Source: an uncultured Pseudomonadota bacterium
Lineage (GTDB): Bacteria; Myxococcota_A; UBA796; SXON01
NCBI GenBank assembly: GCA_903900265.1
Contig: CAIUMM010000106.1
Span: 1 to 64,000, forward strand
Reading direction: 5' to 3'
Length of the DNA stretch: 64,000 nucleotides
Under the pieces are notes generated by a model that worked only from the letters and a program-made list of their open reading frames with translations, did not search any database and was not told the DNA's origin. Both the position numbers and the translations under genes were made by a program. This document shows, one piece after another, positions 1 through 64,000 of the stretch; positions within the stretch are counted from its first letter, which is position 1; every line of letters begins with the position of its first letter.

Positions 1-22
1 CCAGGATCAAACTCTCCAGTTT
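1..22 (-). rRNA. rrs: 16S rRNA, 5' end only (gene continues off the left edge)
   Basis: Reverse complement of 1-22 reads aaactggagagtttgatcctgg, the universal 16S 5' end (AGAGTTTGATCCTGG). Confidence 0.93.
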
Positions 23-37
23 GTAATCCTATCCGAA

Positions 38-60
38 GCGACTTCTGCTAAGAAAGTCGC
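38..60 (-). other. Leader stem-loop just upstream of mature 16S
   Basis: gcgactt (38-44) pairs with aagtcgc (54-60), a 7-bp perfect stem in the rrn leader; possible processing stem. Confidence 0.5.
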
Positions 61-100
61 CCGTTTAAACTCTATTGAACGTACGAAAATCTGCTACCAA

Positions 101-117
101 TTTTTCAAAGACCAGCA
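101..117 (-). promoter_or_regulatory. boxA-like rRNA antitermination element
   Basis: Minus strand reads TGCTGGTCTTTGAAAAA between promoter and 16S, close to the boxA core TGCTCTTTGAAAA/TGCTCTTTAACA. Confidence 0.6.
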
Positions 118-191
118 CACTCGACTCGCATCGAATCTGCTGCTGGTCGGGACCGCCTCAACCGAAGTTGACCGTTTCCGACCGGCCCACC

Positions 192-220
192 CTATTATCT
201 GCCCCTCCGGGGGTCGTCAA
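192..220 (-). promoter_or_regulatory. rRNA operon sigma70-type promoter
   Basis: Minus strand TTGACG (220-215), 17-nt spacer, TAATAG (197-192), about 170 nt upstream of the 16S 5' end. Confidence 0.75.
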
Positions 221-603
221 GGAGTTTTTAGCCCTCATTGGCGACGATGGTTGCGGGTCGCAGGTACAACCCCTGTTATGGCTGGCTCACAACGCACACC
301 GAGGCCGCTTCGGTCACTCCGCGCTCGCAACGCGCTCGCTTCGGTGCACCATGCGGTCCAGTAAAGGGGTGATACGGGTGGCTTCGTGGAGTCGCTCACC
401 CCAGTCGCGATGGGCCCGGCGACACGCGCTACGGCCGGACCCTCAACGGTCCGGAAGACGAGTTTATAGGAGCAGATACTGCGACTTTCGCGAACGCTGA
501 TGCCCCTGCTCGCCGCGGTCGCCTGCGTCTCCAAAACACCGCAGACACCGCAGACACCGCCTGAACCGGCACGGCCATCGTCGACGACGGCGCGGGCGCG
601 CGG

Positions 604-1719
604 TTGGATGTCGCCGCGGTTGGGGACCTCACCGGCGACGGAGCGCCCGACCTGCTGCTGTACGGAAACGACGGGTACTGGGTTGTTCCGGTGCCCGACA
701 CCGGCGTCGTAGGCGCCAGAGCCACCTCCACGGCGCAGCTCTCTGAGGCGCACGACCACGAATCCGCGGGCCTCGCCGACTTCGACGGCGACGGTGCGCT
801 CGACGTGGCGCTGCGCCACTCGGTGACCGAGGATTGCCACTACGACTACAGCACCTACGTGTGCAGCTACCGCATCGACGCGGAGGTCTACCGCGGCCCC
901 CCCACCGGCACCCCCGCCGCCACGCTGATCTTCGAGGGCCCCGGCAGGGACGATGGTGCCGCCGCCGACGTGCGTGCCGTCGGGGACATCGACGGCGACG
1001 GCCTCAATGACCTGTTGATCGGGGTCGACTCCCGCTTCGACGGCGCGTTCGTATACAAGGTCCCGGCGGACGCCAGCGGGTCCGCCGTCGTGTCCAACGC
1101 CCATCTCGTCGGCGAGGGCGGCGACACCGAGACGTTCGCGCGGGGGGGCCTCGTCGCGCTCGGCGACGTGAACGGCGACGGCGCGGACGACCTCTGGCTC
1201 GCCGACCGGGGCTTCCTCGGCCCAGTGACGAGCCTCCTCGATCTCGACGCCCCCGACTACACTGTCACCCGCGACGTCGGCCTGGGCGCCACATCCGCGG
1301 CCGATGTCGACGGCGACGGCCTCGCCGACCTCATCTTCCGCGGAGGCGCCGATACCTACGTGGTCCCCGCGGGAGCCAACGGCACCGTGTCGACGCTGGC
1401 GGTCGGCCACATCGACGCATCGGCGGTGTCCGGCAACGACCCCTCGGACGCTGAGCCGGCCGACGCCGATGGGGACGGCCGAGCCGACCTATTGTTCGGC
1501 GGGAAGCTCTCAGCAGGCGGCTATGCCGTGTACCTCACGCCCGGCCCGGTCCTCGGCACCGTGGACGCTGCGACAGCCGGCCTCGCCTCGTACGACGCCG
1601 CGCCGATCAGCGCCGAGGCCCTGCTCGAGGGTGAGTCACGCGCCGTGATCGGGGGGTACGCGGACGACGGATCGGGCACACCGTTGGCGGTGCTGCACAT
1701 CGTCGATGTTGCGTGGTGA
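604..1719 (+). CDS. FG-GAP/VCBS repeat protein; N-terminal lipoprotein signal possibly in another frame (479/500)
   Basis: Repeated DxxGDGxxDL motifs (VGDLTGDGAPDLLL, DFDGDGALDVAL, VGDIDGDGLNDLLI, DVDGDGLADLIF). Confidence 0.75.
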   Translation: MDVAAVGDLTGDGAPDLLLYGNDGYWVVPVPDTGVVGARATSTAQLSEAHDHESAGLADFDGDGALDVALRHSVTEDCHYDYSTYVCSYRIDAEVYRGPPTGTPAATLIFEGPGRDDGAAADVRAVGDIDGDGLNDLLIGVDSRFDGAFVYKVPADASGSAVVSNAHLVGEGGDTETFARGGLVALGDVNGDGADDLWLADRGFLGPVTSLLDLDAPDYTVTRDVGLGATSAADVDGDGLADLIFRGGADTYVVPAGANGTVSTLAVGHIDASAVSGNDPSDAEPADADGDGRADLLFGGKLSAGGYAVYLTPGPVLGTVDAATAGLASYDAAPISAEALLEGESRAVIGGYADDGSGTPLAVLHIVDVAW

Positions 1720-1732
1720 CAACCCGACGGGA

Positions 1733-2902
1733 CTACCTCCAACCCGACCGCAGCACCTCGGCCAGCCGCGTGTAGTCATCCGGGTGGTTGAACGCCTGCG
1801 CCGAAATGCGCAGCCAGATGCGGTGATCGTAGGTGCTGAACGGGACTTCGATGCGGTGGTCGTCGTACAGGCGGCGGTTCAGCTCCTGCACCTGACGGAA
1901 ATCTCCGGAGAACGGCGTAGGCCACGTGGTGGCGGCCATCGGGCCGTAGAGCCGCGCATCGTCGGGGTGCGGGAGCGGCGTCCCGAGGGCCTCGGCGATC
2001 TGCTCGCGACCGCGCTGCACCAGCGCGTGGTTGGACGCCGCGACGCCGGGGAGGCTGCGGTAAAAGTCCAGCGCCACCGGCGCGGTGAGCCACGCGCTGG
2101 GGTCCATCGTGCCGATCCAGTCGAACTCCGCCCACAAACCCTGCTCGTAGCCATGCGAGAGGTTGGGAGGTTGGATGTGCGCGCGCCACTCCTCCCGCAC
2201 GTACAGAATCGCCGCGCCCTTGGCGGCGTAGACCCACTTATGCAAGTTGCCGACGTAGAAATCGGCGTCCAACGAGCGCAGATCCAGCGGGAGGATGCCG
2301 GGGGCGTGGGCACCGTCGATCAGCACGGGGATGCCACGGGCCCGGAGCGCGCCGAGGATCTCGGCCACCGGCAGGATCACCGCGGTGGGCGAAGAGATGT
2401 GGTCGACCACCGCGAGCCGCGTGCGCGGCGTAGCGGCGTCCAGCCACGGTTGGATCATGTCCTCGGGCGCGTTCACCGGAAAAGGCAGCTTGGCGAACTG
2501 GAGCTCGACGCCGTAGCGCTGCGCGACCCAACGTGCCGTCTGCTTGACGGCGTTGTAGGTCTGATCGGCCAACAGCAGCGCGTCGCCCGGCTTCCATGGA
2601 AACGACCGCAGCACGGCGTTCACGCCGGTGGTCGCGTTGGAGACGAACGCCAAGCCCGCAGGATCCGCGCCGACAAACTCCGCTACGGCGGTGCGGGCCA
2701 CCGCGATGCGCCCGGGCAGCTCCCGCGCGAAGAACCGAACCGGCTCGGCCTCCATCTCCAGCTGCACCTGCCGCACGGCGTCCAGCACAACGGTGGGTGT
2801 AGCGCCGAAGCTGCCGTTATTGAGGAAGGTGACTTCGGGATCCAGACCCCAGCGGGCGCGGATCTCCGGCGTCCCAGGGGTCCAGTGTGCGGTTGGCGTC
2901 AT
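1733..2902 (-). CDS. Class V aminotransferase, isopenicillin-N-epimerase-like
   Basis: PLP-lysine motif YVGNLHKWVYAAKGAAIL; NNGSFG N-terminus; VDHISSPTAVILPV. Confidence 0.88.
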   Translation of the reverse strand: MTPTAHWTPGTPEIRARWGLDPEVTFLNNGSFGATPTVVLDAVRQVQLEMEAEPVRFFARELPGRIAVARTAVAEFVGADPAGLAFVSNATTGVNAVLRSFPWKPGDALLLADQTYNAVKQTARWVAQRYGVELQFAKLPFPVNAPEDMIQPWLDAATPRTRLAVVDHISSPTAVILPVAEILGALRARGIPVLIDGAHAPGILPLDLRSLDADFYVGNLHKWVYAAKGAAILYVREEWRAHIQPPNLSHGYEQGLWAEFDWIGTMDPSAWLTAPVALDFYRSLPGVAASNHALVQRGREQIAEALGTPLPHPDDARLYGPMAATTWPTPFSGDFRQVQELNRRLYDDHRIEVPFSTYDHRIWLRISAQAFNHPDDYTRLAEVLRSGWR

Positions 2903-2918
2903 GGGGCTCCCGACGGCG

Positions 2919-4439
2919 CTACGGCGCGCCGTTTTGGATGATGGATGCGTAGGTTTCGGCGATGGGGCGAGCGGTACGCGCCTTGGTGACGGGATCTACG
3001 GCGTACATCCCGAATTTCAGCTCAGTGCCGTGGTTCCACTCGTAGTTGTCCATCAGCGACCAATAGAAGTACCCCCGCACATCGGCGCCGGCGTCGATAG
3101 CACCGAGCAAAGCCTGCAAGTGCGGGCGCAAGAACACCTCGCCGCTGTCGTCTGTCGGTTGCGTGCCGTTCTCGGTGATCACCGCGGGTACACCATAGCT
3201 GTTGGCCAGGTTCACGACGTCCGCGATACCGGCGGGGTACTCCTCCCACACCACCTCGGGGTAGAAGTCGGTAGCGGGATAATCGGCGAACAACGGTCCA
3301 GACAAGCCGCGCACGGTGATGCGCGTGTAGTAGTTGACGCCGATGTAGTCCATGCGCCCGGCGATGTCGTCGCGGTGCTCCTCGGCTACGCCGTCGAGGT
3401 CCCGGTCAAAGTCCCCATTGACCGTGGCGTTCAGGTAGATGCGGTTGTACACGTAGTCCAGATCGGCGGCGCCGTGCACATCGGTCTCGTTGTCGGCGTC
3501 GAGCGGCGCGACCGCCACGAGGTTGGGGACCGCGCCGACCATGCTCATGGAGCCGTCTCCATCGGCATCGACGGTGTCGTTGGCCTTTACCGCGTCGTAC
3601 ATGGCGGCGTGGCCTTCGGCGAGGTTGAACGCCACCGGGATCGCCAAATCGGGACGGCTGACCGCCGGCGGGTTGGTGCGGTCCTCGCCGGGCAGCAAGT
3701 AGCCGGACAGGACGATGGCGAAGGGCTCGTTCTCGGTGGCCCACCAATCGATGCGGTCGCCGAACTCACGCGCGCAAAAGCCGCTGTAGAGCGCGATCGC
3801 CGGCTTGATGCGCGCCAGATCGAGCCAGCCGCGGTTGGTGCAGCCGTCGGGGTCGTCGTGACACGCCTTGCCGTCGTGGATCCACAGCGGCAAGGTGTAG
3901 TGGTTGAGCGTGACCAGCGGGGTCAAGCCGTGGGCGACGATGGCGTCAAAGTAAGCGTTGTAGTATGCCAGTGCGACGGGATCGGCGTAGGCCGCGAGCT
4001 CCTCGACCGTGGTGGCCGACTCCGCCGCGCCGTCCGGAAAGAGCCGCGACCATTCGATGCTGGTGCGAAACGCGTTGCTTCCGAGCGATGCGGCGATATC
4101 GAGGTCCGAATCGTACAGTTCGTAGTGCCCCGGTGAGTTGGACATCGGATCGCCGGACAAGTAGTTGCCGCGCTCGGCGATCAGGTCGGGATCGGTGACC
4201 CACTGGTACCAGTCGCTGTTGCGGTCCTCGCACGTCTCGGCGGGGAGCGTGGGGCAGCCGGCTTCGACCTGAAACCCCGCGACGGCGGTGCCCCAGAGGA
4301 ATCCCTCAGGGAAGGTGGCCGCCGCGGCCGAGTCGTCGGGGGGAGCGGCGCACGCCGAGCACACCGCGCAAGCGAGGATCGACAGCACGGGCAAGCGGGG
4401 CGAGCGGGGCGAGGAAGGGGTGCGAGGCGGCATGGTCAC
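2919..4439 (-). CDS. Glycoside hydrolase family 1 (beta-glucosidase-like) lipoprotein
   Basis: FPEGFLWGTAVAGFQVE start, TENEP acid/base motif, VITENG nucleophile motif, lipobox-like VCSAC. Confidence 0.93.
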   Translation of the reverse strand: MTMPPRTPSSPRSPRLPVLSILACAVCSACAAPPDDSAAAATFPEGFLWGTAVAGFQVEAGCPTLPAETCEDRNSDWYQWVTDPDLIAERGNYLSGDPMSNSPGHYELYDSDLDIAASLGSNAFRTSIEWSRLFPDGAAESATTVEELAAYADPVALAYYNAYFDAIVAHGLTPLVTLNHYTLPLWIHDGKACHDDPDGCTNRGWLDLARIKPAIALYSGFCAREFGDRIDWWATENEPFAIVLSGYLLPGEDRTNPPAVSRPDLAIPVAFNLAEGHAAMYDAVKANDTVDADGDGSMSMVGAVPNLVAVAPLDADNETDVHGAADLDYVYNRIYLNATVNGDFDRDLDGVAEEHRDDIAGRMDYIGVNYYTRITVRGLSGPLFADYPATDFYPEVVWEEYPAGIADVVNLANSYGVPAVITENGTQPTDDSGEVFLRPHLQALLGAIDAGADVRGYFYWSLMDNYEWNHGTELKFGMYAVDPVTKARTARPIAETYASIIQNGAP

Positions 4440-4457
4440 TGAAGTATCCGATCCGAA

Positions 4458-4519
4458 GAGGGGTCAGGTTGTTACCATTACACTTTCGCTAAAGTGTAAT
4501 GGTAAAAACCTGACCCCTC
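4458..4519. repeat. 62-bp palindromic REP/MITE-like element, copy 1
   Basis: gaggggtcaggttgttaccattacacttt-cgct-aaagtgtaatggtaaaaacctgacccctc; near-perfect inverted repeat, second copy at 10420. Confidence 0.85.
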
Positions 4520-4536
4520 CCCTCCAGAGTTTCTGA

Positions 4537-5229
4537 ATGCCCCCCACGCTCGCCTCGCTGTCCACGTCATTGCGCCAGAGCTTCCTCGCGGGACTGCTCG
4601 CGCTGCTGCCGCTGTTCATCACCTGGAAGGTGCTTTCCTTCGCGTTCAGCACCGTAGACAGCTTGCTCGGCGACCGTCTGAACGAGCTTCTTCAGCGCAC
4701 CACCGCGATCACCGTGCATGTGCCGGGGCTCGGCTTGTTGGCCACCGCGGTGATCATCCTGTGCATCGGCTACCTGTCTCGAAAAGTCTTCTTCAAGCGT
4801 GCGCTGATGATGATCGAAGCGGCGATCAACCGCGTGCCGATGGTGCGCTCGCTGTACGCAGCTTCACGGCAGATCGTCTCGCCGTTCACCGACAACGCGA
4901 AACTACCTTTCTCCAAGGTGGTTCTTGTCGAGTACCCGATGGTCGGACGACACACGATAGGGCTGCTCGCACGCGAGCGGGTCACCGATGATCCCGACGA
5001 TGATCGCGTTGTCGTTTTTTTCCCGAGCAACCACCTCCATCTCGGCTACCCGGTGCTGTTGTCACGAAAAGACGTCACAGAGATCGACCTAAGCGTGGAG
5101 GACGCGGTCAAGTTCTTTGTCAGCTGCGGCGTGGTCGCCGATGACACGCTGGGCCGCAGCGGCGGTCGGCTGGCCCCGGCATCGTCACTCGCCCCCGCCA
5201 TGGATCCGCAAACGCTGGGGGTGAAGTAA
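4537..5229 (+). CDS. DUF502 family membrane protein
   Basis: Two TM helices and DUF502-like sequence (LRQSFLAGLLALLPLFITWKVL ... RVPMVRSLYAASRQIV ... VFFPSNHLHLGYPVLLS). Confidence 0.85.
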   Translation: MPPTLASLSTSLRQSFLAGLLALLPLFITWKVLSFAFSTVDSLLGDRLNELLQRTTAITVHVPGLGLLATAVIILCIGYLSRKVFFKRALMMIEAAINRVPMVRSLYAASRQIVSPFTDNAKLPFSKVVLVEYPMVGRHTIGLLARERVTDDPDDDRVVVFFPSNHLHLGYPVLLSRKDVTEIDLSVEDAVKFFVSCGVVADDTLGRSGGRLAPASSLAPAMDPQTLGVK

Positions 5230-8200
5230 GAAGTTGGCTTGATCTTCCGGATCCTGCATCTGCACCAGCTGGCGGAGCAAGGTCTTCGCGCGGCGGCGTT
5301 GCACATCACCAACGACCTCCCCGATCGGGGCCTCGGACAGCAGCGCAAAGCGCAGCAGCCGCACCGGCTGGCGCTCGGCCCACGCCTCCAGCTCCGCCCG
5401 CGCCCGACCGCCGATCTCTTCCCCACGATCAGCGAGTCCCAAGTACAACTCGGCGAGCGGGGTCAGCGCGCCCATGGTGATCAGCGCGTCCGTGTGAACC
5501 TCCGAGCGCGCCCCGAGCCCAAGCCGCGCGCGCAGCACGTCGCGTAGCGCGCCCAGCTCCGCGACCTGCAAGAGCCACCCCCGCGCCTCTGCACGAGCGA
5601 GCGCCGGCTCCACGAGCTCCAGCGCCTTCTGGACCTCACCCGCCATGTCCAACAACGCAGCACCCAAGCGAACAAGCGCCGCATCGAGCCCCGGAGGCGA
5701 CTCCCCCTGCAGCACGTCGAGCGCCTGCTGGAGGCGCTCCCGCGCCCTGCCCGACCGGACGAAACCGACATCCACGTGACCAGCAGCCACGAGGAGCATC
5801 GCCAGGCACTGCGCCGGCGCATGAATGCGCGCCTGCGCGATGCCCTCTTCGAGCGTACGTCGCGCCTCACTCAAGCGCCCCTGCATCTGCAGCGTCGCCG
5901 CTAAGCCTGCGATCGCGCACCAATCGGAGTCAGAGAGCGCCACGGCCTCCAGGAAGAGCTGCTCGGCGACGACGATGTCTCCACGCCGCAGCGCTACCTC
6001 GGCCAGCACGGCCCGCGCGTGGGTAGGCGTCACCAGCTCCGCGGCGCCCAAGATCGCCAACGCCTCCGAACCGTGGCGCCACGCAAGGTCGAGCTCCCCG
6101 GTACGGGTGAGCAACATCGCGAATCGCCCGAGCGCGTGCGCAAGACGGCTCCGCAGCGCGGCGTCCGCAGCAGCGTCGGAAGCGGCACCCGCTCCGCCGC
6201 GAGCGGCGAGCGCTTCCCACAAAAAGTCGACGGCGCGCACCAACAGCGTCCGTTCCGCCGTTGTCTCCCCGCGGCCCAGCGCCATCTCCGCGCCCACGAG
6301 CGCGACCTCGCCCTGCTCTTCGGAGCTGACCGCGAGACGCGTCGCCCGCGCGAGCGCCTGATCGGCGACAAAGCTGACCGGGCGCAGGTGGGCGAGGCAC
6401 TCGGCGTACAGGATCCACACCCCAAAATCGACGAGCGCGTCGCCGCGGGACTCGACGAGCCGCTCGAGCGCAGCGAGCGCGTCCTCGTGCATGCCGGACA
6501 GCACCAGCGGTCGCGCCCACCCGAGGAGGCTCGAAGCCGCAGCCTCAGGCTCGTCCGCGTCCAGAAAAACCAACGGCAAGCGCACGCTCGCGGGGGCCAG
6601 CGGCAGCGCAGCGGCAATTCGGCGGCAAAGCAGGGCGCGACGCGTTGGTCGGATGCGCTCGCGCACGTAGTCGGCGGTCAAGCCCTGCCGAAACACCCAA
6701 CCCTTCGGGGAGGAGGCGATCAGACAGTCGCGGGACAGACTGGTCAGCGCCTCACGCGCATCCAACGCGGAGACGTCCACGGCTGCGGCGACGACGTCGA
6801 GCGGGAGGTCCCCTTCGGCGAGCGCGAGCGCCTCAAGCACCCGACGCTCCGTGGTCGGCAAGCCTTCGATCCGCAGCAACAGGCTCTCGCGCACGCTGTC
6901 CGGCACCGGGAACGCGAGCCCGCGGTCCCGCCGTCCCCGCGGCAGGAGACCGACCAGATCCTCCAACGGCGACGGCATCCCCCCGCTGGCGCCGATCAAG
7001 CGACGCACGAGCTCCGGCGGCACGGCCGTCACCCCCAGAGCCTGACTCGCGAGCACCGAGACCTCCAGACCGCTGAGCGGCGGCACGCCCATCAGCCGCA
7101 AGCTCGGCCAGGTCGCCGGGAGCGCCTCCTCGCCCCAGGCTGCGACAAGCAAGACGTTGCCGCCCTGCTCGGCCAACGCGGCCATCGTCCCGGCCACGAC
7201 GCGAACGTCTGCCGCGACCGCGTCCTCCATCCCGTCAATGGCGACCAGCACGCACTGGCCATCCGCGCGCGCACGGGCTGCGAGCGCCTCAGCCAACAAC
7301 GCGGCATCAATGCCGTTCGGCGTGACCGCGCCGCGCGCGCTGGCTGCGCCCACGACGTCGCCGTCCGCGAGCAAGCCCGTCGCGAGGTTCATACAAACCG
7401 AGAGAAAGGGCCGCGCTGTGCCGGTCGCGAGCACCCGCAGCGATCGACATCCCCGCCGCGTCGCCTCATCCACCGCGTAGCCGATCAAACGACCCCGACC
7501 CGCGCCTTCGGGACCGCAAAATACCAGGCCGGCCCCCGGTATCGCTTCGTCAAACAGCTTTCGGATCGCCGCCTGATGGCCGTGGCGCCCGAGAAACCGC
7601 AGCGGAGCAACCGGATCGGAGGCAGCAGGCGGAGCGACCACAAACGGCCTGAGGAAGTCGACCACCGCAGCGGCGTCCTGAGGACGGTTGGACGGAGACT
7701 TTGCGAGCAGGCGCGCCACCAGCTCGACGACCGGCTCGGGGACCCCGCGTACGATCTGGTCGACCGAGGCGGGCTCACATTCCAGATGCAACCGGGCGAT
7801 CGCGGAAGGGTCGTCCCCCTCGAACGGGCGACGACCGCACAACATCCGAAACAACAGCACGCCCAACGCATACAGATCCGAGCGCGCGTCTACCGCGCCT
7901 CCGGTGAGCTGTTCGGGGCTGGCGTAGTGATAGGTCCCGACGAACTCGCCAGGTTCGGTAATCAGATCCTGCAAGTCCTCGACGCGCACCGTGCCGAAGT
8001 CCAGCAGCTTTACCCTCCCGTCGGAGAGCACGATCACGTTGCTGGACTTCAGGTCCCGGTGAATGATGCCGCGGCGATGCAGGCATTGCAGGGCCCCCGC
8101 CACATGAAAGGCGATGCGCAGCGCCTCGCTCGTCCGCACCGCCTGTCCCGGCCGGCCCAACGACTTGACGCGCACCTGCGCGGCGACGCCGTGGAGCAGC

Positions 8201-8523
8201 TCCATGACCAAATAGGGCAAGCCGCTTTCGGTGACGCCATAGCCATAAACGCGGAGCACATTGGGATGGTCAATGCGCGCAAGCGCAAGGTACTCCCTGG
8301 AAAATCGAGGGCTTCCCGCCCCGCGTCCGATCAGCACCTTCACCGCCAGCGGGCGCCCAGACTCCACATCGGTGACCTCGTACACCACCGCCATACCGCC
8401 GTGCGCCACGACCCGAACGACCGGGTAGGGGCCAATGGTGACCGGGATGGATTCGGGGCTGTGCAGACAGGCTCCGCGCGCTGGGGGGCGACAACGCGTG
8501 CACAAGCATACGTGCTTGCACAT
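5185..8523 (-). CDS. Ser/Thr protein kinase with ATPase-like and TPR regions
   Basis: VVAHGGMAVVYEV, LAVKVL, IIHRDLKSSNVIV, KLLDFGTVR; helical repeats in the C-terminal half. Exact start uncertain. Confidence 0.9.
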   Translation of the reverse strand: MCKHVCLCTRCRPPARGACLHSPESIPVTIGPYPVVRVVAHGGMAVVYEVTDVESGRPLAVKVLIGRGAGSPRFSREYLALARIDHPNVLRVYGYGVTESGLPYLVMELLHGVAAQVRVKSLGRPGQAVRTSEALRIAFHVAGALQCLHRRGIIHRDLKSSNVIVLSDGRVKLLDFGTVRVEDLQDLITEPGEFVGTYHYASPEQLTGGAVDARSDLYALGVLLFRMLCGRRPFEGDDPSAIARLHLECEPASVDQIVRGVPEPVVELVARLLAKSPSNRPQDAAAVVDFLRPFVVAPPAASDPVAPLRFLGRHGHQAAIRKLFDEAIPGAGLVFCGPEGAGRGRLIGYAVDEATRRGCRSLRVLATGTARPFLSVCMNLATGLLADGDVVGAASARGAVTPNGIDAALLAEALAARARADGQCVLVAIDGMEDAVAADVRVVAGTMAALAEQGGNVLLVAAWGEEALPATWPSLRLMGVPPLSGLEVSVLASQALGVTAVPPELVRRLIGASGGMPSPLEDLVGLLPRGRRDRGLAFPVPDSVRESLLLRIEGLPTTERRVLEALALAEGDLPLDVVAAAVDVSALDAREALTSLSRDCLIASSPKGWVFRQGLTADYVRERIRPTRRALLCRRIAAALPLAPASVRLPLVFLDADEPEAAASSLLGWARPLVLSGMHEDALAALERLVESRGDALVDFGVWILYAECLAHLRPVSFVADQALARATRLAVSSEEQGEVALVGAEMALGRGETTAERTLLVRAVDFLWEALAARGGAGAASDAAADAALRSRLAHALGRFAMLLTRTGELDLAWRHGSEALAILGAAELVTPTHARAVLAEVALRRGDIVVAEQLFLEAVALSDSDWCAIAGLAATLQMQGRLSEARRTLEEGIAQARIHAPAQCLAMLLVAAGHVDVGFVRSGRARERLQQALDVLQGESPPGLDAALVRLGAALLDMAGEVQKALELVEPALARAEARGWLLQVAELGALRDVLRARLGLGARSEVHTDALITMGALTPLAELYLGLADRGEEIGGRARAELEAWAERQPVRLLRFALLSEAPIGEVVGDVQRRRAKTLLRQLVQMQDPEDQANFLLHPQRLRIHGGGE

Positions 8524-8533
8524 GCCTGTGCAC
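8498..8533. promoter_or_regulatory. 36-bp inverted repeat across divergent gene starts (candidate operator)
   Basis: gtgcacaagcat - acgtgcttgcac - atgcctgtgcac; arms match 11/12. Confidence 0.5.
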
Positions 8534-8878
8534 CATCTGGCCTTGCGATCCTCGCATCCTTTTCACCTCGCGGCGTTCTACGCGCGCGCGCTTGACCTGC
8601 CCGAGCTGCGGCGGCAGGAAGACGCGGACGGGCCCTACTCGGTGTGGCTCGATCTTGGCGGCGCGGTGTTGATGGTCGAACGCGGTGAATCTCGCGCGAC
8701 CGACGCCGGCTGGGACGGACTGTTCCTCGCCGCAGAGCCCGGCACCGGGGAGGTTTGGGCGCAGCGTTGGAGCGCGCTCGGCATCGCCTTGGACGGGCGC
8801 ACCGGGAGCACGCTCTACGCGCGAGACCCGGAGGGCAACCGCTTCGGGGTTTCGAGCTACCCGATCGCGCTGTTCTGA
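8522..8878 (+). CDS. VOC (glyoxalase/bleomycin-resistance) family protein
   Basis: MPVHHLALRSSHPFHLAAFYARALDL ... LYARDPEGNRFGVSSYP. Confidence 0.87.
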   Translation: MPVHHLALRSSHPFHLAAFYARALDLPELRRQEDADGPYSVWLDLGGAVLMVERGESRATDAGWDGLFLAAEPGTGEVWAQRWSALGIALDGRTGSTLYARDPEGNRFGVSSYPIALF

Positions 8879-10383
8879 CGCGCGCGACGGAGCATTCCCG
8901 CCGCGAACAGCGCCAACATCCACGCTCCCGACGCGTCCGGCGCGCTGGTGCACCCGCAGCCGCCGTCGACCTTCACCGCACCGGTGTCCGCGCTGACGTC
9001 CGCGTCGCTGCCGTCACAGTCCGAGTCCACGCCGTCCCCGGGCTGTCCGCCCGCGCCCGGGTAGATGTCCGCGCTGGTGTCATCGCAGTCGAGCGGGCTG
9101 TCGTAGCCGTCGCCGTCGGCGTCGTCGTCGTTGCCATCGCAGTTCTGGTCGATGTCGTCGTAGTAGATCTCATCCGCGAGCGGGTTGATCAGCGCGTCGG
9201 CGTCGTTGCAGTCGGCGCCGCCGTAGTCGTCGTTGTCATAGCCGTCGTGGTCGGCGTCGAAGTCCGAGGCACCGTCGCAGTCCGAGTCCACGCCGTCGTA
9301 GAGCACGTCGGTCGCCCCCGGGTGCACGCTGCCATCGGTGTCGTCACAGTCGTCGCCGCCGCCCGAAGCGTCGTCGAAGCCGTCGACGTCCTGATCGAAG
9401 TCAGACGCGCCGTCGCAGTCCTCATCGACGCCGTCATACCAAACCTCGGGCGCGCCCGGAAAAGCCGCGGCGGACGCGTCATCACAGTCGTCGCCGCCAC
9501 ACCAGGGCGTGTCGTGACCATCGCCGTCGCCATCGCACGCACCGCAGAGATCGGTCGCGAGCCAAGCCGCCTCGACCTCTTCCAACGTGTCGCCCTCAAG
9601 CACCACAAAAGTGACTTCGCCCTCTGCGCCGGCCTCCAGCGAGGTCGGCGGGGTGACGCGGATCGCCATCGCCGAATCCGAGACCACGCCGCCGTCGTCG
9701 GTGAGCGCCACATCGGAGTCGATCTCGTTGGACCCGCTCCACGAACCGTAATGACCGATCTCACTAAACTCAGCGTTACAGGCTCCAAATGCCAGCGTGT
9801 AGCCCGTGCTGCTCGCGGTGCTCACCACGAGGTCTTCGAGGCCATCGCCGTCGGCGTCCAGCACGTCGTTCTCGGTGGTGAAGTCGCCCGCCGCGCCGTC
9901 CGGATCGGGATCGACCTCAAAGAACAGGCGAAACCGCTGAACGGCTGCGGCGCCCGCGATGACGCGGTAGCTGACGCGCACGGCACGGCCCGTGCGCTCC
10001 CAGGCTTCGGTCTGTACGAGGCTGACGCTGCCGTCATCGTAACTGTACTGGGAGATCGCCCAATCCGCCGTAGAGAGATCCGCCTCGCCGGAGACGCTGC
10101 ACGTGGCGTAGGCGGTGTTGGAATTGGCGTACGCGACACGGTCCTCGCCGCCCGACCGATATTCAAAACCCGTGGCTTGCCACGGATACCCGGCGTAGGT
10201 CCAATCTAACCACTCGCCGTCATGCCGCGCTTGAAACCCAGCGGCGACACCTTGATCGTTCCACGTGCCTGTGGAGTCGAAGTAGATGCGCAGGTTGTCG
10301 CCCGCGACGAGCTTGTCGGCGTGCGCGGGGGGGACGACGAGGGTGAGCAGGCCGAACGAGGCGAACAGGGGGAGGAAGCGCAT
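8857..10383 (-). CDS. Secreted protein with MopE-like metal-binding repeats and MYXO-CTERM-like tail
   Basis: Signal peptide MRFLPLFASFGLLTLVVPPAHA; repeated DxDGDGxD..DCDD / VDxDCDGASDFD; C-term GGCGCTSAPDASGAWMLALFAAGMLRRARQ. Start placed at 10383, not 10569. Confidence 0.8.
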   Translation of the reverse strand: MRFLPLFASFGLLTLVVPPAHADKLVAGDNLRIYFDSTGTWNDQGVAAGFQARHDGEWLDWTYAGYPWQATGFEYRSGGEDRVAYANSNTAYATCSVSGEADLSTADWAISQYSYDDGSVSLVQTEAWERTGRAVRVSYRVIAGAAAVQRFRLFFEVDPDPDGAAGDFTTENDVLDADGDGLEDLVVSTASSTGYTLAFGACNAEFSEIGHYGSWSGSNEIDSDVALTDDGGVVSDSAMAIRVTPPTSLEAGAEGEVTFVVLEGDTLEEVEAAWLATDLCGACDGDGDGHDTPWCGGDDCDDASAAAFPGAPEVWYDGVDEDCDGASDFDQDVDGFDDASGGGDDCDDTDGSVHPGATDVLYDGVDSDCDGASDFDADHDGYDNDDYGGADCNDADALINPLADEIYYDDIDQNCDGNDDDADGDGYDSPLDCDDTSADIYPGAGGQPGDGVDSDCDGSDADVSADTGAVKVDGGCGCTSAPDASGAWMLALFAAGMLRRARQNSAIG

Positions 10384-10419
10384 GGGGGGTATTGTACGAC
10401 GTTTTGGGGCGCAGGGGGG

Positions 10420-10479
10420 AGGTGTCAGGTTGTTACCATTACACTTTCTGGAAAGTGTAATGGTAACAACCTGACACCT
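10420..10479. repeat. 60-bp palindromic REP/MITE-like element, copy 2
   Basis: aggtgtcaggttgttaccattacactttc-tg-gaaagtgtaatggtaacaacctgacacct; perfect or near-perfect inverted repeat, homologous to 4458-4519. Confidence 0.87.
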
Positions 10480-10537
10480 ACTAAAATGCAGGTATATCCG
10501 TAAGACAACCCCCGACACGACCCCGCCGGTGCGCTGT

Positions 10538-11401
10538 TCAGAGCAGCGTGCCCGCGCAGACCCCGGCAAAGAACAGCAAAGACACGTAGCCGTTCAAATC
10601 AAAAAAAGCCTTGTCGATTCTGGACAGATCACCCGGCCTCACGATCCAGTGCTCGTAGGTCAGCACCCCGGTGATCAGCACGAAGCCGAGCCAATAGCCC
10701 CAGCCCAGCGGCGCAAGCATCGGCACGCTCGCCAGCAACCCGACGGTGAGCAGGTGCAGTACACCGCTCAAGACCATCGCGCCGGTCTGGCCCAACGCCA
10801 CCGGGATGCTCCGAAGCCCCTGCGAACGGTCAAAATCCTCATCCTGCAAGCTGTAGAGGATGTCGAACCCCGCCACCCAGGTCGCGACCGCGCCCGCGAG
10901 CACCAGCGCGACCGGCGCGACCGTGCCGGTCAGCGCGATCCACACCGCGACCGGCGCCAACCCCAACGCCACGCCCAGCCAAACATGCACCAGCGCGGTG
11001 AACCGCTTGGCGTAGCTGTAGCCACACACCACCCCGAGCGCCACGGGCGAAAGATAGCCGCAAACCTGATTCAACGCGAAGGAAAGCGCCACGAACACCA
11101 CCGCGGCGGCGAGCGTGATGCCTCGCGCGGTGTTGAGCCCAATCTGCCCGCTTGGAATCTCTCGAATCGCCGTGCGCGGGTTCTTGGCGTCGAACTGCCG
11201 ATCCACAATGCGGTTGAAGCCCATCGCGCACGAGCGCGCGGCCACCATGCAGCCAACGATCAGCAACACCTGATCCCAACGCACCCCCGCCTGCTTCCCG
11301 GCGATCACCGCCGCGGACAACGCGAATGGCAGCGCGAAGATCGAGTGCGAGAACTTGATCATTCGCCCGTAAATCACCACCGACTGTTGAAGACTGCTCA
11401 T
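10538..11401 (-). CDS. UbiA-family prenyltransferase, probably MqnP by context
   Basis: MGFNRIVDRQFDAKNPRTAIREIPSGQI (NxxxDxxxD) and DILYSLQDEDFDRSQGLRSIPVALG; operon with mqn genes. Confidence 0.88.
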   Translation of the reverse strand: MSSLQQSVVIYGRMIKFSHSIFALPFALSAAVIAGKQAGVRWDQVLLIVGCMVAARSCAMGFNRIVDRQFDAKNPRTAIREIPSGQIGLNTARGITLAAAVVFVALSFALNQVCGYLSPVALGVVCGYSYAKRFTALVHVWLGVALGLAPVAVWIALTGTVAPVALVLAGAVATWVAGFDILYSLQDEDFDRSQGLRSIPVALGQTGAMVLSGVLHLLTVGLLASVPMLAPLGWGYWLGFVLITGVLTYEHWIVRPGDLSRIDKAFFDLNGYVSLLFFAGVCAGTLL

Positions 11402-12546
11402 GCGGTGCGGGCCCCCTCACCCGCGGCTTCATCCAACCAGCGTCGCGGCCAGACGGTACCGTCTAAGAGCTGCTCCAGGTCACGCGGACCTTCAACGAGC
11501 AGGTGCTCAGCGGGCGCGGACACGCCGTACACGGCACGCCCAGCAGCCGTGCCCATCCCGAGGACGACCCGCGCATCCAACGCTGGAAAAGCGTTTCTGA
11601 GCGCGGATAGTTCAGCGAGGATGTCCAGATCCGGCGACGACGCCAGCGAGTCCGTCCCGACGACGAGCCGGATGCCGCGGTCTACCATGCCCTGAACGTC
11701 GGGCACCCGCCCGCCGATCCAAAGGTTGGAACGAACACACAAGCAAATCGTAGCGTCGCGCGCCGCGATGCGGTCCAAGTCCGCAGGGCGCGTCTGTACG
11801 CAGTGCACCAACAGCGCGCCGGTGAGCTGCGTCAGCTGGTCCAGATATGCGATGGGCGACACATACGGGTACGGAAAGTCGTCGAGGTTTCGACCGAACG
11901 CGCGCAGCATCCCCGGCCAGGGCCCCTCCCCGCGCAGAAACTCTTCTTCGAAGGGGTCTTCGTCCACGTGGATCGACCACGGCGCAGGGGTCTCGTTCGG
12001 ACGGGGCGCGCTCTGGGCGGTCGCGTAGCGCTCCCTGCACGCGATGATCCAGCCCGGATGCGTAGAGTAGACCGCGTGGGGCGCGGGGATCGTGTCGGGG
12101 AGCACCGCGTGGGACGGCACGTCGATGCCGATGCGCTCGTGAAAGCACACGCCCGTCATCCCGGCGTCGCGGATAAGCTTGGCGGTCAGGCCGGTGTTGC
12201 TGATGTCGCCCACAACCGCCGTGCCGGCGGCGCGCATCGCGCGGGCGCGCACGACCGCAGGTTGCAAGAAGCGTTCGGCGTCGCTGCCAGTGTACGCCCC
12301 GCCCGCGGTCTTCAAGCCCCCCAGCCAGGGCAAAAAGCCGCGCGTCTCTGGCCGCGGCACGGCTGCGACCTCCAGATGCGTGTGCGCGTTGACCAACCCG
12401 GGGAGCACGACCCCGTCTACGTCTTCGACAGGCAACCCCGCAGGATCGGCCAGCGTGCCATCGGCGGCGATGCCCAACACGGGCGACGGGTGCGCGACCG
12501 CTCCATCCCAGTAGCACCGGGGACGGATGGCGCGAACGGCCGCCAT
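11398..12546 (-). CDS. Amidohydrolase, probable aminodeoxyfutalosine deaminase
   Basis: GLVNAHTHLEV metal motif, GTDSLASSPDLDILAEL; overlaps ubiA-like start by ATGA and sits 2 nt from the mqnA-C stop. Confidence 0.8.
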   Translation of the reverse strand: MAAVRAIRPRCYWDGAVAHPSPVLGIAADGTLADPAGLPVEDVDGVVLPGLVNAHTHLEVAAVPRPETRGFLPWLGGLKTAGGAYTGSDAERFLQPAVVRARAMRAAGTAVVGDISNTGLTAKLIRDAGMTGVCFHERIGIDVPSHAVLPDTIPAPHAVYSTHPGWIIACRERYATAQSAPRPNETPAPWSIHVDEDPFEEEFLRGEGPWPGMLRAFGRNLDDFPYPYVSPIAYLDQLTQLTGALLVHCVQTRPADLDRIAARDATICLCVRSNLWIGGRVPDVQGMVDRGIRLVVGTDSLASSPDLDILAELSALRNAFPALDARVVLGMGTAAGRAVYGVSAPAEHLLVEGPRDLEQLLDGTVWPRRWLDEAAGEGARTA

Positions 12547-12548
12547 GG

Positions 12549-14504
12549 CTACTTCGCCGGGGACGGCGCCGAAGATCCGGCAGCAACACCCGCAGTAGGG
12601 CCCATCGTGAGATGGTCGTAGCGCATGTTCCGGCGCACCGGCACGAAGCCGGCGGTGCGGATGTTGTGCTCCACGTCGTCGATGGTCATCGCCCAGGTGG
12701 AACCTGCGGCGCTGACCACGTTCTCTTCCAACATCACGCTGCCGAAGTCGTTGCAGCCCATGGTCAAGCTGGCCTGCGCGACGCCGGGGCCCTGAGTCAC
12801 CCAGCTGGCTTGCACGTTGTCGAAGTTGTCGAGCATGAGGCGGCTGACGGCGTTGGTGCGCAAATAGGCTGCGGCGGTGTTGTTCCCCGGCTGGACGTAG
12901 GTGTTGTCCGGCACAAAGGTCCAGCAGATGAACGCGGTGAAGCCTCGGTATTCGTCCTGAAGGTCGCGCAGGCGCACCAGATGCTCCATCCGATGTGCGC
13001 TGGTCTCGCCCACCCCGAACATCATCGTCGCGGACGAACGCAGCCCCTTCTGGTGGGCCATGCGCATCACCGCGAGCCACTCATCGCTGGTGCACTTGAG
13101 CGGCGCGATCTTCTTGCGGACGTCGTCGTTCAAGACCTCAGCGCCGCCGCCCGGCATGCTGTCCATGCCCGCGGCGATCAGCCGGTCCATGGTCTGCTCC
13201 ATCGTCAGCTTGGACACGCTCATGATGTGGAAGACCTCTTCGGGCGAGAGCGCGTGCAGCGCGACCGAATAATTCTTCTTGATCCATTGGAACAAGTCTT
13301 CGTAGTACTCGATCCCTAACGCGAGGTTGAGGCCCCCCTGAAGCAAGATCTCGATGCCGCCTTGCGCTTCAAGCTCGGTGACCTTCTGGTGGAGCTGATC
13401 TTTGGTGAGTGTGTAGGCTTCGGGATGGTTCTTCGGGCGATAGAACGCGCAGAACTTGCAGGCGGTGACGCAGATGTTGGTGTAGTTGATGTTCCGCGAG
13501 ATGATGTACGTCACCTCGGGCCCGGGATGCAGCGCGAGCCGGCGCAGATGCGCGGCGTTGCCGATGTCTTCGAGGCGCGCTTCGGTCTCCAGCCGTACGC
13601 CCTCTTCGAGGGTGAGCCGGCCCCCTTCTGCGCCGCGCGCCAAAAGCGAGTCGAGATCCGGCCGGCGACGAGCCGTGGCCTGCGGTCCAAACAAGCGCAC
13701 GTCCTCCCGCGCCATCAACCCCGCGCGACGCCCGAGCGCCGCGAAGCGCCGAAGGCCCATCAGCGCGCGATCGTCGAGCTCGTAGCGGATCGCTTCCGTC
13801 AGGTAGGCGCGATCGGCTTCGGGAGCGACGAGGCGCTCGGGCAGCCCGGCGATGGCCGCAGCCCGAACCCCGGCGATCGCCTGCTCCGAGAGCCCCGGGC
13901 GCCCGGCCCAAACCGCGAACACAAAGGGCAGTCCGGTCCATTCTTTCCAGACGCGCCCCAAATCGATGCGCGTGGTCAAGCGATCCGGCAGGTTCCGCGC
14001 CGCATCCCCGATGACCACCGCGCCGGTGCGCCCCTGCGCGTGGAACGCGCCGGTGCCGGCGTCTACCGGAAACACCCGCACGTCGGGACGCCCTAACGGG
14101 CCGCGAAGCAGGATCTGCGCGAGCAGCACGCTCGTACGGCTCTCGCCGTCCAGCGCGACCGAGTCCCACTCTTCGACCGGCGTCTCGCCGACGAGCAGGA
14201 CGCTCTGCACGTCGCCGTCACAGCCGATGCAGTAGCCAGGGACGATTCGGTAATCGTCGTCGTTGAACAACGCCGCGACGGGCACGAGGCCGACGTCGGC
14301 ATCCCCGGTGCGCAACAAGCGCGCCGCCTCGCTCGGGACGCAATGCAGCATCTCGAACTGAGCAGGGTCCAGATAGCGCGTGAGCGGCCACGCGTTGGTG
14401 TAGCCAACACACGCGACCTTGAAGGGAGCCGATGAGGGCGATTCAGCGGGCAACTGGGCCTCCAATCCGATTTCACTTATAATTGAAATCGCTGAAACGG
14501 CCAC
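12549..14504 (-). CDS. MqnA-MqnC fusion (chorismate dehydratase + radical SAM cyclic dehypoxanthine futalosine synthase)
   Basis: N-half VACVGYTNAWPLTRYL ... DADVGLVPVAAL (MqnA-like); C-half NINYTNICVTACKFCAFYR (CxxxCxxC), LLQGGLN, FGSVMLEENVVSAAG (MqnC-like). Confidence 0.87.
   Translation of the reverse strand: MAVSAISIISEIGLEAQLPAESPSSAPFKVACVGYTNAWPLTRYLDPAQFEMLHCVPSEAARLLRTGDADVGLVPVAALFNDDDYRIVPGYCIGCDGDVQSVLLVGETPVEEWDSVALDGESRTSVLLAQILLRGPLGRPDVRVFPVDAGTGAFHAQGRTGAVVIGDAARNLPDRLTTRIDLGRVWKEWTGLPFVFAVWAGRPGLSEQAIAGVRAAAIAGLPERLVAPEADRAYLTEAIRYELDDRALMGLRRFAALGRRAGLMAREDVRLFGPQATARRRPDLDSLLARGAEGGRLTLEEGVRLETEARLEDIGNAAHLRRLALHPGPEVTYIISRNINYTNICVTACKFCAFYRPKNHPEAYTLTKDQLHQKVTELEAQGGIEILLQGGLNLALGIEYYEDLFQWIKKNYSVALHALSPEEVFHIMSVSKLTMEQTMDRLIAAGMDSMPGGGAEVLNDDVRKKIAPLKCTSDEWLAVMRMAHQKGLRSSATMMFGVGETSAHRMEHLVRLRDLQDEYRGFTAFICWTFVPDNTYVQPGNNTAAAYLRTNAVSRLMLDNFDNVQASWVTQGPGVAQASLTMGCNDFGSVMLEENVVSAAGSTWAMTIDDVEHNIRTAGFVPVRRNMRYDHLTMGPTAGVAAGSSAPSPAK
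14468..14491. promoter_or_regulatory. AT-rich palindrome at the head of the mqn operon
   Basis: cgatttca-cttataat-tgaaatcg; 8-bp perfect arms, 8-nt centre. Confidence 0.4.
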
Positions 14505-14510
14505 CGATCG

Positions 14511-16076
14511 CTATTTCCCCGCGGGGCCCGTGCTGCTGGCCGGGTCAATGAAGCCCCAGTAGCCCTTGGCTTTCATCTGTTCAATCTGCTCAGCGGTCAT
14601 CGCGTCTCCGCCGCCGCCAGACATCGCCGCCGCGCGCTCCCCATAGGTCTGCAGCAGCTGCGTCAGCAAACGCGCGACGTCGTCGGGGTGATCGGCCGCG
14701 ACGTTGACCTGCTCGCCCGGATCCGCCTTCAGGTCGTACAGCTCGAGGAAGGTTTGCGTCGGCAGCCCACCCATTTGGCTCCCCGCGCACTGCGGTATCT
14801 GCAAGGTGGTCAGGGCATGCTGCTGCACAAAGGTACTCAGGTTGACCGCCCGATCGCTGGTGATGTCCAGCGGGTACCAATCCCGATGTGCGGTGGCGTG
14901 GTCCCGCAGGATCAGCTTGAAGTCCCCCTCCCGCCACGAGAGATGGCATTCGTCAGACAACGAGTACACCGGGCGGCTGACGTAGGGGACCTCGGCCGCG
15001 CCGCTGGTGTGCGGCAACGGCTGACCGACCATGGTGACGGCGGGCTTAGCGCCCGCATACGCGAGCAGCGTCGGCGCGACGTCGACGTGCTGCACGACGT
15101 CATCGACCACGATGCCGCTGGTCGGATTCCGCAGATCGGCGACCACCAGCGGGACGCGGATCGTGCTGTCGTAGAGCAGCCCGTGATCGACCACCGCGTG
15201 CTCAAAAAAGTCGTCGCCGTGGTCCGAGGTGACCACCACGATGGTGTTTTTGTCCAGACCGGAGCGCTCTAAGGCCGAGAGCATCTGCCCGATGCGCTCA
15301 TCGTAGAGCCCCACCATCATGTCATAATGCAGCGCAATCGCCTCTTTTGCCGAGGCCTCTCCGCCACGCGCCACGAGCGCTTCGTAGAGCCCCTGATATT
15401 GCATTCCCTTCTGCCACAGCGTCGGATCTGCGCATGGATCATCTGCGGCAAAGGTAGAAAACGCACTGGCGCGATGCAGGTCCACCTCGTGCACATAGGC
15501 GAAGAACGGCGTGGAGTGCTCGCCTTCGATGAACCGCACGACCTCTTCGGTAGGCGGCTCGGACTCTTTGCTCGGCTGACTGCTGTCTACCGCAGCCGCC
15601 GCAGCGACAAACTTGAAGGTCTTGGACAGGGCCGGCCCAAGGTCTTTGGCGATGGTGACACCCCAAAAAGAGTAGGTATCGTAGCCATAGTAGCCCAAGA
15701 TCTCGGGCAGGTCGCGCGTCCCGTTCGGGCGCCACTTCTGCCCCTTGTCGCCGATGGAGATCGGAGCCGGCAACGCACCGGTCAAGACCGCGTGCAGCGC
15801 GGGTGCCGTCCAGCCCGAGTGGGAGAACGCGTGGGTGTACTTGACGCCGCGCGCCGCCAGCGCGTCGAGGTTGGGCGTGTTCGACACCCCGTTACGAACC
15901 ACGCTCATGTGGTCCCAGGAGAACGTGTCGACGTCGATCACGAGGATGTTGGGTCGCTCCTTCATGGACGCGATCAACACCTCGGGGTTGCGCCCCGTGT
16001 GCAACATCCAAACCACCACCCCAAGCCCCAGCGCCGCAACGGCGGAAAAGACAAGCGCGGTGCGATCAGACGACAT
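14511..16076 (-). CDS. Membrane-anchored sulfatase / alkaline-phosphatase superfamily protein
   Basis: PNILVIDVDTFSWDHMSV, FSHSGWTAPALHAVLTG, VVTSDHGDDFFEH; N-terminal TM. Confidence 0.87.
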   Translation of the reverse strand: MSSDRTALVFSAVAALGLGVVVWMLHTGRNPEVLIASMKERPNILVIDVDTFSWDHMSVVRNGVSNTPNLDALAARGVKYTHAFSHSGWTAPALHAVLTGALPAPISIGDKGQKWRPNGTRDLPEILGYYGYDTYSFWGVTIAKDLGPALSKTFKFVAAAAAVDSSQPSKESEPPTEEVVRFIEGEHSTPFFAYVHEVDLHRASAFSTFAADDPCADPTLWQKGMQYQGLYEALVARGGEASAKEAIALHYDMMVGLYDERIGQMLSALERSGLDKNTIVVVTSDHGDDFFEHAVVDHGLLYDSTIRVPLVVADLRNPTSGIVVDDVVQHVDVAPTLLAYAGAKPAVTMVGQPLPHTSGAAEVPYVSRPVYSLSDECHLSWREGDFKLILRDHATAHRDWYPLDITSDRAVNLSTFVQQHALTTLQIPQCAGSQMGGLPTQTFLELYDLKADPGEQVNVAADHPDDVARLLTQLLQTYGERAAAMSGGGGDAMTAEQIEQMKAKGYWGFIDPASSTGPAGK

Positions 16077-16088
16077 GAAAGAGCCCTA

Positions 16089-17045
16089 TCACAACCAGAT
16101 CTTGCAAACCAGCCGGAGCGAGCAGGCTTCGCAGGACGTCGATTTTTGCCCTGTACACCCCGAGGAAATGCCAAGATGAGCGAGCGCAAAGTCGAAGCGT
16201 GTTGGGTCCTCCGGCGCGTACCCCCGCAGTCGGTCGGTGATCTCGACTGCGGTCTTCCAATCCGCCGTTTTTCGAGCGGTCAGCCCGGTGAGCTGCGCGA
16301 TGCGCAGCACGTGCGTGTCCACCGGCATCGTCAACGTTGCAGGTGCAAGCTGGGTCCACACCCCGAGATCCGGAGCGCCGGGACGCACCATCCAGCGCAG
16401 GAACATACACCACCGCTTGCACGCGGATCCTCCCGACGGTGTCGCGAACCACGTCGCAAAATGCGGCCCCCCCGCGGCCAACGGCGCCAGCGCGCGCAGC
16501 CGGGAGATCCCGGCTTCGAGGGTGGTGAACGCCGCAGCGAGGCCCTCCGCAGCCTGCAAGCGCGCCAAAGCAACGCCAAGCGCTACAAAGTCACGCCGTG
16601 AAAACCACCGATAAACAAGGGGATCACCGGAGTCCCGCTGACCTGATGCGCAGCCCTTGCACCAGACCGCAGGCCCGCCGACCGCGTCCATCTCCGCGAA
16701 CAAGCGCTCGAGCACCGGACCAAAAAGGTCGACGCGGCCAAAAGCCAGTTGAGAGGCGTAGACCGCCGCGATCTCAACGTCTGCGAGGCGCTCGGCTGCG
16801 GCGGTCCCATCCGGCGCGGCACGCATCGCGTAGCGCTTCGGGAACCGCAGCGGGTCCCGATCGACGCGCGCGCTCAGGTCCGCAGATGCACGCACGAACG
16901 CAGCCTCCAACGCCTGATGCAACGCCCCGCCTCGCGCGGTCCGCGGGGGTGCAGCGCTACTGCGGGGCAAGGGTCGTCCCCTCCACGCGGTAGACCGTCG
17001 CGGTCTCCAACGGGCCGCCAGCCACGCCGAACGGCAGCACCCCAA
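16089..17045 (-). CDS. DUF2400 / TIGR02757 family protein (start uncertain)
   Basis: RDPLRFPKRY, WCKGCASG, KRWCMFLRWMVRPGAPDLGVW, PVDTHVLRIAQLTGLTARKTADWKTAVEIT. Confidence 0.82.
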   Translation of the reverse strand: MGCCRSAWLAARWRPRRSTAWRGRPLPRSSAAPPRTARGGALHQALEAAFVRASADLSARVDRDPLRFPKRYAMRAAPDGTAAAERLADVEIAAVYASQLAFGRVDLFGPVLERLFAEMDAVGGPAVWCKGCASGQRDSGDPLVYRWFSRRDFVALGVALARLQAAEGLAAAFTTLEAGISRLRALAPLAAGGPHFATWFATPSGGSACKRWCMFLRWMVRPGAPDLGVWTQLAPATLTMPVDTHVLRIAQLTGLTARKTADWKTAVEITDRLRGYAPEDPTRFDFALAHLGISSGCTGQKSTSCEACSLRLVCKIWL

Positions 17046-18579
17046 GGGTCTCCGAGTACAAGGAGATCGCCCGACCTGGCAGCATCACGCGAAACACAAA
17101 GTGGTCGACGCTCTCGACCCGATCCATGGGCTCCCAGGCGCTGCGCGCGAGCTCCCCGGGAGACTCGTGCTCCGCCACGGCGATCAGCGTGCCCGGAGCG
17201 AGCACCTCCCCCGGGATGTAGCGCGTCCAACCTCGCTGCTCGAGCGTGTAGCGGAAGCTCCACTCGCCCGCGAAGCGCTTGTCCGGAGGCGCGCGCTTCT
17301 CCACGCGTTCCGCCACCATCGTCGCGACCTCCCCCCCCGCACGCCCGAACCGGTAATCCGCCACGGCGAGCACCAACGCGAGCACGACCGAGAGGAGGAT
17401 GCTGACGCGCACGCCGGTCTTGCCCCCCGCCGCCTCCTCCGCAGAGCGCACCACGAGGATCGCGAGCGGCGCCGCGGCTGGCAGCAGGTACCGCGCCGAC
17501 GCGTAGTTGTGCCCCCACAGCACGCCCGCGCCCACGCCGAGCACCACCGCGCCAAGCAGCAGCGCATCGTCGCGATCGCCCTTGCGGCGACGCCGAGGCC
17601 CTGCAGCCACACCCGCGATCGCCCGCACCACGCCGATGCCGCCGATCGTCACGCACCCAAGGAGCAACCCCAGATCGCCGCTCGCAAGGCCCGCGGGACG
17701 AATCGCCACCATCGTCAACAAGCCTACCACCACGCCCGCCGCAGCGAGCGCGGGACGCACATACAGCAGGACCAGCGGCAACGGCAGGAGCGCCATCCGC
17801 GCGAGGATGCCCAACAGCCGCTCCCCCGCGGGTCCGCTGACGATGTCGCCGCGATGCGCGATCACCTCCACGATGTGGACCCGCCCGTAGGCAGCGAACA
17901 TCGCGGCCTCACCGAGCGCCGGAACCAGGAGCAGCGGCACCACAACGGAGAGCGCGTGCTGCCAGCCGAGGCGCCGCCGCAGCATCGCCAGCCCGAGATG
18001 GAGCAGCACCGGCACCACCACCATGCCCATCGAGTATTTGGTCGCGACCGCGAGGCCGAGCACCAGACCCGCGGCCCAGAGCCGCTCGCCTTCCTCCATG
18101 CCCTCCCGGTACAGCGCGAGCCCGGCGGTCACCAGCGCCACCGCCGGCAGGTCGATCATCAGCGAGTCCTGAAGCGCCAGCTGCACACAGGCCGACGACA
18201 GCCAAAGTCCGGCAGCCAACGAAGGATGTTTGGTGGTCAAGCGCGCCCAACGCGCCACGCCCCACCCGAACAGGGCTACAAACGGCACCGACGCCAAAAT
18301 CCGCGCCAACCAAACGAAAGGCGCGACGGCGTGCAGCGCGGCCAGAAACCAAAGGAACAACGGAGGATGTGCGTAGATGAAGCTGTCGGAGACCGCCGAC
18401 GCATCGGGCGTGACGTACGGCTGCCAAACCCGATGCCAGTCGTAGGGGCGCAGCCAGGACACGTGCGCGCCCAGCCACAAGTAGCTCTCTTCGTCGATCA
18501 CCGGCACCTTGCCGAGGAACGGCACGACGGAGACCAGCGCAGCCGGTACCAGCCAGCGCGCGACGCGATCGTTGCTCAC
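16957..18579 (-). CDS. GT39/ArnT-like membrane glycosyltransferase
   Basis: Multiple TM segments; VIDEESYLWLGAHVSWLRPYDWHRVWQPY near the N-terminus. Confidence 0.7.
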   Translation of the reverse strand: MSNDRVARWLVPAALVSVVPFLGKVPVIDEESYLWLGAHVSWLRPYDWHRVWQPYVTPDASAVSDSFIYAHPPLFLWFLAALHAVAPFVWLARILASVPFVALFGWGVARWARLTTKHPSLAAGLWLSSACVQLALQDSLMIDLPAVALVTAGLALYREGMEEGERLWAAGLVLGLAVATKYSMGMVVVPVLLHLGLAMLRRRLGWQHALSVVVPLLLVPALGEAAMFAAYGRVHIVEVIAHRGDIVSGPAGERLLGILARMALLPLPLVLLYVRPALAAAGVVVGLLTMVAIRPAGLASGDLGLLLGCVTIGGIGVVRAIAGVAAGPRRRRKGDRDDALLLGAVVLGVGAGVLWGHNYASARYLLPAAAPLAILVVRSAEEAAGGKTGVRVSILLSVVLALVLAVADYRFGRAGGEVATMVAERVEKRAPPDKRFAGEWSFRYTLEQRGWTRYIPGEVLAPGTLIAVAEHESPGELARSAWEPMDRVESVDHFVFRVMLPGRAISLYSETLGVLPFGVAGGPLETATVYRVEGTTLAPQ

Positions 18580-19166
18580 GCTCCTGGGCGCCCGGCCCGC
18601 TTGCCGTACTGGTAGAACCCCCAGAAGTACTCCGCGGCGCTCGCCAGCGAGAACGCCAGGCTGACATACAACAACATCGTCCCAACCGAATGCGCGTCAA
18701 TGCCGATGCTCTCGTAGTGCCAGAGCAGAAACCCGATGGCCGTGGACTGGTACGCAGTCTTGAACTTGCCAAGGCTGCCGGCGGCGATCACCATGCCTTC
18801 GCTCATCGCCACCATCCGCAACCCCGAGATCGCAAGCTCCCGCGACTCCATGACCACCACCACCCACGCAGGCACCCACCCGAGCGGGATCATCATCACC
18901 AGCGCGCAAAGCACCATCAGCTTGTCGGCGAGCGGATCCAGAAAAGCCCCGGCCACGCTTTGCAGATCCCAGCGACGCGCCAGCCAGCCGTCCAGCACAT
19001 CCGACAGCATCGCGATGACAAACAACACGCAGGACGTGACCGCCCAGGGGTAGGTAGGACGTGTCCAGAGCAACCAGCCGACCACCGGCACCATACAAAC
19101 GCGGAACACCGTAATCACATTCGGCAGGTTCCAGAAGCCTTTACGGCGATACCAAGGCGTAGTCAT
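18576..19166 (-). CDS. pgsA: CDP-diacylglycerol--glycerol-3-phosphate 3-phosphatidyltransferase
   Basis: NLPNVITVFRVCMVP; SDVLDGWLARRW...GAFLDPLADKLMV (DGx2ARx8Gx3Dx3D); ATGA overlap with next gene. Confidence 0.9.
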   Translation of the reverse strand: MTTPWYRRKGFWNLPNVITVFRVCMVPVVGWLLWTRPTYPWAVTSCVLFVIAMLSDVLDGWLARRWDLQSVAGAFLDPLADKLMVLCALVMMIPLGWVPAWVVVVMESRELAISGLRMVAMSEGMVIAAGSLGKFKTAYQSTAIGFLLWHYESIGIDAHSVGTMLLYVSLAFSLASAAEYFWGFYQYGKRAGRPGA

Positions 19167-19170
19167 GCCA

Positions 19171-19860
19171 TCACGGAGATACCGGACGCGTATCCCGAAA
19201 AAGCTCGTAGAGCCCGATCACCCGCGCCACGTACGTCTCCGTCTCTCTGTAGGGCGGCACGCCCGCGTACTTGACCACCGCGTTGGGTCCGGCGTTGTAC
19301 GCAGCCAGCGCGAGCTCGTAGGAGCCAAAGGCCTTCACCTGCTTGGCAAGGTAAGCGGCGCCGCCCGCGATGGACTGGATCGGATCGAAGGTGTCGGACA
19401 CGCCCATATGTTGCGCGGTGCTCGGGATCAGCTGCATCAAGCCGCGCGCCCCGGCCCGCGACACCGCCTTCGGGTTCATGCGGCTCTCGGCCACCGCCAC
19501 TGCCTTGATCAGCTCGGCCGGCAAACCGGTATTCTCCGCCGCCGAAGTGAACGCCGCGTCGTAATCGTTCAGGTTGGTGATGCGGGCCAGATTGGGCATC
19601 GGCACGCCATTCGACAGGAACTTGCCAGGGACAACCTCCCTCCACCACACCTCCACGTCCTCGTACACCTCTCCTCGCGACTGCGCGGCGAGATTTTGCG
19701 GAGGCGAGTTGGTCAGCAACGGAGTGCCATCCACCCCGTAGATGATGTAGATATCTCCAGCAAACGCCGGAGGCAGCGCGAAAAAAGGAGGCAGCACCAC
19801 AGAGAGCCCCAGCACCACAGCGAGCTGGAGCGACGTCAACATGTAAAGCAAGCGGGACAC
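19171..19860 (-). CDS. SLT-type lytic transglycosylase
   Basis: AVAESRMNPKAVSRAGARGLMQLIPSTAQHMGV ... ALAAYNAGPNAVVKYAGVPPYRETETYV; signal peptide. Confidence 0.93.
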   Translation of the reverse strand: MSRLLYMLTSLQLAVVLGLSVVLPPFFALPPAFAGDIYIIYGVDGTPLLTNSPPQNLAAQSRGEVYEDVEVWWREVVPGKFLSNGVPMPNLARITNLNDYDAAFTSAAENTGLPAELIKAVAVAESRMNPKAVSRAGARGLMQLIPSTAQHMGVSDTFDPIQSIAGGAAYLAKQVKAFGSYELALAAYNAGPNAVVKYAGVPPYRETETYVARVIGLYELFRDTRPVSP

Positions 19861-19917
19861 GCCCCACAGTGTACAGGATTCCGCGAGCCCCGGCGCGAGC
19901 CGTTCCGCCGAGCGCGC

Positions 19918-21282
19918 CTAGTCCGGGACCACGCGCTTCACCACCGCTCCCCGGGCCAGATCGAGCTTGACGCCCGCCCGCGAAACACCGTGCACGCCGC
20001 GAATGACCAACCCCGTCGGCTGCGCCCAGGTCTCTGGCGTGCGCGCAAACGACGTGACCACGACCTGCGTGCCATCGGCAAGCTCCAGCTTTGTGCCCGG
20101 AGGGTAGCGCCCGACCGCGTTCACGAACAGCTGAAACAGAGTCGGATCGTAGCGCGTACACGCGCCCACCTGCATCTGCCCGAGCGCGATCGCCGGCGAG
20201 AGCGCACCACCGCCGGGGCGCACGAGGTTGTCGAAGTCTTCGGCGATGCGTACGATACGCCCAAACAACGAAGGGGTCCCGCCCACGTCATCGAAGTCCA
20301 GATGATGATCGACGGCGCAGAGCGCGCGACGGATCTTCGCTTCGTGAAAACCGTGCTGCCGAAGCAGCAAACGCGCGCCAGCGGTAGAGTGCCGCTCAAA
20401 GGGCGGCGGGTAGCCGGGGTGCGTACGCGTGGCGCCCTCATGGCCCGAATAGCCGACGTCGTGGAACATGGCTGCAACGCCCAGATCCTGCATGTCGGCA
20501 TCGGGGAGGCCTACGCCTGCCCCGATCAGCAACGCCAGCTGAGTGACCCGGTAGCTGTGCGTCGCATACGGCGAGGCCGCACTGTCCCCGCTGTCAAGCG
20601 TCGTGGAGCCAGAGCCGAGGATCTCAGCGACGAGTCGTCGCACCGGCAGCGGGTTGGGCAGCCGATCGTGCGAGAGGTTGTCGCACGAGCTCTCGAGCAC
20701 CGCGACCGCCCGCGCAGCGACCCCGAGCGGATCGCGCCCGGTCTCATTGGCTGTCTGGAAGCGAAAAACGCCCAAGAGCTCTATGTGCGCGAGGCCCTCG
20801 GCGATCAAGCGCTGCTGAAGCGCAGGTCGAGGCTTTGGGGTCGCCGGCGGACCGCCCACCAGCGCCACCAACGTGCGCCACGCGGCAGCATCGAGCGGCT
20901 GGTTGAACGAGACGCCGCCTACCCCATGGCGGCGAAGGTCAGCCCCGAGCGTAGAGCTTTCGCCGTCCATGCGGATCCGAATGTCGTTGAGGTAGACGAG
21001 GTCTTCAACCACCACGAGGTTGAGGGTACCCAACAGGTCGCTCATCGTTTGCAGCGTGAGCACAAGCTCGGAGATAGGCTGTGCGAACGCGTCATTATCC
21101 TGCGCGTGCGTGCGGGTCAGCCGCAGCGTCCCCTGAATCAACCGTACCAGCCGCTCGCCGTTGTCCCGGACCATCGCCGCGAGTCCCCGATCTTCGCCCG
21201 CGCGAGCCAGCCCTAACGCCTGCCCCAGCGACTCTTGAGCCGCGCCGATCGCGTCTACTGGACCGGGTACGGGTTCAATCAT
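19918..21282 (-). CDS. HD-GYP-like HD domain protein
   Basis: MFHDVGYSGHEGATRTHPGY ... HSTAGARLLL ... AVDHHLDFDD ... RIVRIAEDFDNLV; start at MIEPVPGP. Confidence 0.78.
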   Translation of the reverse strand: MIEPVPGPVDAIGAAQESLGQALGLARAGEDRGLAAMVRDNGERLVRLIQGTLRLTRTHAQDNDAFAQPISELVLTLQTMSDLLGTLNLVVVEDLVYLNDIRIRMDGESSTLGADLRRHGVGGVSFNQPLDAAAWRTLVALVGGPPATPKPRPALQQRLIAEGLAHIELLGVFRFQTANETGRDPLGVAARAVAVLESSCDNLSHDRLPNPLPVRRLVAEILGSGSTTLDSGDSAASPYATHSYRVTQLALLIGAGVGLPDADMQDLGVAAMFHDVGYSGHEGATRTHPGYPPPFERHSTAGARLLLRQHGFHEAKIRRALCAVDHHLDFDDVGGTPSLFGRIVRIAEDFDNLVRPGGGALSPAIALGQMQVGACTRYDPTLFQLFVNAVGRYPPGTKLELADGTQVVVTSFARTPETWAQPTGLVIRGVHGVSRAGVKLDLARGAVVKRVVPD

Positions 21283-22988
21283 GGGGCCACCGCTTTTGCA
21301 GCGTGGCGCAAGCGAACCAGCGCGTGCAGGCAATGGCGACGGAACGGAGCGTCTACGTTGTCCAGCACGCCGCGGATCAACCCCTCGGCCTCTGGCGAAG
21401 GGACCAGCGGGAACCCGGCCACCGCGCCCCACCACTGCGAGCGCTGGCCGGGCATCGGGATGAACCTCCCGAGGAACCCGCGCGGGGCCAGCCACCGAGC
21501 GAACACCGCCGCAGCCTGAGCAGGGGCGAGCTGCGCAAGCGCGAAGCCGATCTGCTCGGCCTCCGGATCTGGGACCCCAGCCAGCCCCGATCGTTCAAGC
21601 CGTTCAGCCAACGCGTCAAACAACGCACGCTCATCCCGGGCCGCGATCACCGCGATCACCTGCAAGCGGATATCCCCGCTCGACTCCTCAAAAAGCTGCG
21701 CCAGCCCTTGGGTGACCTCGGGAGAGGAGGTGGCCCCCTCAAGGATCTTCAGCACGACGGCGCGAGTAGCCGGATCGGCATCGCCCACCCGGCCCAGCGC
21801 CGCCGCAGGCGCAGCGTCCGGGGCGATAGCGACGCACAGCTGCAAAAGATCACGCGCGAGCTCGGAAGGGGCAGCTTGGATCGCTTGGACCAGCGGAGCG
21901 GGACGCGTAGCTGCGAAGTGCCCGATCAGGCCACGCAGCACCCGGCGATGGCCGGTGTTCTGCGCCTCCATGAGATACAGCCTCATCAAGCTGGATAGAT
22001 GATCGCCCGGCAAGCGCTCCAGCAGCGCGGTGAGCTCCGCCGGCGCGTCGTCTACACCGCGCGAAAAACTACGAACAATGCGCGTCAACGCGGCGCTATC
22101 TGCAAAGGAACGAAACAGTCGATCCTGATCGGCTGCAGGCAGCTCACTTAGGATGTCGAGCAACGCAGCAAGCCAATGAGGCTGCCCTCCGGACAAGAAA
22201 AAGTCGCGAATCTCCTCTACGACCGGCAAGACATCGACAAGCGCGGTGGGGTCGAGCGGATCATGCACCGCGCGAACGAGCCGCCGCACCAGCCGTAGGC
22301 ACATCGAAGGCAAGCCGTGCGCCGCTTCGTGGCGGATCCCGGCGAGGTGCTCGTCCGGCACCGCAAAATACATGACTTTGCCGGTACGAAGCGGCGCGGG
22401 CAACGGCAAGTCCCACCCGGCGGGGATGGTATGGCCAAGGGACGTCCGGTACACCTCGGAAGATCCTAAGCCAGCGTCATCGGCCTCGTCCGGTACAAAG
22501 CCCTCTACTGCGCCGACGGTGATCTTAGAGAAGCCCGCCTTCCACAGCAGGGTGACGATGTCGTCTTCTTGCTGACGTACGCCGGTGTAGCGGATCGACA
22601 GGATCTCGAGCAGCTTCAGCAGCTCTTCCCAAGGCACTTCGGCCTGTACGCTCAGCGTCCGTACACCATCCCGGAAAAGGCGAAACGCAAGCGAACGATC
22701 CCGGTCGCGCTCGAGGTACACAACCTCGCCGGCGCGCACCAATTCGAAGGGACGCACATCGAGGTCTAACGGTCCAAAAGCGAGCGCTTCGGTCATCGCG
22801 CTTTGGTACGCGGTCAGAAAGATCCGGATCGCCTCATTGTGCGGCTCGTAGATCAAGAACGAGCGCGCGGCACGCGACAACGCACGCACTGCGGCATTCG
22901 CAGCCGCTGCCGCCGGGGTTCCGCCGAGGCGTTGATCCTCGCCCAGCTCAGAAGCGGCGATGTCTAAAAGTTCCGGCTCCGTAGTCAT
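21279..22988 (-). CDS. HEAT-repeat-like protein coupled to the HD protein
   Basis: Helical repeat pattern in C-terminal half; start MTTEPELLDIAASEL; ATGA overlap at 21279-21282. Confidence 0.6.
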   Translation of the reverse strand: MTTEPELLDIAASELGEDQRLGGTPAAAAANAAVRALSRAARSFLIYEPHNEAIRIFLTAYQSAMTEALAFGPLDLDVRPFELVRAGEVVYLERDRDRSLAFRLFRDGVRTLSVQAEVPWEELLKLLEILSIRYTGVRQQEDDIVTLLWKAGFSKITVGAVEGFVPDEADDAGLGSSEVYRTSLGHTIPAGWDLPLPAPLRTGKVMYFAVPDEHLAGIRHEAAHGLPSMCLRLVRRLVRAVHDPLDPTALVDVLPVVEEIRDFFLSGGQPHWLAALLDILSELPAADQDRLFRSFADSAALTRIVRSFSRGVDDAPAELTALLERLPGDHLSSLMRLYLMEAQNTGHRRVLRGLIGHFAATRPAPLVQAIQAAPSELARDLLQLCVAIAPDAAPAAALGRVGDADPATRAVVLKILEGATSSPEVTQGLAQLFEESSGDIRLQVIAVIAARDERALFDALAERLERSGLAGVPDPEAEQIGFALAQLAPAQAAAVFARWLAPRGFLGRFIPMPGQRSQWWGAVAGFPLVPSPEAEGLIRGVLDNVDAPFRRHCLHALVRLRHAAKAVAP

Positions 22989-23092
22989 GCACGCAATTAC
23001 CCAACAACGACACAGAAAAGTCAAACGAATGACACCGAAAATTCGAACCCCCGATGGATGACAGCGTCCCCTGCGGTCGCCCCGGCCCGCGT

Positions 23093-24052
23093 TCACCGAA
23101 AGCGCGCGGTCCCCAGACACGCCGGCAAGCGCGCGCTGCCCGCCCCGAGCACGCTGTCGACCAGCCAATCCGCAGCGAACGGCAGGTACGTCAAACCAGC
23201 GACGCCGAGCCCGGTCAACACGCCTACGCGCGGTCGCCCCGGCAGCGGCCCAACGATCGGCAAGCCATCGCAGGACTCCGCGACGATCCCGGCGCAGCCC
23301 GGGTCCGAGCTGCACCCGGCGCTGCGACCTCGGACGCGCGCGTCGGGGATCGGCGTGATGCCATCTTGCACCGCGAGGCGCTCGAGCATCGCGGTCACCA
23401 CGTCGGAGGGTTCAGCGACGGTCTCACCCACCTCCATGTGCGGCGTGGCCCACCGCGCACCACAAAGCCGACCCCCCACCGAAAATACGCTCCCGCCACG
23501 CGAGATCACCGGGTGATGCGCGCTCACCGCGATGGACTGCCAGCGCACCGGCATCACCTTGTCATCCAGCCAATGCTCCCCTGAAAATGCAGTGCAGATC
23601 AGCGTAAGCTCTCCCTCCGCTGGCTCCGAGGCCGAAACGCCCACCGTATCCGCAGCGACTACGCCGCCATCGAGCAGCCGAAAGCCGCGCGCCGTGGCCT
23701 CCGCCCGCAAGCCGAGCCGCAGACACGCCTCGAGCTCTGGCGCGCGCTCCCCAGTCCACCACTCCACGCCGGTAGCCTCGAACGCCATGCCCGGGCGCTC
23801 CCTGTGCGCCGCGATCGCCGCGAGCAGGTCCGCGCCCGCCGTGCCCATCGCTCCCCAAAACCGGCTCGGCAGCTCCAGATGGCAGGGTAGCAGCAGGCCC
23901 AACGCTCCGGTGTCGAACAGCGGAGCGGCGCCGGGGCGCACCCAGCCCACGCGAGGGTCAAAGCCTACGACATCTACACCACGAGCCGCCAACCTGCTAA
24001 AAACTGCACGACCGGCGAGACCAAGCCCGATCACCACGACATCACATTGCAT
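23093..24052 (-). CDS. FAD-dependent oxidoreductase (DAO-like)
   Basis: N-terminal Rossmann VVVIGLGLAGRAVFSRLAARGVDVVGFDPR; C-terminal SCDGLPIVGPLPGRPRVGVLTGLG. Confidence 0.82.
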   Translation of the reverse strand: MQCDVVVIGLGLAGRAVFSRLAARGVDVVGFDPRVGWVRPGAAPLFDTGALGLLLPCHLELPSRFWGAMGTAGADLLAAIAAHRERPGMAFEATGVEWWTGERAPELEACLRLGLRAEATARGFRLLDGGVVAADTVGVSASEPAEGELTLICTAFSGEHWLDDKVMPVRWQSIAVSAHHPVISRGGSVFSVGGRLCGARWATPHMEVGETVAEPSDVVTAMLERLAVQDGITPIPDARVRGRSAGCSSDPGCAGIVAESCDGLPIVGPLPGRPRVGVLTGLGVAGLTYLPFAADWLVDSVLGAGSARLPACLGTARFR

Positions 24053-24116
24053 CGAACCGCCTCCGCATACGCACCGACCTTGACGGAAAAGAGCATGAAG
24101 TTAGAAGGGGAACGCT

Positions 24117-24191
24117 GGGCGCATAACTCAGCGGCAGAGTACTACCTTCACACGGTAGGAGTCGCAGGTTCAAATCCTGCTGCGCCCACCA
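24117..24191 (+). tRNA. tRNA-Val (anticodon CAC), CCA encoded
   Basis: GGGCGCA...TGCGCCC-A-CCA acceptor; CTACC-TTCACAC-GGTAG anticodon arm; GCAGGTTCAAATCCTGC T arm. Confidence 0.95.
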
Positions 24192-24199
24192 TACCAGCG

Positions 24200-24234
24200 A
24201 ATGCCCGCTCTTCCAAAATGGAGAGGCGGGCATT
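24200..24234. terminator. Stem-loop downstream of tRNA-Val, probable terminator
   Basis: aatgcccgctcttcca-aaa-tggagaggcgggcatt; long GC-rich stem with one mismatch and two wobbles, followed by tcgattt. Confidence 0.6.
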
Positions 24235-24289
24235 TCGATTTGTTGGGCGAAGGAGGCTCGCTCTCGAAGTTCAAGCAAGCAGCTTTCGC

Positions 24290-24781
24290 TCACCCGATGT
24301 GGAGCCGCAGGGAGCGATCCCCGAAGCGGGCCACGAGCTCGACTTCCCCGCCAAGCGCCTTCACATACCGCTCGATCGTCGACAGCTTGGTGTCAGCCCT
24401 GCCCTCCAGTCGGGACACCTCGGCCTGGGCAACCCCCATGGCCGCAGCAACCTCGACCTGCGAGCGCCCCGCGAACGCACGGAGCTCGCGCATCGTGACC
24501 GCGAGCTGATTGTTCGCCACATCCTCCCCGGTCCGCGGCGGCGGCAGTTGATGGGCGCGAGCGTAGAGAAACTCTGGGGCGATGTCGAGTTCATCGTTCC
24601 AGGTCACCACGCCTCGCTCGACATGGGCGAGCTTCCAAAGCTCAGGATCGGCGAGCTGCCCGAGGGGGCCGTCGAGATCCCTCGACAGGTCAGCCACCCC
24701 CTGCGTGCCGTCGCTGAACGTGAGATTCAGCTTGCATCCGGGAAGAGCCGTCACGGTCGTGACCTTGATCAACCTCATCAT
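24290..24781 (-). CDS. DUF2442-like domain fused to XRE-type HTH
   Basis: MMRLIKVTTVTALPGCKLNLTFSDGTQGVADLSRDL...GPLGQLADPELWKLAHVERGVVTWNDELDIAPEFLY; C-term FAGRSQVEVAAAMGVAQAEVSRLEGRADTKLSTIERYVKALGGEVEL. Confidence 0.83.
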   Translation of the reverse strand: MMRLIKVTTVTALPGCKLNLTFSDGTQGVADLSRDLDGPLGQLADPELWKLAHVERGVVTWNDELDIAPEFLYARAHQLPPPRTGEDVANNQLAVTMRELRAFAGRSQVEVAAAMGVAQAEVSRLEGRADTKLSTIERYVKALGGEVELVARFGDRSLRLHIG

Positions 24782-25008
24782 CCACCTCCGAAAGCAGCCC
24801 ACCGGGCAAGCAGCTCTTCGACGTTTGCCGCGACGTAGTCCCGCACCAGAGACAGCTGGTTGCTGGAGAGGGCGCCGGCGTAGACGGATCCGTCACGGAT
24901 GACCACAAGCACTTCGTCGTCGACGTGGAAGGGGTGGACGTGGGGCGGCGCGTGGTCTTTGAAGTACATGTCGATGTTGACTCCGTCGACGAAGGCCAGC
25001 CGAGGCAT
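24778..25008 (-). CDS. DUF4160 family protein
   Basis: MPRLAFVDGVNIDMYFKDHAPPHVHPFHVDDEVLVVI...GALSSNQLSLVRDYVAANVEELLARW; ATGA overlap with the DUF2442-HTH gene. Confidence 0.85.
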   Translation of the reverse strand: MPRLAFVDGVNIDMYFKDHAPPHVHPFHVDDEVLVVIRDGSVYAGALSSNQLSLVRDYVAANVEELLARWAAFGGG

Positions 25009-25135
25009 GCAGATTGTATACCGTGCAGGCCATATAACGTTTACATTATATTCACAGGGAGCTGACCGACCAGCGTTCCAACCGTCTTCCGGTCGTCGCC
25101 GCGCACTTCAGCCTCGGGATTCCCGCAGGGGTTCG

Positions 25136-26461
25136 TCAGAGGCCAGAGGAAGCCATCCAGACCTCGGTGGTTCCCGTGCTCGTGTCGGTCCAGACCGCGT
25201 ACCTCGAGTCATTCGTCGTGGTCAGGACCAGGTAGTCGCCCATCGTCTGGTAGTCCCCGTCCAGGGGTTCGAATTCGCCGTCGCCGATGGCGCCTGAGTC
25301 GGTGATAGTCCCGTCCGTCTGCACGGTCGCGGTCCACGGTCGGTATCCCCCGTCGCGGTCGTCCAACCAGAACAGTTGGCAACGCCCGAGCGGGTCCATC
25401 GTGCTCGTCGGCATCCACTGGTACCGTCCGCCGTCCTCGTCGACGAGGACCGGGTTCGAGAAGGTCGACCCGCCGTCGGTGGAGCTCTGGGTGTACACCG
25501 CGGACCGCCCGCGGGAGTCTCCCCCGAGAAACGTGAAACAGGCGTGGTCTCCGTGTGCTTCCGCCACGTACGTCGGGAATGGCTTGGTCGTGGAATCGTC
25601 GCTGCCACCGTACTCGACCGTGTCAAAGATGCTGCTCCCGGGCGCGAGCGTCAGCGTGCCGTAGCGCACGGCGCTCGGCGAGGAGATGTCGTTGTACCAG
25701 GCGTATGTCAAGATTACGGCGCCCACGAGATCCACGACCCCGAAGGCCGAGAATCCGAACCCGCTCTCGTAGTTTGGAACCGTCAGGATCGCGTCCGACC
25801 AGGAGGTTCCCCCATCGGTGGACCGGACGAACGCGGACTGAAGGCCTTCGTCGCCCTCGCTGACCGGCCCTTCCGCCACCTCGAGATCCACTGTGCCGTT
25901 GGCGGCGACGGTCAGCCACGGGCGGTCATGGTATTGACGCACGCTGTCGATCACGTCATCTCGGACAGCCGTCGGGTCTGACCAGGTCACCCCGTGGTCA
26001 TCGGAGGCGATGAGCTGGGCGCTGGACCTGAAATTCGGCGTGTATTCGTAGTCGATCCACGACATGTACGCGTCGCCGTCGGCGCTCGCGCCCGTGGTGA
26101 CGTCCCCGGAGAAGCCCTTGTCGTCCTGCCGCTCGAAGACCTGATCGAAGGTCTGGCCGCAGTCGTCAGAGACGGAGAGCGCGGACCCGATGTCAAACGC
26201 CGAGCCGTAGATGTCCACCATGTTTCCGGTGTTCTCCATGTAGGCGACGTACACGTGACCGGCATCGTCGGCGGAGATGGTGGCTTCAAGCCCCTGAGCG
26301 ACGTGCACCGGATCGCCCCAGCCGTTCCCATTGGGGTGCGCGTCCTGGCAAGCGGGTGTTGCGGAATCAGCGGGATCCTCCACCGCCAAGGGGCGCTTGC
26401 AACTCGCCAGCTCAAGCACCAGGAAGCTGGCGAATGCGACGAAAAGGCAGGCTCGCATCAT
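25136..26461 (-). CDS. Sialidase-fold (BNR/Asp-box) lipoprotein
   Basis: Lipobox LELASC; Asp-box motifs SDDHGVTWSD, STDGGTSWSD, STDGGSTFSN. Confidence 0.8.
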   Translation of the reverse strand: MMRACLFVAFASFLVLELASCKRPLAVEDPADSATPACQDAHPNGNGWGDPVHVAQGLEATISADDAGHVYVAYMENTGNMVDIYGSAFDIGSALSVSDDCGQTFDQVFERQDDKGFSGDVTTGASADGDAYMSWIDYEYTPNFRSSAQLIASDDHGVTWSDPTAVRDDVIDSVRQYHDRPWLTVAANGTVDLEVAEGPVSEGDEGLQSAFVRSTDGGTSWSDAILTVPNYESGFGFSAFGVVDLVGAVILTYAWYNDISSPSAVRYGTLTLAPGSSIFDTVEYGGSDDSTTKPFPTYVAEAHGDHACFTFLGGDSRGRSAVYTQSSTDGGSTFSNPVLVDEDGGRYQWMPTSTMDPLGRCQLFWLDDRDGGYRPWTATVQTDGTITDSGAIGDGEFEPLDGDYQTMGDYLVLTTTNDSRYAVWTDTSTGTTEVWMASSGL

Positions 26462-26621
26462 GATTCGGAGGGTACCACGGGTTGCAGGCAGCGTCGAACG
26501 GATGCGGGATCGACCGGCTGCGGTACCGCTGGATACCCTAAGACCCCGCCGCCCCAAACGCATCCTTGAACGCCATCAACCTGTCCGGCGGGCCACGACC
26601 TCGACTTTCCTTGCATCGCGA

Positions 26622-26647
26622 ATGATGACGGTCTATGATGACGTCAT
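26622..26647 (+). promoter_or_regulatory. Candidate VapBC autoregulatory operator
   Basis: Direct repeat atgatgacg (26622-26630, 26635-26643) and perfect palindrome atgacgtcat (26638-26647) overlapping the antitoxin start codon. Confidence 0.5.
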
Positions 26648-26876
26648 GCGAACCATCGTCGATCTCCCCGAGGACCAACTGGCGGCGCTCGACGCTTGGC
26701 GAGAGGCGCGTGGCGTGAGCCGAGCTGAGGCCGTGCGGCGGGCGGTCGCCAAGCTGCTGGACACGGATGACGCCCGTGAAGAGGCCCTGGCCGCCGCTTG
26801 GGGGTTGTGGAAGGCGCGCGCCGTCAATGGGCTCGCCGCACAAGAGCGCCTCCGCGGCGAATGGGACGACCGATGA
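26646..26876 (+). CDS. Ribbon-helix-helix (CopG/VapB-like) antitoxin
   Basis: MRTIVDLPEDQLAALDAWREARGVSRAEAVRRAVAKLL; ATGA overlap with PIN gene. Confidence 0.87.
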   Translation: MRTIVDLPEDQLAALDAWREARGVSRAEAVRRAVAKLLDTDDAREEALAAAWGLWKARAVNGLAAQERLRGEWDDR

Positions 26877-27241
26877 GCGTCGTCCTCGACTCGTGCATCC
26901 TCATCGACGCGCTGAACGGTTCGGAGCCTGCCCGCACCTACCTTCGCGAAGCGCGGAATGCGGCCATCAGTCGCCTCACCTGGATGGAGGTGCTCGTAGG
27001 CGCGGCCGGCGTTGAGGAGGAGAGGACCATCCGAGGCTTTCTTTCGATCTTCGAGCTCCTTCCGATCGACGAGGCAGTGGCCGAAGAGGCGGTCAAGCTG
27101 CGGCGTTCACATCGATTGAAGCTTCCCGATGCGATCATCTTCGCGACGGCGCGCGTACATCGCGCCGAGCTCGCGACACGCAACACGAAGGACTTTCCGC
27201 CGGGAACGCCCGGCGTGGTCGTTCCCTACCTGCTCGCGTGA
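26873..27241 (+). CDS. VapC-like PIN domain toxin
   Basis: VVLDSCILIDAL, LTWMEVLVG, KLPDAIIFATA, ATRNTKDF. Confidence 0.92.
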   Translation: MSVVLDSCILIDALNGSEPARTYLREARNAAISRLTWMEVLVGAAGVEEERTIRGFLSIFELLPIDEAVAEEAVKLRRSHRLKLPDAIIFATARVHRAELATRNTKDFPPGTPGVVVPYLLA

Positions 27242-27271
27242 GCACCGTCCGGTTCCCGCCCACCGCCGCCC

Positions 27272-30200
27272 TCACCCTCCGACGAGCGGCACCAGCGCCG
27301 CAACTTCCTCTGGCGCCCCCAACGCCCGCCACTGAGCCAGCGCCAAGGTAGCGCAAGCGGCCGCGCGTACACGGTCGTTCCGGCTGCCCCAAGCACGCGC
27401 GGCGTCGCCGGTCAGCTGGGCGAGGTCGATGTCTACCGAATCACTCTCGAGCATCGCCGGCAGCGCGAGGAGCGCCTCGTCAGCGACGGCCGCATCCCCG
27501 CGCAGGGACGCCGCGCATAGAATTCCACACCACGCAAAAGCAAGCATCTCTTGGCGCCCCGTCCGCGCCCACCCCGCGACAAGTTTGCGAAAAGCCTGCT
27601 CCGCTTCGTCGACCTGACGCCGGGCGATCCAACACAGCGCGAGGTTGAACTCGGGAATGCTCGGGTCTTTCCCCGCCGCGACGTCCAGACCAATCGCGCG
27701 GAGGTACCCCGCCTCGGCCTCCTCGAGCCGCCCACTCAGCCGATGCGCCTCCGCGAGCCCGTGCTGCTGCATGGACTCGCCGCCCGCGTTCCCGATGCTC
27801 CGGTACCGAAGGATCGCGGCCTCAAAAAACTGGGCCGCCAACACCTGATCCCCCCGCTGCCGTGCAACATCCCCGAGGCGGCCGATCGCCTCAGCTTCGG
27901 TAGAATAATCGGCCCCCGAAGCCGCAAGCTCGACGGCGGCGTGCAAATGCACGGTCGCCGCGTCGAGCTGGCCCCGCAGCACCTGAACCCGGCCGGTCGC
28001 CAGCTCGACCTGCCCGAGGATCGTGCTTCCCTCGCAGGTCGAGGCCGCCTCGCGGGCTGTATCCAGCGCAAGGAGGGCCTCTGCGAGCTGCCCCGCGCCC
28101 CGCAGGGCGTTCGCGTGGACCAGCCTGACCCGGGCCACCTGATCCGCCGCGCCGACCTCCCGCGCCTGTTCGACCGTGCGGGCAGCCAGAGCCACCGCCT
28201 CCTCATACAAGCCGCGAAGCTCGGCGATGCGCACACCGACCAACGCGAGCTCCACCCGACGCGCGTCGACGTGCGGCACCGCCGCGGCGTCAAGGTGGGA
28301 GGCTGCGCGGTCGAAGAACGCAGCGGCCTCCAGCACTTCGTGGGACTCGCACAGCCACGCAGCCGCCCGCAGCTCGGTGTCCGCCGCGGCCAACGGACGC
28401 CCCGCAGCAGCCTGGTGCGCAGCCACCCGCCGCAGCGCAGCGCCGCGCCGCGAGAGCACGTCGGCTGCCGCTGCGTGGAGCATGTCCACGTCCAGCGTGC
28501 GCGACAGCACCGCCTCCCGCAGCAGTCCGTGGGCGAAGGACCAGCCGCCCGGCTCCGGCAACGCAAGGCGCGCGCCGACGAGCGCCGCCAGCAAAAAGCT
28601 TGGGGATCCCAAGCCCAACTCTTGGGCGAGCGCTTCCCATTCGTCGTCCTGCACGCGGTCGCCCAACACCGCCGCCGCCGCGATGAAGCGCGAAAAATCC
28701 TGAACCGTGAGGTCAGGCCGGTGCTCTCGCGCCGCCGGGATCGCGCTCTCGAGGCGAACGACCCACGCATCCTGAAGGCTCGCCGGCGCGCCCTCGCCGA
28801 CCAGCGCCCAACGGCCCTCATCGGCTTGGCCTCCGCTTCCGTCCGCGGTCGCTACGAGGTCGCCCCGCGTCACCCATGCGCCGAGGATCTGCTGCAGAAA
28901 CAGCGGGTTTCCGCCTGACAACGCAGCCACACGCTGCGCCAAAGCCGGAGCCAGCCCGAGCAGGTGGCCACAAAGGCGCTCGGCGTCGTTCGCTTGCAGC
29001 GCAAGCACACTGAGCGCCGTGGTTTTGGCGTCCTGCTCGAGGGCTTCCATCGCACGCCGCGCATCGTCATCCGCGACGTTCGGATGGCAGGTGACCATGA
29101 CCATGCACGGCAACGCCTCGGTTCCCAGCAGCCAAGCAGCGAACTCCACCGACTCGCGCCCCCACTGGGCGTCGTCGATCCACAAGAACACCGTCCGGAC
29201 CCGCGCCAACGCGACCAGGAGGCGACGGAGCACGACCCAGCGCTCCAGAGGGCGCATGGGCGACGCGCTCTCCCCGGCGATGATCGAAGCGATCGCCGCC
29301 ACATCGAGCGCACCCAAGCCGACGGGCGCGAGCTCCGCTTGCAGGTGCGCGAGCACGCCAGCGTGACTGAGCCCCGCGGTCGCGAACCGGCGCGCGAGCA
29401 TCCCGACAAGGCCGTCCGTAGCGCCGGGGGTGGAGCCGTGCGTGACCTTCAGGACCGTGACAACGCCAAGCTCTCCGGCGCGCTCAGCGACCTCCTGAGC
29501 GAGCCGGCTCTTGCCGACGCCGGGCTCTCCCCGCAGCGTCACCGCGCGAAGCTGCTCGGAGCGAGCCGCGTCGACAAGCACCGCCCACGCTGCGTCCAGC
29601 AGCCCATCACGCCCGGTGAGCGGCGAAGCGCGGAGGCCCCAAAGACTGAGACCCGTCCCGCCCAACTGCGGGACTGGGATGGGCGGTCGCGCCGGTCGCC
29701 AGGAGTCCGGAATGGCAGGCATCACAACGGCGGCGAGCTCGGCGTCTGAGTCGCGCAGGACCGGGACGGGCGCGGGGTCATCCGCGTCGTCGAGCATGAA
29801 GTCCAGCGTCACCGCGGGCAAAGCGGGAGGATGCGGCGAGGTGCTGAGGGGCGCGGCGCTGAGCTCCCCCGCGAGGAGATCGAGCCCCCAAGCAGCGTCG
29901 GCGGCACAGGCAAAGCGATCGCCGGGGGACTTTGCCAGCATGCGCCGCAGCCAAGGTTCGAGGCCCACCGGCACCCCCAAACGCGGCCGCAGCGGTGGGA
30001 GCGGCGCTTGGCGCTGCTGCGCGAGGATCCCATCGACGGTGTCGCCGCCGAAGGGAGGTGCCCCGGTGACCAGCGCCCACGCGATGCACCCGACCCCGTA
30101 GAGGTCGGTGCCGGGGCTGAACGCGCGCCAACGGCCGTCCACCTGCTCCGGGGCCATGAACGCCGGCGTGCCACAGCCGCGCTGGCCCGGCGCTCCGAGT

Positions 30201-30739
30201 TCGAGCGCAAACGCGAGGCCAAAGTCGGCGATGCGCACCGCAGGCCGAAAGTCATCTGGGCTACCGAGGAGCACGTTCGCCGGTTTGATGTCTCGATGAA
30301 GCACGCCACGGGCGTGCGCATGCGCGAGCGCGGCGAGGAGCGCCGCCAAAATACCCTTGATGTCCTTCCAGGAGAGCGGGTCACCGAGACTTTCGAGCGT
30401 CCCGCGGGCAGCCCGCTCCATCGCGAGCCACGGCGATCCCGCCTCGACGCGACCGCCCGAGGCCGCGGCCTCGGCATCGTCTACCGTCCCCGACTCAAAA
30501 ACGAGCACGACGCCGGGGTGGTCCAGCCGCGCCACCGCACGAACTTCGTCCCGGAAAGCCGCCTGCACCCTTGCGACCTCGCCGCCGACGCGAACGACCT
30601 TGACGGCGACAGGGATCCCGCTCGCCACATGCACCGCGTCGTAAACGACCGAGAACGCCCCCCGGCCCAGCACGCTGGTCAGCCGAAATTCACCTACGTG
30701 AAAGGGTTCAAATTCCACAGTGGACGCTGAATAACACAT
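27272..30739 (-). CDS. Ser/Thr protein kinase - AAA/STAND ATPase - TPR protein
   Basis: LGRGAFSVVYDAV, PVAVKVV, VLHRDIKPANVLLG, IADFGLAF; Walker A LRGEPGVGKSRL; Walker B VFLWIDDAQW; TPR-like C-term. Confidence 0.93.
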   Translation of the reverse strand: MCYSASTVEFEPFHVGEFRLTSVLGRGAFSVVYDAVHVASGIPVAVKVVRVGGEVARVQAAFRDEVRAVARLDHPGVVLVFESGTVDDAEAAASGGRVEAGSPWLAMERAARGTLESLGDPLSWKDIKGILAALLAALAHAHARGVLHRDIKPANVLLGSPDDFRPAVRIADFGLAFALELGAPGQRGCGTPAFMAPEQVDGRWRAFSPGTDLYGVGCIAWALVTGAPPFGGDTVDGILAQQRQAPLPPLRPRLGVPVGLEPWLRRMLAKSPGDRFACAADAAWGLDLLAGELSAAPLSTSPHPPALPAVTLDFMLDDADDPAPVPVLRDSDAELAAVVMPAIPDSWRPARPPIPVPQLGGTGLSLWGLRASPLTGRDGLLDAAWAVLVDAARSEQLRAVTLRGEPGVGKSRLAQEVAERAGELGVVTVLKVTHGSTPGATDGLVGMLARRFATAGLSHAGVLAHLQAELAPVGLGALDVAAIASIIAGESASPMRPLERWVVLRRLLVALARVRTVFLWIDDAQWGRESVEFAAWLLGTEALPCMVMVTCHPNVADDDARRAMEALEQDAKTTALSVLALQANDAERLCGHLLGLAPALAQRVAALSGGNPLFLQQILGAWVTRGDLVATADGSGGQADEGRWALVGEGAPASLQDAWVVRLESAIPAAREHRPDLTVQDFSRFIAAAAVLGDRVQDDEWEALAQELGLGSPSFLLAALVGARLALPEPGGWSFAHGLLREAVLSRTLDVDMLHAAAADVLSRRGAALRRVAAHQAAAGRPLAAADTELRAAAWLCESHEVLEAAAFFDRAASHLDAAAVPHVDARRVELALVGVRIAELRGLYEEAVALAARTVEQAREVGAADQVARVRLVHANALRGAGQLAEALLALDTAREAASTCEGSTILGQVELATGRVQVLRGQLDAATVHLHAAVELAASGADYSTEAEAIGRLGDVARQRGDQVLAAQFFEAAILRYRSIGNAGGESMQQHGLAEAHRLSGRLEEAEAGYLRAIGLDVAAGKDPSIPEFNLALCWIARRQVDEAEQAFRKLVAGWARTGRQEMLAFAWCGILCAASLRGDAAVADEALLALPAMLESDSVDIDLAQLTGDAARAWGSRNDRVRAAACATLALAQWRALGAPEEVAALVPLVGG

Positions 30740-30827
30740 TCGGCGGTTGCAAAGTGAGGCTCTACGACGCTCCCCATGCCCGCGAAAACGTCGACGCCAA
30801 GGCGCTCCGTGCTACCCTAAGCCACGT

Positions 30828-33800
30828 ATGGCCACCGAAAACGCGACGATCACCTTCAGCGACGAGCCGGCCGAGCAACGCCCTGCAGGACTGCCGGCGC
30901 GCTACACGCTCGACAGCCTGTTAGCGCGCGGCGGTCAAGGCTCGGTCTACGCAGGCACCGACACGATCACCGGTGCGCCGATCGCGACCAAGCTGCTCCT
31001 CGCCGCGGATCTAAGCGCCATCGAGCGCGTGCAGCGCGAGGTCGCTGCGCTTCGGGTGCTCGACGTGCCGGGCGTGGTCCGCATCCTCGACAGCGGCCAC
31101 GACAACGGCCGATCTTGGATCGTGATGAACCACGTCCCCGGCGCGCCGTTCCCCGCGGGCCGCTCGGACTGGGCCACGCTGCGTCCGGTCGTGGTCGCGC
31201 TGATGGAGACCCTCGCGCGGGTGCACGACGCCGGTCTGCTCCACCGCGACATCAAGCCCGGCAACGTGCTGGTCGACGAAGCCGGACGCCCGGTGCTGCT
31301 GGACTTCGGCCTAGTGCGCGGCGCCATCGCCGGTCCGACGATCACGCACGTCGGCGCCGTCATGGGCACGCCCCGCTACATGGCGCCGGAGCAGATGCGC
31401 GGCGACCGCGCTGATCGGCGCACCGATCTGTACGCGATCGGCGCGATGATCACCGAAGCGCTGACCGGAAAGGTGCCGCTTGAAACCGAGCACATCGGGG
31501 CCTTGTTCGAAGCCAGAATACGCAACGATCCGCCCACGCTGCTCAGTCTCCGACCCGATCTGCCCGCCGAGGTGGCGGCGACGCTCGACAGCTTGGTGGC
31601 GCGACGTCCAGAGGCGCGGCCCACGTCGGCCCGCGCGGCGCTGGCGGCCTTGCGCGGCGAGCCTGCGGCCGATGCCTTAGCGTGGATCGGCGCTCGGGAC
31701 GCCATCGACGCGCTGGTGCACACGCTCGAGGGAGGGCGCGCCGGCGCACTGCACGGGGCCCCGGGGAGCGGAAAGTCGCGGACCCTCAAAGAGGTCGCGG
31801 CCCAGCTGCGCGCTTCAGGCGTCGCGGTGCACTATCTCCCGCCCTCGGACGCCCCGTTAGGCAGCTTGTGCGCGCTGTTAGGCGAACCACCTCCCGATGA
31901 CACCGACGCGGTGCGGACCTTGCAAGACCGGCTCACCGAGCTGTTGGGGACCGGCGCGGTGGTTTTAGCGGACGACCACGAGCGGCTCGACGCGTGGAGC
32001 CGCGATGTGCTCTCGCGCACGCCCGGGCGTGTCGCCGTCGCGATCACCGATGGAGATGGAGACGCCGAAGCGACGACCATCCCCACCGTCGCGACGCTGC
32101 GCGCGTTCACGGCGGCGGAGATCGCGGCGATGATCGAAGGGCCGGAGCGGCTGCTTCACTTGCCGAGCGACGGCGCCACCGTGATGCTGCGCCGCACCGG
32201 GGGCGTGGCGGCCCGCGTCGTCTCGGAGATTCAGCGCTGGGTGGACGCCGAGCTGGCGCAGGTGATCGACGGCAAGCTCCACATCGCCCGGGCTGCGCTG
32301 GATCGGGTGATCACCGGCATGGCCGGCCCGCCTTTGGGCGGCGAGGGCGACGACGATCTCCCCCCAGACCTCGACGAGCTGCTCGCTTGGGTGCACCTCG
32401 CCGGGCCCCAATGCACCGTGCCGCGCCTCGCGACCGCGCGGGGCGAGCCTGCGTGGCGCGTCGCCATGCGCGTGCAGCAGCTGGAGACCCGCGCCGCGGT
32501 CGCCGTCGCCAACGGCGTCATTGAGCCGCTCCGCGCTGCGGACGCGCTATTGACCTGGTCCAACGACGCGCGCATGGCGGCGCACGCCGCGATGGCCAGA
32601 GCGATGCCGCCCGGCACCTCAGGACGGATGTACCCGCTCATCGCGCTCGGCCACGCGACCGCAGCGGTCGACGACGCCTGCGCGTTGGCGGAGCGCCTCT
32701 CCGCGGACGCGCAGCTTCCGGAAGCCCTCGCGGCCCTCACCGAAGCCGGTCGATTGGCGCTCGGCCGCAGCATCGACGCCCCCGAGCTGTGGAAGCGCCT
32801 GACCATCCTCGCGCTGCAGGACGGCACGCGCCCCGCGCTCGCCGGCGCCGCTGAGCTCACCGCGCGCGCCGGTGCCGAGCCGTGCTTGCGGCAGCTGTTG
32901 GACGGCGCGGTGCTCCTCGCATCGGGCGATCCCCAACGCGCTGCGACGATCATCCGAGGGATCGCACCGCAGACCGACCCCGAAGTCGAGCGGCTACGGT
33001 GGGACCTGCGCGTGCAGGTGGCGCGCGGCGAAGGCACACAGAGCGTGACCGAGACCACAGAGGCCGCCGACGTTTGGGCACGCGACGTACCATTGGAGAC
33101 CGTGCAGGCTTCCCGCGCCGACTGGCGATCCTTCCTGCTGTATCAGGCGGGCGCGATGCGCGAAGCCGCCGCCGTTGCCCGCGCCGGCGCCGGCTTCACC
33201 CAGCCGCTCACCCAGCGCATGCGCCTGATGCTGCGCGCGGTCAGCTGCATGCTGATCATCGCCGACGTCAACGGCGCACGAGAGCTGGGCGCCGAGCTGA
33301 GAAACCTCGCACGCGATCGCCGGCTGCCGCGGATGGAGGCCTGGGCAGAGTGGACCTCGCGCCTGCTGGACAACCAGCTGCGCATCGCCACCGGGCCGGA
33401 CGAAGAGCTGATCCACGCGGTCGGGGCCATCGGAGCGCCGGATGTGGCCGGCCTCGTGTGGGTGAACGAGGCGGTGATCGCATGGTGGACTGGCAACCCC
33501 ACGCGCGGAGCCGAGCTCGCGGCCCGCGCCGAGCAAGCGCTTACCGCAGCCGGCGTCGCGCCGAACGCGGTGTGGGCGCGCGCGGTGCACATCGCGTGCG
33601 CGCCCGATCCCGATGCCGCGGCGGCCTGCGCGGCGGATGCGATCGCCACCGGGCGAAACGACATCATCATCGAGGTCTTGGGTGTGCTCAAGCTCTCTGG
33701 GGGGCTGCCCGGGGACTGGTCCAAGGAGGTGCAGGCCGCCTACGCCCAAGCACAACCCATCGCCTACCGCCACTGTCGCCGCGGTGCGCTCTCTCCCGAT

Positions 33801-33833
33801 GAAGTACTTGCCGCCTTCGGATTGGGTGTTTAG
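30828..33833 (+). CDS. Ser/Thr protein kinase - P-loop ATPase - helical repeat protein
   Basis: LLARGGQGSVYAGTD, LLHRDIKPGNVLVD, LLDFGLVRG, Walker A LHGAPGSGKSRT. Confidence 0.92.
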   Translation: MATENATITFSDEPAEQRPAGLPARYTLDSLLARGGQGSVYAGTDTITGAPIATKLLLAADLSAIERVQREVAALRVLDVPGVVRILDSGHDNGRSWIVMNHVPGAPFPAGRSDWATLRPVVVALMETLARVHDAGLLHRDIKPGNVLVDEAGRPVLLDFGLVRGAIAGPTITHVGAVMGTPRYMAPEQMRGDRADRRTDLYAIGAMITEALTGKVPLETEHIGALFEARIRNDPPTLLSLRPDLPAEVAATLDSLVARRPEARPTSARAALAALRGEPAADALAWIGARDAIDALVHTLEGGRAGALHGAPGSGKSRTLKEVAAQLRASGVAVHYLPPSDAPLGSLCALLGEPPPDDTDAVRTLQDRLTELLGTGAVVLADDHERLDAWSRDVLSRTPGRVAVAITDGDGDAEATTIPTVATLRAFTAAEIAAMIEGPERLLHLPSDGATVMLRRTGGVAARVVSEIQRWVDAELAQVIDGKLHIARAALDRVITGMAGPPLGGEGDDDLPPDLDELLAWVHLAGPQCTVPRLATARGEPAWRVAMRVQQLETRAAVAVANGVIEPLRAADALLTWSNDARMAAHAAMARAMPPGTSGRMYPLIALGHATAAVDDACALAERLSADAQLPEALAALTEAGRLALGRSIDAPELWKRLTILALQDGTRPALAGAAELTARAGAEPCLRQLLDGAVLLASGDPQRAATIIRGIAPQTDPEVERLRWDLRVQVARGEGTQSVTETTEAADVWARDVPLETVQASRADWRSFLLYQAGAMREAAAVARAGAGFTQPLTQRMRLMLRAVSCMLIIADVNGARELGAELRNLARDRRLPRMEAWAEWTSRLLDNQLRIATGPDEELIHAVGAIGAPDVAGLVWVNEAVIAWWTGNPTRGAELAARAEQALTAAGVAPNAVWARAVHIACAPDPDAAAACAADAIATGRNDIIIEVLGVLKLSGGLPGDWSKEVQAAYAQAQPIAYRHCRRGALSPDEVLAAFGLGV

Positions 33834-33858
33834 CGTTCCTCGCAACCCCAGGACGCCC

Positions 33859-34587
33859 ATGTTTCCTTACCAAGCGCTCAAGAAGCACGCCCCGTTCATC
33901 TCAGGCGGCACGTATACGGTCACCGCTTCCGTCAATGGCCAAGAGAAGACCGTAGCGGTGATCCGGTCGACGCTCGGCGGGACGACACTGACTGAGCAAT
34001 GGGCGTTTGCAAGCGGTAGTGCAGCCACACTCACGTTCCAGACCTCAGAGTATGGCACCAACCCGATCGCCGTCTCTGCGTTCCCCGACCATCTGCCATG
34101 GCCGGGCACCCAAGGTGGCGCCAACTCTGGCCCGCTGAACATCCAGAGCCGCAAATTACCGCCGTCCGCCGATCTCGCGACAAACCTGCGTAACGGCCAA
34201 ACTGACCCGCCCACCGTGCACTACGTCTCCAGCGCCGCCACGGTGCAGAACCCCGCACCCCCAGCCGCTGGAGGACTGACCACGCAGCCCGGCGCCAACG
34301 TGACAGGACGCCGCACCGAGGTGCTGAAGTCGGCCACCGGCGCAATCGTCGGACATGTGTACGCCGAGTGGTCATCCGCAACCTCGTCGGTTCAAATCTG
34401 GCAGCTGGTCAAAAACACCTCGTTCACGCCCACCGGCATCGCCAGCTTTGCCCCCGGCGGCCCCCAAACGCTCCCAAGCCCAGGCTCGCTCTCCGCTTGG
34501 TACAGCGCGGCAGTGACCGATCTGGGCACAGGCCTGATCGCCATCTCCGGCACAGCCACCCGCTTCCTCACGCTCCCGCAGCCGTAG
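33859..34587 (+). CDS. Hypothetical beta-rich protein
   Basis: Complete 242-codon ORF in the intergenic gap, MFPYQALKKHAPFISGGTYTVTASVNGQEKTVAV...; no family recognised. Confidence 0.6.
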   Translation: MFPYQALKKHAPFISGGTYTVTASVNGQEKTVAVIRSTLGGTTLTEQWAFASGSAATLTFQTSEYGTNPIAVSAFPDHLPWPGTQGGANSGPLNIQSRKLPPSADLATNLRNGQTDPPTVHYVSSAATVQNPAPPAAGGLTTQPGANVTGRRTEVLKSATGAIVGHVYAEWSSATSSVQIWQLVKNTSFTPTGIASFAPGGPQTLPSPGSLSAWYSAAVTDLGTGLIAISGTATRFLTLPQP

Positions 34588-34642
34588 CCCTCCACGCGCT
34601 GCTACACCGAGTCGAGATAGGATCTCCGCAATCGGAGTCCCC

Positions 34643-35827
34643 ATGCTGTTGCTCGCGCTTGTGTCCTGCTGCCCCCCCAGCGCCAACGACGACGTCGACA
34701 CCGCGCCCCAACACGACACGGACACCGACGCAGACTCCGACGCAGACACCGACGCAGACACCGACGCAGACTCCGACGCAGACTCCGACGCAGACTCCGA
34801 CGCAGACTCCGACGCAGACTCAGATTCGGACTCCGACGCCGAGCCCGCAGACGACGGCTGGCCGGCGCGCTTCTATGCGCCTTACGTCGATGCCACCGCC
34901 TACCCCACGGTCAAGATCGGCGAGATCCCTGCAGAAAACAGCACGCTCCGCTACACCTTAGGCTTCGTGGTCGCGCAGTCACCGACCACCTGCGACGCCA
35001 CCTGGGGCACCTACTCGAGCATCGAGGTCGGCCCGAGCGCCTGGGAAGGCGGCGCCGAGTACACCCTGTACGACCAGATCGACGCGCTGCGCTCTTTGGG
35101 AGGCGACGTCATGGTCTCTTTCGGCGGCGCGGCAAACACCCCGATCGAAGCGGCATGCACCTCGGTCCCCGACGTGCTGGCCCAGTACAACCGCGTCATC
35201 AACACCCTCGAGCTGACCCGAATCGACTTCGACATCGAAGGCAGCTGGGTGGCCGACCCCGTGTCCATCGCCCGACGCTCTGAAGCGATCGCCGCGTTGC
35301 AGGCGCAACAAGCCGCGGCCGGCAAGGCGCTCCACGTGTGGTACACGCTGCCGGTGCTGCCGTCCGGCCTCACCGCCGACGGCGTCGCCGTCGTGCAGGA
35401 CGCGATCGACCACGGCGTCGTGCTGGACGGCGTCAACGTCATGACGATGGACTACGGCGACGGCGCCGCGCCGAACCCCGATGGCGCGATGGGCGCCTAC
35501 GGCATCGACGCGATCACCGCGCTGCACGAGCAATTGACCACGCTGTACAACGGCGCGCACACCGACGCCGAGCTTTGGGCCATGGTCGGATCGACGCCGA
35601 TGATCGGCCAGAACGACGTGCAATCCGAGTTCTTCACCGTCGACGACGCCGCGTCCACCCGCGCTTTCGCCGAAACCAAAGGCGTCGGCATGCTGGGGAT
35701 GTGGTCGATCAACCGCGATCATCCCTGCGCGACCGAGACCGAATGGGCGCAGTCCAACTGCAACGGGCGCACCGACCTCGCCGACTGGGCCTACGCCACG
35801 GCGTTCGCGGGCTACGGCGAGCCTTGA
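34643..35827 (+). CDS. Lipoprotein with acidic D(T/A)D(S/T) linker and GH18 chitinase-like domain
   Basis: LVSC lipobox, acidic repeat, IDFDIEG (DxDxE), VMTMDYG. Confidence 0.82.
   Translation: MLLLALVSCCPPSANDDVDTAPQHDTDTDADSDADTDADTDADSDADSDADSDADSDADSDSDSDAEPADDGWPARFYAPYVDATAYPTVKIGEIPAENSTLRYTLGFVVAQSPTTCDATWGTYSSIEVGPSAWEGGAEYTLYDQIDALRSLGGDVMVSFGGAANTPIEAACTSVPDVLAQYNRVINTLELTRIDFDIEGSWVADPVSIARRSEAIAALQAQQAAAGKALHVWYTLPVLPSGLTADGVAVVQDAIDHGVVLDGVNVMTMDYGDGAAPNPDGAMGAYGIDAITALHEQLTTLYNGAHTDAELWAMVGSTPMIGQNDVQSEFFTVDDAASTRAFAETKGVGMLGMWSINRDHPCATETEWAQSNCNGRTDLADWAYATAFAGYGEP
34727..34822 (+). repeat. In-frame 12-bp tandem repeat, 8 units (DADS/DADT)
   Basis: gacgcagac[t/a]c[c/a] repeated eight times without interruption. 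Confidence 0.93.
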
Positions 35828-37695
35828 TGCGCGTCGGGTTCCTGCTGCTTGGCCTGCTCCCGAGCCTGCTTGGCGCGTGCGGAATCGACAACGGCCTGCG
35901 CCCCGACGCCGACGGGACGCCTATCTACGTCGACACCGCCGGGGCGTGCGCTGGGATGGAGGCCGCCCCCTCCGCCATCGTGAGCAGCGACCCCGCCTGC
36001 ATCGCCCCTGATCCGGTAGCCGATCCGTGGTCCATCGAAGCCTTCTGGACCTTCGCCGCACCGGTCGAAGCCCCCGACGCCACCTACGCGATCGGTCAAC
36101 CCGCGGTCGCCCGGCTGACCGATGACAACGGCGACGGCACCCTCGGGCACGGCGACAGCGTCTACGTCGTGGCCGTTCTCTACGCCGCGTCCACCGATTC
36201 CGCGGACGGCGCGCTCGGCCCGGGCTGGCTGGTGGCGATCGACGGGGCGACCGGCGCAGAAGCCTGGGCGGTGCCGGACGTCGATCCCCGCTCTGGGGTC
36301 GCGATCGCGGACGTCGACAACGACGGCGCTGTCGAGATCCTCTGCTGGTCGGTAGACGGCCACCTCGTCGCGCGCGACGCCACCGGCGCCACCGTGTGGA
36401 CCTCCTCCGACGCCGCGCCGCCGGCTGAAGACGGCTATCAGATGGTCATCGCCGACGTCGATGAGGACGGCATCCCCGAGGTGATCGCCGACGTCATGGT
36501 GCTGGACGGCGTGACTGGCGCGCTGCGCGCCACCCTCCCCGTCGACACCGTCACCCACCAGCACCGCGCCCCGTCGGTCGGCGACATCACCGGCGACGGC
36601 GCGCAGGAGATCATGGTCGCCGGCCGGGTATTCAGCGCCGATGGCGTCCAGATCTGGTACTCGGGCGAAGGCGTCGAAGACACGGTGTGGTCGACGTTCT
36701 TGCAGCTAGACACCGATGACGCCGCCGAGGTGTTGACCCTCGGCGCCAACCTCGTGCTCTCCGACGATGACGGCACGACGCTCCTGCGGTCGCCGACCTT
36801 CGCGCGCAATTGGAGCGGAGGCCCGTGCATCGGAAACTTCGACGGCGACGACGACACCGAGATGGCCTACGGCGCCTATGACGGCTTCTACGTGCGCGAC
36901 ATGGACGTGCGCAACGTGTCCAGCGCGATCATCCACCAGTACGACGGCGCCGCCGCGTGCGCAGGCTACGACCTCGACGCAGACGGCATCCTCGAGGTGA
37001 TCTTCGCTGACGAGGTCGCGACGTACATCCTCGACGGCAGCACCGGCGCCGAGCGCTTCAACGTCCCGCGCAGCGCCCAGACCGGCTTCGCCTCCCCGGC
37101 CATCGCCGATCTCGACGATGACGGCGACGTCGAGATCCTCGTCGTCGCGAGCGACACCGCAGCGCGCGTGGCATTGACGGTGTGGACCCACGCGGGAGAA
37201 GGCTGGCCGGCGGTCACCGACGCGTGGCCGACCTTCGACTACGACGGCCACAACGTCGCGATCGACGGCCGCGTGCCGGCGATCCCCACCGCCAACTGGC
37301 TCCAGGAGAGCGGCGTGCGCGCGGCGCCGACCAACCTGCGCATGGGCGCAGCCGCCGACCTCGTCGTGAGTTTCACCGAGGTGTGTGACCCCGCCTGTGA
37401 AGCCGAACCCACGCCGGCCGACCCGAGCGCGGAGCTGAGCGTCGCGGTGCAGGTCGCGAACGTCGGCGCCGCCGAAGCCCCCGCGGGATCGGTGCTGGCG
37501 CTGTACGCGGTGGACGGCCGCAGCCGCCGCTTGATCGCGCGTCAGTCGCTCGCCGCGGTGCCCGCCGGAGCCGCGCTGCCCGGCGCGCTGTTCGAGGTCG
37601 CCGCCGCCTCCGAGCTGCAAGCGGTGGTTGAAGCTGCGGATCACGAATGCGACGCTACCAACAACACCGCGACGTGGCGCGCGTCCTGCCGGTAG
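35827..37695 (+). CDS. FG-GAP/VCBS repeat lipoprotein with CARDB-like C-terminus
   Basis: LLGAC lipobox; IADVDNDGAVEI, IADVDEDGIPEVI, DLDADGILEVI; C-term AELSVAVQVANVGAAEAPAGSVLALYAVDG. Start overlaps previous stop (TGATG). Confidence 0.82.
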   Translation: MRVGFLLLGLLPSLLGACGIDNGLRPDADGTPIYVDTAGACAGMEAAPSAIVSSDPACIAPDPVADPWSIEAFWTFAAPVEAPDATYAIGQPAVARLTDDNGDGTLGHGDSVYVVAVLYAASTDSADGALGPGWLVAIDGATGAEAWAVPDVDPRSGVAIADVDNDGAVEILCWSVDGHLVARDATGATVWTSSDAAPPAEDGYQMVIADVDEDGIPEVIADVMVLDGVTGALRATLPVDTVTHQHRAPSVGDITGDGAQEIMVAGRVFSADGVQIWYSGEGVEDTVWSTFLQLDTDDAAEVLTLGANLVLSDDDGTTLLRSPTFARNWSGGPCIGNFDGDDDTEMAYGAYDGFYVRDMDVRNVSSAIIHQYDGAAACAGYDLDADGILEVIFADEVATYILDGSTGAERFNVPRSAQTGFASPAIADLDDDGDVEILVVASDTAARVALTVWTHAGEGWPAVTDAWPTFDYDGHNVAIDGRVPAIPTANWLQESGVRAAPTNLRMGAAADLVVSFTEVCDPACEAEPTPADPSAELSVAVQVANVGAAEAPAGSVLALYAVDGRSRRLIARQSLAAVPAGAALPGALFEVAAASELQAVVEAADHECDATNNTATWRASCR

Positions 37696-37726
37696 AACCC
37701 CGAGGTTCGCGGCAGACAGTCGGCGT

Positions 37727-38083
37727 TTACTCCCACATTGTGGGCGTCGCAGCGATGTACAGCTGGTAGAGCTGGTAGAACGGCAGCACCGCGAACGGCA
37801 CCGCGGCGAGGCTCGCGATCTGCCACTCGCGGCGGCGGATCAACGGCACGGGCAACGCCGCAAAGATCGCCGTCAGCAGCCACGGATACGCTAGGTGCGG
37901 CTCGGTCGGGGTGTCGGCCCGGGCCATCCAGCCCGCCATCGCAAAATACGGTCCCGCAAAGACCACAACCGGCACGCCGATGATCCCGGCGATGTACATC
38001 GACACCAGCATGTTCAGCGCGACGACCGTGCGCATCACGCGCGAGAACGACAACGATCGATCGGGAACATCCGCCATCGCCAC
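37727..38083 (-). CDS. Small membrane protein, unknown function
   Basis: 118 aa with about 3 predicted TM segments. Confidence 0.55.
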   Translation of the reverse strand: MAMADVPDRSLSFSRVMRTVVALNMLVSMYIAGIIGVPVVVFAGPYFAMAGWMARADTPTEPHLAYPWLLTAIFAALPVPLIRRREWQIASLAAVPFAVLPFYQLYQLYIAATPTMWE

Positions 38084-38185
38084 AGCCTACCCGGGTAAGG
38101 CGGTAACTGCCGCCACCGAACCGCCGCGCGCGCGTTGCCCCTGCGCCGCACAACTCTTACGTGCGCGTGAGCTTTGGAGCATCGT

Positions 38186-40079
<1,894 letters not shown>

Positions 40080-40090
<11 letters not shown>

Positions 40091-40487
40091 AAACCCGTTC
40101 CTGAAAGCCACCGACGAGCGTACGCCCACCAAGCCGTACACCATCACCGTGCAGCCCGGCAACATCGTCGTGCACGTCGATCCGGCCAACCTGCACGGCG
40201 GGGATCACGGGCTGGTCGGCAGCGTGCTCGGCGAGCTGATGGAGGCCGGCGTCGACATCGAGCACTCCTGCGGCGGCGTGCTCGCGTGCTCCACCTGCCA
40301 CGTCTACATCGCTTCGGGCGGCAAGAGCTGCGGCGAAGCCAGCGAAGAAGAAGAAGACATGATCGACTCCGCGCCCGCCGTGCGCTCCACCTCCCGGCTC
40401 GCGTGCCAGTGCGTGCCCGACGGGTCCACCGACATCGTCGTTGAGATCCCGTCCTGGAACCGCAACGCGGTGAAAGAAGGGCACTGA
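40080..40487 (+). CDS. fdx: Isc-type 2Fe-2S ferredoxin
   Basis: [18 protein letters not shown] ... [19 protein letters not shown]. Confidence 0.9.
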
Positions 40488-40559
40488 AGTCCAGAGCGTG
40501 TAAACCGAGCCGTGCCAACGGACCGGTTTCAAGGATACAGTAGCCACGAGGATTCACAC

Positions 40560-42752
<2,193 letters not shown>

Positions 42753-42822
42753 AGCCGCGGTAGATCGCCATCCGGTGATTATGGATCCGCGGTAGCCAAA
42801 CCTTCACCGCGGAATCCAGACT

Positions 42823-43809
42823 ATGCACATGCTCGCTCTTTGCCTCGCCTTCGCATCCACCGCTTTCGCCGCCGATCGCGACAAGGACGACAAGAAAGCA
42901 GAGCCTCCGCAGGTCAAGGTCGGTGCGCTCGTTTTCGCGCACTACGGCTACGATCTGACCAAGAGCGCAAAGAGCGCCAACTCCTTCGACCTCGACCGCG
43001 CCTACCTGAGCGCGCAGTCGCAGCTGAACGACCACCTCGCCGCCAAGGTGATGCTCGACGCCGGTCGCCTCGATGACACGAGCGCCGACACCAAGCTCCG
43101 CGTCTACGTCAAGCACGCGTGGCTCGAAGCGTCCAACGGCAAGGCGATCAAAGCCCGCTTCGGCGTAGTCGACACCGGATACCTCTCCTACGGAGAGCAG
43201 TTCCTCGGGCTGCGCTACATGGGCAAGCTCATGGCGGACGACCAGAAGGCCCTCTCCACCGCCGACATCGGCATCAACGCCCAAGGAGAGCAGGCGGGCG
43301 GGCTGGTGTCCTGGCACGCCGCGATCCTGAACGGCGAAGGCTACTCCAAGCCCGAGCTCGACGCAGGCAAGACCGGTCAAGCCCGCGTCAGCGTCGATCC
43401 GCTCGCCAAAAAGCAGAAGTTCGCGCTTCCCATCACCGGCTTTGTGTCGTACGCGATCCCCGCCAAGGGCAACGACTCCGTGCTCGTCTACGCCGGCGCC
43501 GTCGGCGTCAAGGTGCCCCACGTGCTCGGCTGGGTCGAATACGTCGGCAAGAGCACCGGGGGCGTCAGCAGCGGCGGCATCTCCGCGACCGTGTCCCCCC
43601 GCATGGCCAAGTACGGCGGCATCGTGCTCCGCGTAGACCGCTGGGACCCGAACGCCGCGAAGGACAAGGACGCCTCCCTGAAGATCAGCGGCGGTCTCAC
43701 CCACGACTTCCTGGAGAAGACCTCGGTCTCCTTGACCTACGAGCGCACGCAGCCTGAGGTGGGCAACGCCACCCACGGGATCTTCGCTCGCATGCAAGCT
43801 GGGTTCTGA
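42823..43809 (+). CDS. Outer-membrane porin-like protein
   Basis: Signal peptide LALCLAFASTAFAA; beta-barrel alternation; C-terminal Phe (GIFARMQAGF). Confidence 0.65.
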   Translation: MHMLALCLAFASTAFAADRDKDDKKAEPPQVKVGALVFAHYGYDLTKSAKSANSFDLDRAYLSAQSQLNDHLAAKVMLDAGRLDDTSADTKLRVYVKHAWLEASNGKAIKARFGVVDTGYLSYGEQFLGLRYMGKLMADDQKALSTADIGINAQGEQAGGLVSWHAAILNGEGYSKPELDAGKTGQARVSVDPLAKKQKFALPITGFVSYAIPAKGNDSVLVYAGAVGVKVPHVLGWVEYVGKSTGGVSSGGISATVSPRMAKYGGIVLRVDRWDPNAAKDKDASLKISGGLTHDFLEKTSVSLTYERTQPEVGNATHGIFARMQAGF

Positions 43810-43889
43810 GCGCCGTCCTTCCCCGTCCAGATCCGTTTGATCCTGCTCCGACCGGCTGCGTTCGCCCGCGCCGGTCGCGAGCATGTTAG

Positions 43890-46139
<2,250 letters not shown>

Positions 46140-46147
46140 CCTCGGTA

Positions 46148-48691
46148 TCAGAAGTGCAGGCCAACGCCGAGCTTAAACTTCACGCCTTCCGTGTTGGCGA
46201 CGTCTACGGTGATCGGCCCAGTATGGCCGTCTCCTAACTGCGCCCTATAGGACAGCGTGGTGCCTACCGACAGCATCTGGATTGGAAACCACCGGAAAGA
46301 CACCGCGGGCTCGATGTAGCCAGATGTAATAGACGCTTCGCCGCTACTCCCGTTCCTGTTACCAAAGTCGCCCTTGATGCTGACAAACCTGACGCCCAAG
46401 TACAAATCAGGTTCCACCTCTACCCAGCGATGGAGGAGCCGGATGGCGTAGCCACCGCCTGCGCCGATCCGTGATGCGCTCATCGTCTGATCATTGACCA
46501 ACACCGAAGAGAGTCCCAGTGACGCCGCCGCGTCTACATGCGCGCGCGGCCCCTGCTTGCCAAGGGACACATCGACCCAGAGCTGCGGCTCCGTCTTGGA
46601 TGAGTAGGACGTTAAGAAATTAGCGTCAACATCATCGCTCAGCGAGACCCGACCGATCTCAAAGCCTACGCGGATACCGAGCAAGCTGGGGTTACGCGGC
46701 TCGCGAAGTGGAGCTTCAGGTTTTGGGGTCGGCTCTGGTTCTGGCACCGGTTCTCCTGGTTCCGGTTCAAGACGTCTTTCCTGAACCGGAGGCGGGGTGG
46801 GCTCGGCCGCTCGCGTACGCTCGCCCGTCCATGCCATCGGCACCCAAACGTAATTGCGGAAGGTGTATTCGGCGGGGTCGGTGAACGCCGGCAACGCGAC
46901 GTTGATTGGCGGAGGCTCGGCGGGAGGCTCTACTTTGGAGTTTGGATCGCAAGGATCCGCCTTGCCTGGGTTCAGCGGCGTCGTGGCGTGACACCATTTG
47001 AGGGTGAAAGCCTCCTCATCGACATGCGCGTCGAAGATGGTGCTGGTCACCGAAGCCAAGGCATCCCCTTTAGCATCGACTTCACGCGCTTCGACCGTGA
47101 CCGCGTCGCGTAGCATCGCGAGCGTCTCCGCAGCGGAAGGCGTCGGCAGCGGCGCCGGGGCGCGAGGCGGAGCAGTCGGGAGAGTGGCGCTCACCACCGG
47201 TGCCCAGGCGCCCTCCGAGCCCCCATAGGACACCCGTGCCTCTACGACCGCCACGCCGCCGGCATCCGCCGAAGTCGACCAACCGCGGCGCGCCGCCACC
47301 GAGGCCGCACCGTCGGCGAACGACGAGCCCATGATGGTGGACACATCCATATCGTCGGAGGGCGCGAAGCCCCCGCCGGAGTCGACCGGGAGCATCGCGT
47401 CACCCAATCGGTAGCCGAATTGGCGAACCACAGGTGCAAGGTCGGCGGAAACGCCCCACCCCTGCACCGCGCTGATCGCTCCGGGCTTGGGAAGCTTGAT
47501 GCCCGCGCTCAGCTCCATGTCCCGGTCTTTGGCAAGCGTTGGATCGGCCGATCCGTCGCTGGAGCCCGGGACATCCGTGTCGATGCGAACGTCACGCAGC
47601 GTGGGCTTACCGACGTTGGTGGCGACGACGCCGACGTCGAAGGTCACCGGTGTCGTCGCGGCGCGGGCACTGTCGCGTATCTCGACGATGAACGGCACCC
47701 GTGTGCCATCCGGGCAGGTCTCGGAGATGTAGGCCTGGATCTCAACGGAGGCCAGATCTTTTGGGGCAAGCTCCGGGAGCTCGACCTCCCGCGCATCCCC
47801 AGTCCACGCGCAGTCGCTCCGCGAGCGCACCCACACCGACGCGCTGTACCAAGACTGGCGACCGGTGTTCTCGATAGGCACAGTGAACTTGACCCATTCC
47901 CCCGCGTCGGCGACTCCGTTCTTGGCGCCCGGGCCGCCTTCGTCCGACACTAACTTCACATCGCTGATGTTGACACGCAGATCGCCGGACGACGGCGCGA
48001 CCTGCACCTGCCGACGGAAGCGCTCGGCAAGGCGCGCGGAGCGTACTTCCTTGCTTGAGCGGGCCTCTTTCAGCAGCTCTTCGGCGCGAGCCGCGATGCG
48101 CTCAGCCGTGGTCAGCGGTCGGTCTCCCCGCGCAGCTTCCGCCGCAGCCTTGGCTGCGATTACAACCTCAAGCTCCTGTTCCTTCATTGCGTTCACCGAA
48201 TCATTCGCGTAAGCACCCATCCCTTTGGCACCGAGCCAACGCGCGACAATCTCATCCGCAACGGCGCGCTCACTGAAATGGATGAGGGCAGCGTAGAGCG
48301 CGTCCTGGCGAGCAACACCCCTCAGAGCTACCGCTAAACCAACTTGTCCTTCAACTTCCTCGGCGACGCGCCGCCGCAGGGTGTCTCCATCCGCACGACT
48401 CAACAACGGAAGCAGGCCGTTCTCGTTCAGGATCGCACCTACATTTTTGAACACCAGCTTGGAAAAAGCGTTGTAGTAGTCTTCTTCCGGCACAGTCTTG
48501 TCGCGCGAACCTCCTTCGATGAGGCCCGCGAGGTCGTCAATGCGCTGGATGTCATCCGGCGCAGCCGCAAAAGCGGAGGTTGACGCGCTCAATGCGAGGG
48601 CGGTGAGCACAGACAGACCCGATAGGCGTGTGCACAAATAATGGCTTATATTCAAAGTAGTTTCCACAAGTACAGAGTTTGGAATCGACAC
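46148..48691 (-). CDS. Exported multidomain protein with Ig-like region, Pro/Glu linker and C-terminal beta-barrel
   Basis: LTALALSASTSAFAA signal; AGEWVKFTVPIENTGRQSW; PEPEPTPKPEAP linker; barrel-like C-term ending GVKFKLGVGLHF. Start uncertain. Confidence 0.65.
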   Translation of the reverse strand: MSIPNSVLVETTLNISHYLCTRLSGLSVLTALALSASTSAFAAAPDDIQRIDDLAGLIEGGSRDKTVPEEDYYNAFSKLVFKNVGAILNENGLLPLLSRADGDTLRRRVAEEVEGQVGLAVALRGVARQDALYAALIHFSERAVADEIVARWLGAKGMGAYANDSVNAMKEQELEVVIAAKAAAEAARGDRPLTTAERIAARAEELLKEARSSKEVRSARLAERFRRQVQVAPSSGDLRVNISDVKLVSDEGGPGAKNGVADAGEWVKFTVPIENTGRQSWYSASVWVRSRSDCAWTGDAREVELPELAPKDLASVEIQAYISETCPDGTRVPFIVEIRDSARAATTPVTFDVGVVATNVGKPTLRDVRIDTDVPGSSDGSADPTLAKDRDMELSAGIKLPKPGAISAVQGWGVSADLAPVVRQFGYRLGDAMLPVDSGGGFAPSDDMDVSTIMGSSFADGAASVAARRGWSTSADAGGVAVVEARVSYGGSEGAWAPVVSATLPTAPPRAPAPLPTPSAAETLAMLRDAVTVEAREVDAKGDALASVTSTIFDAHVDEEAFTLKWCHATTPLNPGKADPCDPNSKVEPPAEPPPINVALPAFTDPAEYTFRNYVWVPMAWTGERTRAAEPTPPPVQERRLEPEPGEPVPEPEPTPKPEAPLREPRNPSLLGIRVGFEIGRVSLSDDVDANFLTSYSSKTEPQLWVDVSLGKQGPRAHVDAAASLGLSSVLVNDQTMSASRIGAGGGYAIRLLHRWVEVEPDLYLGVRFVSIKGDFGNRNGSSGEASITSGYIEPAVSFRWFPIQMLSVGTTLSYRAQLGDGHTGPITVDVANTEGVKFKLGVGLHF

Positions 48692-48838
48692 AGACGACCG
48701 ATCGTCGCCAGCAATCGGTAGATACTACAGCTAAAATTAGGTCAGCCTAGGCCAGCCCTGACACCGCGCTTCCTACGTCCCGGCGGATCCGCCGCCCCCC
48801 CCGCGCCAACCTGTAGGCAGCCGGGCTATAGTCCCCCG

Positions 48839-50077
48839 ATGCGCACCCCTGTTCTTCGCCCGATCTCGTTGTTTTTCACGCCCGCGCTGCTCTTGGCCGC
48901 GTGCTCAGAGAACGCGCTGATCGCCAAGGATGAAGCGACCAGCCCCACAGAGGATATCGTCGCGCCCGACATCCTCGTCGATCCCCCGGCCATCGACTTC
49001 GGCGAGGTCCTGCCGGGCGCTTCAGCTTCGGCCACCGTGCACATCTCCAACGTGGGCGACGACACGCTGGCGGTGTCCGGCCTGACCACCTCCAGCGGCA
49101 CGATCACCGTCACCAGCGTGAACCCGGTGGTCGCGCCCGGCGAGAGCGTCGAGACGGTGCTGACGTGGACCCCGCTCGACAGCGGCCTGAACGACGTGCT
49201 CGACGTCGACTCCAACGACCCGGACCAGCCGCGCGTCGAAGTGCCGCTGACCGGGACCATCCCCGCGGGCGACCTGCGCATCGAGCCGGTTTACCATGAT
49301 TTCGGTACGATAGACGTCGGAGATTCGGACACTGTCGTGCTCACCGTCAGCAACGTCGGCGTAGGCCCGATCGTCGTCTCCGACTGGCGCTACGACGCGA
49401 ATGACGGCGACCTTCGCGTGCTCGACGCCGGCGGATTGACGGCGCTCCCGGCGACGCTCGCGCCCGGCGCGAGCACCGAGGTGCTCGTCGAGTACGCGCC
49501 CAGCGCCGATGGCGGCGATGAAGGCGGCCTCACCGTGACCTCCGATGATCCCGACGAGCCGGTGATCGTCGCGAATCAGGCGGGCTACGGCGAAGACATC
49601 GATCCCTGCGACGGCTACGCGCAGACGGTCACTGTGATGCTGACCGCCGACGACTCCTGGCGCGGATGGATTGACGGCACGTCGTTCGTCGGCCCGAACG
49701 CGGACAGCTGGACCGAGTCCGACACCTTCGAGTGGGAGCTGGCGTGCGGCGACCACACCCTCGCGCTCTACGCCACCGACGTCGCGCACGCGGTGTCCGG
49801 CGTGATCGCGGTCGTGTGGGTGGAAGGCGTGGTCAAGTTCGTCAGCGGGCCTACCGACTGGACGATCGTCGACTCCGCACCGCCGGCGGATTGGACCGAC
49901 ATCACGTTTGACGACTCGAGCTGGAACATCCCGCAGGTGTGCGCCAGCAGCTCCATCTGGGGCGCTTCGCCGCAGCCCTTTTACGATCAAGGCGCGCAGT
50001 GGATCTGGTGGACGTCAAGCTGCAGCGATCTGGGTGAGGCCTGGCTGCGGCTGAACTTCACCGTCACCGCGCCGTAG
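48839..50077 (+). CDS. Lipoprotein with choice-of-anchor-D/ASPM-SPD-2-Hydin-like domains
   Basis: LLAAC lipobox; two ILVDPPAIDFGEVLPGASASATVHISNVG-type repeats. Confidence 0.78.
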   Translation: MRTPVLRPISLFFTPALLLAACSENALIAKDEATSPTEDIVAPDILVDPPAIDFGEVLPGASASATVHISNVGDDTLAVSGLTTSSGTITVTSVNPVVAPGESVETVLTWTPLDSGLNDVLDVDSNDPDQPRVEVPLTGTIPAGDLRIEPVYHDFGTIDVGDSDTVVLTVSNVGVGPIVVSDWRYDANDGDLRVLDAGGLTALPATLAPGASTEVLVEYAPSADGGDEGGLTVTSDDPDEPVIVANQAGYGEDIDPCDGYAQTVTVMLTADDSWRGWIDGTSFVGPNADSWTESDTFEWELACGDHTLALYATDVAHAVSGVIAVVWVEGVVKFVSGPTDWTIVDSAPPADWTDITFDDSSWNIPQVCASSSIWGASPQPFYDQGAQWIWWTSSCSDLGEAWLRLNFTVTAP

Positions 50078-50095
50078 CCGCGCTATCTTGTGCCC

Positions 50096-50986
50096 ATGAA
50101 GCGCGTGTCGTGGCTGATCCCAGTTCGTGACGATCCGCGCCTGATCGACGCGCTGCGATCGATCGCGCCCGAGCTGGGACCGGACGACGAGGTGATCGTC
50201 GTGGACGACGGCAGCGCCGTCCCCGTAGACCCGGAGATTGGCGCGAGCCACGGCATCCCCGCGGTGACCGTGCTGCGGCAAGGCCGGGACGGCATCGTCG
50301 CTGCGTTGAACCGCGGGATCGAGCGCGCAGGCGGCGCCTACATCGCGCGCATGGACGCCGATGACGTCGTGCTGCCCGGTCGAATCGCCGCGCAGCTGGC
50401 CGCGTTCACCGAGCAGGACGTAGCGATCGCCGGCCGCGTGCGCACCGACGCGCCGCAGATGCAGGAGTACGTCGCGTGGGTGAACCACAACGATCCGATG
50501 GCCGAGCGGCTGATTGAGAGCCCGCTGATCCACCCGGCGAGCCTGCTGCGCGCCAGCGCGGTGCACGCCATCGGCGGGTACCGTCGCGGGGACTTCCCCG
50601 AAGACTACGACCTTTTCCTGCGCCTCGCTGACCTCGGAAGGCTCGCAAGAGTACCGCAGGAGGTGCTGTTCTGGCGCGACGGTCCGGCGCGGCTGACCCG
50701 CACCGACGCGCGCTACGCCTCCCCGGCCGCGGTAGGCCTCAAGCAGCAGTGGCTGGAGCCGCGCATCCGCGGCAAACGCGTAGCCTGGATCGGCGAGGCC
50801 GCGATCGGCGAAGCCGGGACCAGCGAGGTCTGGACGAGCTGGCTCGCGCCGCGCTGTGCCCGCGCCGAGGTGCCCGACGCGGAGCTCGTGCTCGTGGCCG
50901 CGAGCGATCGCGACGCAGCGCGCGCGCGGGTCCGGGCGCAGCGCCCCGATCTGGTGGAAGGGCACGATTTCTGGATGCTCGCCTGA
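50096..50986 (+). CDS. Glycosyltransferase family 2
   Basis: VSWLIPVRDDPRLIDALRSI, DDEVIVVDDGS, ALNRGIERAGGAYIARMDADD. Confidence 0.9.
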   Translation: MKRVSWLIPVRDDPRLIDALRSIAPELGPDDEVIVVDDGSAVPVDPEIGASHGIPAVTVLRQGRDGIVAALNRGIERAGGAYIARMDADDVVLPGRIAAQLAAFTEQDVAIAGRVRTDAPQMQEYVAWVNHNDPMAERLIESPLIHPASLLRASAVHAIGGYRRGDFPEDYDLFLRLADLGRLARVPQEVLFWRDGPARLTRTDARYASPAAVGLKQQWLEPRIRGKRVAWIGEAAIGEAGTSEVWTSWLAPRCARAEVPDAELVLVAASDRDAARARVRAQRPDLVEGHDFWMLA

Positions 50987-51112
50987 TGCTGGAGGAAGCG
51001 GGAGCGACCGAGCAAAGCCAATAATCCGCGAGGATTGTGCCAAGGACTCTTCATCAAGGTGAGCCACCGACGCCGCCACCGGTTACCGGCCAGCCAGAAT
51101 CCCGGTTTCACC

Positions 51113-52540
51113 ATGCAGCGCCGCTCCGAAGATCCCCTCGTCACCCCGGAAGGCTGGCTTCATCGCGGCGAGGCCTATGTCTCGGGCGATGGGGTACAGC
51201 TCGCAGTATTCGGCGGTATTCCCGGCGAACAAGCTCGCGTACGGCTCACGGGCACGCACCGTCGTCAGGACCGCGCGCGCTGGGTAGGCGCCGTGGGCCG
51301 CACCCATCCCGCCCGCGTCGAGCCCTACTGCGACCGCTACGTGCCCTGCGGCCGATGCCCGCTGATGCACCTGCATCCAGACGCGCAGCACGACGTGATC
51401 CGCGGCCTCGTCCAAGACGGCATCACCGCCGCGGAGCTGAACGGGCGCGTCGATCCCGTGCTGCCGTTGCATCCCGCAGGCGCGACCACCAACCGCCAAG
51501 AACTGCAGTACGAGCTGAACCTCGTCGCGGGCTATAGCGACCGTCAAAGCCCACGAATCGGCGTCCCCGGCCATGACGGGCGCGACGTCGTGCCGGTGCC
51601 GGCGTGCACGATGGTCCCCGAGACCCTCCGCGAGACGATGAAGGTGCTCGCCCATCACGTGCGCGAGCTGGAGATCTGGCCGTGGACCGGCAAGGTCGGC
51701 ACCTTGCGCGCGGTGCAGCTGCGCTGCTCGCCGATCACCGGCGACGTCGGCGTGCTGCTCTCGGTCGCGCGTCCCAGCGCGATCCTGTCCGAGCTGGCGA
51801 TCCGCCTCGCGAGCGCGCACCCGCCGATCGCGGGCGTCGCGATGCACATCTCGCAGCCTCCGGGCTACACCTGGGAGCGCGACGAAGACGGCGAGCTGGG
51901 CGTAGCGATGCTGTACGGCAAGGCGCTGCTCGACATTGCGCCGGGTGGCTTCCCGATGCGGCTGGGCTTCTCCGATCCGTGGCCGGCGCGCCCCGATGAA
52001 CCCGCGCTGCTCGACGCGATCGCCGCGTTGCGCGGCGCTCAGGGCGACGCTGCGCTGGAGATCGGCGGTGCAAACGGCGTCGGCGCGCTGCTGCTCGCCA
52101 AGCAGACCGGTTGGGCGATGAGCCTCGGGTTGCCCGAAGCCCGCGCCCGTCGCGCACGGGAGAACAACGCCGCCGCGAACGGCACCGGATCGGGCGCCGA
52201 CTTCGTGTCGGGTCCGGTGATCGAAGGCCTCGCCACCGTCTACGGGCGGCTCGAAGGGCGCCGGCCGCTGGTGCTGTTGAACGCCGGCACCAAGGGCATC
52301 CCGGACGAGGTGATCGACGCGGTCCTCGCGCTCGAGCCGCGCCGCGTCGCGCTGTTGGGCTCGAACCCGCGGGCCTTCGGTAAGAACCTCGCGCGCCTGA
52401 CCGCGAACCTGCGCGTGGTCCGCGTGACGCCGCACGACGTCGCCCCGAACACGCCGTTTGCCGAGGTGGTCGGCGTGCTCGAGAGCGACGACAAGAGCCT
52501 GCCGACCGCGCGCGCCCCGCGCCGGAAGGTCGTCCGGTAG
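51113..52540 (+). CDS. RumA/RlmD-like (TRAM + Fe-S + SAM methyltransferase fold) protein, catalytic motifs degenerate
   Basis: CDRYVPCGRCPLMHLH and ACTMVP match the RumA Fe-S cysteines; C-term aligns to the DPxR and SCNP regions, which are altered. Confidence 0.8.
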   Translation: MQRRSEDPLVTPEGWLHRGEAYVSGDGVQLAVFGGIPGEQARVRLTGTHRRQDRARWVGAVGRTHPARVEPYCDRYVPCGRCPLMHLHPDAQHDVIRGLVQDGITAAELNGRVDPVLPLHPAGATTNRQELQYELNLVAGYSDRQSPRIGVPGHDGRDVVPVPACTMVPETLRETMKVLAHHVRELEIWPWTGKVGTLRAVQLRCSPITGDVGVLLSVARPSAILSELAIRLASAHPPIAGVAMHISQPPGYTWERDEDGELGVAMLYGKALLDIAPGGFPMRLGFSDPWPARPDEPALLDAIAALRGAQGDAALEIGGANGVGALLLAKQTGWAMSLGLPEARARRARENNAAANGTGSGADFVSGPVIEGLATVYGRLEGRRPLVLLNAGTKGIPDEVIDAVLALEPRRVALLGSNPRAFGKNLARLTANLRVVRVTPHDVAPNTPFAEVVGVLESDDKSLPTARAPRRKVVR

Positions 52541-52615
52541 CGAACGCTTCAGGTCGGGCAGCCGCCCAACTCCCCACCCCGCGACGGGGAATTTCAGGCT
52601 AAGGTGTGAACCTGC

Positions 52616-54472
52616 ATGACCGCACGTCAAGTTGAGCTCGTGATTCGCCGCCCGGGAACCCCGGACCGAAGGATCGTGCTGCAAGAGGGCGTGTTGAGCA
52701 TTGGGCGCGCCGATGACAACGACATCGTGCTGTCGGACATCGGCGTTTCGCGCCGCCACGCCAAGCTGCACATCTCCGACAACGTGGTCGAGTACGAAGA
52801 CAACGGCAGCGGCAACGGCTCGCTGTTCAACGGGCGGCGGTTCAAGCGGCAGCGGCTCAATGACGGCGACGAGATCGTCGTCGATCCGTTCCGCCTGCAA
52901 GTGCTGCTCGCCGCCGAGACCGACGAAGCCAACCTGTCCACCGCCGCGACGATGAAGTTAGGTGGTTTGGACGAAGGCTTTGGGCGCTTGGAGCTGGTGT
53001 CCAACCACCGGATGCAGCGCACCGCGTTCGAGCTGCCACCCCAAGGCACGGTCACCCTCGGCCGGGGCGAGAACAATGACATCATCCTGCCCGAGCCCGC
53101 GGCCTCGCGGGTCAACAGCGAGATCGTCGGCCGGGACGGCGCGTGGCTGGTCCGGGACCGCGCGAGCGCCAACGGCACTTTTGTCAACGGGCTGCGCGTG
53201 CGCGAGCAGGTGCTTCGGGACGGCGACAAGCTGCGCATCGGGACCGTAGAGCTGAAGTTCTTCGCGCCCGGCGGAGACGGCACCGCCAACTTCTTCGCGT
53301 CACAGCCCGACTCCACCGTGGGGACCCCGGCGCCGGCTCGGCCCGAGCCGGCGGTCACCCGACCGCTCGCAAAGCCGCCCGCGCCCATCACCACCCCGCG
53401 GCCCAAGCAGCCGGCGCTCCGTCCCGAGCTGCGGGAGCCACAGCCGCGCGCCGCGCAGCCCTCGCGCCCGGTCCTCGAGACCACCGAGCCCACACCTCGG
53501 TTTTTCGACAATCCCGCGACCGCAGCGGGCGTGATCATCGGGGCGCTGTCGATCGTCGGGCTGGTGCTCGTCGGCGGGATCGTCATCGCTGCGGCGTGGT
53601 ACAAGAGCCGCCCCGAAACGAGCGCAAGTTCGTTGGATCCAAGCGCTGCGGCGCAGGTCCAGACCCTGCTCACGAACGGCAAAAAGCTACAGGCCGAAGG
53701 CAAGAACTTCGACGCCGCCGCGCAGTTTTACAAGGTACTCCAGCTGGATCCGGGCAACGCCGAGGGCGAGCGGCTTGGGTACTACGCGTGCGCCGACATC
53801 GCGCTTGGGCAGATGCGCACTGCGTTGCCCGCGCCCGTCGCAGCGGCGCCGGCAACCCCGGCCGCAGCGCCCGTGCGCGCAGCCCCGGCGGCTGTTGCCC
53901 CCGAGCGCGTCGCGCGTAGCGCTGAGCCACGCAGCGCTGAGCCTCGCAGCGCCGCGCCCGCGAAAACCACCGCCCCCGCCGCTGCGGTACCCAACCTCGC
54001 GAGCCAGTACGAGCGCGGACAAACCATGGCCGATAACGGCGACTATGTCGGCGCGATCAAGCAATGGCAAGCGGTCATGGCGCAAGATCCCGACCAGGTC
54101 ACGCCCGAGTACTACCAGGCCCAATCCTCGATCCAATCCGCGAAGGATGGCATGAAGGCCGAGGGCAGCCGACACTACCAAGCGGCGATGAAGGCGCTGT
54201 CGGCCAAACAATGGGGTACCGGTCGTCAGGAGCTCGAGCAGGCGGTGGCGGCGGATCCGTACAACAGCGCCGCGCGGTCCAAGTTGGCCGAGGTCCAAAG
54301 CGAGCTGTCCGTGCAAGCGCAGGACATCTACAAAGAGGCGCGTATCCTCGAAGACATCGACAAGATCACCGAAGCCACGCGCATGTACAAGCAAGTCATC
54401 TCGCTGGTCGGTGAAAAAGACGAGTTGGGCGCAAAAGCCAAGCGGCGGCTCGATACGCTGACCAGCCGCTGA
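52616..54472 (+). CDS. Two-FHA-domain protein with TM helix and TPR-like C-term
   Basis: LSIGRADDNDIVLSDIGVSRRHAKLHI..GSLFNG and VTLGRGENNDIILPEPAASRVNSEI..NGTFVNG; TM VIIGALSIVGLVLVGGIVIAAAW. Confidence 0.87.
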   Translation: MTARQVELVIRRPGTPDRRIVLQEGVLSIGRADDNDIVLSDIGVSRRHAKLHISDNVVEYEDNGSGNGSLFNGRRFKRQRLNDGDEIVVDPFRLQVLLAAETDEANLSTAATMKLGGLDEGFGRLELVSNHRMQRTAFELPPQGTVTLGRGENNDIILPEPAASRVNSEIVGRDGAWLVRDRASANGTFVNGLRVREQVLRDGDKLRIGTVELKFFAPGGDGTANFFASQPDSTVGTPAPARPEPAVTRPLAKPPAPITTPRPKQPALRPELREPQPRAAQPSRPVLETTEPTPRFFDNPATAAGVIIGALSIVGLVLVGGIVIAAAWYKSRPETSASSLDPSAAAQVQTLLTNGKKLQAEGKNFDAAAQFYKVLQLDPGNAEGERLGYYACADIALGQMRTALPAPVAAAPATPAAAPVRAAPAAVAPERVARSAEPRSAEPRSAAPAKTTAPAAAVPNLASQYERGQTMADNGDYVGAIKQWQAVMAQDPDQVTPEYYQAQSSIQSAKDGMKAEGSRHYQAAMKALSAKQWGTGRQELEQAVAADPYNSAARSKLAEVQSELSVQAQDIYKEARILEDIDKITEATRMYKQVISLVGEKDELGAKAKRRLDTLTSR

Positions 54473-54486
54473 GCACGGCGGCTGCG

Positions 54487-55149
54487 ATGATCAGCGCCGT
54501 CGTGCCCACGTTGAACGAGGCGGGCCGGATCGGCGCGCTGGTCGCGATGTTGCGAGAGCAGGTCGATGAAGTGATCGTCAGCGACGGCGGCAGCACCGAT
54601 GGGACGGCGACGAACGCCGCACAGGCCGGAGCGCGTGTCGTGACCGGCAGCGCAGGGCGCGGAGCCCAGCTCGATCGCGGCGCCGCTCACGCTTCCGGCG
54701 ACCGCCTGTGGTTTGTACACGCCGACAGCACGCCGAGCGTAGGCTCCGGCGCGGCGCTGCGCGGCGCGGCCGGACCCTGGGGCTGCTTTCGAACGCGCAT
54801 CGCGAGTCGAGACGTGCGCCTGCTGCTCACCGGCTGGGTGATGACCCAACGCGCGGTGCGCACCGGCGCGTGCACCGGCGACATGGGGATCTGGGCCGAT
54901 CGGTGCTTTTACGAGCGCGTCGGCGGGTTTGGTCCCCTGCCCGCGCTGGAGGATCTCGCGTTCTCCGACCGCGCTCGCGCGATAGCGCCCGCCGAGGTGC
55001 TCGCGCCGGTGCTCGAAACCAGCGCGCGTCGTTGGACCGAGCGCGGCGTCACCCGAACGATGCTGCAGATGTGGATGATACGGCTCGGTTACCGTGTTGG
55101 AATCGACCCGATGCGCTTGGCGCGCGGGTATCACCCTGTGTCGACCTGA
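54487..55149 (+). CDS. Glycosyltransferase family 2, TIGR04283-like
   Basis: ISAVVPTLNEAGRI, VIVSDGGSTDGT, GRGAQLDRGAAHASGDRLWFVHADS, TGDMGIWADRCFYERVGGF. Confidence 0.85.
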   Translation: MISAVVPTLNEAGRIGALVAMLREQVDEVIVSDGGSTDGTATNAAQAGARVVTGSAGRGAQLDRGAAHASGDRLWFVHADSTPSVGSGAALRGAAGPWGCFRTRIASRDVRLLLTGWVMTQRAVRTGACTGDMGIWADRCFYERVGGFGPLPALEDLAFSDRARAIAPAEVLAPVLETSARRWTERGVTRTMLQMWMIRLGYRVGIDPMRLARGYHPVST

Positions 55150-55207
55150 CACATGCGACACACCCGATACGCCTGAAACATTCGACACACCCAATACACC
55201 CGATACG
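55145..55207. repeat. 27-bp tandem repeat, two copies plus partial third
   Basis: cctgacacatgcgacacacccgatacg (55145-55171), cctgaaacattcgacacacccaatacac (from 55172; 23/27 match), then cccgatacg. Confidence 0.7.
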
Positions 55208-55226
55208 CAAGCGTCTGGAGATCTCG

Positions 55227-56033
55227 TTGTCTGAAAGCACTTCAAACCTCCAAAGACATCGGATCATCCGGCCTGTATCACTGCTGTTCGCTGCGTTGCT
55301 CCTGCTGCTCGCGAGCCGGTCTGGGCCCGCCGCCGCGGTGGACATCCCGCGCGCGGGGGCATTTCCCCACGAGCTGCTCACGTCGATCTTGTCCCGCTTC
55401 GTCAGTAAGACGGGGAAGCTGGACTACAAGGGCATCACCGCCAACCGCGCCGCGCTGGACGACTACGTGCGCGCGCTGGCGCTGGTCTCCCCCGCCCGCA
55501 ACCGCGAGCTGTTTCCCACCCACGGCGATCAGCTCGCCTACTACATCAACGGCTACAACGCGCTGGCGATCACCGGGGTGATCGACCGCCCCGGGCTCCA
55601 GACGGTGAACGAGCCACGCTGGGGGTTTTTCGTCGGCACCCGCTACGTGGTCGGCGGGCAGCAGATGGACCTGAACACCTTGGAAAACGTCGTCATACGC
55701 CCCACGTTCAAGGATCCGCGGCTGCACTTCGCGCTGAACTGCCAATCGGCGGGATGCCCGCGTCTGCCGCAAGCGGCCTTCGACCCCGCAAAGATGGAAG
55801 CCCAGTTAGACGCCGCCGCACAGGAGTTCTGCACCGACCCCAGTCGGGTGTACGCCGACGCAGCCGGCGTGTGGCACATCTCGCAGATCTTCGATTGGTA
55901 CAAGGCGGACTTCCAGCCCGGTGGTGTCACGGAGTTTATCAACGGCTACGGGGGCAAGATCCCGGCGGGCGCGCGCGTGGAGATCATCCCGTACGATTGG
56001 CGCTTGTCGGCGCAGCCGGGCAAGGGGCCTTGA
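55227..56033 (+). CDS. DUF547 domain protein, TTG start
   Basis: DQLAYYINGYNALAITGVI, LHFALNCQSAGCPRLP; TTG preceded by ggag; signal-like SLLFAALLLLLASRSGPAAA. Confidence 0.8.
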   Translation: MSESTSNLQRHRIIRPVSLLFAALLLLLASRSGPAAAVDIPRAGAFPHELLTSILSRFVSKTGKLDYKGITANRAALDDYVRALALVSPARNRELFPTHGDQLAYYINGYNALAITGVIDRPGLQTVNEPRWGFFVGTRYVVGGQQMDLNTLENVVIRPTFKDPRLHFALNCQSAGCPRLPQAAFDPAKMEAQLDAAAQEFCTDPSRVYADAAGVWHISQIFDWYKADFQPGGVTEFINGYGGKIPAGARVEIIPYDWRLSAQPGKGP

Positions 56034-56193
56034 AGGGGGGCGCGGGTTTGGGCGTGGTAAAATAAACCGGTATTTATAGGGCCTGAGGGGGTTTCAAAAG
56101 AGCGCCGATCCGTATGAGAGGGTGCGGCGCGCCGGGTTCAGCAATGGCTGGCGACGACACCGCGTTCCCACCCACCCATGCCCAGGAAGTCTC

Positions 56194-56532
56194 ATGTCCA
56201 TTCTTGCCAAACGCATCGCCGATCTCTACGATCTGGAGCCGCTCTGGAAAGAGCTGGCCGTCATCGCAGAGACCTACGGCGAGCTCACCCCGTACCTGCT
56301 GCCCATGGCCGAAGGCGACGCCGAATTTATTGGGCGCGCGAAGAGGCGAGACCGAGCGATCCTCGAATTCGGCGCAGAGCGTCTCGAGGTGATCGACGCG
56401 ATGGAGGCGCTCGATCCGCACGCCATGGTCGGCGTACGAGCCGCGTGGGAGGCGTGGTGGTCGACCGCGGCACCCGTCGATTCTGCAGGGCGGAAAGACG
56501 GTTATATTAAGAACAAGGAGAGTGACACATGA
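56194..56532 (+). CDS. Hypothetical helical protein, gene 1 of coupled cassette
   Basis: MSILAKRIADLYDLEPLWKELAVIAETYG...; ATGA overlap with next gene. Confidence 0.6.
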   Translation: MSILAKRIADLYDLEPLWKELAVIAETYGELTPYLLPMAEGDAEFIGRAKRRDRAILEFGAERLEVIDAMEALDPHAMVGVRAAWEAWWSTAAPVDSAGRKDGYIKNKESDT

Positions 56533-57389
56533 TTCGCTGTATTGGAATTGACCCCGCGCCCTCGAAGGACACGGTGGTGTGTGAGGCCCTGGAGTCAGGT
56601 GACTTTGTCTTTACCGCATGGAAGCCGTATGAGGTTCGATCCCGTGTGCAGACGCTGCTCGGAGAGGCCGCGGGCAAGGGAGTGCCCCTCGTGGTGACCT
56701 GGGATGCGCCGCTCGGACTCGATCCGGGCGCGTTGCCCGGCACGCGCAACTACGCGTCGCGTCGGATCGACAGCGCTGTAACCGGCTGGGTCAAACACCT
56801 CGTCAAACCCTCGCTCACCCAGCCAGTAGCGGCCGGCGCCGTGGGCGTGGCGAACGCGTCGTCGTGCCCCCACAACCTCCTCACCCAACACGTCTGGGGC
56901 CTCCCTGTGGGCGAAGTGCCCGCGCATGGCGCCCGTCTCCTGCAGCCGGGAGAGGCAGCGAGCCAACCTTCGCCGCCGTGTGTGCTCGCAGAGGTGCATC
57001 CGGCGGTCGCGGTCGCCGCCTGGTGGCTTGAACAGGCGACCATCGAGCGTCCGATGCCGCGCTACAAGCCCGGTGGAACAGCGAACGTCGAGGCCGCGCG
57101 CGAAGGGTTGGTCCACGTCGCGAAGTTTCTGCAAACCCGATTCGGGGATGCGTTTCCCTTCGACGCCATCCTAAGCTCCAAGGGCGCGGGCGGTTCGGAT
57201 GATCGGCTCGACGCCTGGATCGCGTGGCGTCTCGCGTTCGACTGGACCCGCGGCGACGCCCGTGCTGTAGGGCCCGCGCACGGTGGCAGCTACCTGCTCC
57301 CCAATAGCGTTCTCCGGGAGAGGCTGAGTACCTACCTCTCCAAGCGCAAGAACGCAGCGCATGAACCCGAGTGGGGTGATGAGTCATGA
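56529..57389 (+). CDS. DUF429-like (RNase H-fold) protein, gene 2 of coupled cassette
   Basis: IGIDPAPSKDTVVCEA, TWDAPLGLDPG, AEVHPAVAVAAW, DDRLDAWIAWRLAF. Confidence 0.65.
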   Translation: MIRCIGIDPAPSKDTVVCEALESGDFVFTAWKPYEVRSRVQTLLGEAAGKGVPLVVTWDAPLGLDPGALPGTRNYASRRIDSAVTGWVKHLVKPSLTQPVAAGAVGVANASSCPHNLLTQHVWGLPVGEVPAHGARLLQPGEAASQPSPPCVLAEVHPAVAVAAWWLEQATIERPMPRYKPGGTANVEAAREGLVHVAKFLQTRFGDAFPFDAILSSKGAGGSDDRLDAWIAWRLAFDWTRGDARAVGPAHGGSYLLPNSVLRERLSTYLSKRKNAAHEPEWGDES

Positions 57390-58273
57390 CGCGAGCCCAA
57401 CGCTTCCTTCGCCCGCGCTTCACCGATCCGGGCATCCAGAGGTCCACCGGGCCCGAATTTCACCCCGATCGCTGGTGCGCGTCGGTTTCGGAGGTCGAGG
57501 CGCTCGTCGCACAGATACAAAGAGAGTACATCCTTCCAGACGACGCAGCCTGGGTCGTTGATGACGCCATCGAGGAGGTCGAGATGTGGCCCGCCGACAG
57601 GCTTATTGTGTTGCTCGAAGAGGCTATGGGCGAGTCCCAGTGGGTGTGGACTCCCGAGCGTGACGCGGACGCGCTCATCGCCCTCTGGAGGGGCATCGAG
57701 AGCGTGAGAGGGTTGCGTCAGCTCACCACGGAGCAACGCGGCGGCAGGCTTCGGGAGGCAAGCCTCCTCACCGCGCGTGGCTACGCGCGGATCGACGGGC
57801 GGGTGTTCGAGTTCGTACGCCCGTGGACGGCCCATGTGTGGCGTGAGCACGACTCGTGGCTGCGTCCGCCGCTCCCCACATTCACGCGCTACCTCCACCG
57901 CGGCGCGGTGCTCCCGATCGTGGATCTACCTTACCATTTTAGCTGGTCCCAGACTGAATTTCGCGAGGCGGGAGCCTGTGGCGGGGTCGACTGCTCAGCG
58001 ACCGCGGCGTCCGTATGCGTCGCGGACGAGCCTATCGGCATGGGGCACATGGCCGCGATAGAGACGCTCAGCCTCGGAAGCCTCAACGGGATTCCCGGCC
58101 CAGCGGCAGAGATCGAGGTCGACGGCGTGACGCGCGTCGTCGCCGCGGATCCTCTTTTGCGTTGGAACGGCACAGAGTTCAAGTGCGTCCCTGCGGGTGA
58201 GGGCGGAGAGCACTATGTCTGGCACCCCCTCCGCGAATACTCGTGCGTTCCTGCGGGCGAGGGTGAAGCCTGA
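57386..58273 (+). CDS. Hypothetical protein, gene 3 of coupled cassette
   Basis: MTRAQRFLRPRFTDPGIQRSTGPEFHPDRW...; ATGA overlap with previous gene; no family recognised. Confidence 0.65.
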   Translation: MTRAQRFLRPRFTDPGIQRSTGPEFHPDRWCASVSEVEALVAQIQREYILPDDAAWVVDDAIEEVEMWPADRLIVLLEEAMGESQWVWTPERDADALIALWRGIESVRGLRQLTTEQRGGRLREASLLTARGYARIDGRVFEFVRPWTAHVWREHDSWLRPPLPTFTRYLHRGAVLPIVDLPYHFSWSQTEFREAGACGGVDCSATAASVCVADEPIGMGHMAAIETLSLGSLNGIPGPAAEIEVDGVTRVVAADPLLRWNGTEFKCVPAGEGGEHYVWHPLREYSCVPAGEGEA

Positions 58274-58295
58274 GTCGTCAGGCACAGCCCACCCC

Positions 58296-58745
58296 CTACT
58301 GCCTAACCAGCTCCAAATACTTCACATCGCACTTCTCAAATCGCGTGTACGGGTTCATCGCGTTCCCGTCGTTCTGAATCACCACCTTGTCGCCTTGAAA
58401 CGCCCCTTCCACATCCACACGGGGAGACGCGCCTTTCAACCCAACAAACGTCAGGTACGTATCGCTGGAATCCTTGGAGATGTTCACGTTTCCTGCAACG
58501 CCGCCGGATTGAAACGTGAGCTTTCCGCCCTGATCGATCAGTTGGATCTGCAGGTCACACACCGACTTGTCCGCGGAGTACGTGCCTAAGTATTGCTTGA
58601 AATTCCCATCCGGCGCGACAGGCGGCACGGGCTCGACCTTCACCCCGGGCGCAGCCTCTGCTGCGGCCGGTGACGCGGGCTTATCGCCCCCACACGCAGC
58701 AAGCGCGAGAGGGAGCGCAGCGATGCACAGGAGAAGCGAGCGCAT
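58296..58745 (-). CDS. Small lipoprotein
   Basis: MRSLLLCIAALPLALAACGGDKPASP signal and lipobox. Confidence 0.72.
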   Translation of the reverse strand: MRSLLLCIAALPLALAACGGDKPASPAAAEAAPGVKVEPVPPVAPDGNFKQYLGTYSADKSVCDLQIQLIDQGGKLTFQSGGVAGNVNISKDSSDTYLTFVGLKGASPRVDVEGAFQGDKVVIQNDGNAMNPYTRFEKCDVKYLELVRQ

Positions 58746-58881
58746 GAGCGATCCGGGACGTGAGGAGGCGAGATGTAGCAGAGGCGCGCAAAGTACCCTG
58801 TCCGGCAAACCGACGCGGACCCACCAACGCCGCCCCACCAACGCCGATCCGCATAGCCACGCAGTCATCACCCAACCCAAC

Positions 58882-59610
58882 TCACCGCTCAATCCTCCCC
58901 ACGATATACGACTTGGGCTCCTGCTTCCCAAGCCCCTTTTTGATCACGTAGGGCATCGCTTTCATCGCCTCAGTCCGAACACCATCCGAGAGCTGATAGT
59001 CCACCGAGGACCCCGCGTCGGGGAGGATCGCCTCCTGAATCCCAAGCTGCCTACCGAGGTTCACGATGGCCTCTACGGTGACGAGCGCCGTTCGGCTCGA
59101 ACCGATGATGTACAGGTCCCCCGACGCGTCCGTGCCCACCAAGGTTCGGTAATCCGGCTCTTTGGAGTGCGTTTTTTTGAAAAGCTTGGTGTTTACCTTG
59201 CCGTCATTGATGCCGTAGATGAGCGACTGTGTGCTGTAGGTGGGGCTCTTCGGCGCGACTTGGGCCGATACAAAGGCTACCCCACCGCGTACAAAAAAGT
59301 AGCCCCCGCCCTTCACGCGCTTGGAGGCCCGCTTGCCATTGATGATCAGCTCGCCGATCGGACCCCGCGCGTCAAAAAAGTTGCTGTTGAGGTAGATATC
59401 CGCGTCGGCAGGGCGCTTCCGGCTCACCGAGAACGCCACCGTCCCGGTCGGCACCTTCAACACGTTCATCACCGCCAAGCCGATGCGCTCCTGCGAGAGC
59501 ACAGGAACCGCGCCCGTCGCCTTGGGTTTGGTCGCGCAGGCTCGAAACCCGACCAGCACGAGCAGGGCCAAGCCTGCGGAGCACGCAGCGATCCAAGCGC
59601 TGCGGCTCAT
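58882..59610 (-). CDS. Phosphodiester glycosidase (NAGPA)-like protein
   Basis: IYLNSNFFDARGPIGELIINGK, GGYFFVRGG, ILPDAGSSVDYQLSDG. Confidence 0.65.
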   Translation of the reverse strand: MSRSAWIAACSAGLALLVLVGFRACATKPKATGAVPVLSQERIGLAVMNVLKVPTGTVAFSVSRKRPADADIYLNSNFFDARGPIGELIINGKRASKRVKGGGYFFVRGGVAFVSAQVAPKSPTYSTQSLIYGINDGKVNTKLFKKTHSKEPDYRTLVGTDASGDLYIIGSSRTALVTVEAIVNLGRQLGIQEAILPDAGSSVDYQLSDGVRTEAMKAMPYVIKKGLGKQEPKSYIVGRIER

Positions 59611-60548
59611 CCGTCCAAGCCGTTGGAGACCATCGGGTCGCCCCCGCGCACACACGCAACAACGCAGTCCCCGAGCGCGTCCACGCGGTAGCCGCCCTCC
59701 AGCACAAACACCACCGGCACGCCCCGCGCCCGCGCCCAGCTTCGCACCCGCGCGGCCATCTTCCCAAAGCCCCCCGCCGTCATCCACATGCCCGCGAGCG
59801 GATCGTGCTGCAGCGCGTCAAAACCCGCGGAGATCAGCAGCAGCGCCGGGCCAAAGCGATCCAAGGCCGGCAGCGCCCGATCCTCCAACGCCTGCAAGTA
59901 CCCGTCGTCGTCGGTTCCGCACAACAGCGGGATGTTCACGATGTTGCCGTGCGCGCCGCGCTCTTCGACGGCGCCGGAGTGTGGGTACAGCGGATCTTGA
60001 TGCAGCGACACCAAGCACGCGTCCGCACGATCCCAGAAGATGTCTTGGGTTCCGTTGCCATGGTGCACATCCCAATCCAGCACCGCGACCCCCGCGGCCG
60101 CGCGTTCTCGCCCGTGCAGCCCGTGCAGCCCGTGCAACGCTGCCACGGCCACGTTGTTCAGCACGCAGAACCCCATCGAGCGCGTGCGCGTGGCGTGGTG
60201 TCCAGGAGGCCGCACCAGCGCCCAGACCTCGGGATCGCCGGCCTGAGCGCGATCGACGGCCTCGACCGTCGCCCCCGCCGCCCAAAGCGCCGCTTCGATC
60301 GAGCGCGGGCCGATCGGCGTCTCGTCGCCGGCTTGTCCGCTCGCGCCGATTAGGCCGCGAACATGCGCCACGTGCGCGGGCGTGTGCGCGCGCAGCAGTT
60401 CAGCGTCGGTCGCTGGCCCCGCGGATTCTACCCACGGCAGTCCTGCGGCGTCCAAAGCCGCGAGCACCGCCTTCAGCCGATCGGCGCACTCGGGATGACC
60501 GGAGCCCGTGTCGTGCTCCAGAAATAGAGGATGGGAGAGGATCGTCAA
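59607..60548 (-). CDS. Histone deacetylase superfamily protein, TTG start
   Basis: SGHPECADRLKAV, VRPPGHHATRTRSMGFCVLNNVAVAA, LDWDVHHGNGTQDIFW, LLISAGFDALQHDPLAG, VFVLEGGY. Confidence 0.93.
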   Translation of the reverse strand: MTILSHPLFLEHDTGSGHPECADRLKAVLAALDAAGLPWVESAGPATDAELLRAHTPAHVAHVRGLIGASGQAGDETPIGPRSIEAALWAAGATVEAVDRAQAGDPEVWALVRPPGHHATRTRSMGFCVLNNVAVAALHGLHGLHGRERAAAGVAVLDWDVHHGNGTQDIFWDRADACLVSLHQDPLYPHSGAVEERGAHGNIVNIPLLCGTDDDGYLQALEDRALPALDRFGPALLLISAGFDALQHDPLAGMWMTAGGFGKMAARVRSWARARGVPVVFVLEGGYRVDALGDCVVACVRGGDPMVSNGLDG

Positions 60549-61108
60549 CCGAGCGCTCCGCCCACACCGGCGCGCCCGATGGCGCCGCGGATCTGCGCCA
60601 CCCGCGCCTCCACGCCTTCGGCCGTGACGTGGCGCAGCGGCGCGTTGGCGCGGTGCAGCATGCCTTCGATCAGCACGTGCGCGTGCAGCTGTATCCAGCG
60701 ATTGCTGGAGCGGATGCCGTCGGCCTCGATCGGAAAAGCGCCCCACGGCAGCAACCACACCGCGTCGTAGCGCAGCGGGTCCTGCGTCTGGGCGAAGAGC
60801 GTCTCGGTCTCCGGGTCGTCCGCTGCGTAGCCATAGTAGATCCAGAACGCGGCAAAATCGAAGGCGCTGCGGTCGGCGACAAAGCCCGACGTCGCGCGCG
60901 CTTCGGCTTCGCGCTGCTCGTCCCATAACTGAAGGACCAACGCCCGTAGTCCTGTGCGACCAAGCGCGTGTAGGTCCGCCCCGCCACGCTCGAGATAGGC
61001 GCGCATGCCCTCGGGGATGTACGGGACGCCTAAATCCGCAGCGAGTCGACGGGCGAGAGTGGTCTTTCCAATGCCGGCTGAGCCGGACAGCGCGATACGG
61101 GGTGCCAT
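60545..61108 (-). CDS. P-loop NTPase (AAA_28/nucleoside-kinase-like)
   Basis: ALSGSAGIGKTTLARRLAADLGVPYIPEG; FVADRSAFDFAAFW. Confidence 0.8.
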   Translation of the reverse strand: MAPRIALSGSAGIGKTTLARRLAADLGVPYIPEGMRAYLERGGADLHALGRTGLRALVLQLWDEQREAEARATSGFVADRSAFDFAAFWIYYGYAADDPETETLFAQTQDPLRYDAVWLLPWGAFPIEADGIRSSNRWIQLHAHVLIEGMLHRANAPLRHVTAEGVEARVAQIRGAIGRAGVGGALG

Positions 61109-61177
61109 TCCGGCAGCTTACCGCGTCCGCCGGACCGATCGACCCCGAAACCGTTATGCCCAGCTGCCGGAGTGGTG

Positions 61178-64000
61178 ATGGCTCAGTTCTCCGACTTTAT
61201 CAACCGCATCTTCAGCAACGAACGCACCCAAGGCCTGTCTGGCGGCGCAGAGACCGTGGTTGAATCCGACCCCGCGAGCGCGTTCTACGCCGCCCGTCTG
61301 CGCAAGCACCGCACCGACGAGGACATCGTCAACGCGCCGGAGCACATCTGGGCGACCGCGAGCTACGGCGGTCGCAAAGGCGGTCTCCGCGCGCACGTTC
61401 AAGCCGAAAAGGGCGACAGCGTCGCCAACTTCACCGATGTGCTGCTGATCATCAACCAGTCCGACGCGCGTCGCGCGGCGGTGGTCGAGGGCGAGCCCTG
61501 GACCGAACGGGCGGCGCGGGCCATCGGGGAGCGGTTCTCCTCCTTCTGCGAAAAAGAGAAATTTGAGCTTCGCTACGCGAGCCGGCCGCTGCGGTTCTGG
61601 ATCGTGGCCGACGGCGGCACCGAGATGATGGGGCAAGGTCACGGCCTCGGACCCGGCGAGTTCATCACCGGACTGGTGCCCAACCTCTACGTCGGACCGG
61701 CAAAGCGCTCGCGTCCGGTGCTCGCGGTGCACCTCAACCTGCCCGGCGCGTGGGAGGGCTACCGCGAGGTGGGCCGCATCTACAGCGATCAGATGCTGTT
61801 CACGCTCGGGCGTCACTGGCTGGACAACTTCCATCATCCGGCGCTGCGCGAGCCCGGGCTCTACCGCCTGCAACAGTACCCTGACGGCAGCCTCGTCCAT
61901 ACGATCAGCCCCGAGCTGCAACGCCGCTACCTTGTGCGCTCCGATCAGGTTGAAGGCGGGGCGAGCGTGCTCACCATCGCGGAGTGGGGAGGCGCGCCGG
62001 TCGCGTACATGGTGCTCGCGATGGTCGACGCGCCTGCGCCGGAAGCCCGCGCGGAGGCCGAGGTCAGCCCGGTGGAAGCGACTCCGGTGGAGGTCGCGGT
62101 CGTAGCGGAGTCGGACGCCGACGCGGAGGCGACCGCGGCAGCAGCAAAGGCCAAACGCCGCGAAAAGCTGACGCGCACCATCGTCCCTGGCGCGATGGAC
62201 GCCCGCATCTTCACGCTGCAAGAGCGCGGGGCGTTGCTCCAGAAGGTGCACTTCGCCAACTACATGGACGGCTACGACGTCTACATCGGCGCCGGCGCGG
62301 CGGTCGCTACGCAGATGGCGCAGCCGCGCTGCGTGCTGCAAGTGCGCGGCGGTCGGGTCTCCCTGCTGGTTCACGACGCCAAGGTGCGGGTGAACGGCGA
62401 AGCCGCCGAAGTCGGCGCGGGGCTCGCCCTGCAGGGCAACGTCACCATCGAGATCGACGGCAACACCGTGGAGTACCGCGATCTCTCCCACGTGACCGCC
62501 GATGGTTGGCCCTACCTCGGCGAGCTGCGCCGCGCGGGCGGCGGGACGTACTTGGAGTTTGAGACCAAGCACCGCATCGGCCGCGACCGTCGCTGCAAGG
62601 TGCGGCTGCCCGATGAGCCCCAGAACGACAACATCGTCTGGTTGCCGTCGGTGGGCGGCGGGACAACGATCCGCTCCCGAACTGGCGAGATCGCGAAGTC
62701 GAGGTTCTACACCGACTCGATCATGGTCGCGTCCGAGCACGCCGAGATCGATCTGGACGGCGAGCCGGTGCTGCGATCCCTCGCGCGCCAGTGCTACACC
62801 TTCGTGCGCCGCGGCGATCAGGTGTTTTCGCTGGTGCCCCGCGCCGAGGGCTTCGCGGGGGCCTTTGAGGTCGCGCTGCAGCCGGACGACGAGGTGCTGG
62901 CGGGCAACTGCTTGTTCCAAGTCAGCTTCCCTCCCAGCGAGGCGCTCCGCAGCCTCGAACCTACGCAGCTCTCCGAGCCGCCGCCGCCGCCGATGAGCCC
63001 CGTGGACCTCGACGACGCGGCGGACGCTCCGCCCGCGCCGCAATTGGACAAGCCCGCCGCATCGGCGCCCGCTCAGCAGCCCGGCATCGCCCCCGGCGCC
63101 GGCGTCGTGCACCGTCCCCGCGCGCTCACGATGGACGTGCCCGCGGCCTTCGGGCTCGGCGAGCGCGGCACCGCGCCACGCCCCGTGCGCCTCGGCGACG
63201 TCGCGGTCAGCCCCCACCCCGGGAACGAGGACCACACGACCCCGGTGCAAAAGCCCGCTTCACGCGGCGTCCCGGCGATCGACGAGCGCCCGATCCCCGA
63301 CTCTTCGGGCGCGTTCCCGGCATTGGCGCGTCCCATGCGCGCGCCCGTGACAGCGCCCGTTCCTGCGCCGCCAGAGCCCGATCCCCTGCCGGAAGTGAGC
63401 GCGAGCTCCGAAGCCGATCTCGGCGTGGTCTCCGTGGACGAAGCGCAGTGGCAATTCGAGCTCTCCCGACCCGCGCAGCTGCTGCAAGTCGGCTGGACGC
63501 TGTCGGGCGAGGCCGTCGTCGGCAATCATCGCGGGTGCGCTATCGTCATCCCCGAGGTGCGCGCCTTCGCTGAACAAGCCTTCATGACCCTCGACTACTT
63601 CCGCGTTCAGGTGCGCGGCAAGCGCGGGAAGATCGAGCTGCTGCAGGAAGGCGACGCGCGCATCCTCGTCAACGGTGCCGAAGCCGAACAGGTCGAACAG
63701 GTCGAGGGCGCGACCCTTGAAGTGGTGCGGCGGGACAAGGACCTCGAGCCCGACTTCGACGTCTCGCTCTCGATCCAGGATGAGCCCGGCTTGCCCGATC
63801 CGCGCGCGCGCCTGCTCGCCGTCGACGTGCAAGACCGCCTCGTAGCCGCGCTGTTCACCACCGGCCTGCCGCTCCGAGCCCCCCGGCGCGTCCAGCTCGG
63901 TCCGGTCACGCTCACCGCGCTGTACGACGGCGAGCGCCTCGTGCTCTCCGACTATGTGGACAGCTACCGGCTTCCGGGCGGGACATTCCAGCCGGTGTTC
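61178..64000 (+). CDS. Large FHA-like protein, 3' partial (open to right edge)
   Basis: Read directly: MAQFSDFINRIFSNERTQGLSGGAETVV... with 941 sense codons and no stop to 64000; FHA-like KHRIGRDRRCKVRLPDEPQNDNIVWL...; not in the supplied ORF track. Confidence 0.75.
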   Translation, partial: MAQFSDFINRIFSNERTQGLSGGAETVVESDPASAFYAARLRKHRTDEDIVNAPEHIWATASYGGRKGGLRAHVQAEKGDSVANFTDVLLIINQSDARRAAVVEGEPWTERAARAIGERFSSFCEKEKFELRYASRPLRFWIVADGGTEMMGQGHGLGPGEFITGLVPNLYVGPAKRSRPVLAVHLNLPGAWEGYREVGRIYSDQMLFTLGRHWLDNFHHPALREPGLYRLQQYPDGSLVHTISPELQRRYLVRSDQVEGGASVLTIAEWGGAPVAYMVLAMVDAPAPEARAEAEVSPVEATPVEVAVVAESDADAEATAAAAKAKRREKLTRTIVPGAMDARIFTLQERGALLQKVHFANYMDGYDVYIGAGAAVATQMAQPRCVLQVRGGRVSLLVHDAKVRVNGEAAEVGAGLALQGNVTIEIDGNTVEYRDLSHVTADGWPYLGELRRAGGGTYLEFETKHRIGRDRRCKVRLPDEPQNDNIVWLPSVGGGTTIRSRTGEIAKSRFYTDSIMVASEHAEIDLDGEPVLRSLARQCYTFVRRGDQVFSLVPRAEGFAGAFEVALQPDDEVLAGNCLFQVSFPPSEALRSLEPTQLSEPPPPPMSPVDLDDAADAPPAPQLDKPAASAPAQQPGIAPGAGVVHRPRALTMDVPAAFGLGERGTAPRPVRLGDVAVSPHPGNEDHTTPVQKPASRGVPAIDERPIPDSSGAFPALARPMRAPVTAPVPAPPEPDPLPEVSASSEADLGVVSVDEAQWQFELSRPAQLLQVGWTLSGEAVVGNHRGCAIVIPEVRAFAEQAFMTLDYFRVQVRGKRGKIELLQEGDARILVNGAEAEQVEQVEGATLEVVRRDKDLEPDFDVSLSIQDEPGLPDPRARLLAVDVQDRLVAALFTTGLPLRAPRRVQLGPVTLTALYDGERLVLSDYVDSYRLPGGTFQPVF

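Follow-up and report, generated by a model that had tools for sequence, protein, structure and literature searches.

A three-gene cassette around a DUF429 protein at an insertion site in a bacterial genome: a putative accessory defence or DNA-conflict module

Three plus-strand genes around a DUF429-like protein, joined by overlapping stop and start codons, raise the question of what they do, how they came to lie where they do, and whether all three belong to one function. They occupy positions 56194 to 58273 of the window, the 64,000-nucleotide stretch of bacterial DNA analysed here. The evidence set out below identifies the cassette as an accessory and as yet uncharacterised variant within a known nuclease-like family. 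Sequence comparison further suggests a probable role as an accessory module in defence or DNA conflict.

Coding evidence and the inserted block

The cassette consists of gene 1 (56194-56532), gene 2 (56529-57389) and gene 3 (57386-58273), encoding proteins of 112, 286 and 295 amino acids, respectively. Both junctions are ATGA overlaps: the ATG of gene 2 (56529-56531) overlaps the TGA of gene 1 (56530-56532), and the ATG of gene 3 (57386-57388) overlaps the TGA of gene 2 (57387-57389). The three plus-strand reading frames coupled by two such overlaps, as an earlier note had described them, were thus reproduced in all their positions and lengths. Open frames are thin proof of coding at 65% GC, and spurious antisense reading frames are abundant in the window. 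The coding status of the three genes rests instead on three other types of evidence. First, all three were picked as genes by codon log-odds, using a model trained on neighbouring genes of the host. Second, comparison of gene 2 with its copy in G009, a genome of the same family as the window genome, gave a dN of 0.34 and a dS of 1.36, and gene 1 showed a dN/dS of about 0.41 against a relative in the same genome (locus L027). Third, gene 3 shares 54-56% protein identity with two fragments in G009, over 32-33 amino acids each. With a dN/dS of about 0.25 relative to the G009 copy, gene 2 is under purifying selection.

In two genomes of the same genus, the DUF547 gene found upstream of the cassette and the histone-deacetylase-like gene found downstream are neighbours separated by less than 0.6 kb, and the cassette is absent. 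Because these flanking genes lie side by side there, the cassette represents an insertion when compared with those genomes, and it was gained as a block. Comparison with these genomes delimits the inserted accessory block to 56034-59606. In addition to the cassette, it contains a small lipoprotein-like gene (58296-58856, minus strand; GC3 of 0.71) and a phosphodiester-glycosidase-like gene assigned by Pfam to NAGPA (PF09992; 58882-59595, minus strand), which was not found in the 12 relatives searched. The lipoprotein-like gene is probably not functionally linked to the cassette, and the same probably holds for the NAGPA-like gene. The GC3 values of genes 1 to 3 (0.74-0.78) are lower than those of the upstream neighbours (0.82-0.89), which is consistent with acquisition from elsewhere.

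A conserved region that serves as a putative leader or promoter-operator precedes gene 1 (56060-56123, plus strand) and was delineated by blastn, alignment and pattern search. Its 40-base core (56084-56123) shares 85% identity with that of the G009 copy by blastn and alignment, and among the 15 genomes searched the leader pattern occurred at zero mismatches only at the window and G009 cassettes. In the cassette region there was no match to Rfam or a known RNA family and no terminator-like site; one promoter-like site was found there, which is close to the number expected by chance.

The three proteins

Gene 2 (56529-57389, plus strand; 286 amino acids) encodes a predicted RNase H-fold nuclease, as suggested by Pfam, alignment, an AF2 model and fold matches. 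In the Pfam scan it scored 34.7 bits over residues 6-246, above the curated cut-off of 23 for DUF429 (PF04250; COG2410, COG4328, COG4923). DUF429 was the only family detected, and no fused RelA/SpoT synthetase domain was present. A published survey has placed DUF429 in the RNase H-like superfamily, grouping it in one clade with RuvC, YqgF and Tex, and describes conserved residues that are candidates for an active site (PMC3985635). The resemblance of gene 2 to DUF429, read from its letters by the earlier note, and the RNase H-like nature of that family therefore stand, by the Pfam cut-off and by the published fold assignment; the four motifs on which the resemblance had been based, GIDPAP, TWDAPLGL, EVHPA and DDRLDAW, were all found in gene 2. 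The candidate active-site residues are D8, D59, E155 and D224/D225/D228. In an alignment of six subfamily members, D8, E155, D224, D225 and D228 are invariant (6/6), while D59 is kept in five and is a G in the relative at L016. Acidic residues thus lie where an RNase H-like site would be expected, as in other members of the family.

An AF2 model of gene 2, built with six sequences, begins with a strand-strand-strand-helix-strand arrangement with a pLDDT of about 80, within a whole model of low confidence (mean pLDDT 59), and this order of elements fits the RNase H-like core. The best fold matches in two structure libraries include a terminase nuclease, Tex and an integrase core, with a best E value of 4e-3 and low TM scores, none of them significant individually. 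A nuclease (RNase H) fold is likely for gene 2. Matches to restin domains among PDB sequences were taken as chance. Gene 2 falls within a GIDPA[PS] subfamily; the profile of this subfamily misses other DUF429 members of the same class, and these members lack a gene 1 within 1.5 kb.

Gene 1 (56194-56532, plus strand; 112 amino acids) encodes the candidate partner protein. It is predicted to be all-helical and carries the motifs YGxxTP[YF]LLP and WxxWW, which are conserved in an alignment of three sequences. Its AF2 model contains four helices (mean pLDDT 74) and gave no fold match in the structure search. Neither gene 1 nor gene 3 has a match in Pfam, NCBIfam, PADLOC or PHROGs, in agreement with the earlier statement that the two belong to no recognised family. 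A match of gene 1 to MutS2 among PDB sequences (E 0.024) was taken as chance, and weak matches in genomes G038 and G352 were not accepted. Confident relatives of gene 1 were found in 3 of the 379 genomes of the phylum, the window's own counted.

The possible dependence of gene 2 on gene 1 is suggested by RelZ (MS_RHII-RSD) of Mycobacterium smegmatis, the only enzymatically studied DUF429 member in the literature searched. RelZ cleaves RNA-DNA hybrids as well as R-loops (PMC4429107, PMC7591505), and its nuclease domain needs a partner domain of the same chain, being inactive without it (PMC7591505). By analogy, gene 2 may need gene 1, and the likeness would consist in a DUF429 nuclease that depends on a partner, which for gene 2 is a prediction. 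The two would differ in the nature of the partner: in RelZ it is a fused (p)ppGpp synthetase domain, whereas at the window this part would fall to a small helical protein made as a separate chain and unrelated in sequence.

Gene 3 (57386-58273, plus strand; 295 amino acids) is known only from the window genome and from decayed pieces in G009, where one weak partial match was also found; no intact relative was detected. Its involvement in a mechanism shared by all three genes is unsupported for this reason. As part of the best overall explanation, and with the same tentative standing, gene 3 may be a lineage-specific third component of the cassette. A match in genome G112 was located on the antisense strand of an apparent sulfotransferase gene and was rejected. 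At the C-terminus of gene 3 (58170-58273) there is a short duplication, in which CVPAGEG occurs twice; the G009 fragment has one copy.

Relatives of the cassette and their neighbours

The gene 2 subfamily occurs in 6 of the 379 genomes across the phylum, and relatives of the cassette were absent from all four same-genus genomes searched. No relatives were found in searches of plasmids, phages and viral contigs. A scan of genome contigs matched the G009 copy only; since it used N-terminal patterns only, it is a weak test of absence outside the phylum.

G009 is the sole genome with a close gene 2 relative among 58 related genomes. Its gene 2 is intact and 58% identical to that of the window, while its gene 1 has lost the start region and is frameshifted, and its gene 3 has suffered a large deletion that left two short pieces in different frames. 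This cassette begins directly after the 3' end of an ISCR2-related transposase, and the ISCR-like end is present in three copies within 5 kb. In the stretch concerned (L007, contig C227, 12400-18010), different cargo lies between the three ends, the decayed cassette included. A lower-GC gene of the same stretch (16887-17444) encodes a separate protein weakly similar to gene 3. In starting right after a transposase end, the G009 copy is similar to cassettes mobilised by ISCR/IS91 elements, whereas neither a transposase nor a repeated end was recognised beside the window copy. In the published survey, mobility of DUF429 was considered unlikely (PMC3985635); the subfamily of the window gene 2 departs from that picture, as its members are found at an insertion, next to ISCR-like ends and close to integrases.

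At an unrelated locus of genome G050 (L019), gene 1 comes after gene 2, the two being coupled by an ATGA overlap in an order reversed relative to the window. The cassette is thus conserved elsewhere in part, as a coupled pair of genes 1 and 2. The tight coupling, from which the earlier note had drawn a joint function, recurs to this extent for genes 1 and 2, whose partnership is thereby supported, while gene 3 has no intact relative; the fixed stoichiometry of three products that the note had proposed is not supported, as intact recurrence is limited to the pair.

These observations bear on the reading of the cassette as cargo, according to which unrelated orphan genes were assembled by ISCR-like transposition with no selected joint function and the DUF429 gene is an incidental passenger. 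The position of the G009 cassette between three copies of ISCR-like 3' ends, the nearly orphan status of gene 3 and the decay of genes 1 and 3 in G009 would all agree with such a history. However, genes 1 and 2 are paired by an ATGA overlap in separate loci and in both orders, gene 2 is under purifying selection, and the leader is conserved together with the cassette, so that an assembly of this type appears improbable.

Each of the two genes is also found without the other. In five loci, gene 2 occurs without a recognised gene 1 in the stretch read (L016, L017, L018, L084 and L085), although at L084 the contig starts 263 bases upstream of the gene 2 relative, which limits the absence there. 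At that locus (G590, contig C97, 264-1401) the gene 2 relative is followed after 4 bases by a gene of 142 amino acids without a Pfam family, which is perhaps an alternative partner. Conversely, the second gene 1 relative in G009 (L027) has no gene 2; it overlaps, and is in this way coupled to, a gene without a known family, and it adjoins AAA, McrB-like and McrC genes. It is the last of three short ATGA-joined genes (contig C252, 9283-10423), the first two of which have no Pfam match.

Small coupled genes, a mobile setting and reversed gene order are all known from toxin-antitoxin modules. These features, the reversal being that of L019, would suit the addiction-type module envisaged earlier, with gene 2 encoding a toxic nuclease and the antidote coming from gene 1 or gene 3. 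The comparison of loci does not support this proposal, which is very unlikely: in G009 gene 2 is intact beside its decayed partners, and either gene of the pair can persist by itself, gene 2 at the five other loci where no gene 1 was recognised and gene 1 at L027.

Several of the relatives lie among restriction and mobile genes. In genome G372 (L085, contig C87, 4544-13163), a UvrD-like helicase, a gene 2 relative, HsdR, HsdM and HsdS form a single run; the DUF429-type gene lies 12 bases before HsdR. The pair at L019 is located by HsdR (type I restriction), a YhcG nuclease, an HTH gene and an integrase. HSDR_N and PLD-domain proteins are encoded next to the relative at L018, and an integrase next to that at L017. 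No restriction or mobile genes were recognised in the stretch examined at L016 and L084, and the L016 relative lies among ordinary metabolic genes. Restriction genes adjoin 4 of the 8 relative loci, against 0 of 46 control stretches (461 kb) with a relative of the restriction and integrase proteins of the test loci, a comparison that is small and partly circular, as its queries were drawn from the test loci and favour the test set. The controls comprised six windows from the same genomes, in which the commonest 25 Pfam families listed point to ordinary genes, and forty further stretches. Given the origin of these queries, the finding that relatives lie near restriction genes or mobile elements more often than control windows is suggestive. 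Mobility, the pairing of genes 1 and 2 and a tendency towards restriction islands are supported. On recurrence near defence islands, which had been put forward as a check, restriction genes lie beside the pair at L019 and beside half of the relative loci; the three-gene set has no intact counterpart, and no restriction gene was recognised beside the window copy.

Proposed function and its main rival

The leading explanation, held tentatively and at a little less than an even chance, is that the cassette is an accessory operon gained by horizontal transfer, whose DUF429 RNase H-fold nuclease, helical partner (gene 1) and gene 3 most likely aid restriction systems against invading DNA. According to this model, gene 2 would cut RNA-DNA hybrids, R-loops or branched DNA through a metal-dependent acidic site. 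Gene 1 would bind gene 2 and stabilise or target it, and gene 3 would add sensing or control. The module would move with mobile DNA, most likely helping restriction systems.

Type I restriction-modification operons with accessory genes are comparable to the setting at L085, where a gene 2 relative lies within such a run, and at L019, where the pair lies beside HsdR. The window cassette differs: a scan of the genes surrounding it brought up no restriction gene, and hence no HsdR, HsdM or HsdS. This difference counts against a restriction-helper role, as do the restriction of such neighbours to 4 of 8 relative loci, the lack of recognised restriction or mobile genes at L016 and L084, and the low mean pLDDT of the gene 2 model with its individually non-significant structure matches. 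The cassette also differs from known anti-phage systems, as none of the three proteins matches a model listed in PADLOC at E values up to 1.

The main rival is an accessory genome-maintenance nuclease, in which gene 2 would remove R-loops or repair DNA in replication stress in the manner of RelZ, with gene 1 as a cofactor, and the proximity to restriction genes would reflect shared mobile islands only. It is in keeping with the action of RelZ on R-loops under UV stress, with a window copy that has no recognised defence neighbours, with the metabolic surroundings of L016, and with a distant DUF429 gene (L086) that adjoins SbcC/SbcD-looking genes, judged as such by reading their sequences, with no profile match. 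A maintenance function is less easily reconciled with the patchy spread of the subfamily over the phylum and its absence from every same-genus genome searched, or with the relative that lies inside the type I restriction operon of L085. It is considered unlikely, yet it is the alternative that weighs most against the leading restriction-helper reading.

A more specific form of the defence reading can also be stated. Genes 1 and 2 could constitute an undescribed nuclease module of two proteins, with an RNase H fold, that acts together with restriction systems of types I and IV. Its targets would be R-loops or branched intermediates of invading DNA, and its third components, gene 3 among them, would be swappable. 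This version is rather doubtful as it stands.

For the family, a recurring partner together with a tendency to lie near restriction genes would provide DUF429 with a function open to test, and similar modules elsewhere could be found by way of the gene 1 family.
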